Below, in pieces: positions 1-36,319 of a stretch of 36,319 nucleotides of DNA; position 1 is the first letter of the stretch; each line of letters opens with the position of its first letter. The translations under genes and the position numbers were made by a program. This DNA is from an uncultured SAR86 cluster bacterium. Its GTDB lineage: Bacteria; Pseudomonadota; Gammaproteobacteria; Magnimaribacterales; D2472. Location of the stretch: contig CABYCI010000007.1 of assembly GCA_902517425.1 (NCBI GenBank), positions 1-36,319 on the forward strand. Direction: 5' to 3'. Under the pieces are notes generated by a model. That model saw only the letters and a program-made list of their open reading frames with translations, made no database searches and was not told the DNA's origin.

Positions 1-654
1 CCAGATGCTGAAATTGCAACACATTCAATAGTAGTTTCAAAAACTGAGCAAGGAACATCTATACAACTTGTTGATCTTTCTGCAGAAGGCGTTCAAATAG
101 AACATCAGGAAAATATTGACGAAAGTAGAGGATACTTTTCTGTTACTTTTGATAACGTTCAAAGTGAATTAATTGGTGATGAGGTTAATGGATGGGATCT
201 TTATGAATCCGTGATTAATCAAGCTGCTGTTTTATTTAGTTACGAGCAAATTGGTGGCTCTCAAGCAGCTCTTGATATGGCGATTAATTATGCTCAAGAA
301 AGATATGCTTTTGGAAGAGCTATAGGTTCTTTTCAAGCTATCAAACACAAACTTGCAGATATGTATATTGCGTTAACACTTGCTAAGTCTAACTGTTACT
401 ATGCGGCATGGGCCTTATCAACTAATGCTGCTGATTTACCAACAGCTTCTGCAACAGCAAGAGTAAGCTCCACAAAAGCTTTTCAACTTTGTTCTAAAGA
501 AAATATTCAAACACATGGTGGTAATGGTTTCACTTGGGAATATGACTGTCATATGTTTTATAGGCGATCTAAGCTCTTGTCGCTTAACTTAGGCTCTTTA
601 TCAAATTGGAAAGAGAAGTTAGTAACAAGTCTTGAACAATCAAATTTAAATTAA
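1..654 (+). CDS. Acyl-CoA dehydrogenase, C-terminal part (5' end outside window)
   Basis: The reading frame is open from base 1, so this is the last 217 residues of a gene that begins outside the window. A GTG at 211 is in frame but lies inside the conserved domain and is not a credible start. The visible part covers the end of the middle beta domain and the C-terminal helical domain of an FAD-dependent acyl-CoA dehydrogenase, which oxidises acyl-CoA to enoyl-CoA. The family signature is clear: an ERYAFGR..GSFQAIKHKLAD stretch and a THGGNGFTWEYD motif followed by paired arginines. No YEGT-type segment carrying the classical catalytic glutamate appears near the C-terminus. It is followed 12 nt later by a second dehydrogenase, suggesting one operon and possibly a heteromeric enzyme. 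Confidence 0.93.
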   Translation, partial: PDAEIATHSIVVSKTEQGTSIQLVDLSAEGVQIEHQENIDESRGYFSVTFDNVQSELIGDEVNGWDLYESVINQAAVLFSYEQIGGSQAALDMAINYAQERYAFGRAIGSFQAIKHKLADMYIALTLAKSNCYYAAWALSTNAADLPTASATARVSSTKAFQLCSKENIQTHGGNGFTWEYDCHMFYRRSKLLSLNLGSLSNWKEKLVTSLEQSNLN

Positions 655-666
655 GGAAATAAGAAT

Positions 667-1887
667 ATGGATTTTAACGACACTCCCGAACAAGCAAAAT
701 TTAGAAAAACTTGCCTAGAATGGCTTGAGAATAATGCTGCATATAAAGATAGGTCCACCAAAGGGGATTCATTTGCTAATAAAGACCTTGTTCAGGAAGC
801 AAAGTCATGGCAGAAAAAAAAATATGATGCCGGTTGGGCAATGCTTCACTGGCCTAAAGAATTCGGAGGTATTGGAGCAAGTCCAATAGAAAGAATAATT
901 TGGGGAAATGAAGAATCTAAGTTTGATGTGCCAAAAGGAATATTTGAAATAGGTTTAGGTATGTGCGGTCCCGTTATGATGCAATATGCTTCAGAAGAAC
1001 AAAAGGAAAGATATCTTCCTCCTATGGCTGAAGGAAAAGAAATTTGGTGTCAGTTGTTTTCAGAACCTTCAGCTGGTTCTGATGTAGCTGGTCTAAGAAG
1101 TAAAGCTGTTCAAGACGGTGATAAATGGATAATAAACGGTCAAAAAGTATGGACCTCTGGAGCACATTTTTCTGATTATGGAATTTTGGTTGTAAGGCAT
1201 GATCCAGATCTGGAGAAACATAAGGGATTAACATTCTTTTTTGTAGATATGAAGTCTCCAGGAATTGAGGTTAAACCAATAAAACAAATAACTGGTGGAT
1301 CAAGTTTTAACGAAGTGTATTTCACTGATGTTGAAATTCCTGATTCACAAAGACTTGGTGAAATTGGGGATGGATGGAAAGTTGCAATTACAACACTTAT
1401 GAATGAAAGACTTGCTGTTGGTGATGCAGGCGGACCTGATGTTGGTGATGCTTTTAAATGGGCAAAAACTCAAGACAATCTTGGTGAACCAATTCTTAAT
1501 GACAAAGCAGCCAGGGAGTCTATTGCCGATTGGTATTGTGAAACAAATGGGTTGAAAAATACTAAATTAAGAACTATGTCAGCACTTTCTAAAGGCGATA
1601 CACCTGGTCCAGAAGCATCAATTACAAAAATTGTTAGTGCAAATAAACTTCAAGATATTGGAAACTTTGGTATGGATTCTATGGATATGGCAGGAATGTT
1701 GAAAAGTGATGATCAAGATATTAAAAGTTTTCAAAATGCATGGTTGGGTGCCCCTGGTTTAAGAATAGCTGGAGGAACAGATGAAATTCTCAGGAATATT
1801 ATAGCTGAACGTGTATTGGGGCTTCCTCAAGATCCAAGAGCAGATAAGGGCCTTGCATACAAAGACATACCATCTGGAAATTCTTAG
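667..1887 (+). CDS. Acyl-CoA dehydrogenase (full length)
   Basis: A full-length 406-residue member of the acyl-CoA dehydrogenase family, with N-terminal helical, middle beta and C-terminal helical domains. The FAD/substrate region shows the SEPSAGSDVAGL and VWTSGAH segments typical of the family, and the C-terminus has AGGTDEI followed by RNIIAERVLGLP. At the position where medium-chain enzymes carry the catalytic Glu of YEGT this protein has Gly (AGGT, about residues 368-371), a pattern seen in many dehydrogenases of branched, steroid or aromatic acyl-CoA pathways. The ATG is preceded by AAGGAA about 9 nt upstream. It sits 12 nt after another dehydrogenase on the same strand and ends 1 nt before the stop of the convergent sulfatase-like gene. 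The substrate cannot be read from sequence. Confidence 0.95.
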   Translation: MDFNDTPEQAKFRKTCLEWLENNAAYKDRSTKGDSFANKDLVQEAKSWQKKKYDAGWAMLHWPKEFGGIGASPIERIIWGNEESKFDVPKGIFEIGLGMCGPVMMQYASEEQKERYLPPMAEGKEIWCQLFSEPSAGSDVAGLRSKAVQDGDKWIINGQKVWTSGAHFSDYGILVVRHDPDLEKHKGLTFFFVDMKSPGIEVKPIKQITGGSSFNEVYFTDVEIPDSQRLGEIGDGWKVAITTLMNERLAVGDAGGPDVGDAFKWAKTQDNLGEPILNDKAARESIADWYCETNGLKNTKLRTMSALSKGDTPGPEASITKIVSANKLQDIGNFGMDSMDMAGMLKSDDQDIKSFQNAWLGAPGLRIAGGTDEILRNIIAERVLGLPQDPRADKGLAYKDIPSGNS

Positions 1888-1888
1888 T

Positions 1889-3601
1889 TTATCTAAACAT
1901 ACTTAGAAACTTTAAAAATAGAGTTGATCCTCCTATAACTTCAATTTTTCCAGAAGCAAGTGACGATACAGGGGATTCAAAACCTACTAAAATTTTCTTG
2001 AATTCTATTTCGTCTGTTTTGATATAGAGATCACATTCCTTTTGCTTTATGTCCGATACAACAGCAACATCATTTCTTATATCTATGTTTTTTGTGATAC
2101 CAGATGAAAAATCAAAACAAGCAGTCAATTCTTCGTTTGTTAGCTCGGGGTTAAATCTTACAGATAAAACATTAAATAAAGTATCGATAGATATCTGCTC
2201 TAGTAGTTCTTCTGTTCTCTCAATTAAGATATTGCTTTCAAAATCTTCATTTAATTCTAAGGCAGATGTAAGAAAATAATTTCTCTTATTTGGATTCGAC
2301 GATCTAGAACCCTCATAAATTAATGCTTTTTTTCTTAGATCTTTTACTTCATCAACATAATAATCAAGAGTTATCAAATGATCACTTAGTTCAAGTGCCC
2401 ACTGCATATCCTCTTTTTTAACAGCAGAATATAATTGTTCAAGAAGCATTTGATCTCCACCTGCTAATTTTGATATTCTGATTGCCCTCTCTTTTCTTGA
2501 AAGAGGGTCTAACTCTGAAGGATTTCCATTAAACCAACCTAAATAGCCATTAAATATACTTTTTACAGACCACCTAACTGTTCCATAAAACTCATAAAGA
2601 TAAGGTGATTTAGCTATATGTTCTGGTAGTTTAATAAGCTCAGCTATTTGATCTGGATATAACCCTTCATTCATTAGTCTAATTGTTTGATCATGAATAT
2701 ATTGAATGGCATCTCTATATATAGTTAAAATTTCTTTAATTTCTTTCTTTCCAATAATAGGTTTTGTATGGCTTGGGAAGAGGAATTCTGCATCAAACGT
2801 CTTCATATGATCGATGCTGTTAACCCACCCTATTACATCTCGATGAGTTGTGCCTCTTATCGTGTAAAGGTTTGGGAAGGTTTTGTATACATTATCTCCA
2901 GGCAACAATGCTTTATGGTCAGGCAACCAGACAAATAATTGATCATTGGTTTCGCCTGGTGCATGAAAAAGTTCAATCTTTATACCGGCAATATTTAGTT
3001 CAAGATTATCATTAAAGATGACATCTGGTCTTATATAGCCAGTAGGTGATTTAGCAACATTTAAACTTGGCCCTATTCCAACGTTTATAAGGTCTTCCTC
3101 AGAGAGCAAAGTTCCAAACATTCTATTGCTTCTCTCGGTAATAATTGGATTTAAAATTCCCATAATCCTTTGAACATAAAAATCAGTATCTTCATGGGCA
3201 ATAATTTGTGGCCTCTCATCCTGATTATTCACATAAAAGGCAGTTCCAAAAGTATGATCTCCATGGTTATGGGTATATATGATTGCTTTAATAGGGTTTG
3301 AATTCTTTTTACTAAATAATGAGTAAATTTTTTCTGCTTCAAAAACACTATCTGAAGCATCAATTATAATATTACCCTCTTTACCCTCTACCATAATGGA
3401 GTTTGCAATACCAAATCCAATTGCAAAATGAATAGCTCCACCAGGAGTATCATATGAAAGAACCTGTCTATCAAACTCTTTAGAATGTTGTATTAATTTT
3501 TCCACTTCAGAGGTAAGAGGTACCTCAATGTCATAAGAAGATGGCTTTGAGCAAGAAATAAGAAATATTGAAAGTAATAATATTAAATGCTTTTTATACA
3601 A
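1889..3601 (-). CDS. Lipoprotein metallo-beta-lactamase-fold hydrolase, alkyl-sulfatase (SdsA1)-like
   Basis: A 570-residue exported hydrolase. The N-terminus is a lipoprotein signal with lipobox LISC (Cys17), so it is probably anchored in an envelope membrane facing the periplasm. A metallo-beta-lactamase domain follows, with the zinc motif HNHGDH at residues 111-116 and a later PSHTKP segment. The NLYTIRG stretch and the helical region after about residue 330 match the alkyl-sulfatase dimerisation region of SdsA1/YjcS enzymes, which release sulfate from alkyl sulfates; the final ~120 residues fit the SCP-2-like C-terminal domain. Where SdsA1-type enzymes have AEN with a zinc-binding Glu, this protein reads PGDN, so an acidic ligand is Asp or the site differs. 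A sulfatase role is therefore likely but not certain. It lies 11 nt after the DUF4136-like lipoprotein gene on the same strand. Confidence 0.8.
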   Translation of the reverse strand: MYKKHLILLLSIFLISCSKPSSYDIEVPLTSEVEKLIQHSKEFDRQVLSYDTPGGAIHFAIGFGIANSIMVEGKEGNIIIDASDSVFEAEKIYSLFSKKNSNPIKAIIYTHNHGDHTFGTAFYVNNQDERPQIIAHEDTDFYVQRIMGILNPIITERSNRMFGTLLSEEDLINVGIGPSLNVAKSPTGYIRPDVIFNDNLELNIAGIKIELFHAPGETNDQLFVWLPDHKALLPGDNVYKTFPNLYTIRGTTHRDVIGWVNSIDHMKTFDAEFLFPSHTKPIIGKKEIKEILTIYRDAIQYIHDQTIRLMNEGLYPDQIAELIKLPEHIAKSPYLYEFYGTVRWSVKSIFNGYLGWFNGNPSELDPLSRKERAIRISKLAGGDQMLLEQLYSAVKKEDMQWALELSDHLITLDYYVDEVKDLRKKALIYEGSRSSNPNKRNYFLTSALELNEDFESNILIERTEELLEQISIDTLFNVLSVRFNPELTNEELTACFDFSSGITKNIDIRNDVAVVSDIKQKECDLYIKTDEIEFKKILVGFESPVSSLASGKIEVIGGSTLFLKFLSMFR

Positions 3602-3612
3602 AGCTGCTATTC

Positions 3613-4125
3613 CTAAAGGAAGCTTATCATTATTTCATCTACAAGAATATTTGAAGCCTCATCAGAGGATATCGATCTATTAGAACCATCTCGCCAAACA
3701 GTTACCACAGTCCAAACAGTTTTATCTTCCTGAACATCTCTTAGATTTACTCTCAAAATATTTTCTGTGATTGTATATATGTTCTCTCTGTACCTGTAGT
3801 AGTCCCAATAATATCTAGAATAATAATGATTCATACGGTCAGATTCAACCGTATCCTTTGTAGTGAAATTGATATCAAAAATTAAATTAGAGTCTTTGTT
3901 ATGTTTAAGACCTCTTTCTTCAATTGCATTTTTCAAGTTTTCTTTAAATTTCTCAAGAACAATAGGATTAACTTCAGCTCCAATATTTGAGTTGTTTATC
4001 TTTATATTAAAATCGTTATAATTATCTAAATTGAATGTCTCAATCGAGTCAATTTTAATATTAGATTGCGTAGTGGAACATCCGATCAGAAATACTAGAC
4101 TTAGAAATGTTGTTATTGTTTTCAT
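3613..4125 (-). CDS. Small lipoprotein, DUF4136-like
   Basis: A 170-residue protein beginning with a short lipoprotein signal peptide whose lipobox ends at Cys16 (LIGC followed by STTQS). The body resembles DUF4136 lipoproteins: an early Tyr/Asp-rich strand, an NPIVLEKFKENLKNAIEERG helix, a segment describing a basic soluble fold, and a late strand pair ending in TVWTVV. An aromatic patch rich in Tyr, Arg and Trp (about residues 102-114) is conspicuous. The family has no established biochemical function and is thought to be envelope-associated. It is read just before the sulfatase-like lipoprotein gene (11 nt gap), so both envelope proteins may be co-expressed. The start lies only 21 nt from the divergent M16 peptidase start. 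Confidence 0.7.
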   Translation of the reverse strand: MKTITTFLSLVFLIGCSTTQSNIKIDSIETFNLDNYNDFNIKINNSNIGAEVNPIVLEKFKENLKNAIEERGLKHNKDSNLIFDINFTTKDTVESDRMNHYYSRYYWDYYRYRENIYTITENILRVNLRDVQEDKTVWTVVTVWRDGSNRSISSDEASNILVDEIMISFL

Positions 4126-4146
4126 TTATTATTTTATTGTTGTTAT

Positions 4147-7002
4147 ATGTTTAATTTAGAAGATCAAAAGTTTATAAAATTATTAGACCTCAATGCTCAA
4201 ATATATACTGAATCCGAATTCAATTGCAAGCATATACATTTAGATTCTAAAAGTGATGAAAAAGTATTTATGGTAGCCTTTAGAACAATACCAGAAGATT
4301 CTACTGGTGTAGCTCATATTTTAGAACATACTGCATTATGTGGTTCTAACAAATACCCTGTCAGAGATCCTTTTTTTATGATGATCAGGAGATCGCTAAA
4401 TACTTTTATGAATGCATTTACCTCCAGTGATTGGACAGCTTACCCTTTTGCAACACTTAATGACAAAGATTTTAATAATCTACTTAGTGTATATTTAGAT
4501 TCATCTTTTTTCCCAAATTTAGATGAATTAGACTTTCTTCAAGAAGGACATAGGCTTGAGTTCAATAAAGATGGTACAGATGAATTAGAAATCAAGGGTG
4601 TTGTTTATAACGAAATGAAAGGAGCTATGAGCTCTGTATCCAGTCAATTATGGCATGGTCTTTCGAGACACCTTTATCCATCATCTACCTATAAACATAA
4701 TAGTGGTGGCGATCCTGAAGATATTATCGATCTCACTCATGACTATTTGGTAGATTTTCATAAAAAACATTACCATCCATCTAATGCTACATTTTTTACA
4801 TTTGGCAACATTGATCCAAATGAAATTCAAGAATTTATTAAAGAAAATGTTCTTGAAAAGTTTGAGCCATCAAATCAATCAATTCAAGTTCAAAATGAAC
4901 AGCGAATTACTTCACCTAAAACTATTTCAGAATTTTATAATCCAATGCCAAATGATGAAAAAAATCATCATGTTGTTTTAAGTTGGCTTTTAGGTGAAAG
5001 TCATGACCCTGTCGAGTTACTAGAGTCGTATTTAATGTCTAACATACTATTAGATAACTCTGCTTCACCTTTAAGAAAAGCTCTTGAAAATACTGATTTA
5101 GGGAAATCGCTTTCACCATTAACTGGATTGGAGACCGACCATAAAGAGTTGGTGTTTGCTGCAGGATTGGAAGGTGTTGAATCTGAAAAACAAAAAGAGG
5201 TAGAAGATCTTATATTGAATTGTCTTAAAGATATTGTAAAAAAAGGTATTTCTAAAGACATTGTGGACTCTTCTTTTCATCAATTAGAAATAAGACAAAG
5301 AGAAATAAGTGGCTCAGGTATGCCCTATGGGCTTCAAATAATGCTTGGTTGCCTTCCTGCATGTATTCACTATGATGATCCATTAAAAGTACTAGATCTT
5401 GATACATCATTTTCTGTTTTAAAAGAAAGATTAATGTCAAAAAATTATGTTGAATGCTTAATTGAAGAAAAAATTATAAACAATAATCATAGGGTAAATT
5501 TCTCACTTGTTCCTGATCCCGAATTTAATAGTAAGAATGAACAAAAGATTCAAAATAAGATTGATGTAAAATCTAAGAAATTATCTGTTGATGATAAAAA
5601 GAGAATTAATAATTTAGCTTCTAAACTTAAAGAAAGACAAGAGTCATTTGATGATCCGGAAATACTACCAAAAGTAACAAAAAAGGATATTCCTGCTACG
5701 AGGAATTATGCAAATCCTGAGGCAACAAAAGAAAATAATAATTTTTACTATCAAACTGGAACGAATGGTATAACTTATCATTCGATTGTTTTTCCTTGCA
5801 GTGCCTTGTCTGATGAAGAATTTAAAATAGCTTCGTTATTTAGTAGCACTTTGACTGATATCGGAATTGGTAATAAGAATTATGAGGAAGTGCAAAAATT
5901 ACAGTCAGCAGTTACAGGCGGCATGTCTGCAAATTTTGTTTTACTACCCGATCAGAGTAGAGAAAATCCTACACTTGGCTTAAAGATATCATCAAAGTCT
6001 CTTGAAAAAAATGAAAGTAAGATGCAAGAACTTATGCTTGAAACTATTAAAGATGCTAATTTTACTGACGCTGGAAGAATAAAAGATATGTTAAATTTTA
6101 TATCTTCTGATAATGAAAGATCTCTTATACAAAATGGTCATATGCTAGCAATGAGTAATGCTGGTGCTCAAATTAACAATATTGCTGCAACTAATGATAT
6201 GGCTGCTGGTATTAATTTTATAACCAATACAAAATCTCTTTCTAATACTATAGGTAATAAAGACAATATTGAAAAATATATTGCTTCCTTTTCTTCAATA
6301 AAGAACAAAATTATTGAAAATCCTATTTATACATTTACTGCTTCGTCATTAGACTTAAAGGATTCGTTAGTTAATTATCAATTTGATAACAAAATGAATG
6401 GCTATGAAACACAAAATTACTTTGATATTCAGAATGAATCTATTGGTTGGATAACTGGTGCTCAGGTTTGTTATTGTGCAGAAGTTTTTCCTACAGTTGA
6501 TTATTTTCATCCTGATGCTCCTGCGCTAACTGTTTTGGGAGCTGTTTTAAGGAATGGCTATTTGCATTCTGCTATTAGAGAAAAAGGAGGAGCATATGGC
6601 TCTGGAGCAATTCAAGATTCAACTAATATGATATTTAAATTCTTTTCCTATAGAGATCCGAGATGTTCTGAAACCTTTGATGACTTTAAAAAATCAAGCG
6701 AATGGTCACTTAAAAGTATTACTCAAGATCATTTAGACGAAGGTGTTCTTGGAATTATTTCAAGTATAGATAAACCTCTTTCTCCATATGGAGAGGCAAT
6801 GAGTGATTTTTCAGCATCACTTGATAACAAAGACAAAGAGAAAAGATTACATTTTAGAGCAATGGTCAAAGAATGTTCTGTTGATGATTTAGTAAATGTC
6901 TCGAGAAAATATTTATTTAACAAATCAGCTAAATCATTAATTGCTGGCGAGAATTATATAAATGAGATCGAAAGTCTAGACTTTAAAGTAAAAAACATTT
7001 GA
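4147..7002 (+). CDS. M16C-family zinc metallopeptidase (presequence-protease-like)
   Basis: A 951-residue peptidase of the PreP/Cym1 (M16C) type, about the usual length, made of four homologous alpha/beta domains that close around a peptide substrate. The inverted zinc motif HILEH is at residues 57-61 and the distal zinc ligand is probably Glu156 in the conserved YNEMKGAMSS segment. The C-terminal half keeps the REKGGAYGSG segment that in the family helps bind peptide. No signal peptide is visible, so a cytoplasmic oligopeptidase role is likely. The ATG at 4147 has no clear Shine-Dalgarno sequence; the frame has no other ATG before an in-frame stop at 4102. It is divergent from the DUF4136-like gene across 21 nt and convergent with the lytic-transglycosylase gene across 1 nt. 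Confidence 0.93.
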   Translation: MFNLEDQKFIKLLDLNAQIYTESEFNCKHIHLDSKSDEKVFMVAFRTIPEDSTGVAHILEHTALCGSNKYPVRDPFFMMIRRSLNTFMNAFTSSDWTAYPFATLNDKDFNNLLSVYLDSSFFPNLDELDFLQEGHRLEFNKDGTDELEIKGVVYNEMKGAMSSVSSQLWHGLSRHLYPSSTYKHNSGGDPEDIIDLTHDYLVDFHKKHYHPSNATFFTFGNIDPNEIQEFIKENVLEKFEPSNQSIQVQNEQRITSPKTISEFYNPMPNDEKNHHVVLSWLLGESHDPVELLESYLMSNILLDNSASPLRKALENTDLGKSLSPLTGLETDHKELVFAAGLEGVESEKQKEVEDLILNCLKDIVKKGISKDIVDSSFHQLEIRQREISGSGMPYGLQIMLGCLPACIHYDDPLKVLDLDTSFSVLKERLMSKNYVECLIEEKIINNNHRVNFSLVPDPEFNSKNEQKIQNKIDVKSKKLSVDDKKRINNLASKLKERQESFDDPEILPKVTKKDIPATRNYANPEATKENNNFYYQTGTNGITYHSIVFPCSALSDEEFKIASLFSSTLTDIGIGNKNYEEVQKLQSAVTGGMSANFVLLPDQSRENPTLGLKISSKSLEKNESKMQELMLETIKDANFTDAGRIKDMLNFISSDNERSLIQNGHMLAMSNAGAQINNIAATNDMAAGINFITNTKSLSNTIGNKDNIEKYIASFSSIKNKIIENPIYTFTASSLDLKDSLVNYQFDNKMNGYETQNYFDIQNESIGWITGAQVCYCAEVFPTVDYFHPDAPALTVLGAVLRNGYLHSAIREKGGAYGSGAIQDSTNMIFKFFSYRDPRCSETFDDFKKSSEWSLKSITQDHLDEGVLGIISSIDKPLSPYGEAMSDFSASLDNKDKEKRLHFRAMVKECSVDDLVNVSRKYLFNKSAKSLIAGENYINEIESLDFKVKNI

Positions 7003-7003
7003 A

Positions 7004-7624
7004 CTAAAAAAATAAAAATCTTTTTTTCTTTAGCTCTTTTGCGCATCCCCAATATTGTTGTTGATACTTTGTAGACCTATTTTGAACTCTATCCGCAACT
7101 TTTATGAGCCATTGCTTTTTTCTGTAAGTTTTTTTCTTAAAGCCACCATAACCTTCATGATATGCAAGATAAAGTGATCTTGCGTCAGTCTTTTCAAAAC
7201 CTTGATAATAGCCCTTACTTGCATACCAGCCAATAAAATCTGCTGAATCATTGAAATTCTTTCTACTTGCCCTGCTATTACCTGTTTCATCTTTATAATC
7301 ATCCCAAGTTTTTGAAAGTGCTTGAGAATAACCAACAGCTGAAGACGGCCTAAACCATGGAATGAAACCTAATACCTTTTCTCTCTCAGGCCTTGCATCA
7401 GCCTTGAAGCTTGATTCTTGATAAACAAATGACATTAAGACATAAGGTGGTACTTTCCATCTTTTTTCACTTCTAATTACAGCCTTATACCAACTTTTCT
7501 TTTCTTTAAAAATTAAGCAAATATTGTCAGGGCTTTCAGGTGGTTTAGTGGCACATGATTGAATAATTATTACAATCATTAATAGCAAAATAGGATTTAA
7601 TTTAAATTTTTTCATCTTTTTCAA
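7004..7624 (-). CDS. Lytic transglycosylase-like lipoprotein (SLT domain)
   Basis: A 206-residue lipoprotein with a basic N-terminus, a hydrophobic stretch and lipobox IQSC (Cys24). The mature part is a lysozyme-like transglycosylase domain: the probable catalytic Glu70 lies in VYQESSF, followed by the GYSQALSKTW segment typical of this subfamily and an AYHEGYGG segment near the C-terminus. Enzymes of this type cut the glycan strands of peptidoglycan, here from an envelope membrane. The start overlaps the end of the DNA ligase gene by 23 nt, so it is probably expressed with the ligase by translational coupling; a second Met three codons downstream would also still overlap. It is the last gene of the long same-strand block. 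Confidence 0.85.
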   Translation of the reverse strand: MKKMKKFKLNPILLLMIVIIIQSCATKPPESPDNICLIFKEKKSWYKAVIRSEKRWKVPPYVLMSFVYQESSFKADARPEREKVLGFIPWFRPSSAVGYSQALSKTWDDYKDETGNSRASRKNFNDSADFIGWYASKGYYQGFEKTDARSLYLAYHEGYGGFKKKTYRKKQWLIKVADRVQNRSTKYQQQYWGCAKELKKKRFLFF

Positions 7625-8888
7625 AGCCTCTAAAACTTTTAAATCTTGGAAATCTTAAACTGTAGTATTCTCCGTCTTCATTTTGAGTTACTGCATCTGC
7701 TCTGACTTCAATGAGTCTTCCTATAAGAGCATCTCTAGATTCCCAATAACTATCTCTTTGTTCATCGGTAAGGCCACTTCCAACACTCAATGAGAAAAAT
7801 TTTCCATCATCATTGCCCTCAACATGAAATGCACCTAACTTGCCTTCATGCTTACCTGTACCTTCTTGAATATCTGTAACTTTAAGAGTTACTTCGATAA
7901 AAGGTTTAATTTTTAACCATGCGTGACTTCTTTTACATTCGTAGAAGTTATCATTTGGTTTTATCATTAAGCCTTCAAAACCCATATCTAGAGCTTCTTT
8001 ATTCATTTTTGAAAACTTTTCTTGACCACTTTTTTCATCAAAATTAATAATCTCATAATCCACTAATTTAATTTCTTTTTCAAAATTTTTTGAAAGTTTA
8101 TCAAGCTCATTTTTCCTTTCAAGAGAATTGAGAATACTTTTACCCTGATTGAATTCTTTTAAAGGCAGCATATCAAAAAGCGCTAAGTAAGCATCTTTGG
8201 TTTTTGCACCTGATTTTCTATAAACTTGTTTCATTAATGCTTGAAAATCCTCACTCATAACCTCACCGTCAAGCACTAAGTTATTAAATTCAGATTTACT
8301 AAGGGCGTTTTCAATATGATTAAAATTATGAAATATTTTTCCGTTACGGCTATATAAGGTTGCTTTGCTGTTTTTAATAATTGCAATTACCCTAACTCCA
8401 TCATACTTATATTCAACTAAGCAATTACCTTTAATTTTTTTTGGATGTTTGGCTCCATCATGAGCAAGCATACAAGAAAAAACTGGAACACGAAATTTCA
8501 TATCCATTTTTTTTGCAACATTGTTTACAGTTTTTTCACTTACTCCGCATCTAAGATCTTTAATTAAAATTCTTCTATACCAATTATTCCATTGATCTTT
8601 AGTTGATAAATCCATCAGTTCAATTATTAGATCCCTGGCAGCATGTCCTGTGCGATCTCTGTCTATTAAAAGCTTTGCTGAATCTCTAAAATTAATCCAA
8701 CTAAGGCCAGCACCATCTTTTTCAGATTCAGGAACTTGTTTTACTCCAAAAGTGACTAATGAGTCTAAGCACATTGCTAGGCCTTCTTGAAAATCTATTT
8801 CTTCTAAGTATTTCTGTAAAACACCTTCTTTAAAGAGACGGCTATTATCGCTTTCCAATTCTTTAATAATTTCCCAAGAACGTATCAT
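7602..8888 (-). CDS. ATP-dependent DNA ligase, phage T4-like
   Basis: A 428-residue DNA ligase with an N-terminal helical DNA-binding domain (about 1-150), an adenylation domain (about 155-330) and an OB-fold domain (about 331-425). Motif I is KYDGVR with the AMP-accepting Lys161; LDGE at 206-209, GFEGLMIK at 303-310 and WLKIKP at 324-329 are motifs III, IV and V. The N-terminal domain, with RTGHAA and KDLRCGVS segments, resembles T4-type phage ligases more than bacterial LigD or Haemophilus-type ligases. There is no signal peptide. It seals nicks using ATP. It starts directly after the zipA stop (TAA then ATG), the slot normally held by NAD-dependent ligA in smc-zipA-ligA clusters, so it may be the replicative ligase here; that role is inference. 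Confidence 0.92.
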   Translation of the reverse strand: MIRSWEIIKELESDNSRLFKEGVLQKYLEEIDFQEGLAMCLDSLVTFGVKQVPESEKDGAGLSWINFRDSAKLLIDRDRTGHAARDLIIELMDLSTKDQWNNWYRRILIKDLRCGVSEKTVNNVAKKMDMKFRVPVFSCMLAHDGAKHPKKIKGNCLVEYKYDGVRVIAIIKNSKATLYSRNGKIFHNFNHIENALSKSEFNNLVLDGEVMSEDFQALMKQVYRKSGAKTKDAYLALFDMLPLKEFNQGKSILNSLERKNELDKLSKNFEKEIKLVDYEIINFDEKSGQEKFSKMNKEALDMGFEGLMIKPNDNFYECKRSHAWLKIKPFIEVTLKVTDIQEGTGKHEGKLGAFHVEGNDDGKFFSLSVGSGLTDEQRDSYWESRDALIGRLIEVRADAVTQNEDGEYYSLRFPRFKSFRGFEKDEKI

Positions 8889-9503
8889 TTAATTCTCAGC
8901 CCTATTAAGTTGATTAATTCTCTCTATATCTTGAGCCTTAGATTCAATATGAGAAATCATTTGTTTGGTTATTGGTGTTCTTTCCTCATCACAAAGATTT
9001 GCATGAAATTTCTCAGAAAAATTAATTGAGAATTCAATCATTTTTTTGACTGTTATTAGTGGATCTTCGATCATGCTTAAGTCTGATACAACAACGATTG
9101 CAAATGATTTTGTATCGTTTTCAAATGTCCCTGGGTTTAATGCATTAATTATTCTAAATTTTTCAATTCCATTTTCATCAACCATTGAAAAGTATTTATT
9201 TTTAATTTTTGCACCATAGTTTGATAAGAAACCAAAGATTTGATCGATATCAAAAATAGACTTATCAACAGATATTAAATAAAAACATGCTAATTCCTGA
9301 TGATTTTGAGATTCAAATAGATCTATGGGTGCCTCTTCTTGCAAATTATTATCTTCTTCTATTGTATCGAATGGGTCTGGTATTGATTCAATTTTTACTT
9401 TTAAATTACCTGCATTAGATACTTTTCTAATAAATAAAAAAACAATTATCAAAAAGAATAATATAGCTAAGCCGATTAGATAGATTTCAGAGTTTATTCC
9501 CAT
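8889..9503 (-). CDS. zipA: Cell division protein ZipA
   Basis: A 204-residue protein with an N-terminal membrane anchor (about residues 7-26, very hydrophobic), a short acidic linker, and a C-terminal domain (about 60-195) that matches the ZipA FtsZ-binding fold: an early CFYLISV strand, a DIDQIFGFLSNYGA helix and a long helix containing FSEKFHANLCDE. ZipA tethers FtsZ to the inner membrane at the division site and occurs in Gammaproteobacteria. The linker is far shorter than the long Pro/Gln-rich linker of E. coli ZipA (total about 330 residues), in keeping with genome streamlining. Its ATG follows the smc stop immediately (TAA then ATG) and its own stop abuts the ligase start, so all three genes look co-transcribed. 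Confidence 0.88.
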   Translation of the reverse strand: MGINSEIYLIGLAILFFLIIVFLFIRKVSNAGNLKVKIESIPDPFDTIEEDNNLQEEAPIDLFESQNHQELACFYLISVDKSIFDIDQIFGFLSNYGAKIKNKYFSMVDENGIEKFRIINALNPGTFENDTKSFAIVVVSDLSMIEDPLITVKKMIEFSINFSEKFHANLCDEERTPITKQMISHIESKAQDIERINQLNRAEN

Positions 9504-11702
9504 TTATGATTCAGCTAATTTTAGCGCTTGATTGACGTCGACTGATACCATTCTTGACACACCAGCCTCTTGCATTGTTACCCCCATAAGATAGTCGCTT
9601 CTTTCCATTGAAACTTTATTATGGGTAATAAAAATAAATTGAACAGATTTAGACATCTCTTCAACCATATTTATAAACCTTAGTGTATTTAAGTCATCAA
9701 GAGGTGCGTCAACTTCATCAAGAAGACAAAATGGTGCAGGATTTAGTTCAAATATTGCAAAGACTAGAGCTAATGCAGTTAATGCTTTTTCTCCACCTGA
9801 TAATTGTGAAATTGATGAATTCTTTTTACCAGGTGGTCTGGCCATCAATATAACCCCTGCATTTAAAGGATCATCATCTGTAAGGGTTAATTCAGCTACC
9901 CCGCCACCAAATAATTTTGGAAACATCTCTTTAAGTCTTGTATTTACAGCATCAAAACTGTCTTTAAAGATTGTTTTAGTTTCATTATCAATCTTTTTAA
10001 TTGCTCCAGTAAGTTTTTCAAGCGCGTCCATTAGATCTTCATATTGTTCGTCTAGTTCTTCTTTTCTTTTTGATTCTTCTGAAATTTCCTCAGGTGCAGC
10101 AAGATTTATTGCTCCAAGCTTAATTATTTTTGTTTCAACATCAGTTAATTTATCTTCGATTTCATCAAAAGTCGTATCTGCATAAATATCAAAATTAATA
10201 GAGTTTATATCTATTCCAGCTTCTTTAATTTTTTTATTTGAATTTTCTAAATTGATTTCATATGTTTTAAGTTCAATACGCACATTGGTAATTTTTTCTG
10301 AGATTGCTCTTGAGTCTAAATCAGAAATTGCTTTTTTATTCTCAAGTTCTCGTAAATCTTCATTAAATTTAGATTGTCTTTGTCTTAGCTTTATTAGTAC
10401 TGATTCAGCATCAGAACTCTTTTCAACAAATTCTTTCATCTCTAGCTCTATTGAAGTTTTAAGTTTTTCTGCTTCATCAATCTGCACCTCAAGTTCGTTT
10501 TGTCTTGAAAGATATTCACCCGTTAAAGATTTCGATTGTGCAGTAGCTATATTTAAAATATCTACTAAAAGTTTCTTTAATTCTTGGGCTTTATTTCCTA
10601 TATTATCTTTGTCGATTCCAAACTTTTCTATTGTATGGATTATATTGTCTAAGAGATGCATAGCTTTTTCGCTAGGACTTAATTCATCAAAGTTTTTTTC
10701 AGTTTCTTTGGCTTTCTCATAATTTTGTTTAGCTCTTTGAAGGTTGTACTTTGTTTCTGATTCGGATTTATTAATATTTTGGAGATTGGCTTCTCTTTTT
10801 GCGATTTCTGCACCAACAGCATAAAAGTTCTTTTGTGCTATCTCATATTCACCCAATACAGAATCATTTTCAGTTCTGTATTGATCAATTTGAGATTGAA
10901 TGGTGTCACACTCGGAGTTTTTAATTTTTAGATCTCGGTTATGAGAATCTAGTTTTTTTTGAAGATCATCTCTATTATTTTTGGCTTCTATTGAAAACAA
11001 AACTGCCTTGTCTAATTCTAATTTAGCTTTGTCTTGTTTGAGTAAATTATATTTCTCAGCAGCTTTTGCTTGATTTTCTAATCTTTTAATTAATCTTGCA
11101 ATTTCATCTCGTATATCTTTTACTCTAGATAGATTCTCTTTAGTCCTCTTAATTCTAGATTCTGTTTCTTTTCTTCTTTCCCTATATTTAGAAACGCCTG
11201 CAGCTTCTTCTATATGAGTTCTAAGTTCGTCGGGTTTTGCGCTTACAAGCTTACTTACCATTCCTTGCTCAATAATTGCATATGAGCTTGGTCCAAGACC
11301 TGTGCCAAGAAAAATATCTTGAACATCTTTTCTTCTGCACTTCGTATTATTTATGTAATAGTCAGACTGTGCATCTCTGGTCATAACTCTTTTAATTGAG
11401 ACTTCATTAAAAGAAGCATATTCGCCACCAATCTTTGCACTTGAGTTATCAAATAATAATTCTATGCTGCATTGTCCTGAAGCTTTTCTTTTTTCTGAGC
11501 CATTAAATATAACATCGACCATTGATTCACCTCTTAGATTTTTGGCAGATAATTCACCAAGAACCCATCTTACAGCGTCAATTACATTAGATTTACCACA
11601 GCCGTTGGGGCCAACAACACCAACCAAATTTGTAGGGAAAGAGATTTTCGTTGGATCAACGAAACTTTTAAAACCTGATAGTTTTATGTGTTTAAGCTGC
11701 AT
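9504..11702 (-). CDS. smc: Short SMC-family chromosome segregation ATPase lacking a recognisable hinge
   Basis: A 732-residue SMC protein; bacterial SMC is usually about 1150-1200. The N-terminal half-head is intact, with Walker A GPNGCGKSN at 31-39 and a normal EQGMVS segment near 145-150. The C-terminal half-head is intact, with signature LSGGEKA at 634 and Walker B CLLDEVDAPLDD near 659. Between them run two coiled-coil stretches of similar length (about 165-336 and 396-575). They are joined by about 60 residues (337-395) that are helix-like and show none of the glycine-rich alpha/beta features of an SMC hinge. There is no CxxC zinc hook either. The frame is continuous without stops. SMC works in chromosome compaction with ScpA/ScpB; whether this short form does is unknown. 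It heads smc-zipA-ligase. Confidence 0.9.
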   Translation of the reverse strand: MQLKHIKLSGFKSFVDPTKISFPTNLVGVVGPNGCGKSNVIDAVRWVLGELSAKNLRGESMVDVIFNGSEKRKASGQCSIELLFDNSSAKIGGEYASFNEVSIKRVMTRDAQSDYYINNTKCRRKDVQDIFLGTGLGPSSYAIIEQGMVSKLVSAKPDELRTHIEEAAGVSKYRERRKETESRIKRTKENLSRVKDIRDEIARLIKRLENQAKAAEKYNLLKQDKAKLELDKAVLFSIEAKNNRDDLQKKLDSHNRDLKIKNSECDTIQSQIDQYRTENDSVLGEYEIAQKNFYAVGAEIAKREANLQNINKSESETKYNLQRAKQNYEKAKETEKNFDELSPSEKAMHLLDNIIHTIEKFGIDKDNIGNKAQELKKLLVDILNIATAQSKSLTGEYLSRQNELEVQIDEAEKLKTSIELEMKEFVEKSSDAESVLIKLRQRQSKFNEDLRELENKKAISDLDSRAISEKITNVRIELKTYEINLENSNKKIKEAGIDINSINFDIYADTTFDEIEDKLTDVETKIIKLGAINLAAPEEISEESKRKEELDEQYEDLMDALEKLTGAIKKIDNETKTIFKDSFDAVNTRLKEMFPKLFGGGVAELTLTDDDPLNAGVILMARPPGKKNSSISQLSGGEKALTALALVFAIFELNPAPFCLLDEVDAPLDDLNTLRFINMVEEMSKSVQFIFITHNKVSMERSDYLMGVTMQEAGVSRMVSVDVNQALKLAES

Positions 11703-11728
11703 TATAAGAGTCTATTTTTACCTCTATA

Positions 11729-12514
11729 TTATAACTCTTGTGGTTTTTTTAACCATTCATTTGAATTAATTTTATATGTATTAGTAGGGCTATTTTTGTT
11801 TAAGACTATTAAATTTTTAGATAAGAAACTATCCATGTTATCTTTACAAAATACATTAATATCTAATTCAATTGTTTCATTATTTAAATAAGCAGATGCT
11901 AAATCAAACCCTGGAATGATACTGTTTGCATTGGTCAACGTAACATCATAAATATTTATAAACTCAGTTTGAGCAATCGGTATATCGGGGCCATTCATTA
12001 TCAAAAGTTTTATAATTCCGTTATCTATTAAACATGGAAGTTCTGAACTTTTATCAATATCGAAACTAGCAGAAATAAATTCAGGAAATTTAGCATTTCT
12101 CAAGTTTGTATAAAGTTCGTAAAATAATACTTTTTCATTATTTGAAGTAAAAAAATTTTCTGAGAAAGCAATCATGCTTTCAGCTGATTTTAATTTATTT
12201 AGCTCAATAGATTTAGAAATTAAATTAATCATCCAGATCTTTAATTCATCTTCATTAAGTGAGCTTTCTACCTCTTTCAAGTATTCCTTGGAGATTGCAG
12301 CATCTATATAGATTTGATCAAGGATCTTATCAGATAATATTTGATTATTTAAACTCCCAAGAACAGCAAATTTGCTAACAAAAGCGATCAAACACAAAGA
12401 AAGAACTATTACTGATGAACCTAAAATAATGCCTTTATTATTAGTTTTCTGCGACAAGAGATAGGCTATTATTGGAAATGCCGCTAATAATAATAATAAA
12501 TAAAATATTATCAT
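11729..12514 (-). CDS. ccmI: Cytochrome c maturation protein CcmI-like (short, divergent)
   Basis: The chosen start is the ATG at 12514, which overlaps the ccmH stop as ATGA; a longer frame starting at 12580 would overlap ccmH by 70 nt and is unlikely. The 261-residue product begins with two membrane segments, like the N-terminal part of CcmI. A helical, TPR-like periplasmic stretch (about 65-135) follows, then a C-terminal beta-rich domain containing PIAQTEF and SIIPGFDLASAY, which line up with the PLAVKR and MMPGRKLSDF segments of CcmI. CcmI binds apocytochrome c and hands it to the CcmF/H ligation complex. It is well below the usual ~400 residues, so part of the TPR region seems lost. Position directly after ccmH supports the call; similarity alone is weak. 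Confidence 0.68.
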   Translation of the reverse strand: MIIFYLLLLLAAFPIIAYLLSQKTNNKGIILGSSVIVLSLCLIAFVSKFAVLGSLNNQILSDKILDQIYIDAAISKEYLKEVESSLNEDELKIWMINLISKSIELNKLKSAESMIAFSENFFTSNNEKVLFYELYTNLRNAKFPEFISASFDIDKSSELPCLIDNGIIKLLIMNGPDIPIAQTEFINIYDVTLTNANSIIPGFDLASAYLNNETIELDINVFCKDNMDSFLSKNLIVLNKNSPTNTYKINSNEWLKKPQEL

Positions 12515-12885
12515 TGAATTTTTCTTCTTACAAAAAAGAAAAATAATCCAAGTATCAATACTCCAAAAGGTGAAAACCACAAAATGTATGTTTCACTGCT
12601 AAATTCAGGTTCGTAAAGCGAGTCTTTACCAAACCGTGTGGTGACATATTCTTTTATTTCATTATCTGTTTTATTTGAATTAATCATTTGTGCTATTTTT
12701 TGTTTTAAATCTTCTGAAATTGGAGCATTTGAACTTGATAGAGATCCAGACGTACATTTTGGGCACCTAATATCATTTAAAAGTTTATTGAATCTTTTTT
12801 CGTCTTCATCATTTGAAAATTCATACACCGCTCCTGAAGAAACAACTAAAGAAAAAAATATTAAAAATATATTTACATATCTCAT
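12511..12885 (-). CDS. ccmH: Cytochrome c maturation thiol-disulfide protein CcmH
   Basis: A 124-residue protein if translation starts at the ATG at 12885, which overlaps the ccmG stop (TAATG) and has AAGGA about 9 nt upstream; the frame also extends to an ATG at 12933 inside ccmG, which is less likely. It has an N-terminal signal/anchor, the redox motif CPKC at 41-44 in the conserved RCPKC context followed by SNA, a helical bundle, and a C-terminal membrane segment with a short basic tail. CcmH keeps apocytochrome CXXCH thiols reduced for heme attachment and works with CcmF, CcmG and CcmI in the periplasm. It corresponds to the short, unfused CcmH form; CcmI is separate downstream. Confidence 0.9.
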   Translation of the reverse strand: MRYVNIFLIFFSLVVSSGAVYEFSNDEDEKRFNKLLNDIRCPKCTSGSLSSSNAPISEDLKQKIAQMINSNKTDNEIKEYVTTRFGKDSLYEPEFSSETYILWFSPFGVLILGLFFFFVRRKIQ

Positions 12886-13406
12886 TAAAATAATTCCTTT
12901 TCTTTGATAACTGGAATAAAAACCTGACTCCATATCGATTCATTTATTTCGCCTTGATAATGAGCAATTATTTTTCCATTATTTACTAAAAAAGTTTCTG
13001 GTGCCCCTGTTACGCCTAAATCTAAAGCAAGTGTTCCTTTGTAATCATGTATTATTTTTTTATATGGATTTCCAAACTTAGATAGCCATTCAAGCGCATC
13101 ATTTTCTTCGTCCTTATAATTAAGGCCTATAACTGGTATGCCTTTCTTATTTAAACTCATTAGGTATGGGTGCTCTACTCTGCATGTGATGCACCAGCTT
13201 GCCCAAACATTAATAATATAGGTATCACCAAGATCAGAACTTGTTATGAAACTTGAGCCATCTAATTCTTCTAGATTGAATTGAGGTAAAGCAAATTGTC
13301 TGTAGTCAGCTCCAATAATAGAATCATCCTCTGTTAATAATAAAAAAAACATTAAAATAAATGAGGCAGGAAGTATTAGGATTATTAACTTCAATATGAT
13401 CTTCAT
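12885..13406 (-). CDS. ccmG: Thiol:disulfide interchange protein CcmG (DsbE)
   Basis: A 173-residue membrane-anchored thioredoxin-fold protein. An N-terminal hydrophobic anchor (about 5-24) is followed by the thioredoxin-like domain with active site WCITC (Cys72, Cys75) in the family context WASWC..CRVEHP, and a cis-Pro-type TGAPETF segment near the C-terminus. It passes electrons from the DsbD/CcdA route to CcmH and apocytochrome c in the periplasm. The start codon overlaps the ccmF stop as ATGA and its own stop overlaps the ccmH start, so expression is coupled on both sides. Length and motif are standard. Confidence 0.93.
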   Translation of the reverse strand: MKIILKLIILILPASFILMFFLLLTEDDSIIGADYRQFALPQFNLEELDGSSFITSSDLGDTYIINVWASWCITCRVEHPYLMSLNKKGIPVIGLNYKDEENDALEWLSKFGNPYKKIIHDYKGTLALDLGVTGAPETFLVNNGKIIAHYQGEINESIWSQVFIPVIKEKELF

Positions 13407-15301
13407 ATATTACTCTTTCTATTTGTGGATACTAAAACTATGCCTGCAAATGCCATTAGACAAGCAGAAAACCAAATCCATCTTATTAAAAAATTAATTT
13501 GAACATTAACAATCCAACTTCCATCTTCGAGCTGATCTCCTATTGTAAGATAAATATCCTTAAGAGGGCTTACGTGAATAGCTGTTTCGGTAGTTATTTG
13601 GCCTCTAGTAAAGTATCTCCTTTTTTCAGGACTTAAATCAAAACTATTTCCGTTTTTATCTTTAATATTAAATTCAGCCTTTACTGCATCAAAATTAGAG
13701 CCTTTTCTAACTCTTATGTCTTTAAAATAAATTGTTAAATCCTTATATTCTTCGAATTCATTAATCTTTATATTAAGAGCTCTCTCAGTACTTAGTAAAC
13801 TATTAAAAGAAATTGAAACTAATAGTAATCCAAGTGCAAAATGGGCGATAGCACTAAAAGGATTAAGATATTTTTTAAAGATTAAAGAAATTGAAACCTC
13901 AATTAAATATCTGATTATGACCAATAGGCCAACGAATATAGATAATAAAATAGCTACATTATTTGTTTTAAAAACAAAATGTATTGCAAATGTAATAATT
14001 ACTGAAAAAATTAATGATAAAACTATTGGTTTTGTGAATATTTTAAAATTGATGCTTCTGGACCACTTAGAATCTACTGAAAAAAATAAAAACAAGGATG
14101 CCAATATTACAATCGGAATAAATATTGCATTATAAAAAGGTGCTCCAACACTAATTTTTTGATCGTATAGATATTCGTAGATAAGTGGATACACAACTCC
14201 CAGCATTACTGAAAAAATTAGCGTTCCAAAAAAAATATTATTAATAGATATAAATGATTGTTTAGAAAATGTCTTTATATTTCCAGAGGGTTTAATTAAA
14301 GAAAATCTTAAAATAAATAAGCTAAGTGATGCCGCTATTATGACTGCAATAAAAGCTAATAAATATAACCCTCGTTGAGGATCATTAGCAAAAGAATGAA
14401 CACTATCTATTATTCCTGATCTTACAATAAATGCTCCAAATAAACTTAAAGAAAAAACTGTTATAGAAAGAAGTATTGTCCAGGTTCTTAGCTGAGAAGA
14501 TTTTATTGAAACGCTCAAAGAGTGAAGGAATGCTGTTGCGGCCAACCAAGGCATTAAAGCTACATTTTCAACTGGATCCCAGAACCAATATCCTCCCCAA
14601 CCTAATTCATAATATGCCCACCAACTTCCTAGAGTGATACCTACTGTTAAAAAAACCCATGCGGACACGGACCATTTATTTACAAGCTGTTCCCATTTCG
14701 CAGACGGATCACCATTTATTAGAAAGGCTAGTGAACAAGCAAAGGGTATAACAAAGCCAACATACCCAAGATATAAGGTTGGAGGATGTATTGCTAAAGC
14801 AGGATCTTGAAGGACTGGATTTATGTCTGCTCCATTTAATGGTGCTATTGGTAGAATAGTTATAAATGGATTAGAAGTTATCAATAAAAATAATAAGAAG
14901 CCCACTATTATTAAGGAAATAACACCTATAGTTTTTGGTTTCAAAACTTCAGTATTTTTGATATTAATGTTAAAAATAAACCCCCATAAAGCTAAAAAGA
15001 ATATCCATAAGAACATTGATCCTTCATGGGCGCTCCAAATGGAAGATATTTTATAAAAAATTGGTAGTGCAGAATTAGAATGATTGGCTATGTATTGAAC
15101 ACTAAAATTATCTGTGATTGCTAACCAAATATAAATTAGAAAGGAGCTTAATAAAAATAAAAAAGCATGAGAATAAGTTCTGCTAATTAGATTTGATGTA
15201 TATGGGGTATTACTTGTTGAGAGTGAAAAACTTCCAACTAAGAAAAAAAGTCCTGTTGATAATATTGAAAGGAAATGTGATATTTCAATTATCATTTTCA
15301 A
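13403..15301 (-). CDS. ccmF: Heme lyase subunit CcmF
   Basis: A 632-residue multi-pass inner-membrane protein of typical CcmF length with about a dozen or more hydrophobic segments. The tryptophan-rich heme-handling signature GWGGYWFWDPVEN lies at about residues 234-246, and conserved HPP and AHEGSM segments upstream fit heme-ligand regions. CcmF takes heme from holo-CcmE and attaches it to the CXXCH motif of apocytochrome c. A second Met two codons in is an alternative start. The first 17 nt overlap the end of ccmE, and the stop overlaps the ccmG start (ATGA), consistent with tight coupling inside the operon. Confidence 0.95.
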   Translation of the reverse strand: MKMIIEISHFLSILSTGLFFLVGSFSLSTSNTPYTSNLISRTYSHAFLFLLSSFLIYIWLAITDNFSVQYIANHSNSALPIFYKISSIWSAHEGSMFLWIFFLALWGFIFNINIKNTEVLKPKTIGVISLIIVGFLLFLLITSNPFITILPIAPLNGADINPVLQDPALAIHPPTLYLGYVGFVIPFACSLAFLINGDPSAKWEQLVNKWSVSAWVFLTVGITLGSWWAYYELGWGGYWFWDPVENVALMPWLAATAFLHSLSVSIKSSQLRTWTILLSITVFSLSLFGAFIVRSGIIDSVHSFANDPQRGLYLLAFIAVIIAASLSLFILRFSLIKPSGNIKTFSKQSFISINNIFFGTLIFSVMLGVVYPLIYEYLYDQKISVGAPFYNAIFIPIVILASLFLFFSVDSKWSRSINFKIFTKPIVLSLIFSVIITFAIHFVFKTNNVAILLSIFVGLLVIIRYLIEVSISLIFKKYLNPFSAIAHFALGLLLVSISFNSLLSTERALNIKINEFEEYKDLTIYFKDIRVRKGSNFDAVKAEFNIKDKNGNSFDLSPEKRRYFTRGQITTETAIHVSPLKDIYLTIGDQLEDGSWIVNVQINFLIRWIWFSACLMAFAGIVLVSTNRKSNI

Positions 15302-15695
15302 GATTTAAATTGGGAGGCATATAATTTTCATCATGTTTTGCTAAAACTTCTTGTGCATAAAAAATTTCATTCTTAATAAAGCCTAGAGCTACAACCCCAC
15401 TGCCCTCTTTAAATAAATCTGGAACAATACCCTCAAATACAACATTAATAGAGTTTTCATAATCTGTAATAATAAATGATATTTCTGATTTATATCTTTG
15501 AACTGAATCTTCAAGAACCATTCCACCAATTTTTATTCTTTTTTCAGATGGTATATCGACATTTTTGAGCTCAGTTGGAGTAAAAAAATAATCTAGATTA
15601 GAATTTAATGAATATAGTATTAGTGAAATTCCAGAAACAGAAAATAAAAAAACCAATAAAATACTGTAAAGTCTTTTTTTTCTAATCGGATTCAT
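15285..15695 (-). CDS. ccmE: Cytochrome c-type heme chaperone CcmE
   Basis: A 136-residue protein with a basic cytoplasmic start, one N-terminal membrane anchor (about 8-29) and a periplasmic OB-fold domain. The heme-binding histidine is His121 in KHDENYMPP, with the family tyrosine four residues later. CcmE holds heme covalently through this histidine and carries it from the CcmABCD release complex to CcmF. It overlaps ccmD by 14 nt at its start and ccmF by 17 nt at its end. The short C-terminal tail after the motif is normal for compact genomes. Confidence 0.94.
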   Translation of the reverse strand: MNPIRKKRLYSILLVFLFSVSGISLILYSLNSNLDYFFTPTELKNVDIPSEKRIKIGGMVLEDSVQRYKSEISFIITDYENSINVVFEGIVPDLFKEGSGVVALGFIKNEIFYAQEVLAKHDENYMPPNLNLENDN

Positions 15696-15849
15696 TAAAT
15701 TTCTTTTTTAATTCTCTTAATTTTATTTTGTAATGACCAAAGGCGCTAATTAAGCAAACAATAACAATTGTAACCACGATCCATACATAAATACCGTGAC
15801 CATTCATATATATGGCCTCTTCAATAGATTTAAATGCGAAATCAAACAT
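15682..15849 (-). CDS. ccmD: Heme exporter protein CcmD
   Basis: A 55-codon gene found by reading the gap between ccmC and ccmE. It starts at the ATG at 15849, inside the last codons of ccmC (8-nt overlap), and ends with TAG at 15682, 14 nt into ccmE. The product has the CcmD layout: a short amphipathic start, the family motif NGHGIYVW (about residues 16-23), one membrane segment, then a basic tail with RELKKK. CcmD stabilises the CcmC-CcmE-heme complex and is needed for release of holo-CcmE. Position between ccmC and ccmE is the standard one. An in-frame ATG at codon 15 is an alternative start just before the motif. Confidence 0.93.
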   Translation of the reverse strand: MFDFAFKSIEEAIYMNGHGIYVWIVVTIVIVCLISAFGHYKIKLRELKKKFNESD

Positions 15850-16573
15850 AATCTTTAATCCATGATTTTGTGCTTTCTCTTTTGATGATTTGAACCTTAG
15901 ATGAAATTATAACCAAGCAAATTATCAAACCAAAGAATCCTATAGTTGAGCCAATCAATGGATATAGCATTGACGGGTCAATACTTGGTTTATTTGTGAG
16001 GGTGATAGACGCTGATTGATGCAAGGTACTCCACCAATCAACAGACTTTTTAATAATTGGTATATTTACAAATCCAACAATAACCAACCAAGATAATAAT
16101 TTATCAGCTTTTTCATAGTTGCTAAAAGATCCATGAAGAGATATTAATCCTAAATACATTATAAAGAGGATTAATGTGGAAGTTATTCTTGCATCCCACT
16201 GCCACCAAGTACCCCATGTGGGTATTCCCCATATAGATCCTGAGGAAAGTGCAATAAATGTTACCATTGCGCCAATTGGTGCAATTGCAATAATTAGATA
16301 TGCGGCTAGTTTTACTCTCCAAATTAAATAAGTAACACTCGCTATCGCCATAGCAGCATACAAGGATTGAGATAAGAATGAAGCTGGCACATGTAAATAA
16401 ATTATTCTAAATGAATTACCTTGAACAAAGTCTTCAGGAACGAATAGCAAACCCCAGGTAATAGATAAAACGTAAATAGAAATTGAAATGTAGAAAATAT
16501 AATTATAAAACTTATTTACTTGAAATAAGTATGTTTTGGGCGAAGCAAATTGATGTATAAACTTTTTAATCAC
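15842..16573 (-). CDS. ccmC: Heme exporter protein CcmC
   Basis: A 243-residue inner-membrane protein with six predicted membrane segments. The heme-handling signature WGTWWQWDAR is at residues 120-129, and histidines in HVPAS (near residue 61) and in the LHQSAS loop fit the two axial ligand positions. CcmC loads heme onto CcmE together with CcmD. The start is a GTG at 16573 without a strong ribosome-binding sequence, 24 nt after ccmB. It ends in an 8-nt overlap with ccmD. Confidence 0.94.
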   Translation of the reverse strand: MIKKFIHQFASPKTYLFQVNKFYNYIFYISISIYVLSITWGLLFVPEDFVQGNSFRIIYLHVPASFLSQSLYAAMAIASVTYLIWRVKLAAYLIIAIAPIGAMVTFIALSSGSIWGIPTWGTWWQWDARITSTLILFIMYLGLISLHGSFSNYEKADKLLSWLVIVGFVNIPIIKKSVDWWSTLHQSASITLTNKPSIDPSMLYPLIGSTIGFFGLIICLVIISSKVQIIKRESTKSWIKDYV

Positions 16574-16597
16574 TATTTTATCGTGCGCTGAATAGTC

Positions 16598-17245
16598 TTA
16601 TTCTAAATGGGCCTTAATTATATAAGAAACAACTAAAGGCACTGCAACTATTATAATAGATAAGCACCCTAATAATAAAAAAATAAATCCTGAGTAGTTA
16701 ATATTAAATTGGATAGCAACTATGCTTTTTCCTAAAACTATCAATACTGGGAGAGCTAATGGTATTGTAACTAAAGCGCCCAAAACTGAGCCTTTGTTGA
16801 GACTTAATGCATTCCCTAAAACAAATAAATTCAAGAAAATATATGAGCTAATTATAGATAAAGGAAATATCATAAGACTTAAAACGAAATTCGTTGTCGT
16901 TCCAAATGAAAAAATAAAACTAAGTAATGAGATTGGAATACCAATAAGTAACCAATAAATAAATACCTTAATTGATATTAATGAGGCAAACGATGTTGTT
17001 TTAATCATTGTTTGTTCAAGAGAGCCATCATTAAAATCTTCAAGAAAAATATCCTCTGCTGCAAGCATCATTGATATAAGTGTTGCTATCCAAAGCACAG
17101 AAAAGAATCCAACCTCAAGCTTCTCAGGGAGAAGCTCGACTGTTAATGGGTAAGCAATCATTATTAACCAAAATACTAATATTGGCCCTAACCAACTTCT
17201 GGATTTCTTTTTAAGTTTTAAAAATTCTAATTTTAATAGTTTCAT
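16598..17245 (-). CDS. ccmB: Heme exporter ABC permease CcmB
   Basis: A 215-residue protein with six hydrophobic segments and the CcmB-type acidic-patch region AAEDIFLEDFNDGSLEQ after the second segment. It forms the membrane part of the CcmAB ABC complex, which uses ATP to release heme-loaded CcmE from CcmCD. The gene starts 6 nt after the ccmA stop. The length is close to E. coli CcmB (about 220). Nothing unusual is seen except the strong A/T bias of its codons, shared with its neighbours. Confidence 0.93.
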   Translation of the reverse strand: MKLLKLEFLKLKKKSRSWLGPILVFWLIMIAYPLTVELLPEKLEVGFFSVLWIATLISMMLAAEDIFLEDFNDGSLEQTMIKTTSFASLISIKVFIYWLLIGIPISLLSFIFSFGTTTNFVLSLMIFPLSIISSYIFLNLFVLGNALSLNKGSVLGALVTIPLALPVLIVLGKSIVAIQFNINYSGFIFLLLGCLSIIIVAVPLVVSYIIKAHLE

Positions 17246-17251
17246 GAATAT

Positions 17252-17827
17252 TTAACGAATTTCTAATATTTTTGATTCAATTTCACAAGGTATATGAGAG
17301 GTATAAATAATCGATTTATTCTTATCTAGTTCATTATTCAAGAATTGGCTCAATATTTTTTGAGTTTCTGTATCCAAACCAACAAATGGCTCATCTAAAA
17401 CAATTAAATCTGAGTTATTTAAAAATATTCTTAGTAAAGCTAATTTTTTTTGTTGTCCAAATGATAAGTTTGCAACAACAACATCTCGATATTTATTTAA
17501 ATTTAAAATCTCCAAGAATTTTTTTAAACCTTTATGGTCTTGTAAGCCCATTAGCAAAAGATTATCTTCAAGTGTTAGATAGTCTTTGATAGCGTTCTTA
17601 TGTCCAAGATAAGCAATGTCCTTTGAGAAATGATTTTCTAAATTACCTTTAGTCTGCTTAGTAATACCTAAAATTATTCTAATTAAAGTAGACTTACCAG
17701 ACCCGTTCTCTCCAGATATATGAAGCGCCTCTCCATCGTTCAAACTAAATGAAAGATTGTGAAAAAGTTTATTACCATTAATTTTAAATGATAAATTATT
17801 TGCTTCTATAATTGTTTGATTATTCAT
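17252..17827 (-). CDS. ccmA: Heme exporter ABC ATPase CcmA
   Basis: A 191-residue ABC ATPase, slightly shorter than E. coli CcmA (about 205). Walker A GENGSGKST is at 39-47, the signature LSFGQQKK at 121-128 and Walker B LIVLDEPF at 141-148; the Phe in the signature is usual for CcmA. It powers CcmB for holo-CcmE release at the inner membrane. The start codon overlaps the stop of the glycosyltransferase-like gene as ATGA, coupling the ccm operon to that gene. The C-terminal tail after the H-loop is short. Confidence 0.94.
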   Translation of the reverse strand: MNNQTIIEANNLSFKINGNKLFHNLSFSLNDGEALHISGENGSGKSTLIRIILGITKQTKGNLENHFSKDIAYLGHKNAIKDYLTLEDNLLLMGLQDHKGLKKFLEILNLNKYRDVVVANLSFGQQKKLALLRIFLNNSDLIVLDEPFVGLDTETQKILSQFLNNELDKNKSIIYTSHIPCEIESKILEIR

Positions 17828-18342
17828 TTTTGGAATATATCTAAATTTTTAGTCCTTATTATAAGAGCAGGAAGTGGATTTTGTGGATCAATTCTTGAAT
17901 AAAATCTTTTTGATATTTCATTAAATGGAGAAGTTCCAAATTTACCAATACCGCCAACAGAAAAATATAGCCTTTTTGTAAAGTAGATACCTTGCTCAAT
18001 ATTTGGAATGCTTCTTACCGAGGAAGAAATTTTTTTTAAGCTTTTTATAAAATCATTTTTTCTATCATTGTATTTAAACCAACCCCATGAGGATTGATCT
18101 ATCATTGATATCTTTCTTAAGATTTCTTTTGATTTTTGATTTGGTAGCGCTGAGGGAGGTAGAAGAACAACTAGGTTACCTTTTGAATTAAAGATTATAT
18201 TGTCTATAGTTTTTTCAAATGGTTCATCATTTGAAAAATTAGTTAAGACATATTCTTCTTTATTTGAAGAAGCAGGTAACTTTAGACCTTTTAACCGTTC
18301 ATGTGAGCCAAGAACTATATAAGTAATTAATTCTTGGCTCAA
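17824..18342 (-). CDS. Divergent glycosyltransferase family 2-like protein (function uncertain)
   Basis: A 172-residue soluble protein, clearly coding because it is coupled to ccmA (ATGA overlap) and starts 6 nt after metY. It lacks a signal peptide and membrane segments. The central and C-terminal parts resemble small GT2-like enzymes of the TIGR04283 type: a VVLLPPSALP segment where those proteins have a short DXD loop region, then IPNIEQGIYFTKRLYFSVGGIG, matching their YGDQG-FVRR-FE--GGF pattern, and a final hydrophobic strand pair. The DXD aspartates and the first Asp of the UDP-sugar site are not evident, so catalysis is doubtful. It could be a degenerate transferase or a related fold with another task. 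Confidence 0.5.
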   Translation of the reverse strand: MSQELITYIVLGSHERLKGLKLPASSNKEEYVLTNFSNDEPFEKTIDNIIFNSKGNLVVLLPPSALPNQKSKEILRKISMIDQSSWGWFKYNDRKNDFIKSLKKISSSVRSIPNIEQGIYFTKRLYFSVGGIGKFGTSPFNEISKRFYSRIDPQNPLPALIIRTKNLDIFQK

Positions 18343-18348
18343 AATGTT

Positions 18349-19641
18349 TTATGTCTTCGATAAGGCTTGCTCGAAGTCAGCAATAATGTCATCAGGATGT
18401 TCAAGACCTATTGATAGTCTTACAAAACCAGGTGTAATTCCTGCTGATAAGAGTTCTTCTTCTGAAAGTTGACTATGTGTTGTGCTTCCAGGGTGAATAG
18501 CAAGACTTCTTGAATCACCAATGTTTGCAACATGATAAACCATCTCTAGAGCATTGATAAACTTCTCACCGGATTCTCTTCCACCCTTAACTTCAAAGCC
18601 CATTAGGCCACCATTGCCTCTTGAAAGGTACTTCTCAGCTCTTTCTTTGGCATATCCTTCCATTACAGACGGATATATAACTCTTTCAACAGAATCATGT
18701 TCAGATAGATATTTGGCAATTATTTCAGCATTAGCAGAATGCTCTTTCATTCTAAGAGCTAATGTTTCAAGGCCTTGAATAAACATAAAGGCATTGAATG
18801 GACTCATTGCAGCACCCATATCTCTTAAAATTGTTGTTCTTGCTTTAAGAATATAAGCAATTGGACCTAAAGGTTTAACAGCTTCTGTCCAAACTGCTCC
18901 ACCATAAGATGGATCAGGAGTATTTAAAGCTGGTTGTCTTTCAGGAAATGCTTCCCAATCAAAATTACCACTGTCTACAATTATTCCACCTATTGATGTT
19001 CCATGACCACCAATAAACTTTGTTGTTGAATGTATTAAAACAGCAGCTCCATGATCAAAAGGTTTACATATAACCGGTGCTGCAGTGTTATCAACAATCA
19101 ATGGAATTCCAAGTGGTCTGCCTATTTCAGCAACTTCGCTTATTGGAAAAACTTCAAAACTAGGATTTGGAAGCACTTCACCGTAATATGCTCTTGTATT
19201 TTCGTCTGTTGCTTCTGCAAAATTATTAGGGTCTGCTGGATCTACAAATCTAACCTCAATGCCCATATCTGACATTGGATTTTTAAACTGATTATAAGTA
19301 CCACCATATAAATGAGATGAAGCAACTATGTTGTCACCTTTCTTTGCAATATTTTGAATTGCATATGCTGATGCGGCCTGACCAGAGGCAACTGCAAGCG
19401 CACCGACTCCGCCTTCTAATGCTGCAATTCTGTCCTCAAGCACTGCGCAAGTAGGATTCATTATCCTTGAATATATATTGCCAAGTTCAGATAAGGCAAA
19501 TAGGTTTGCAGCATGATCACAATCATCAAATTGAAAACTTGATGTTTGATGAATTGGAACTGCTACTGAATTTGTACTGTCATCTTTTCTCCATCCAGCG
19601 TGAAGACCTATTGTTTCTGGATTAGTATATGTCTTGCTCAT
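18349..19641 (-). CDS. metY: O-acetylhomoserine aminocarboxypropyltransferase (sulfhydrylase)
   Basis: A 430-residue PLP enzyme of the Cys/Met metabolism family. The PLP-binding lysine is Lys208 in HSTTKFIGGHG, preceded by the VDNT segment (about 183-186) whose Asp contacts the cofactor; SGQAA near 86-90 binds the phosphate, and the RLSIG-like arginine near the C-terminus binds the substrate carboxylate. Length and the HGTSIGG insert fit MetY rather than the shorter MetB/MetZ. It makes homocysteine from O-acetylhomoserine and sulfide, using reduced sulfur directly. The ATG has a good ribosome site (GAGGAG about 8 nt upstream). It heads the long same-strand block that runs through ccm to the ligase, and is divergent from the cupin gene. 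Confidence 0.93.
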   Translation of the reverse strand: MSKTYTNPETIGLHAGWRKDDSTNSVAVPIHQTSSFQFDDCDHAANLFALSELGNIYSRIMNPTCAVLEDRIAALEGGVGALAVASGQAASAYAIQNIAKKGDNIVASSHLYGGTYNQFKNPMSDMGIEVRFVDPADPNNFAEATDENTRAYYGEVLPNPSFEVFPISEVAEIGRPLGIPLIVDNTAAPVICKPFDHGAAVLIHSTTKFIGGHGTSIGGIIVDSGNFDWEAFPERQPALNTPDPSYGGAVWTEAVKPLGPIAYILKARTTILRDMGAAMSPFNAFMFIQGLETLALRMKEHSANAEIIAKYLSEHDSVERVIYPSVMEGYAKERAEKYLSRGNGGLMGFEVKGGRESGEKFINALEMVYHVANIGDSRSLAIHPGSTTHSQLSEEELLSAGITPGFVRLSIGLEHPDDIIADFEQALSKT

Positions 19642-19722
19642 TTTATAATGCTCCTCTATTTTTATTAAATGATGTAATTTAAGTATAGTAAATTATAGTT
19701 AATAACAACACCCTTATTGGAT

Positions 19723-19736
19723 ATATACTAGTATAT
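19723..19736. promoter_or_regulatory. Perfect 14-bp palindrome in the metY/cupin divergent gap
   Basis: ATATACTAGTATAT is self-complementary over all 14 bases and sits inside the 133-nt divergent intergenic region. A TATAAT at 19751-19756 is a good -10 element for the cupin gene, which puts the -35 position at about 19728-19733, inside the palindrome. A dimeric regulator bound here could therefore control the cupin-merC pair and perhaps metY. The bases are A/T-rich, so chance is a real alternative. Confidence 0.35.
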
Positions 19737-19750
19737 TCAAATCAAATATT

Positions 19751-19756
19751 TATAAT
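19751..19756 (+). promoter_or_regulatory. Probable -10 element of the cupin/merC-like genes
   Basis: A perfect TATAAT lies 18 nt before the cupin start codon, with an AAGGAAAA ribosome site between them. No consensus -35 is seen at the right spacing; the 19723-19736 palindrome covers that position, which would fit an activator-dependent promoter. Confidence 0.4.
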
Positions 19757-19774
19757 GATTCAAGGAAAATTATT

Positions 19775-20173
19775 ATGGCTAAAAAATACACGAATTTTAG
19801 GATTGGGGGCTCACCTCAAAAATTAACAGATGACTATACAGTATGGTCCAATGATCTGCTTGAAAGGATAATTGCCAGTAAAACTGTTATTCAGCCCGGT
19901 AAGTCGACACAAGGCCATAAGTTAATCGATTCAGATGTTGTTTATGTTGTTACAAATGGAAGAGGAACGATGGAAATTGTTGAGTATATGAATTCTGATG
20001 AAGGTCATGGTTCGAACCCTTCTTTTGGTATTGAACATAAGGACTCCTATGAGCTTTCTGCTGGTGATGTTGTTTTAGTTGAATCTGGTGATTATTGTAA
20101 AGTCGTTAATGACTCTGATCACGATCAGCTTACATATCTTAGAATATTTGATAGAGGCGGTTGGAGACAATAA
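19775..20173 (+). CDS. Small single-domain cupin protein
   Basis: A 132-residue soluble protein with a cupin-like beta-barrel pattern. It has a PGKSTQGH segment, a turn at TNGRGTMEI where cupin motif 1 ends, and an AGDVVLVESGDYCKVVND segment where motif 2 lies. The usual metal-binding His/Glu set is incomplete: only one His in QGHK is in place, and the motif 2 His is replaced near GDYCKV. It may therefore bind a ligand without metal or use other ligands. The ATG has AAGGAAAA about 7 nt upstream. It is directly followed (TAA then GTG, no gap) by the MerC-like gene, so the two probably act together. The substrate is unknown. Confidence 0.7.
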   Translation: MAKKYTNFRIGGSPQKLTDDYTVWSNDLLERIIASKTVIQPGKSTQGHKLIDSDVVYVVTNGRGTMEIVEYMNSDEGHGSNPSFGIEHKDSYELSAGDVVLVESGDYCKVVNDSDHDQLTYLRIFDRGGWRQ

Positions 20174-20575
20174 GTGTTTGATACAAGCTACATAACAGAT
20201 AAATTAGCTATGAGCGTATCTGCTGCTTGTGTTGTACATTGCTTTTTTGCACCTGCGCTTTTTGTATTATCTTATGGGGTATCATCCTTTTCGATTGACA
20301 GTGAGTTGATTCATTATTTGATTTTAGCCATAGCTATCCCTTTGAGTGCACTTGCTCTAAGTAAAGGGTATAGACATCATAAAGTTACTTCTTTTCTAGT
20401 AACTGGCGTTCTTGGTTTGTCGCTTATGTTTCTTGCTGTTCTATTAGGTGAAAGTCTATTAGGTGAGCTTGGTGAACAACTAGTAACGCTTCTAGGTTCC
20501 TCTTTGGTTGCATACTCTCACTTTAGAAATTACCGCACCTGTCAAGAGTTAGATTGCTCTTGCCATGAAAATTAA
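20174..20575 (+). CDS. MerC-domain membrane protein
   Basis: A 133-residue protein with about four membrane segments. The first carries the CxxHC pattern CVVHCFFAP (about residues 19-27), as in MerC-domain proteins, and the C-terminal tail ends in a cysteine cluster, CQELDCSCH. MerC was defined as a mercuric ion uptake protein of mer operons, but most chromosomal members lie outside mer loci and their ligand is unknown. There is no merR, merA or merT here, so mercury resistance is not supported. The start is GTG, immediately after the cupin stop, so it depends on translation of that gene. It is convergent with the exonuclease-family gene. Confidence 0.7.
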   Translation: MFDTSYITDKLAMSVSAACVVHCFFAPALFVLSYGVSSFSIDSELIHYLILAIAIPLSALALSKGYRHHKVTSFLVTGVLGLSLMFLAVLLGESLLGELGEQLVTLLGSSLVAYSHFRNYRTCQELDCSCHEN

Positions 20576-20576
20576 A

Positions 20577-20594
20577 AAACTAATAAATTAGTTT
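20577..20594. terminator. Weak A/T-rich inverted repeat between convergent genes
   Basis: AAACTAAT and ATTAGTTT form an inverted repeat with almost no loop, flanked by A and T runs, in the 12-nt gap between the merC-like gene and the convergent exonuclease-family gene and running into the end of the latter. It could serve as a bidirectional terminator, but the stem has only one G-C pair. Confidence 0.25.
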
Positions 20595-21580
20595 ATTCGC
20601 ACTTTTGCAACTACTGGCAGGTGGTCAGATACGCCGGTTTTAGTTGTTGGATTAAATCTTATCGGCTTACCTGTATCGGTGTATGAGTTAATTGTTGTAG
20701 CATGAACATCTATACTATCAGGAACATATTTAATTCCTCTTTCTTTAGATAAAAAGATCGTATCTAAAAAACTCCAATTGTTTTCATATCCATAGTAATA
20801 AGAACCTTTACATTCCTTGCATCCAATAATATGTGCAACACTCCAATAATTTTCTTCAGATTTATAGATATCTGATTTATTATCTTCTTTGATATTGATA
20901 TTAAAATCACCAAGCGCAATTGAAGGTAGTTGGTGACTTTTTAAAAGATTTCTTAAAACATTTAAAGAATCAATTCTCATTGATACATCATGATAACCAG
21001 CAGGAAAGTGCAGGTTATATATTCTAATTTTTTTTCCATTGACGTTAATCGTTGCTTCTAAAATTGGTCGAGTATCTTTATTTTCATTCTCACCAGTAAA
21101 CGAAATATAGTGAAGTTTTGGATCAAGAATTTTAAATTTAGTTATTAACGCTGTATCTATGCCTCGATAATCCTTTCCTTCAATTAATGTGAAGTCTTTA
21201 TAACCATAAGGCTGAATTAATTTAAACAACTGAGTTAATATATTTAGGTTTTCAACCTCTTGAAGAGCTAAAATATCTGGGCCTACTTCATCATATTTAA
21301 TAATTTCTTTTGCAAGGTTTTTTAACTTTGCGTTTTTAGTATCCTCATCCCAGTCAAGATATAAACACTCATTCTTCCATGATTTTACCCTAATATTTTG
21401 ACAAGAATTAACATGTCTTTCAGACTTCTTTTGTTCAATCGGCAAATAAGCTTTGTCGTCTTTTTTTGGATCATCTTTGGTATCAAATAAATTTTGTGCG
21501 TTAAGCGTCATTACGCTAAATTCATCGCTAGTAACTAACAAAGATGTAAGAAGTAATATGAATATTAGAAGATTATGCAT
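20588..21580 (-). CDS. Exported endonuclease/exonuclease/phosphatase-family enzyme
   Basis: A 330-residue protein with a signal peptide (hydrophobic residues 3-17, cleavage probably near residue 18) and a DNase I-like catalytic fold. The expected order of motifs is present: TLNAQNLFD at the start, LALQEVEN with the metal-binding Glu, a YNLHFP segment, GDFNI with the Asp/Asn pair, and a terminal SDHLPVV with the catalytic His. Members hydrolyse phosphodiester or phosphoester bonds in nucleic acids, lipids or inositides; export suggests extracellular or periplasmic nuclease or phosphatase activity, useful for scavenging phosphorus, but the substrate is not readable. It overlaps the thioesterase gene by 8 nt. 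Two CxxxxxC pairs could form disulfides. Confidence 0.85.
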   Translation of the reverse strand: MHNLLIFILLLTSLLVTSDEFSVMTLNAQNLFDTKDDPKKDDKAYLPIEQKKSERHVNSCQNIRVKSWKNECLYLDWDEDTKNAKLKNLAKEIIKYDEVGPDILALQEVENLNILTQLFKLIQPYGYKDFTLIEGKDYRGIDTALITKFKILDPKLHYISFTGENENKDTRPILEATINVNGKKIRIYNLHFPAGYHDVSMRIDSLNVLRNLLKSHQLPSIALGDFNINIKEDNKSDIYKSEENYWSVAHIIGCKECKGSYYYGYENNWSFLDTIFLSKERGIKYVPDSIDVHATTINSYTDTGKPIRFNPTTKTGVSDHLPVVAKVRIN

Positions 21581-22052
21581 CTATATTTTTTATTTGAAGT
21601 TTAACTTCAAATGGAATATCTGCAGTATCATTTTGTTCATTACAAACATTCAAAATATGCTTCAGCTTATCATCAGGAAAATCAACAATTTTCCTTTTAT
21701 TTAAGTCAATATGCCCTAGTATAGTCTCAAAAATTGCAGCAATTTCAGAGTTTTCATTTTGAAGGACTCCAACAAAATGCATTAATTTTTTATTTACCTT
21801 TTTTAAAATAAATGAAGGATAAACAGACTCATCTAATTTAAATTCTTTAAGGTATCTTATGTTGTCTTCCAAAGTAAAGGTAGAAAACCCACTCTCAATA
21901 TATTCTGGACCAAAAGTTAGTTCGTCAACATAAAAAGATGTATATGTGCTATCAAATAATCTGTAGTAATGATTTACATTCATGTGTCCGTTGTGATCAC
22001 ACATTTCTTCAGTAACTTTAATGGTTGCGTGTTTATAAGGAAGCGGTTTCAT
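21573..22052 (-). CDS. Hotdog-fold acyl-CoA thioesterase-like protein
   Basis: A 159-residue protein of the 4-hydroxybenzoyl-CoA thioesterase-like hotdog fold. The conserved N-terminal segment DHNGHMNVNHYYRLFDS carries the usual helix and the Asp/Asn expected at the active site. It probably hydrolyses acyl-CoA to free acid; the chain is unknown. The ATG lies only about 15 nt downstream of the poly-U end of the receptor terminator, with no clear promoter or ribosome site between them. It may therefore depend on read-through, or start close to a leaderless transcript. It shares an 8-nt overlap with the exonuclease-family gene. Confidence 0.82.
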   Translation of the reverse strand: MKPLPYKHATIKVTEEMCDHNGHMNVNHYYRLFDSTYTSFYVDELTFGPEYIESGFSTFTLEDNIRYLKEFKLDESVYPSFILKKVNKKLMHFVGVLQNENSEIAAIFETILGHIDLNKRKIVDFPDDKLKHILNVCNEQNDTADIPFEVKLQIKNIDA

Positions 22053-22067
22053 GCATATATTGTATAT

Positions 22068-22095
22068 AAAAAAAGCCCAGCATGGTGCTGGGCTT
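22068..22095 (-). terminator. Rho-independent terminator of the first TonB-dependent receptor
   Basis: AAGCCCAGCA (22073-22082) and TGCTGGGCTT (22086-22095) make a perfect 10-bp stem with a 3-nt loop. On the minus strand it is followed by a run of seven U. It lies 26 nt after the receptor stop codon. Confidence 0.92.
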
Positions 22096-22120
22096 CAATA
22101 ACTATTTAACTAGCTATGTA

Positions 22121-24907
22121 TTAATAATCAAATCCAAACTGTAAGCCCCAAGTTCTTCCATCAGAGAAAGATCCATAAAGCTGTCCACCCTGAAGATTAC
22201 TTGCGGTTCTTAAACCTTGAAGTTGTCTTTCATCAGCAAGGTTCTTAGCATACATTCCTACATACCAATCACCATTACCAGGAGTGAATCTTACAAGTAG
22301 ATCCCAATATTTCGTTGCAGGAATTTCCATTCTTGCATCCTCAAATATACTTGCGTTACCTTCTCCTCTGTATCTGTAAGACAATCTTGCTGAAGTTTCA
22401 CCTCTAGTACCAGGGAAAACCTGTGTTAATGAGAGACTGTAAGATAAATCAGCAGTACCAGGTAATGAGTTACCTTCAACACTTACTGGTATACCTTGAG
22501 CAACAGGACAAGGAGAACCAGCTAAAGGTGCAAAAGGTGCTGAAAGACAGTTATAACCACCAGATTTATATAGAATGGTTCCATCTGCAAATGCTGCTCC
22601 AGTTAAAAGCCCAGTTGCATTTCCAACAGGACCAAGATCAGCAACTTTCAATGCTGGTATAGGATTTAGGTAATTAATAAGTGATGTATCACTTGTTACT
22701 TCATTTGTAAGAGCTAACCAATTAAGCATAACGCTTGTGTTTTCTGATAAAAATACATTCATCATCCCTTCAAAACCAGTTATTTCTGCATCCAAGTTAT
22801 AGTTAATACTTGCATCATCAACAATAGCAGCAACTAGCATACCTTTGTTATCATTTCTAAATATATTCATATTTAAGAGCATAGCTCCATCCATTAATAT
22901 ACTTTTAATACCAAAATCTAGTACACCTGTTTCTTCTTGATCATAAGTACTTGAACTTGAACCGGCATTAACACCACCAGCTTTAACAGCAGTTGTGTAA
23001 CTACCATAAATCATTACGTCATCATTGAGATAACGCTGAAGTGCTAATTTATAAGATAATGAATCGTCAGTAACTAGTCTTGGATCTCTTATGCCAGGGA
23101 CATCTGAATGTTTATCATAATTCCATCCTCCTAGTGCGACATATGCATTTCCAAGTAAATCATTAAAGTTATTACTGTTTACAGTGAAATCATCATAACG
23201 AGCACCAACTGTAAGCATAGTTTGCTCGTCAAGATCAAAGTACATTTCACCATAAAGTGCTTGTGATTTTGTTCTAACATGCTGATCACTTAAAGTACCT
23301 CTTAAATCAACGGGAACTACAACATCAGGCATAGCCATAAGTGCAGCAACAGTTGCCTGATAAGTACCAAGGATTGTTGCAGCCTGAACTGGATCCGTTA
23401 TTGCACCACCTTGTAAGGCAAGAAGATTTGGAAGTTGTGGTAAAAGCCCTTGAAGAACTGTCTGATAAAATACAGCTCCACCTTTGCTTGAAAAATCTAA
23501 TCCAAGTAAACCTTGTAAAACCGGGTTGTATGGATGTTGAGCAAAACTACCAATTAACTGAGTACCAGTTGTTTGAACTCTGTATTCATTGTCTGATCTA
23601 TCGTCATAATTATAAAAACCAGCAGAAAAGTTAAATGCTCCATCAAAACTAGAAGTGAAATTTATTTCTGCCTGATTGTTTTCTGTGAATACATCTGAGA
23701 AGTCATATGTTCTATCAGTGTCAGCAAATTCACAAAATTGTACATCGCCTCCAAAACATACAGTAGCTGCAACTGGAGCTAGTCCAAGTCCAGCACCTGC
23801 TCCAAGCAGGGGTACTGTAGAATAACTTCCATCATTATCATTCATCTGATGAAATTCTCTTGTTTGATACGTATATTTAATCATCATTTGAATTTCATCT
23901 GTAAGATCATGTTTGAGTGTCAAATTTGCATATTCTGTTTCCTCAAAGTGAGTTGGCTCTCTATCTAAATAAAGTGTATCGAACTCATCACTTAAGGATG
24001 CGCCATATTTGTTAACAATTGTTCCTGGATCTAAGTGAGCAACAAAACCAACAAAGCCGGCAACATGCCCCCTTGTATCAGCTGCTGTGTTTAATGGTCC
24101 TCTTTCATATGGAGAACAACCAAAGAATTGATCTTGAGAACAAAAAGTAACTTCTTCTTGTGGTCTGTTGTCATCATTCTGTTGATATTGATATGTAAAT
24201 TCTAAATCAGTTTTTTCACTTATATCAAAATCTAAAGATAATCTAACACCAATATCATTTCTGTCATCAAAGTCATTTCCAGTAACTGGGTTATTGACCA
24301 TACCATCTCTAGTATTTGACATTAATGCTATTCTTGCTTTGACAGTATCTGAGAATGGAAGATTAATTGCTGTCTGAATTCTTTGGCTGTTATAGTTACC
24401 CATTTCTGCTTTTACATAACCTTCAAGTTCGCTAGTAGGTCTTGCAGTAATTAAGTTAATAACACCTTGAACTGAGTTTCTACCATTTAGAGTACCTTGA
24501 GGTCCTTTTAAAACCTCTATTCTTTCCATATCAATAAAACCAAGGCCAGCAAACTGACTTGTTCCTACACTGTGACCGTTTATATTCATTACGATAGATG
24601 AAACTACTGCAGCACCAATACCATATGATCCGATTCCTCTTAGCGAGTATGAAGAACCATTACCGATAACTTTTTGAGTTTCAAAACCAGGAACAACATC
24701 AGCTAAGTCTGAAGCATCATAAATTTGTTCATTGTCAATCATGTCAGCTGTATAAGCTTCTAAAGATAATGCCAAATCTTGAGTTGACTCTTCTTTCTTA
24801 GTTGCGGTAACAATTACCTCTTCAACCTCTTGAGCGACTATTGAAAAAGAAAAAGATAAGGCTAATGTGAAAGTAAAAAATAATTTATTTAAGTTATTAG
24901 TAAACAT
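22121..24907 (-). CDS. TonB-dependent outer-membrane receptor (paralogue 1)
   Basis: A 928-residue outer-membrane receptor. A signal peptide (about residues 1-25) precedes a TonB box-like EEVIVTA (about 29-35), a plug domain (about 45-160) with LKGPQGTLNGRN, and a 22-strand-type barrel ending in a terminal aromatic, GFDY. It imports an unknown large substrate using the proton-motive force through TonB-ExbBD. Extracellular loops hold three cysteine pairs (C256/C264, the CFGGDVQFC pair, and the CLSAP..GSPC pair), all shared with paralogue 2, so disulfides are likely. The ribosome site is a G-rich run (TGGGGGA) 6 nt before the ATG. It is the downstream member of a tandem duplication; its gene has its own terminator and a possible operator and promoter. 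Confidence 0.95.
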   Translation of the reverse strand: MFTNNLNKLFFTFTLALSFSFSIVAQEVEEVIVTATKKEESTQDLALSLEAYTADMIDNEQIYDASDLADVVPGFETQKVIGNGSSYSLRGIGSYGIGAAVVSSIVMNINGHSVGTSQFAGLGFIDMERIEVLKGPQGTLNGRNSVQGVINLITARPTSELEGYVKAEMGNYNSQRIQTAINLPFSDTVKARIALMSNTRDGMVNNPVTGNDFDDRNDIGVRLSLDFDISEKTDLEFTYQYQQNDDNRPQEEVTFCSQDQFFGCSPYERGPLNTAADTRGHVAGFVGFVAHLDPGTIVNKYGASLSDEFDTLYLDREPTHFEETEYANLTLKHDLTDEIQMMIKYTYQTREFHQMNDNDGSYSTVPLLGAGAGLGLAPVAATVCFGGDVQFCEFADTDRTYDFSDVFTENNQAEINFTSSFDGAFNFSAGFYNYDDRSDNEYRVQTTGTQLIGSFAQHPYNPVLQGLLGLDFSSKGGAVFYQTVLQGLLPQLPNLLALQGGAITDPVQAATILGTYQATVAALMAMPDVVVPVDLRGTLSDQHVRTKSQALYGEMYFDLDEQTMLTVGARYDDFTVNSNNFNDLLGNAYVALGGWNYDKHSDVPGIRDPRLVTDDSLSYKLALQRYLNDDVMIYGSYTTAVKAGGVNAGSSSSTYDQEETGVLDFGIKSILMDGAMLLNMNIFRNDNKGMLVAAIVDDASINYNLDAEITGFEGMMNVFLSENTSVMLNWLALTNEVTSDTSLINYLNPIPALKVADLGPVGNATGLLTGAAFADGTILYKSGGYNCLSAPFAPLAGSPCPVAQGIPVSVEGNSLPGTADLSYSLSLTQVFPGTRGETSARLSYRYRGEGNASIFEDARMEIPATKYWDLLVRFTPGNGDWYVGMYAKNLADERQLQGLRTASNLQGGQLYGSFSDGRTWGLQFGFDY

Positions 24908-24938
24908 ATATATCCCCCATTGAATAATGTTTAGACCA

Positions 24939-24967
24939 TTTTATGCTTAAAAGATGTCTTTCTTCAA
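24939..24967 (-). promoter_or_regulatory. Possible promoter of TonB-dependent receptor 1
   Basis: On the minus strand, TTGAAG (24962-24967) and CATAAA (24940-24945) are spaced 16 nt apart, each matching four of six consensus bases. Transcription would start roughly 25 nt before the ATG at 24907. The -35 hexamer shares bases with the adjacent 18-bp palindrome. Confidence 0.3.
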
Positions 24968-24980
24968 CAATATTGTCGAA
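24963..24980. promoter_or_regulatory. 18-bp near-perfect palindrome upstream of TonB-dependent receptor 1
   Basis: TTCAACAATATTGTCGAA pairs at eight of nine positions about its centre (24971/24972); the one mismatch is 24966/24977. It lies 56 nt upstream of the start codon and overlaps the possible -35 region, where a repressor or activator dimer would act. I see no copy upstream of receptor 2. No regulator gene is next to it. Confidence 0.4.
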
Positions 24981-25015
24981 AATAATATAGAAATATATAT
25001 ATATATTCTGTACAT

Positions 25016-25048
25016 AAAAAAGGGCTGATAAGTTCAGCCCTTTTTTTT
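25016..25048 (-). terminator. Rho-independent terminator of the second TonB-dependent receptor
   Basis: AAAAAAGGGCTGA (25016-25028) and TCAGCCCTTTTTT (25034-25046) pair fully around the 5-nt loop TAAGT. With A-runs on one side and T-runs on the other it could work in both directions; the gene it serves is the receptor whose stop is at 25063. Confidence 0.92.
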
Positions 25049-25062
25049 AGAGTTATATATTC

Positions 25063-27771
25063 TTAAAATGTTGTTCCAAATGCAATACCCCATGTTCTAG
25101 GATCAGTAATAGTGGCGAATTTTGCACCACCTTGTAATCCTGAAGCGGCATACCATGAGCCAACATATTTATCATCAGCTAAGTTTTTAGCTTCAAACTT
25201 AAGATACCAATTTGCACCATTTGGACGATAAGTAACTGATGCATCCCAGAACTTATGCTCACCAACTCTAGTAGTATCTTGGTTATAAACATCACCTTCT
25301 CTCTCACCCATAAATCTATAAACCATTCTTGCAGAAGCAATACCATTGGTTGTAGCAAAATCTTTATTTAGACCTAAGCTATAAGATAATTCTGGTGATT
25401 GTGGTAATTGATTTCCTGCAACATCAACAGGCGTTCCAAGTCCGGCAGTAGGACAAGCAACTCCACCTAATGGATTAAATGGAAGGGTACACATGTAACC
25501 TGCTGATTTAAATACATTACCTAAATCAGTTGTTGTTATTGCCAAGGCTCCTTGTGGGTCTATATTGACTCTGTTACCAAGACCTGATGTAGCATTTAAA
25601 ATATTTACAGGGTTAATTAGGCTTAATTCAGTGATTTCTGTATCAACCTTTAACCATGTCAGATCAATGCTTGTTGTTTCGTTTAAGAAGAATAATAAAT
25701 TTCCTTCAAATCCATTAATCTCAGCATCTGTATTAACGTTTCTTGAACCAGCATTAACAATAGATGAAATTAACATTCCATCAGTTGTGTTTTGGAAATA
25801 TGCTGCATTAAATAACATTGCCCCATCAAGCAAAATACTTTTTGTGCCTATTTCAAATACGCTAGTTTCTTCCTGATCATAAGGATCTGGTGTTCCTGTA
25901 GAGTTAGGGTTGTTTCCTCCTGCTTTAGTTGCAGTTGTGAGACTTGCATATACCATTTGGTTGTCTGATAAATTATGCTGAATTGCAAACTTATATCCTA
26001 AAGCATCGTCTGTTTCTACAACTTGTGTCGGATGGAACCCATATTCACCACTAGCTTTTTGTGAAGCAGGATATCTTGGGCAACTAAAGAATGTTAAACA
26101 TGATGCAACACTGTCTTTAACAACATCATCATTGTATCTTAGGCCCATTGTTACCATGGTATCTTCTGAAAGGTCATAATAAACCTCACCCATGATTGCA
26201 AATGATTTTTGCCTTACATGATCTTCATTTATGAATCCTTGAATAGGTGTTGGAGTTGTATAACCATTTAATAAAACTGGTAATAAAGCTGCATTAAATC
26301 CAGATAAGGCCCAAGGAACAAAGAAATCAGTAGATCCTGAACCAGTAAGGGCGCCACCAAATAAGGTTGCATTATATGGATGTAATCCACCATCGGAAAT
26401 TAAGTTCCATGAAGCGGTTTGAACCTGATAAACATTTGTTGTTGTGTAATCATAATGATAAGCACCGACAACAAAATTAATTGGTCCATCTAAATCTGAA
26501 ATTATAGATATTTCAGCTTGTCTCGTTTCAGATTCAACATTAGCGAATTCGTATGTTCTATCTGAATCGATTGTTTCACAAAAGCCTGAACCTTTTATTC
26601 CGCCAAAACAACCTACCCATTCCATTGGAATAAAGGATGCTGGATGTCCAGGTGGGAAAAGTCCTGGAAATTTTTGGGTAGCTACAGAGTAATCATTATC
26701 ACCCATGTGATAATAATCTCTCGTTGAATATGATACTTTTGCAACCATTTGATAATCATCGTTAATATCATGATTGAGTTGGAGAGTTGTCATTTCAAAG
26801 ATTTGTGCATGCTCTGGATCTCTGTTGATATTTACCTTATCGAGTGAATTTAGAACGGTTGCACCAGCATATGAATTGTTATCAGCTGTACTATTTAAAC
26901 CAGCGATAAAGTTAAATATTGCTGCAGTACTTCCTCTTGTATCAGCCGGCTGTCCATATGTTCCAGTTTCAAAGGGATCGCAACCAAATACTGGATGAGA
27001 AGCACAAACTATTATTCCAATATTTTGTCTATTGTCATCACTTTCTGATCTGTCATGAGTAAATTCAAGTGCTGTACTATCTGAAATATCCCAATCAACA
27101 GAAAATCTTAATCCATATTGTTCTCTTCCATCAATATCATTTCCAGTATGAATATTCTCTATGGTTCCATCTCTTTCAAACGTTGTATATGCCAATCTTG
27201 CAGCAACGCTGTCACTAAAAGGCATATTCAACATTAAATTGGTTCTTGTTGAATTTAAATTACCATTTGCTAAATCAAATGAACCTTCCCACTCTGAGGT
27301 TGGTCTTGCTGTAATAACATTTACAAGGCCTTGAACTGCGTTTCGGCCATTTAAAGTTCCCTGTGGGCCTTTAAGAACCTCAATTCGCTCTATATCGTGA
27401 AAACCAATTTCAGCTATAGATGAGCTACCATATTCATGCCCATTCATAGAGACAACAAGCGATCCTACAACAGCAGCTCCAACACCATAGGAACCAACGC
27501 CTCTCATAGAATATGAAGCACCTGATCCGATAGCTTTGTCTGATATTAAACCTGGAACTACTTCAGCCAAGTCACTAAAATCATCAATCATATTGGTATC
27601 AATAGATTCTGATGTGAATGCCTCTACAGAAACTGCAAGGTCTTGTATTGATTTTTCTTTCTTAGTAGCTGTAACAACAACTTCTTCAATTTCTTGAGAA
27701 ACAATATTTAACGAGAAAATTAAAGAAAAGCATGCACAAAAACTAAATGTAAGTTTTATAAATTTGTTCAT
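25063..27771 (-). CDS. TonB-dependent outer-membrane receptor (paralogue 2)
   Basis: A 902-residue receptor clearly homologous along its length to the neighbouring receptor: signal peptide, TonB box-like EEVVVTA, plug with LKGPQGTLNGRNAVQG, barrel ending in a terminal Phe (FGTTF). The three loop cysteine pairs of paralogue 1 are kept, and a fourth pair (CLTFFSC) is present only here. Loops between the shared barrel strands differ strongly in sequence, which suggests different ligands or epitopes after duplication. The ATG has a run of seven G as ribosome site (27777-27783) 5 nt upstream, an unusual feature in this AT-rich DNA. It has its own hairpin terminator at 25016-25048 and about 120 nt of upstream DNA before yidD. 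Confidence 0.95.
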   Translation of the reverse strand: MNKFIKLTFSFCACFSLIFSLNIVSQEIEEVVVTATKKEKSIQDLAVSVEAFTSESIDTNMIDDFSDLAEVVPGLISDKAIGSGASYSMRGVGSYGVGAAVVGSLVVSMNGHEYGSSSIAEIGFHDIERIEVLKGPQGTLNGRNAVQGLVNVITARPTSEWEGSFDLANGNLNSTRTNLMLNMPFSDSVAARLAYTTFERDGTIENIHTGNDIDGREQYGLRFSVDWDISDSTALEFTHDRSESDDNRQNIGIIVCASHPVFGCDPFETGTYGQPADTRGSTAAIFNFIAGLNSTADNNSYAGATVLNSLDKVNINRDPEHAQIFEMTTLQLNHDINDDYQMVAKVSYSTRDYYHMGDNDYSVATQKFPGLFPPGHPASFIPMEWVGCFGGIKGSGFCETIDSDRTYEFANVESETRQAEISIISDLDGPINFVVGAYHYDYTTTNVYQVQTASWNLISDGGLHPYNATLFGGALTGSGSTDFFVPWALSGFNAALLPVLLNGYTTPTPIQGFINEDHVRQKSFAIMGEVYYDLSEDTMVTMGLRYNDDVVKDSVASCLTFFSCPRYPASQKASGEYGFHPTQVVETDDALGYKFAIQHNLSDNQMVYASLTTATKAGGNNPNSTGTPDPYDQEETSVFEIGTKSILLDGAMLFNAAYFQNTTDGMLISSIVNAGSRNVNTDAEINGFEGNLLFFLNETTSIDLTWLKVDTEITELSLINPVNILNATSGLGNRVNIDPQGALAITTTDLGNVFKSAGYMCTLPFNPLGGVACPTAGLGTPVDVAGNQLPQSPELSYSLGLNKDFATTNGIASARMVYRFMGEREGDVYNQDTTRVGEHKFWDASVTYRPNGANWYLKFEAKNLADDKYVGSWYAASGLQGGAKFATITDPRTWGIAFGTTF

Positions 27772-27862
27772 ATAAACCCCCCCTAATATGGCTATTGAAC
27801 TATGTATTACCTTAAATATAGCACCATATAATGTATTTACAAAATATATATATTATTTATAA

Positions 27863-27877
27863 GTGTTTATAAAACAC
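27863..27877. promoter_or_regulatory. 15-bp inverted repeat between yidD and TonB-dependent receptor 2
   Basis: GTGTTT and AAACAC flank ATA in the gap upstream of receptor 2, about 92 nt before its start codon and 16 nt after the yidD stop. It could be a regulator site for the receptor or a weak terminator of the thrS-yidD transcript; it lacks a following U run, so a site is slightly favoured. Confidence 0.25.
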
Positions 27878-27893
27878 ACAAATGATAACTATT

Positions 27894-28091
27894 TTATGTT
27901 TCTTTGTGCCATGGGTGACATTTGGATATTCTTATTGCTGCAAGATAAGTTCCTTTAATAATGCCTTTTTCTGATATAACTTCAATCGCATATTGAGAGC
28001 ATGTGGGTTGGAATCTGCATGAAGGTGGGAAAAGTGGTGATATGAAGTATCGATAAAATCTAATAGGTAATATAAATATTTTAACGAGCAT
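27894..28091 (-). CDS. yidD: Membrane protein insertion efficiency factor YidD (short C-terminus)
   Basis: A 65-residue protein with the YidD family core: an N-terminal hydrophobic amphipathic part with [10 protein letters not shown], the cysteine-containing [12 protein letters not shown] segment, and ISKCHPWH near the end. YidD assists membrane protein insertion with YidC. It stops four residues after HPWH, so the usual GG..YDPV tail is missing; no other frame continues it. It begins 5 nt after the thrS stop, not in its common rnpA-yidD-yidC position. Relocation after thrS and loss of the tail suggest a streamlined or diverged copy. Confidence 0.88.
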
Positions 28092-28096
28092 AGAGC

Positions 28097-30019
28097 CTAG
28101 ATTTTATTTTCTTTTACAATTTCATTGATAGCATCTTCTAATTGGAGAACATTAGTATCCTTGCTACCTATTCTTCTTATTGAAACAGTTTTGTCATTCA
28201 TTTCATTTTTACCAATTGCTAGGATAATTGGCACTTTTTTTGAACTATGTTCTCTAACCTTATAACTAATTTTTTCATTCCTAAGATCCACTTCAGCCCT
28301 AATACCCTGTTTTTTTAGAAGATTCATAATTTCGACAGAGTAATCATTTACATCAGAGATGATAGAAGCTATCACGACTTGTTGAGGTGCAAGCCAGAAT
28401 GGGAATTTACCAGCATAATTTTCAATAAGAATACCAATAAATCTCTCAAATGATCCCAAGACAGCTCTATGAATCATTACAGGATGATGTTTTTTACCAT
28501 CCTCACCAACATATTGCGCATCTAATCTTTCAGCTAAATTGAAATCTAATTGGAAGGTGCCACACTGCCATTCTCTTCCTATTGCATCAGTAAGAACAAA
28601 ATCTAATTTAGGTCCATAAAATGCTCCATCACCCTCATCAATTCTATATGGATAACCTAAATTCTTGATTGCTGCTTCGAGTGCTTCCTCTGCCTTATCC
28701 CAAATCTCATCTGTGCCAACTCTCATCTCAGGTCTTGTAGATAATTTGATATCAAAATCTTTAAACCCTAAGTCAGCATATAAACTTGATAAGAACTCTA
28801 TAAATAATCCTGTTTCAGACTCTATTTGATTCTCAGTGCAAAAAATATGGCCATCATCTTGAGTAAATGCTCTAACTCTCATCAATCCATGCATAGTACC
28901 TGATGGTTCATACCTATGACATAAACCAAATTCTGCATATTTCAATGGCAGATCTTTATATGACTTTATTCCTTGATTATAAATTTGAACATGGCCAGGA
29001 CAATTCATAGGCTTAAGCGCGTTTATTCTCTTTTCATTTGCATGCTCTTCATCAACTTCGGTTATGAACATGTTTTCACGATATTTATCCCAGTGTCCTG
29101 ATGCTTCCCAAAGTTTTCTATCGATAACCTGAGGAGTATTTACTTCTATATAACCACTATCTTGTAGACGACTTCTTACAAAATTTCTTAAATTTCTATA
29201 TATAGTCCATCCATCGGGATGCCAGAACACCATTCCTGGAGCCTCATCTTGAAAATGGAACAAATCCATTTCTTTTCCAAGTTTCCTATGATCTCTTTTC
29301 TCAGCTTCTTCTAAAGTATTTAAATATTTATTCAAGTCTTTGTCTGTATTCCATGCTGTCCCATAAATTCTAGTAAGCATTTTATTATTCGCATCACCTT
29401 TCCAATATGCTCCAGAGACTTTTGTAAGTTTGAAAGAACCTATAAAACCTAAGCTAGGTAAATGAGGACCTCTACACAAATCTACAAAGTCATCATCTTG
29501 ATAGTAAAGTTGAAAATCATCCTCTTGATCAGATTCATTTATGATTTCTTCTTTATAAGATTCATCTAAAGACTTAAAAACCTTTAAAGCTTCTTTTTTT
29601 GACAACAGTTTTTTTGTAATTGAAGATTCAGATTTAATAATCTTATGCATTTCTCTCTCTATTTTATCTAAATCATCTAAAGAGATTGCTTCAGAACATT
29701 CAACATCATAGTAAAAACCATTCTCAATAGTTGGTCCTATGGCAAGTTTTGATTCTGGATAAAGATTTTTTACAGCTTTAGCTAAAACTTGTGCGGTAAG
29801 GGTGTGTCTCATGATATCAATACCCTCTTTTGAATCTATTGTAATTATTGAAACTTCGGATTTATCTTTCAAAACATCATTAAGATCTTTTTGAATTCCA
29901 TCCACCACTACTGCAATAGCAGATTTGGCTAGCCCAGGACCAATATCTTTTGCAAGATCAAATCCAGTTGATTCAGCAGGCAATTCCCTTGAACTTTTGT
30001 CCGGTAATACAATTTTCAT
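28097..30019 (-). CDS. thrS: Threonyl-tRNA synthetase
   Basis: A 640-residue class II aminoacyl-tRNA synthetase with all ThrRS parts in order: TGS domain (about 1-62), the editing/SAD domain with [12 protein letters not shown] near 70-80 and a [10 protein letters not shown] segment, the catalytic core with MNCPGH and [13 protein letters not shown] motifs, and the C-terminal anticodon-binding domain. It charges tRNA-Thr and edits Ser-tRNA-Thr. The start at 30019 lies 38 nt after the membrane hydrolase stop. Downstream is yidD, not infC-rpmI-rplT as in most bacteria, so the usual thrS cluster is broken here. Confidence 0.96.
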
Positions 30020-30057
30020 TGGGGTATTATAGATTGGATATTGGTATTTTTATAAGA

Positions 30058-31905
30058 TTATTTTATAGGAAGATAAATTACAGTATTGGTTGAAAGAATC
30101 ATTATAAAAATTAAACAGGTGATTAATGGTCCTAAGTAAACTCGTCCAGTCATGCTAAAAAATATTCTATTAAAATAAGGGAGAATGAACATCATTGGCA
30201 CAATTCCAAATAGCAAGTTCACACTTAACCAGTTTGTGGTCCAAAAAACAGTTCCAGATAGAGCATAAGTAACATATTGAATAATTATTATTAGCATTAA
30301 TCCTAAGGAATTAGCAAAGCCGCCAATCAGTCTTGAGATCCATTCTCGCTGACCTTCAAAACGCATTGCTCCATTTACTCTCAAAGAGTTTGAAAAAAAG
30401 AAAATAAAAAATAATGGGAAATACATCATTAGAATTAATATCATCTCAGGTTGAAATATTCTTACTCCCATAAACCAAAACCTATAATCAACATGGAATA
30501 AGGAATAATTTAAGAAAAGAAAAAGGTAATACAGAGAAAATACCAATATTCCTAATGATATAGTTTTGATTAGCTCTGATTTTGAAACTTCTAATCCCCA
30601 TGATTCAATTTTTGAACCATGATGTCTTCCAAAAAAATAAAATGATAGAAAGAAAATTGCTATGCCAATGGTTCCATTGAATGCCGCCCAAAGCATTACA
30701 GAATTATTCATTCTTTGGGGAAAGAACCATGTCATTTCTCGATTTGAAGCATCTACGAATAGAACTTTTGCAATATCTACCATTGGAATAAATGTTAAGC
30801 ATGCTATTGATGCACTTAATACAAATATGGACCAAAAAACTAATTTTCCCTGTGTTGATTGCTTTGGTAATGCCATAGGTAATGGCTTAACGATTTCTTT
30901 AAAAAAATTAATTTGAAGCAATGCTCTTGTTAATGGCACTAACATTACTAATGAGATCACCATATTAATCAATGTAAATAATTCCTTATATTGCCAAATT
31001 TGATTTAAAGGATTGATTGCAATTGGGAAGCCAAAAACTTTATCAAAGTAACTGATTTGATTAGCAGTAGCTTCTTTGTTGTATGGCTGAAATGGATGAA
31101 GAAGTTTTTCATTAAAAATAACACGCAATGTATTGTCATCTCTATTGCCGTAGTATTTACCTAGTTCAATTTTTTCGATTTGATCATCATCTTTTAAAAT
31201 ACTATTTATTACTCTTAGGGATTCTGGTGCTATTTGCATATTTGCAGCATCCCAGCCTTGTAGTTCGTTTCTAAAGGCACCTTCATCATAAAGGGCATAG
31301 CTTATGCCCATATTTGACCTAGAGTTTTTTAAAATGCTGTCTCTCAAAGTAAGAACATATCCGGAAACATAAACCGAATGAAGCTTACTTTTTGTATTTG
31401 TCTTAATTGCTTCTTTGCCAAAGTAATCTGCGCCTCTTATTGCTGCATTTCCTCCCATAGAATGGCCTGTAGAACTAATTTTATTAATATCAACAAATGA
31501 GAAATTGCCTTCATATGCATGATCGACTAATGCAAACATCCCATAACCTTGAGTAGTAGCAGCAAGCCTGCTTCTTGATGAGGAGGACATGCCTTGAGCA
31601 TATGGATCAATTAAAGCAACGCCAAGACCTCTTCTTGAAAGTTCTATAGCAATGTTTGATAAAGCTTCTTTTGATCTTTGAAAGCCAGGAACAACAATAA
31701 CAAATGGAACTTTATTAGAACTATTTGCAAATTTAGGCTTATATAAATCATAAACCAGAGTTTGGCCATTATCTGTATGCAGCTTTTTTACTTCAACACT
31801 TACTTTTCCAAAACTAGTTTGGACTAGGGATGCTAAAAAACTTGCTAGAAAAATAGTAAAGATACATATAAACAGAAACTTATTTGTTTTTATATAATTG
31901 ATCAT
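30058..31905 (-). CDS. Alpha/beta hydrolase fused to a multi-pass membrane domain
   Basis: A 615-residue protein. After an N-terminal membrane segment (about 10-28) comes an alpha/beta-hydrolase domain of roughly residues 35-210. It has the oxyanion-type VPGFQRSKE segment, an acidic strand end LIDPYAQGMS, and the nucleophile elbow GHSMGG with Ser149. From about residue 300 the protein has some eight to ten hydrophobic segments, with little similarity to known transporters. Serine hydrolase activity at the outer face of the inner membrane is likely; the substrate may be an acyl, peptide or lipid ester. Comparable hydrolase-plus-membrane proteins are known mainly from Firmicutes in my recollection, so transfer is possible. 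The catalytic His is not obvious by eye. Confidence 0.75.
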   Translation of the reverse strand: MINYIKTNKFLFICIFTIFLASFLASLVQTSFGKVSVEVKKLHTDNGQTLVYDLYKPKFANSSNKVPFVIVVPGFQRSKEALSNIAIELSRRGLGVALIDPYAQGMSSSSRSRLAATTQGYGMFALVDHAYEGNFSFVDINKISSTGHSMGGNAAIRGADYFGKEAIKTNTKSKLHSVYVSGYVLTLRDSILKNSRSNMGISYALYDEGAFRNELQGWDAANMQIAPESLRVINSILKDDDQIEKIELGKYYGNRDDNTLRVIFNEKLLHPFQPYNKEATANQISYFDKVFGFPIAINPLNQIWQYKELFTLINMVISLVMLVPLTRALLQINFFKEIVKPLPMALPKQSTQGKLVFWSIFVLSASIACLTFIPMVDIAKVLFVDASNREMTWFFPQRMNNSVMLWAAFNGTIGIAIFFLSFYFFGRHHGSKIESWGLEVSKSELIKTISLGILVFSLYYLFLFLNYSLFHVDYRFWFMGVRIFQPEMILILMMYFPLFFIFFFSNSLRVNGAMRFEGQREWISRLIGGFANSLGLMLIIIIQYVTYALSGTVFWTTNWLSVNLLFGIVPMMFILPYFNRIFFSMTGRVYLGPLITCLIFIMILSTNTVIYLPIK

Positions 31906-31931
31906 AATTTAATGTTAAAAAATATTTTAAA

Positions 31932-32006
31932 GCCTTCTTAGTTAAATGGATATAACAAATCCCTCCTAAGGATTAGTTGTAGGTTCGATTCCTACAGAGG
32001 GCACCA
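31932..32006 (+). tRNA. tRNA-Arg (anticodon CCU)
   Basis: A 75-nt cloverleaf with encoded CCA. Acceptor GCCTTCT pairs with AGAGGGC (one G-U); D stem GTTA/TAAC; anticodon stem AATCC/GGATT with loop CTCCTAA giving anticodon CCU; variable loop 4 nt; T stem GTAGG/CCTAC with TTCGATT loop. It reads AGG codons. It is the only plus-strand gene between 20.6 kb and the end of the window. Its 3' end runs straight into the A-tract of the 32007-32035 hairpin. Confidence 0.95.
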
Positions 32007-32035
32007 AAAAAAAAGCTGACACATGGCCAGCTTTT
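32007..32035 (-). terminator. Rho-independent terminator of the SnoaL-like gene
   Basis: AAAAGCTG (32011-32018) pairs with CAGCTTTT (32028-32035) around a 9-nt loop; on the minus strand a run of eight to nine U follows. It ends the SnoaL-like gene whose stop is at 32052, and on the plus strand may also help end the tRNA transcript. Confidence 0.85.
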
Positions 32036-32051
32036 GTAAAATCAGTAAAAA

Positions 32052-32537
32052 TTATTTATCTTCGAAATCAGATGCAATAGTCTTGTGAACACCGCCATAG
32101 CTAGCTGGGGAATAATGAGCAGTTTTTAAAACCCACTTTCCTGATTCTTTTACCCAGTTCATAGTAACTCTAGTTCTATAATCACTAAGGTCTCCATTAT
32201 TTCCAACCATACCCTCTGAATAGAATCTCACGTGGACAACATCTTCTGCAATTGCTGTTGCTTCTGCATAAAAATGTTGAGTTACAGCATCACCACTATT
32301 TGCCCAGCTTTCTTCTGTTTGCATTGCTAAAGGCTTATGGAAGCTTCCATCTGAATTTGTGTCTAAAGTGCCAGACTTGCTAGACATGGCAACTACAGTC
32401 TTATAGTCTTTGCTATTTCTAGCATCCATATATTCAGATAGTGCTTTTAATACTTCTTTTTCTGATGACATATGACCGTCAGCATTTACAGATATAGCTG
32501 TTAACATTAATAAGCTTGTTAATAAATATTTCTTCAT
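32052..32537 (-). CDS. Exported SnoaL-like (NTF2-fold) protein
   Basis: A 161-residue protein with a cleavable signal peptide (hydrophobic residues 4-17, cleavage near Ala19) and an NTF2-like cone fold of the SnoaL/DUF4440 kind. It starts with a long helix (EVLKALSEYMDARNSKDYKTVVAM), then strands ending in NWVKESGKWVLKTAHYS. This fold supports both small-molecule binding and catalysis; nothing in the sequence picks a substrate. The ribosome site is strong (AAAAGGAGAAG just before ATG), suggesting good expression, and it has its own terminator, so it is probably a single-gene transcript. Confidence 0.8.
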   Translation of the reverse strand: MKKYLLTSLLMLTAISVNADGHMSSEKEVLKALSEYMDARNSKDYKTVVAMSSKSGTLDTNSDGSFHKPLAMQTEESWANSGDAVTQHFYAEATAIAEDVVHVRFYSEGMVGNNGDLSDYRTRVTMNWVKESGKWVLKTAHYSPASYGGVHKTIASDFEDK

Positions 32538-32618
32538 TTTCTTCTCCTTTTAAAATCCCTAATAGACGTGCCAATCAATAATACATGATTAACTAATAAA
32601 TGCATCCAATAAAACGAT

Positions 32619-33218
32619 TTATGGAACAAGCCAAGAACAATTATATTCATCATCCCATTTATGAATTGCCCTTCTGTGACCTGATCTTTTAAGATATAAA
32701 TATTCGAGAGAGTTAAAGGAAAAAATCAGAACTGAAAAATTCTTATAGCCACTCTCTGGTTCAAATTCTTGAATATCATAATCACTAGGTTCTTTAATCT
32801 GTTTTGAAGAGCCCCCTTTAACTGTGTAACATTTTTTAGACCTATTAGAGGACCCCTCCCAGGCCATTTGAGTTATCTCATCATCATAATGAACATCAAT
32901 ATTTCCGTGAAGCTTTAACTGAACTTTCAATGCAGGATCATAGCCAAGAACACTAACAGATGATTGATTTGATATATATTGAATTTTTTCAGCTCTATGA
33001 TCTGTATGAAATCTCATTATTCTTTTTTTTAAATCAAATTCTCTTAATACCATCACCCTTGAAGATACTTTTTTTCCATCAAATAAAGATACTACTAATG
33101 TGTGAAACAAAGTTGACGAATTATCAACCGCATCCGTAAGAATTTTGTCTGCTGTATCAAGTGTTTCACTAATATTGTTATAGCTATCGGGTACTACTAC
33201 AGGTGATTCATTTATCAC
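32619..33218 (-). CDS. Pyridoxamine 5'-phosphate oxidase-like flavoprotein
   Basis: A 199-residue FMN-binding split-barrel protein of the Alr4036-like PNPOx branch. The pattern SSRVMVLREFD, RFHTDHRAEKI, LGYDPALKVQLKLHG and the late arginines of YLKRSGHRRA match the strands and phosphate-binding residues of that branch. These proteins bind FMN and oxidise small substrates; whether this one makes PLP is unclear because the PdxH substrate motifs are incomplete. Its start overlaps the cysS stop by 4 nt (ATGA), giving coupling to cysteinyl-tRNA synthetase. Confidence 0.78.
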   Translation of the reverse strand: MINESPVVVPDSYNNISETLDTADKILTDAVDNSSTLFHTLVVSLFDGKKVSSRVMVLREFDLKKRIMRFHTDHRAEKIQYISNQSSVSVLGYDPALKVQLKLHGNIDVHYDDEITQMAWEGSSNRSKKCYTVKGGSSKQIKEPSDYDIQEFEPESGYKNFSVLIFSFNSLEYLYLKRSGHRRAIHKWDDEYNCSWLVP

Positions 33219-34591
33219 GATTTAATATTCCATGAAGTTCCATCGTTTGTATCTTTAATTTCAATTCCTAGTTCATTGAGTTCATTTCTAATACTGTCTG
33301 CTAATTCAAAATTCTTTTCACTTTTTGCATCGTTTCTATCACTTATAAGAGCTTCAACCTTATTTTTTAAGTCATCAGATACTTTATTAAATGACTTATC
33401 CTGGAAAATTCCTAATACAGACCCTATCAAAAGAAGTTTTGATTTGATAATCTTTTTATCAACACCTTTATCTGCATTATATTCTTTAACGATTTGATTT
33501 AATTCAGCTATTAAACCTGGTGTATTAAGGTCATCCATTAAGGTTGAAATCACTTCCTTATTTGAGCCATCATTTTTAGATTCTTGAATATCATTTAATT
33601 CATCAAGAATTTGATAAATCTTACCAAGTAATTTTTTTGCTTGATGAATTATCTTTTCGTTCCAATCAAGCCCCTGTCTGTAATGAGAAGACAAAAGAGC
33701 TAGTCTTATTGCTTCTCCATGATAGTTTTGGGTTAAGTCTCTCACAAGAATAATATTCCCAAGAGATTTAGACATTTTTTCACCTTCAATGGTAACAAAA
33801 CCATTATGCATCCAATATTTTGCATAAGAATCTGGCTCATCAATATTTGCAGTAGAACAGCAGCTTTGAGCTATTTCGTTTTCATGGTGAGGAAAGATAA
33901 GATCTCTTCCACCGCCGTGAATATCAAAAGGTAAGCCTAAAGTTTTTTCAGACATTGCAGAACATTCAGTATGCCATCCTGGTCTTCCAAAACCCCATGG
34001 CGAATCCCAACCTGGCTGACTATCATCACTAGGCTTCCACAAAACAAAATCCGATGGATCTTTTTTAAATGGTGCTATTTCAACCCTACTTCCCGCAATT
34101 TGTTCTTCTCTATTTCTGTTTGAGAGTTCTCCATACTTAGAGTATGACGGAACGTGAAATAAAACATGTTTATCTTTTTCATAAGCAAATTCTTTACCTA
34201 TTAAATCTTCTATTAGTGCAATCATCTCAGGAATATATTCTGTTGCTTTTGGTTGAATGTCTGGCTTAATGACATTAAGCATCGACATATCTTCGTTATA
34301 TATCTGAGTATATTTTTCAGTTATTTCAGATATTTCAACATTTTGTTCTTTTGCAGCATCTATAATTTTGTCATCTATGTCAGTGATATTTGAAACATAA
34401 GTAACTTTTGGATAAATAACTCTTAGAGTTCTTACAAACGTATCAAAAACAACCGCCATCCTAGCGTTACCGATATGAGCGAAGTTATATACGGTGGGTC
34501 CACATGCATATATCTTGATATGATTTTTATCAATTGGATTAAATACTTCTTTTTTACTTTTTAAAGTATTAAATATCTGAAGAGTTTCCAT
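33215..34591 (-). CDS. cysS: Cysteinyl-tRNA synthetase
   Basis: A 458-residue class I synthetase of normal length. The zinc site begins with Cys30 in the ACGPTVYNFAHIGNAR segment, which also contains the HIGH-like HIGN (39-42). GWHTECSAMS supplies a second zinc ligand, GGGRDLIFPHHENE gives the zinc His/Glu set, and KMSKSLGN carries the KMSKS loop. The C-terminal helical domain and a small anticodon-binding end follow. It charges tRNA-Cys. It begins 4 nt after maf and overlaps the flavoprotein gene by 4 nt. Confidence 0.96.
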   Translation of the reverse strand: METLQIFNTLKSKKEVFNPIDKNHIKIYACGPTVYNFAHIGNARMAVVFDTFVRTLRVIYPKVTYVSNITDIDDKIIDAAKEQNVEISEITEKYTQIYNEDMSMLNVIKPDIQPKATEYIPEMIALIEDLIGKEFAYEKDKHVLFHVPSYSKYGELSNRNREEQIAGSRVEIAPFKKDPSDFVLWKPSDDSQPGWDSPWGFGRPGWHTECSAMSEKTLGLPFDIHGGGRDLIFPHHENEIAQSCCSTANIDEPDSYAKYWMHNGFVTIEGEKMSKSLGNIILVRDLTQNYHGEAIRLALLSSHYRQGLDWNEKIIHQAKKLLGKIYQILDELNDIQESKNDGSNKEVISTLMDDLNTPGLIAELNQIVKEYNADKGVDKKIIKSKLLLIGSVLGIFQDKSFNKVSDDLKNKVEALISDRNDAKSEKNFELADSIRNELNELGIEIKDTNDGTSWNIKS

Positions 34592-34595
34592 AAAA

Positions 34596-35219
34596 TTATT
34601 TTAAACTAATTATTTGTAATTCTCTCAATGCACCCAACAAAGGTATTAAAGGCATGCCTCTAACTGAATACGAAGAGCCATTTACATGAGAAAATAAATT
34701 ACACCCAAGAGATTCAAATTTGTACGCGCCAGCTGCATGAATTGGATTCTCAATTTCAACATAATTTTTAATCTCTTGATCAGTTAGGTTATGCATTACC
34801 ATCTCAACAGCTTCACTGTACTCCCATACACACTCATTGTTGAGATATATACATACTCCACTATTTTGAAAATGTTTTTTTCCAGAAAGTAGTTTCAAAT
34901 TTTCAACTGCTTTTTCCTTAGTGCCAGGCTTATTAAAAATTACATTATCCAAAACACACATTTGATCTCCTCCAATAACTGCAGCCAACGGATTTTCAGA
35001 ACTTACTGATGATGCTTTTGCCTTTGCAAGATGAATTACTTGTCGGTCAAATGGCAAAGATGATATTTCATTTTTTACAGCATCTTCATCTGTAGGAGAA
35101 ACTTTTACTTCAAAAGGAATACCAGCTTCCTCAAGCATTTGTTTCCTACTCTCAGAACCAGAGGCAAGAATTATAGGCGTTGTTGACTTGATACTGGAAT
35201 ACTCCAGAGATCTAGACAT
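34596..35219 (-). CDS. maf: Maf-family nucleotide pyrophosphatase
   Basis: A 207-residue Maf/YceF protein. The N-terminal ILASGSESRKQML motif binds nucleotide phosphate, IGGDQM supplies the catalytic Asp, the FNKPGTKEKA segment follows, and the C-terminal GMPLIPLLGALRE closes the fold. Maf enzymes hydrolyse non-canonical or regular nucleoside triphosphates to monophosphates. By eye, the DQM, GAYKFES and GMPLIPLL segments look more like alphaproteobacterial Maf than gammaproteobacterial YhdE or YceF. It sits between folE (stop and start directly adjacent) and cysS. Confidence 0.92.
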   Translation of the reverse strand: MSRSLEYSSIKSTTPIILASGSESRKQMLEEAGIPFEVKVSPTDEDAVKNEISSLPFDRQVIHLAKAKASSVSSENPLAAVIGGDQMCVLDNVIFNKPGTKEKAVENLKLLSGKKHFQNSGVCIYLNNECVWEYSEAVEMVMHNLTDQEIKNYVEIENPIHAAGAYKFESLGCNLFSHVNGSSYSVRGMPLIPLLGALRELQIISLK

Positions 35220-35864
35220 TTAATAATTTTTAGGGGAATGAATAAGACTTATAAATTCTTCTCTAGCTTTATTATCTGATCTGAAAGTACCTAACATCCT
35301 TGAAGTAATTGTGCTGGACTCAGTTTTATGAACGCCTCTAGTGCTCATACATTGATGGTTGGCATCTATAACAACTGCAACACCTTTTGGTTGAAGAACT
35401 TTATCAATGGTATCGGCAATTTGAGCTGTCATTGTTTCTTGTGTTTGGAGTCTTTTTCCAAATAAATCAACTAATCTTGCTAATTTGCTTATTCCAACAA
35501 CTCTGTTCTTAGGTATATAGCCAATATGGGCTACTCCAACTATTGGAACCATGTGATGTTCACAATGAGATTCTACTCTAATATTTCTTACTATAACTGC
35601 GTCATCATAACCTTCGACCTCTTCAAAGGTTCTGCTTAAAATTTCTTCAGGGTCTTCTTCATAACCAGAGAAAAATTCTTTGTAGGCCTTTACAACTCTT
35701 TTTGGAGTATCAACTAGTCCTTCTCTTTCAGGATCATCGCCAGCCCACAGAATAAGTGTTCTAACTGCATCAAGTGCCTCTTGCTTAAGAGAACTCTCAG
35801 AAATCTCTTGTGTAATAGTTTTGACTGCTTTTAAAGCTTCATCTTTAGATACTTTTTTATTCAT
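35220..35864 (-). CDS. folE: GTP cyclohydrolase I
   Basis: A 214-residue enzyme making 7,8-dihydroneopterin triphosphate from GTP, the first step to folate. Zinc ligands are Cys101 and His104 in SHCEHH and Cys172 in HQCMSTRG. The RLQTQE segment (about 138-143) and KTESSTITS are conserved substrate and fold features. The N-terminal 30 residues are helical and variable, as usual. A ribosome site, AGGACAT, lies 8 nt upstream of the ATG at 35864. It starts 46 nt downstream of the edge membrane protein and leads the folE-maf-cysS-flavoprotein run. Confidence 0.95.
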   Translation of the reverse strand: MNKKVSKDEALKAVKTITQEISESSLKQEALDAVRTLILWAGDDPEREGLVDTPKRVVKAYKEFFSGYEEDPEEILSRTFEEVEGYDDAVIVRNIRVESHCEHHMVPIVGVAHIGYIPKNRVVGISKLARLVDLFGKRLQTQETMTAQIADTIDKVLQPKGVAVVIDANHQCMSTRGVHKTESSTITSRMLGTFRSDNKAREEFISLIHSPKNY

Positions 35865-35910
35865 TTTTATGTCCTAATAATATTAAGAATGCCTATTCTA
35901 TAGTATTTTT

Positions 35911-36309
35911 TCAAAAATTAAACCAACCTGAGGCATCATATTCAATTTCAGTAGAAACAAATCCCTGTACTGCAAAAAGGCAGCCTGTTAAAACCAACCC
36001 CAAAACCGACCCAATTACTCCTGGATTTGCAGAATAACCCATAATTGTTGTTGGCTTATATATTAATTCTTTAAAATTAATATTTTCATCTACTTGCATC
36101 AATAAATCTTTTGCAGCTTTTAAATCTTCTAATTTTGAATCATTTATATCTTTCTCTTTAATCTCACTTATCTCTTCTTCAATTATAAATATTTCATTTC
36201 TTATAAAGTCTCGATGTTTTTGACTTAAAGATTGCAGTTTGATTGCTTTAAATATTGAATAAATGCTTATTCCAGAAATACATGTAATGATTGCAACTAT
36301 TAGATACAC
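35911..36309 (-). CDS. Hypothetical membrane protein (possibly 5'-incomplete)
   Basis: A 132-residue protein I do not recognise. From the GTG at 36309 it has an N-terminal membrane segment (about 2-20), a highly charged helical, coiled-coil-like stretch (about 30-78, rich in Glu and Lys), and a second membrane segment (about 92-115), ending in YDASGWFNF. The frame stays open to the window edge and no ribosome site is visible in the remaining 10 bases, so the true start may lie outside. The layout, two membrane helices with a charged segment between them, gives no function by itself. Confidence 0.6.
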   Translation of the reverse strand: MYLIVAIITCISGISIYSIFKAIKLQSLSQKHRDFIRNEIFIIEEEISEIKEKDINDSKLEDLKAAKDLLMQVDENINFKELIYKPTTIMGYSANPGVIGSVLGLVLTGCLFAVQGFVSTEIEYDASGWFNF

Positions 36310-36319
36310 ACTTGAAATA

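Follow-up and report, generated by a model that had tools for sequence, protein, structure and literature searches.

Whether the SMC hinge serves as a DNA gate, as part of the motor or as a mere clip is a long-standing question. It is raised by one gene in the window, that is, the whole analysed stretch of 36,319 nucleotides from an uncultured bacterium of the SAR86 cluster, which is abundant in the ocean. The product of this gene has both ATPase half-heads of an SMC protein and no recognisable hinge; the questions are whether it is still the chromosomal Smc of these bacteria, whether the hinge has truly been lost, and how two subunits could be held together without it.

Anatomy of the gene and its product

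The smc gene (9504..11702, minus strand) runs unbroken from an ATG start to the stop and encodes 732 aa, as an earlier note on this DNA had described it without naming a strand, and its Walker A, signature and Walker B motifs are all intact, distributed over two terminal half-heads. The N-terminal half-head (residues 1-170; 11193..11702, minus), delimited by the sequence and an AlphaFold2 model, includes the Walker A motif GPNGCGKS (residues 31-38; 11589-11612, minus). The C-terminal half-head (residues 546-732; 9507..10067, minus), placed in the same manner, carries the signature LSGGE (residues 634-638; 9789-9803, minus) and the Walker B motif LLDE (residues 660-663; 9705-9725, minus), all three motifs being read from the sequence. 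The N-terminal arm (residues 171-340; 10683..11192, minus) is a single helix in the model, and the C-terminal arm (residues 366 to about 545; 10068..10607, minus), defined by the model and a motif, contains the conserved GAINLAA at residue 530. The apex (residues 337-395; 10518..10694, minus), defined by the model and sequence searches, occupies the position of the hinge in other SMCs and consists of a conserved LSPxEKA motif, a helix at 343-359, a turn at 360-365 and the start of the return helix.

The AlphaFold2 monomer model of the window protein (44 sequences, mean pLDDT 81.5, pTM 0.51) comprises an SMC head, helices at 171-340, 343-359 and 366-494, the turn at 360-365 and a tip without strands, with a pLDDT of only 54-66 at 341-380. 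The antiparallel coiled-coil arms are thus predicted only, and the helical hairpin that stands at the apex in place of a hinge is predicted with low confidence in that very part. The helices come close to the nearly equal arms (165-336 and 396-575) and the apex (337-395) that the earlier note had proposed, and the confident hinge fold at 337-395 that it had named as grounds for refutation is not predicted. A Foldseek search with the model returned SMC heads first, and its best 50 matches comprised such heads, SMC complexes and two Rad50 chains; this result informs little about the tip.

The NCBIfam model SMC_prok_B (TIGR02168) matches the window protein in two stretches with 805.6 bits (cut-off 567.35), and the SMC head families of Pfam are matched as well. 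The window's own genome, 60% complete (0.93 Mb, 49 contigs), contains no other SMC match at E ≤ 1e-3. Judged from its sequence, the protein is an orthologue of bacterial Smc by descent, not a canonical hinge-dimerised SMC. It resembles bacterial Smc in the half-heads, the ATPase motifs, a GxINLAA motif near the head, the zipA gene order and the presence of ScpA, ScpB and ParB genes, but it differs in that SAR86 Smc has no hinge, in a Tyr218-to-GxINLAA distance of 312 rather than 742-753 residues, and in a tip predicted to be a helical hairpin.

Hinge searches and the spread of the short form in the SAR86 order

The Pfam SMC_hinge family (PF06470) had no match in the window protein, even at E ≤ 1, and none in any of 203 genomes of the SAR86 order, in a search in which 10 of 14 named control genomes were positive. 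In a sample of 274 genomes from the class, 217 matched; the sample includes three genomes of the SAR86 order, all hinge-negative. Because Pfam overlooks some hinges, a separate hinge profile was trained on 30 of 60 full-length SMCs, the other 30 being held out. It recovered all 30 held-out proteins, each with at least 99.7 bits, and all 19 full-length SMCs from Pfam-negative class genomes (33.9-173.4 bits), and it gave no match, at E ≤ 100 with the filters off, among the order's 81 sequences, of which 80 are near-complete and one is the fragment L038. An HHpred-type check had been suggested in the earlier note; when hinges were compared profile to profile with 21 of the order's SMCs, only the coiled-coil flank aligned (probability 4.6), with no similarity to the hinge. 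A profile of 14 gammaproteobacterial hinges likewise matched 0/203 genomes of the order (it had no positive control of its own; a similar profile was controlled), and the apex sequence gave only weak matches among solved structures (best E 0.12). CxxC is absent from the window protein and from all 80 near-complete SMCs of the order, anywhere in the sequence.

A degenerate hinge lying under the Pfam threshold is ruled out by the controlled profile together with the profile-profile comparison, and a zinc hook at the apex by the lack of CxxC in 80 of 80 SMCs. By these comparisons, the hinge is lost rather than merely diverged in the SAR86 order. The short SMC with both half-heads and arms of nearly equal length and without hinge or CxxC, as first described, is borne out by the sequence, the family searches, the hinge profile and the model alike.

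The order is divided into four families, f1 (that of the window), f2, f3 and f4. An smc match was obtained in 178 of its 203 genomes; the 25 without one may reflect incompleteness. Of 107 genomes in the window's family, 94 matched, and among the matches listed there are 62 intact short frames of 729-749 codons, in the window, 25 further genomes of its genus and 36 others of the family, and 25 intact long frames of 998-1010 codons. Seven genomes have the gene cut at contig ends, split or broken (G006, G012, G024, G036, G044, G063 and G064); in G044, the long-form smc (L038) has an in-frame TGA in the listed match, so that the gene is broken or a sequencing error is present. Protein sizes, read from 80 loci including L038 with its broken frame, are discrete: 727-734 or 995-996 aa in f1, 809-810 in f2, 821-827 in f3 and 732-736 in f4. 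The comparison set of 80 near-complete SMCs (727-996 aa; 45 short, 22 of middle size and 13 long) includes L141 from another uncultured SAR86 cluster bacterium, which is 66% identical to the window SMC in the alignment and clusters inside the window's family in the trees; the assignment of the family and the order to SAR86 is inferred from the name of this relative. The 60 full-length SMCs collected, mostly gammaproteobacterial, measure 1137-1179 aa, and no SMC of the order comes near that.

Single-contig genomes covering all four families (G053, G112, G176 and G190) are likewise hinge-less, their SMCs (L028, L062, L074 and L058) being among the 81 sequences of the hinge test. A local collapse of the assembly is excluded because the intact frames of 729-749 codons recur in the 25 same-genus and 36 other family genomes. 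A full-length smc in relatives would have overturned the first description, and none was met in any genome of the order examined. That description concerned a single protein; its hinge-less short SMC stands, and the trait belongs to the whole order as far as examined.

Selection, arm length and other hinge-less lineages

Purifying selection acts on every part of SAR86 smc, with dN/dS well below 1 throughout: 0.023 in the N-terminal (residues 1-165) and 0.043 in the C-terminal half-head, 0.095 and 0.126 in the arms (residues 166-336 and 396-545), and 0.154 in the apex, which is slightly less constrained than the arms. The values come from 26 same-genus loci, of which only 60-141 of 325 pairs were usable, with dS saturating. 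Across the 19 non-redundant sequences among 34 short f1 proteins, LSPxEKA is nearly invariant at the start of the apex, and columns that are at least 90% hydrophobic make up 25% of the apex, 12% and 16% of the distal arms, and 18% and 22% of the head-proximal arm parts, which is nearly the density of the apex. Conservation as such is not higher there, the mean frequency of the top residue being 0.62 in the apex against 0.65 and 0.61 in the distal arms. In only 44 of the order's 80 SMCs, and in one of the four f4 proteins among those listed, does the most hydrophobic window of the arms fall in the middle fifth. The hydrophobic apex is only a partial trend, unequally clear across the families.

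The distance from Tyr218 to GxINLAA is 312 residues in the window protein, 307-312 in short f1 proteins (n=6), 390 in f2 (n=2), 405-406 in f3 (n=2), 575 in the 995-aa forms (n=3) and 742-753 in full-length gammaproteobacterial SMCs (n=5); the GxINLAA pattern went undetected in 5 of the 28 listed. In the forms measured, the stretches beyond these two points hardly vary in length; therefore, the heads and joints are conserved, and the arms and tip are altered. Simple arm steps of 100 residues (PMC5344682) remain unproven by the values 307-312, 390, 405-406 and 575, the share of the apex being uncertain.

The 995-aa form (13 intact; L031-L037 and L039-L044) reads as residues 1-347 of the short form, followed by 228-539 and then by about 396-732. 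Its N-arm copies align without gaps across 116-118 residues (27-52% identical), and its C-arm copies do so across 142-143 residues in 13 of 13 long forms; in L039, the repeats score 295 and 367, whereas 200 shuffles of each reached at most 75 and 79. In a tree of the copies, all 13 inner copies form one clade (support 100/99) and the outer copies interleave with the short forms by genus, so the duplication arose once. As read from these repeats, both arms were extended in one duplication in the window's family, by about 120 and 143 residues. On the head tree of the 80 near-complete SMCs, the long state requires four changes, and well-supported branches force three or more of these; had it been gained once and then inherited only vertically, six separate losses would have to be assumed, or fewer with movement of alleles between lineages. 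By this tree, the long and short forms have switched repeatedly, and gain, loss and transfer cannot be separated from the tree alone.

Hinge-less SMCs were also found outside the order. In SAR11 (Pelagibacteraceae), which is alphaproteobacterial, the SMCs of two loci, L171 (6001-8433, 811 aa) and L186 (6001-8394, 798 aa), have no hinge in a test in which two full-length controls showed one; the finding is confined to these two loci. They pass the SMC_prok_B cut-off with 671.4 and 679.4 bits, respectively. In the AlphaFold2 model of L171, the tip is a plain helix-loop-helix with a six-residue loop at 397-402 (pLDDT about 76-85 around it), and the arm stretches at 243-280 and 534-585 lie below pLDDT 50. 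Outside the order, 54 genomes of the class had no Pfam hinge: three of them are hinge-less, 19 have full-length SMCs with a hinge by the separate profile, and the remaining 32 were partial, unmatched or not taken further. The three (G240, G343 and G455, with L133, L135 and L138) encode SMCs of about 927-944 aa and belong to two gammaproteobacterial families, G343 and G455 to the same one, whose genomes measure about 1.0-1.1 Mb. On the head tree, from which SAR11 is absent, they lie outside the SAR86 group on long branches that join each other, and it remains open from their sequences whether they represent one hinge loss or two. A survey of the phylum gave matches in 203 of 299 genomes; among the matches listed, the open frames reach at least about 1130 aa save for the window (735), G637 (436), G536 (903) and G659 (553). 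The matches listed give no frequency of hinge loss.

Partner genes and proposed pairing without a hinge

Within the order, ScpA and ScpB were each matched in 128 of 148 genomes, and in 39 of the 40 that are at least 90% complete, the search having covered genomes at least 75% complete plus the window's own, where the two genes are adjacent on contig C10 (26900-27511 and 26356-26841, respectively). ParB matched in 41 of 41 genomes, namely, the 40 at least 90% complete and the window's own. An ordinary chromosomal role of SAR86 Smc is regarded as highly probable. Beyond what the data support directly (orthology by sequence, the ATPase motifs, purifying selection, hinge absence and the ScpA, ScpB and ParB genes), the gene would be an ordinary chromosomal smc that has lost its hinge and still supplies the ATPase of Smc-ScpAB, the physical complex being inferred. 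Two Smc subunits would be held together by their apical helical hairpins and by contacts between the arms, with help from ScpA, which would bridge the heads, and from head engagement driven by ATP; ParB would bring the complex to parS, and the chromosome would be organised as by canonical Smc, the helical tip replacing the hinge gate in an otherwise normal Smc-ScpAB cycle. Granted the ordinary role, pairing at the apex or arms appears likely, in the absence of dimer data. The full proposal, a working Smc-ScpAB with its subunits paired via the apical hairpin and arms, the kleisin and ATP-engaged heads, is held with moderate confidence, as dimerisation is inferred and unmeasured.

Dimerisation at the tip is inferred from the conserved hydrophobic columns of the apex and from precedents in B. 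subtilis, and has not been demonstrated. B. subtilis Smc whose hinge has been exchanged for the Rad50 zinc hook sustains normal growth in rich medium, and the authors of that study hold the nature of the dimerisation domain to be uncritical and the arm to be critical (PMC5344682). For hinge-less B. subtilis Smc, arm contacts are said to aid dimerisation (PMC5526789, citing Minnen 2016). Since the zinc-hook swap grows normally, a different dimeriser need not imply different loading, and the inference in the earlier note that a protein without the hinge should load or dimerise differently does not follow. The engineered Smc(Zh) shares with SAR86 Smc the heads and arms of Smc and an unrelated tip, but it is artificial and retains a known dimerising hook, whereas SAR86 Smc has no CxxC (PMC5344682).

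The main rival is a clamp of heads and kleisin without lasting contact at the tip or arms, in which ScpA and the ATP-engaged heads alone would bring the monomers together, as an open V or a clamp that forms only transiently, and not as a closed ring. It is judged rather unlikely, yet it cannot be set aside: no known dimerisation domain lies at the tip in SAR86 or SAR11, the modelled SAR11 tip is a mere six-residue loop joining two helices, and the kleisin and KITE genes are retained. A bare turn, however, would have no need of the LSPxEKA motif, of roughly twice as many always-hydrophobic columns as the distal arms or of purifying selection at the apex, all of which the window's family shows, although this argument is indirect. 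Conversion into a DNA repair protein like Rad50, SbcC or RecN, with loss of the condensin role, would suit the absent hinge and the helical hairpin arms, since Rad50/SbcC and RecN have related heads, hairpin coiled arms (RecN's being helical) and no SMC hinge; the weak matches to Rad50 (at most 52.3 bits) and RecN (33.4 bits), members of the same head superfamily, point the same way. These scores fall far under the cut-offs (700-1087 for the Rad50 group, 1000 for the best Rad50/SbcC match, and 407.85 for RecN), whereas SMC_prok_B passes; the CxxC hook occurs in 0/80, ScpA and ScpB are kept in genomes throughout the order, and no second match at E ≤ 1e-3 exists in the window's incomplete genome, which leaves conversion quite improbable.

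Intact ScpA, ScpB and ParB genes would also fit a hinge provided in trans by a separate hinge-only protein, but neither PF06470 nor the 14-hinge profile finds one in the 203 genomes of the order, many of them incomplete, and the idea is very hard to maintain. An assembly deletion might be suspected in a genome 60% complete and in 49 contigs; it is contradicted by the 62 family genomes with an intact short frame and the hinge-less single-contig genomes of four families, just as a decaying gene is contradicted by dN/dS well below 1 in all regions, so that this last explanation is practically dismissed.

The working Smc-ScpAB remains the preferred reading. Among the closest published cases is an oceanic cluster of "hinge-less" SMCs that is assigned to Actinomycetes (PMC12153180; Sussfeld et al., 2025). 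That cluster likewise has SMC heads and arms, lacks hinge and CxxC, is marine and has no regular SMC alongside, but its clade reportedly branches close to the base of the actinobacterial sequences, whereas the SAR86 SMC is gammaproteobacterial and order-wide, with the ScpAB and ParB genes present and the arms re-lengthened via duplication. SAR86 goes unmentioned in the main text of that paper, and among the papers listed in searches of one open-access library, which leaves out preprints and most subscription journals, none was a report on SAR86 or SAR11 SMC as far as titles and the openings of abstracts show. Set against the 2025 cluster, what is new in the SAR86 case is that the loss is independent and spans an order, that the partner genes are present and that arm length has been reset.

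A broader reading holds that the hinge was lost repeatedly in bacteria with small genomes, some of them numerous in the ocean: SAR86, SAR11, the marine actinobacterial cluster already published and one or two more lineages of gammaproteobacteria. In this reading, the small helical apex of SAR86 Smc is a new dimerisation tip of a fully working Smc-ScpAB, and arm length can be reset when both arms simultaneously gain or lose matching segments. It is put forward tentatively, as possible and somewhat more doubtful than secure; if true, the hinge gate would be dispensable for natural chromosome loading and loop formation. The SAR86 order amounts to a natural experiment in which the hinge was discarded and the ScpAB and ParB genes were retained, and versions of Smc in which the hinge is unneeded or replaced thus exist in nature. 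The smallest Smc in the comparison (727-736 aa) is a target for biochemistry and cryo-EM, and arm-length models can be tested on natural proteins, since among close relatives the arms vary by about 120 and 143 residues. All four hinge-less SMCs scored (the window's, L141, L171 and L186) pass the standard SMC annotation cut-off, so others may sit in databases labelled as ordinary SMC.

Directly downstream of smc lies a zipA-like gene (8889..9503, minus; PF04354), and the same family is present in L157, a hinge-bearing gammaproteobacterial locus, and in L007. The order smc-zipA-DNA ligase is common to the window and L157, the only hinge-bearing gammaproteobacterial locus tested for zipA (ZipA and the NAD ligase were tested there, and the NAD ligase alone in L193). 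The gene after zipA (7602-8888, minus) encodes an ATP-dependent DNA ligase, as does a same-genus locus; the two hinge-bearing gammaproteobacteria have an NAD-dependent ligase instead (L157:10393-12402 and L193:10589-12616), and in an f4 locus the next ORF listed downstream of smc is also an NAD-dependent ligase. L007:4332-5195 and L051:4336-5208 also entered the ligase comparison. The ATP ligase is apparently an in-place substitution of ligA, an NAD ligase elsewhere in the genome not being excluded. Between smc and the CcmH gene, a GTG-start ORF of 283 aa (11729-12580, minus) has no Pfam or NCBIfam match and is presumably, from its position, a CcmI-like protein. Farther along the window, two TonB-dependent receptors adjoin each other (22121-24907 and 25063-27771, minus), and a metallo-beta-lactamase-fold protein with alkyl sulfatase dimerisation and C-terminal domains is encoded at 1889-3601 (minus).
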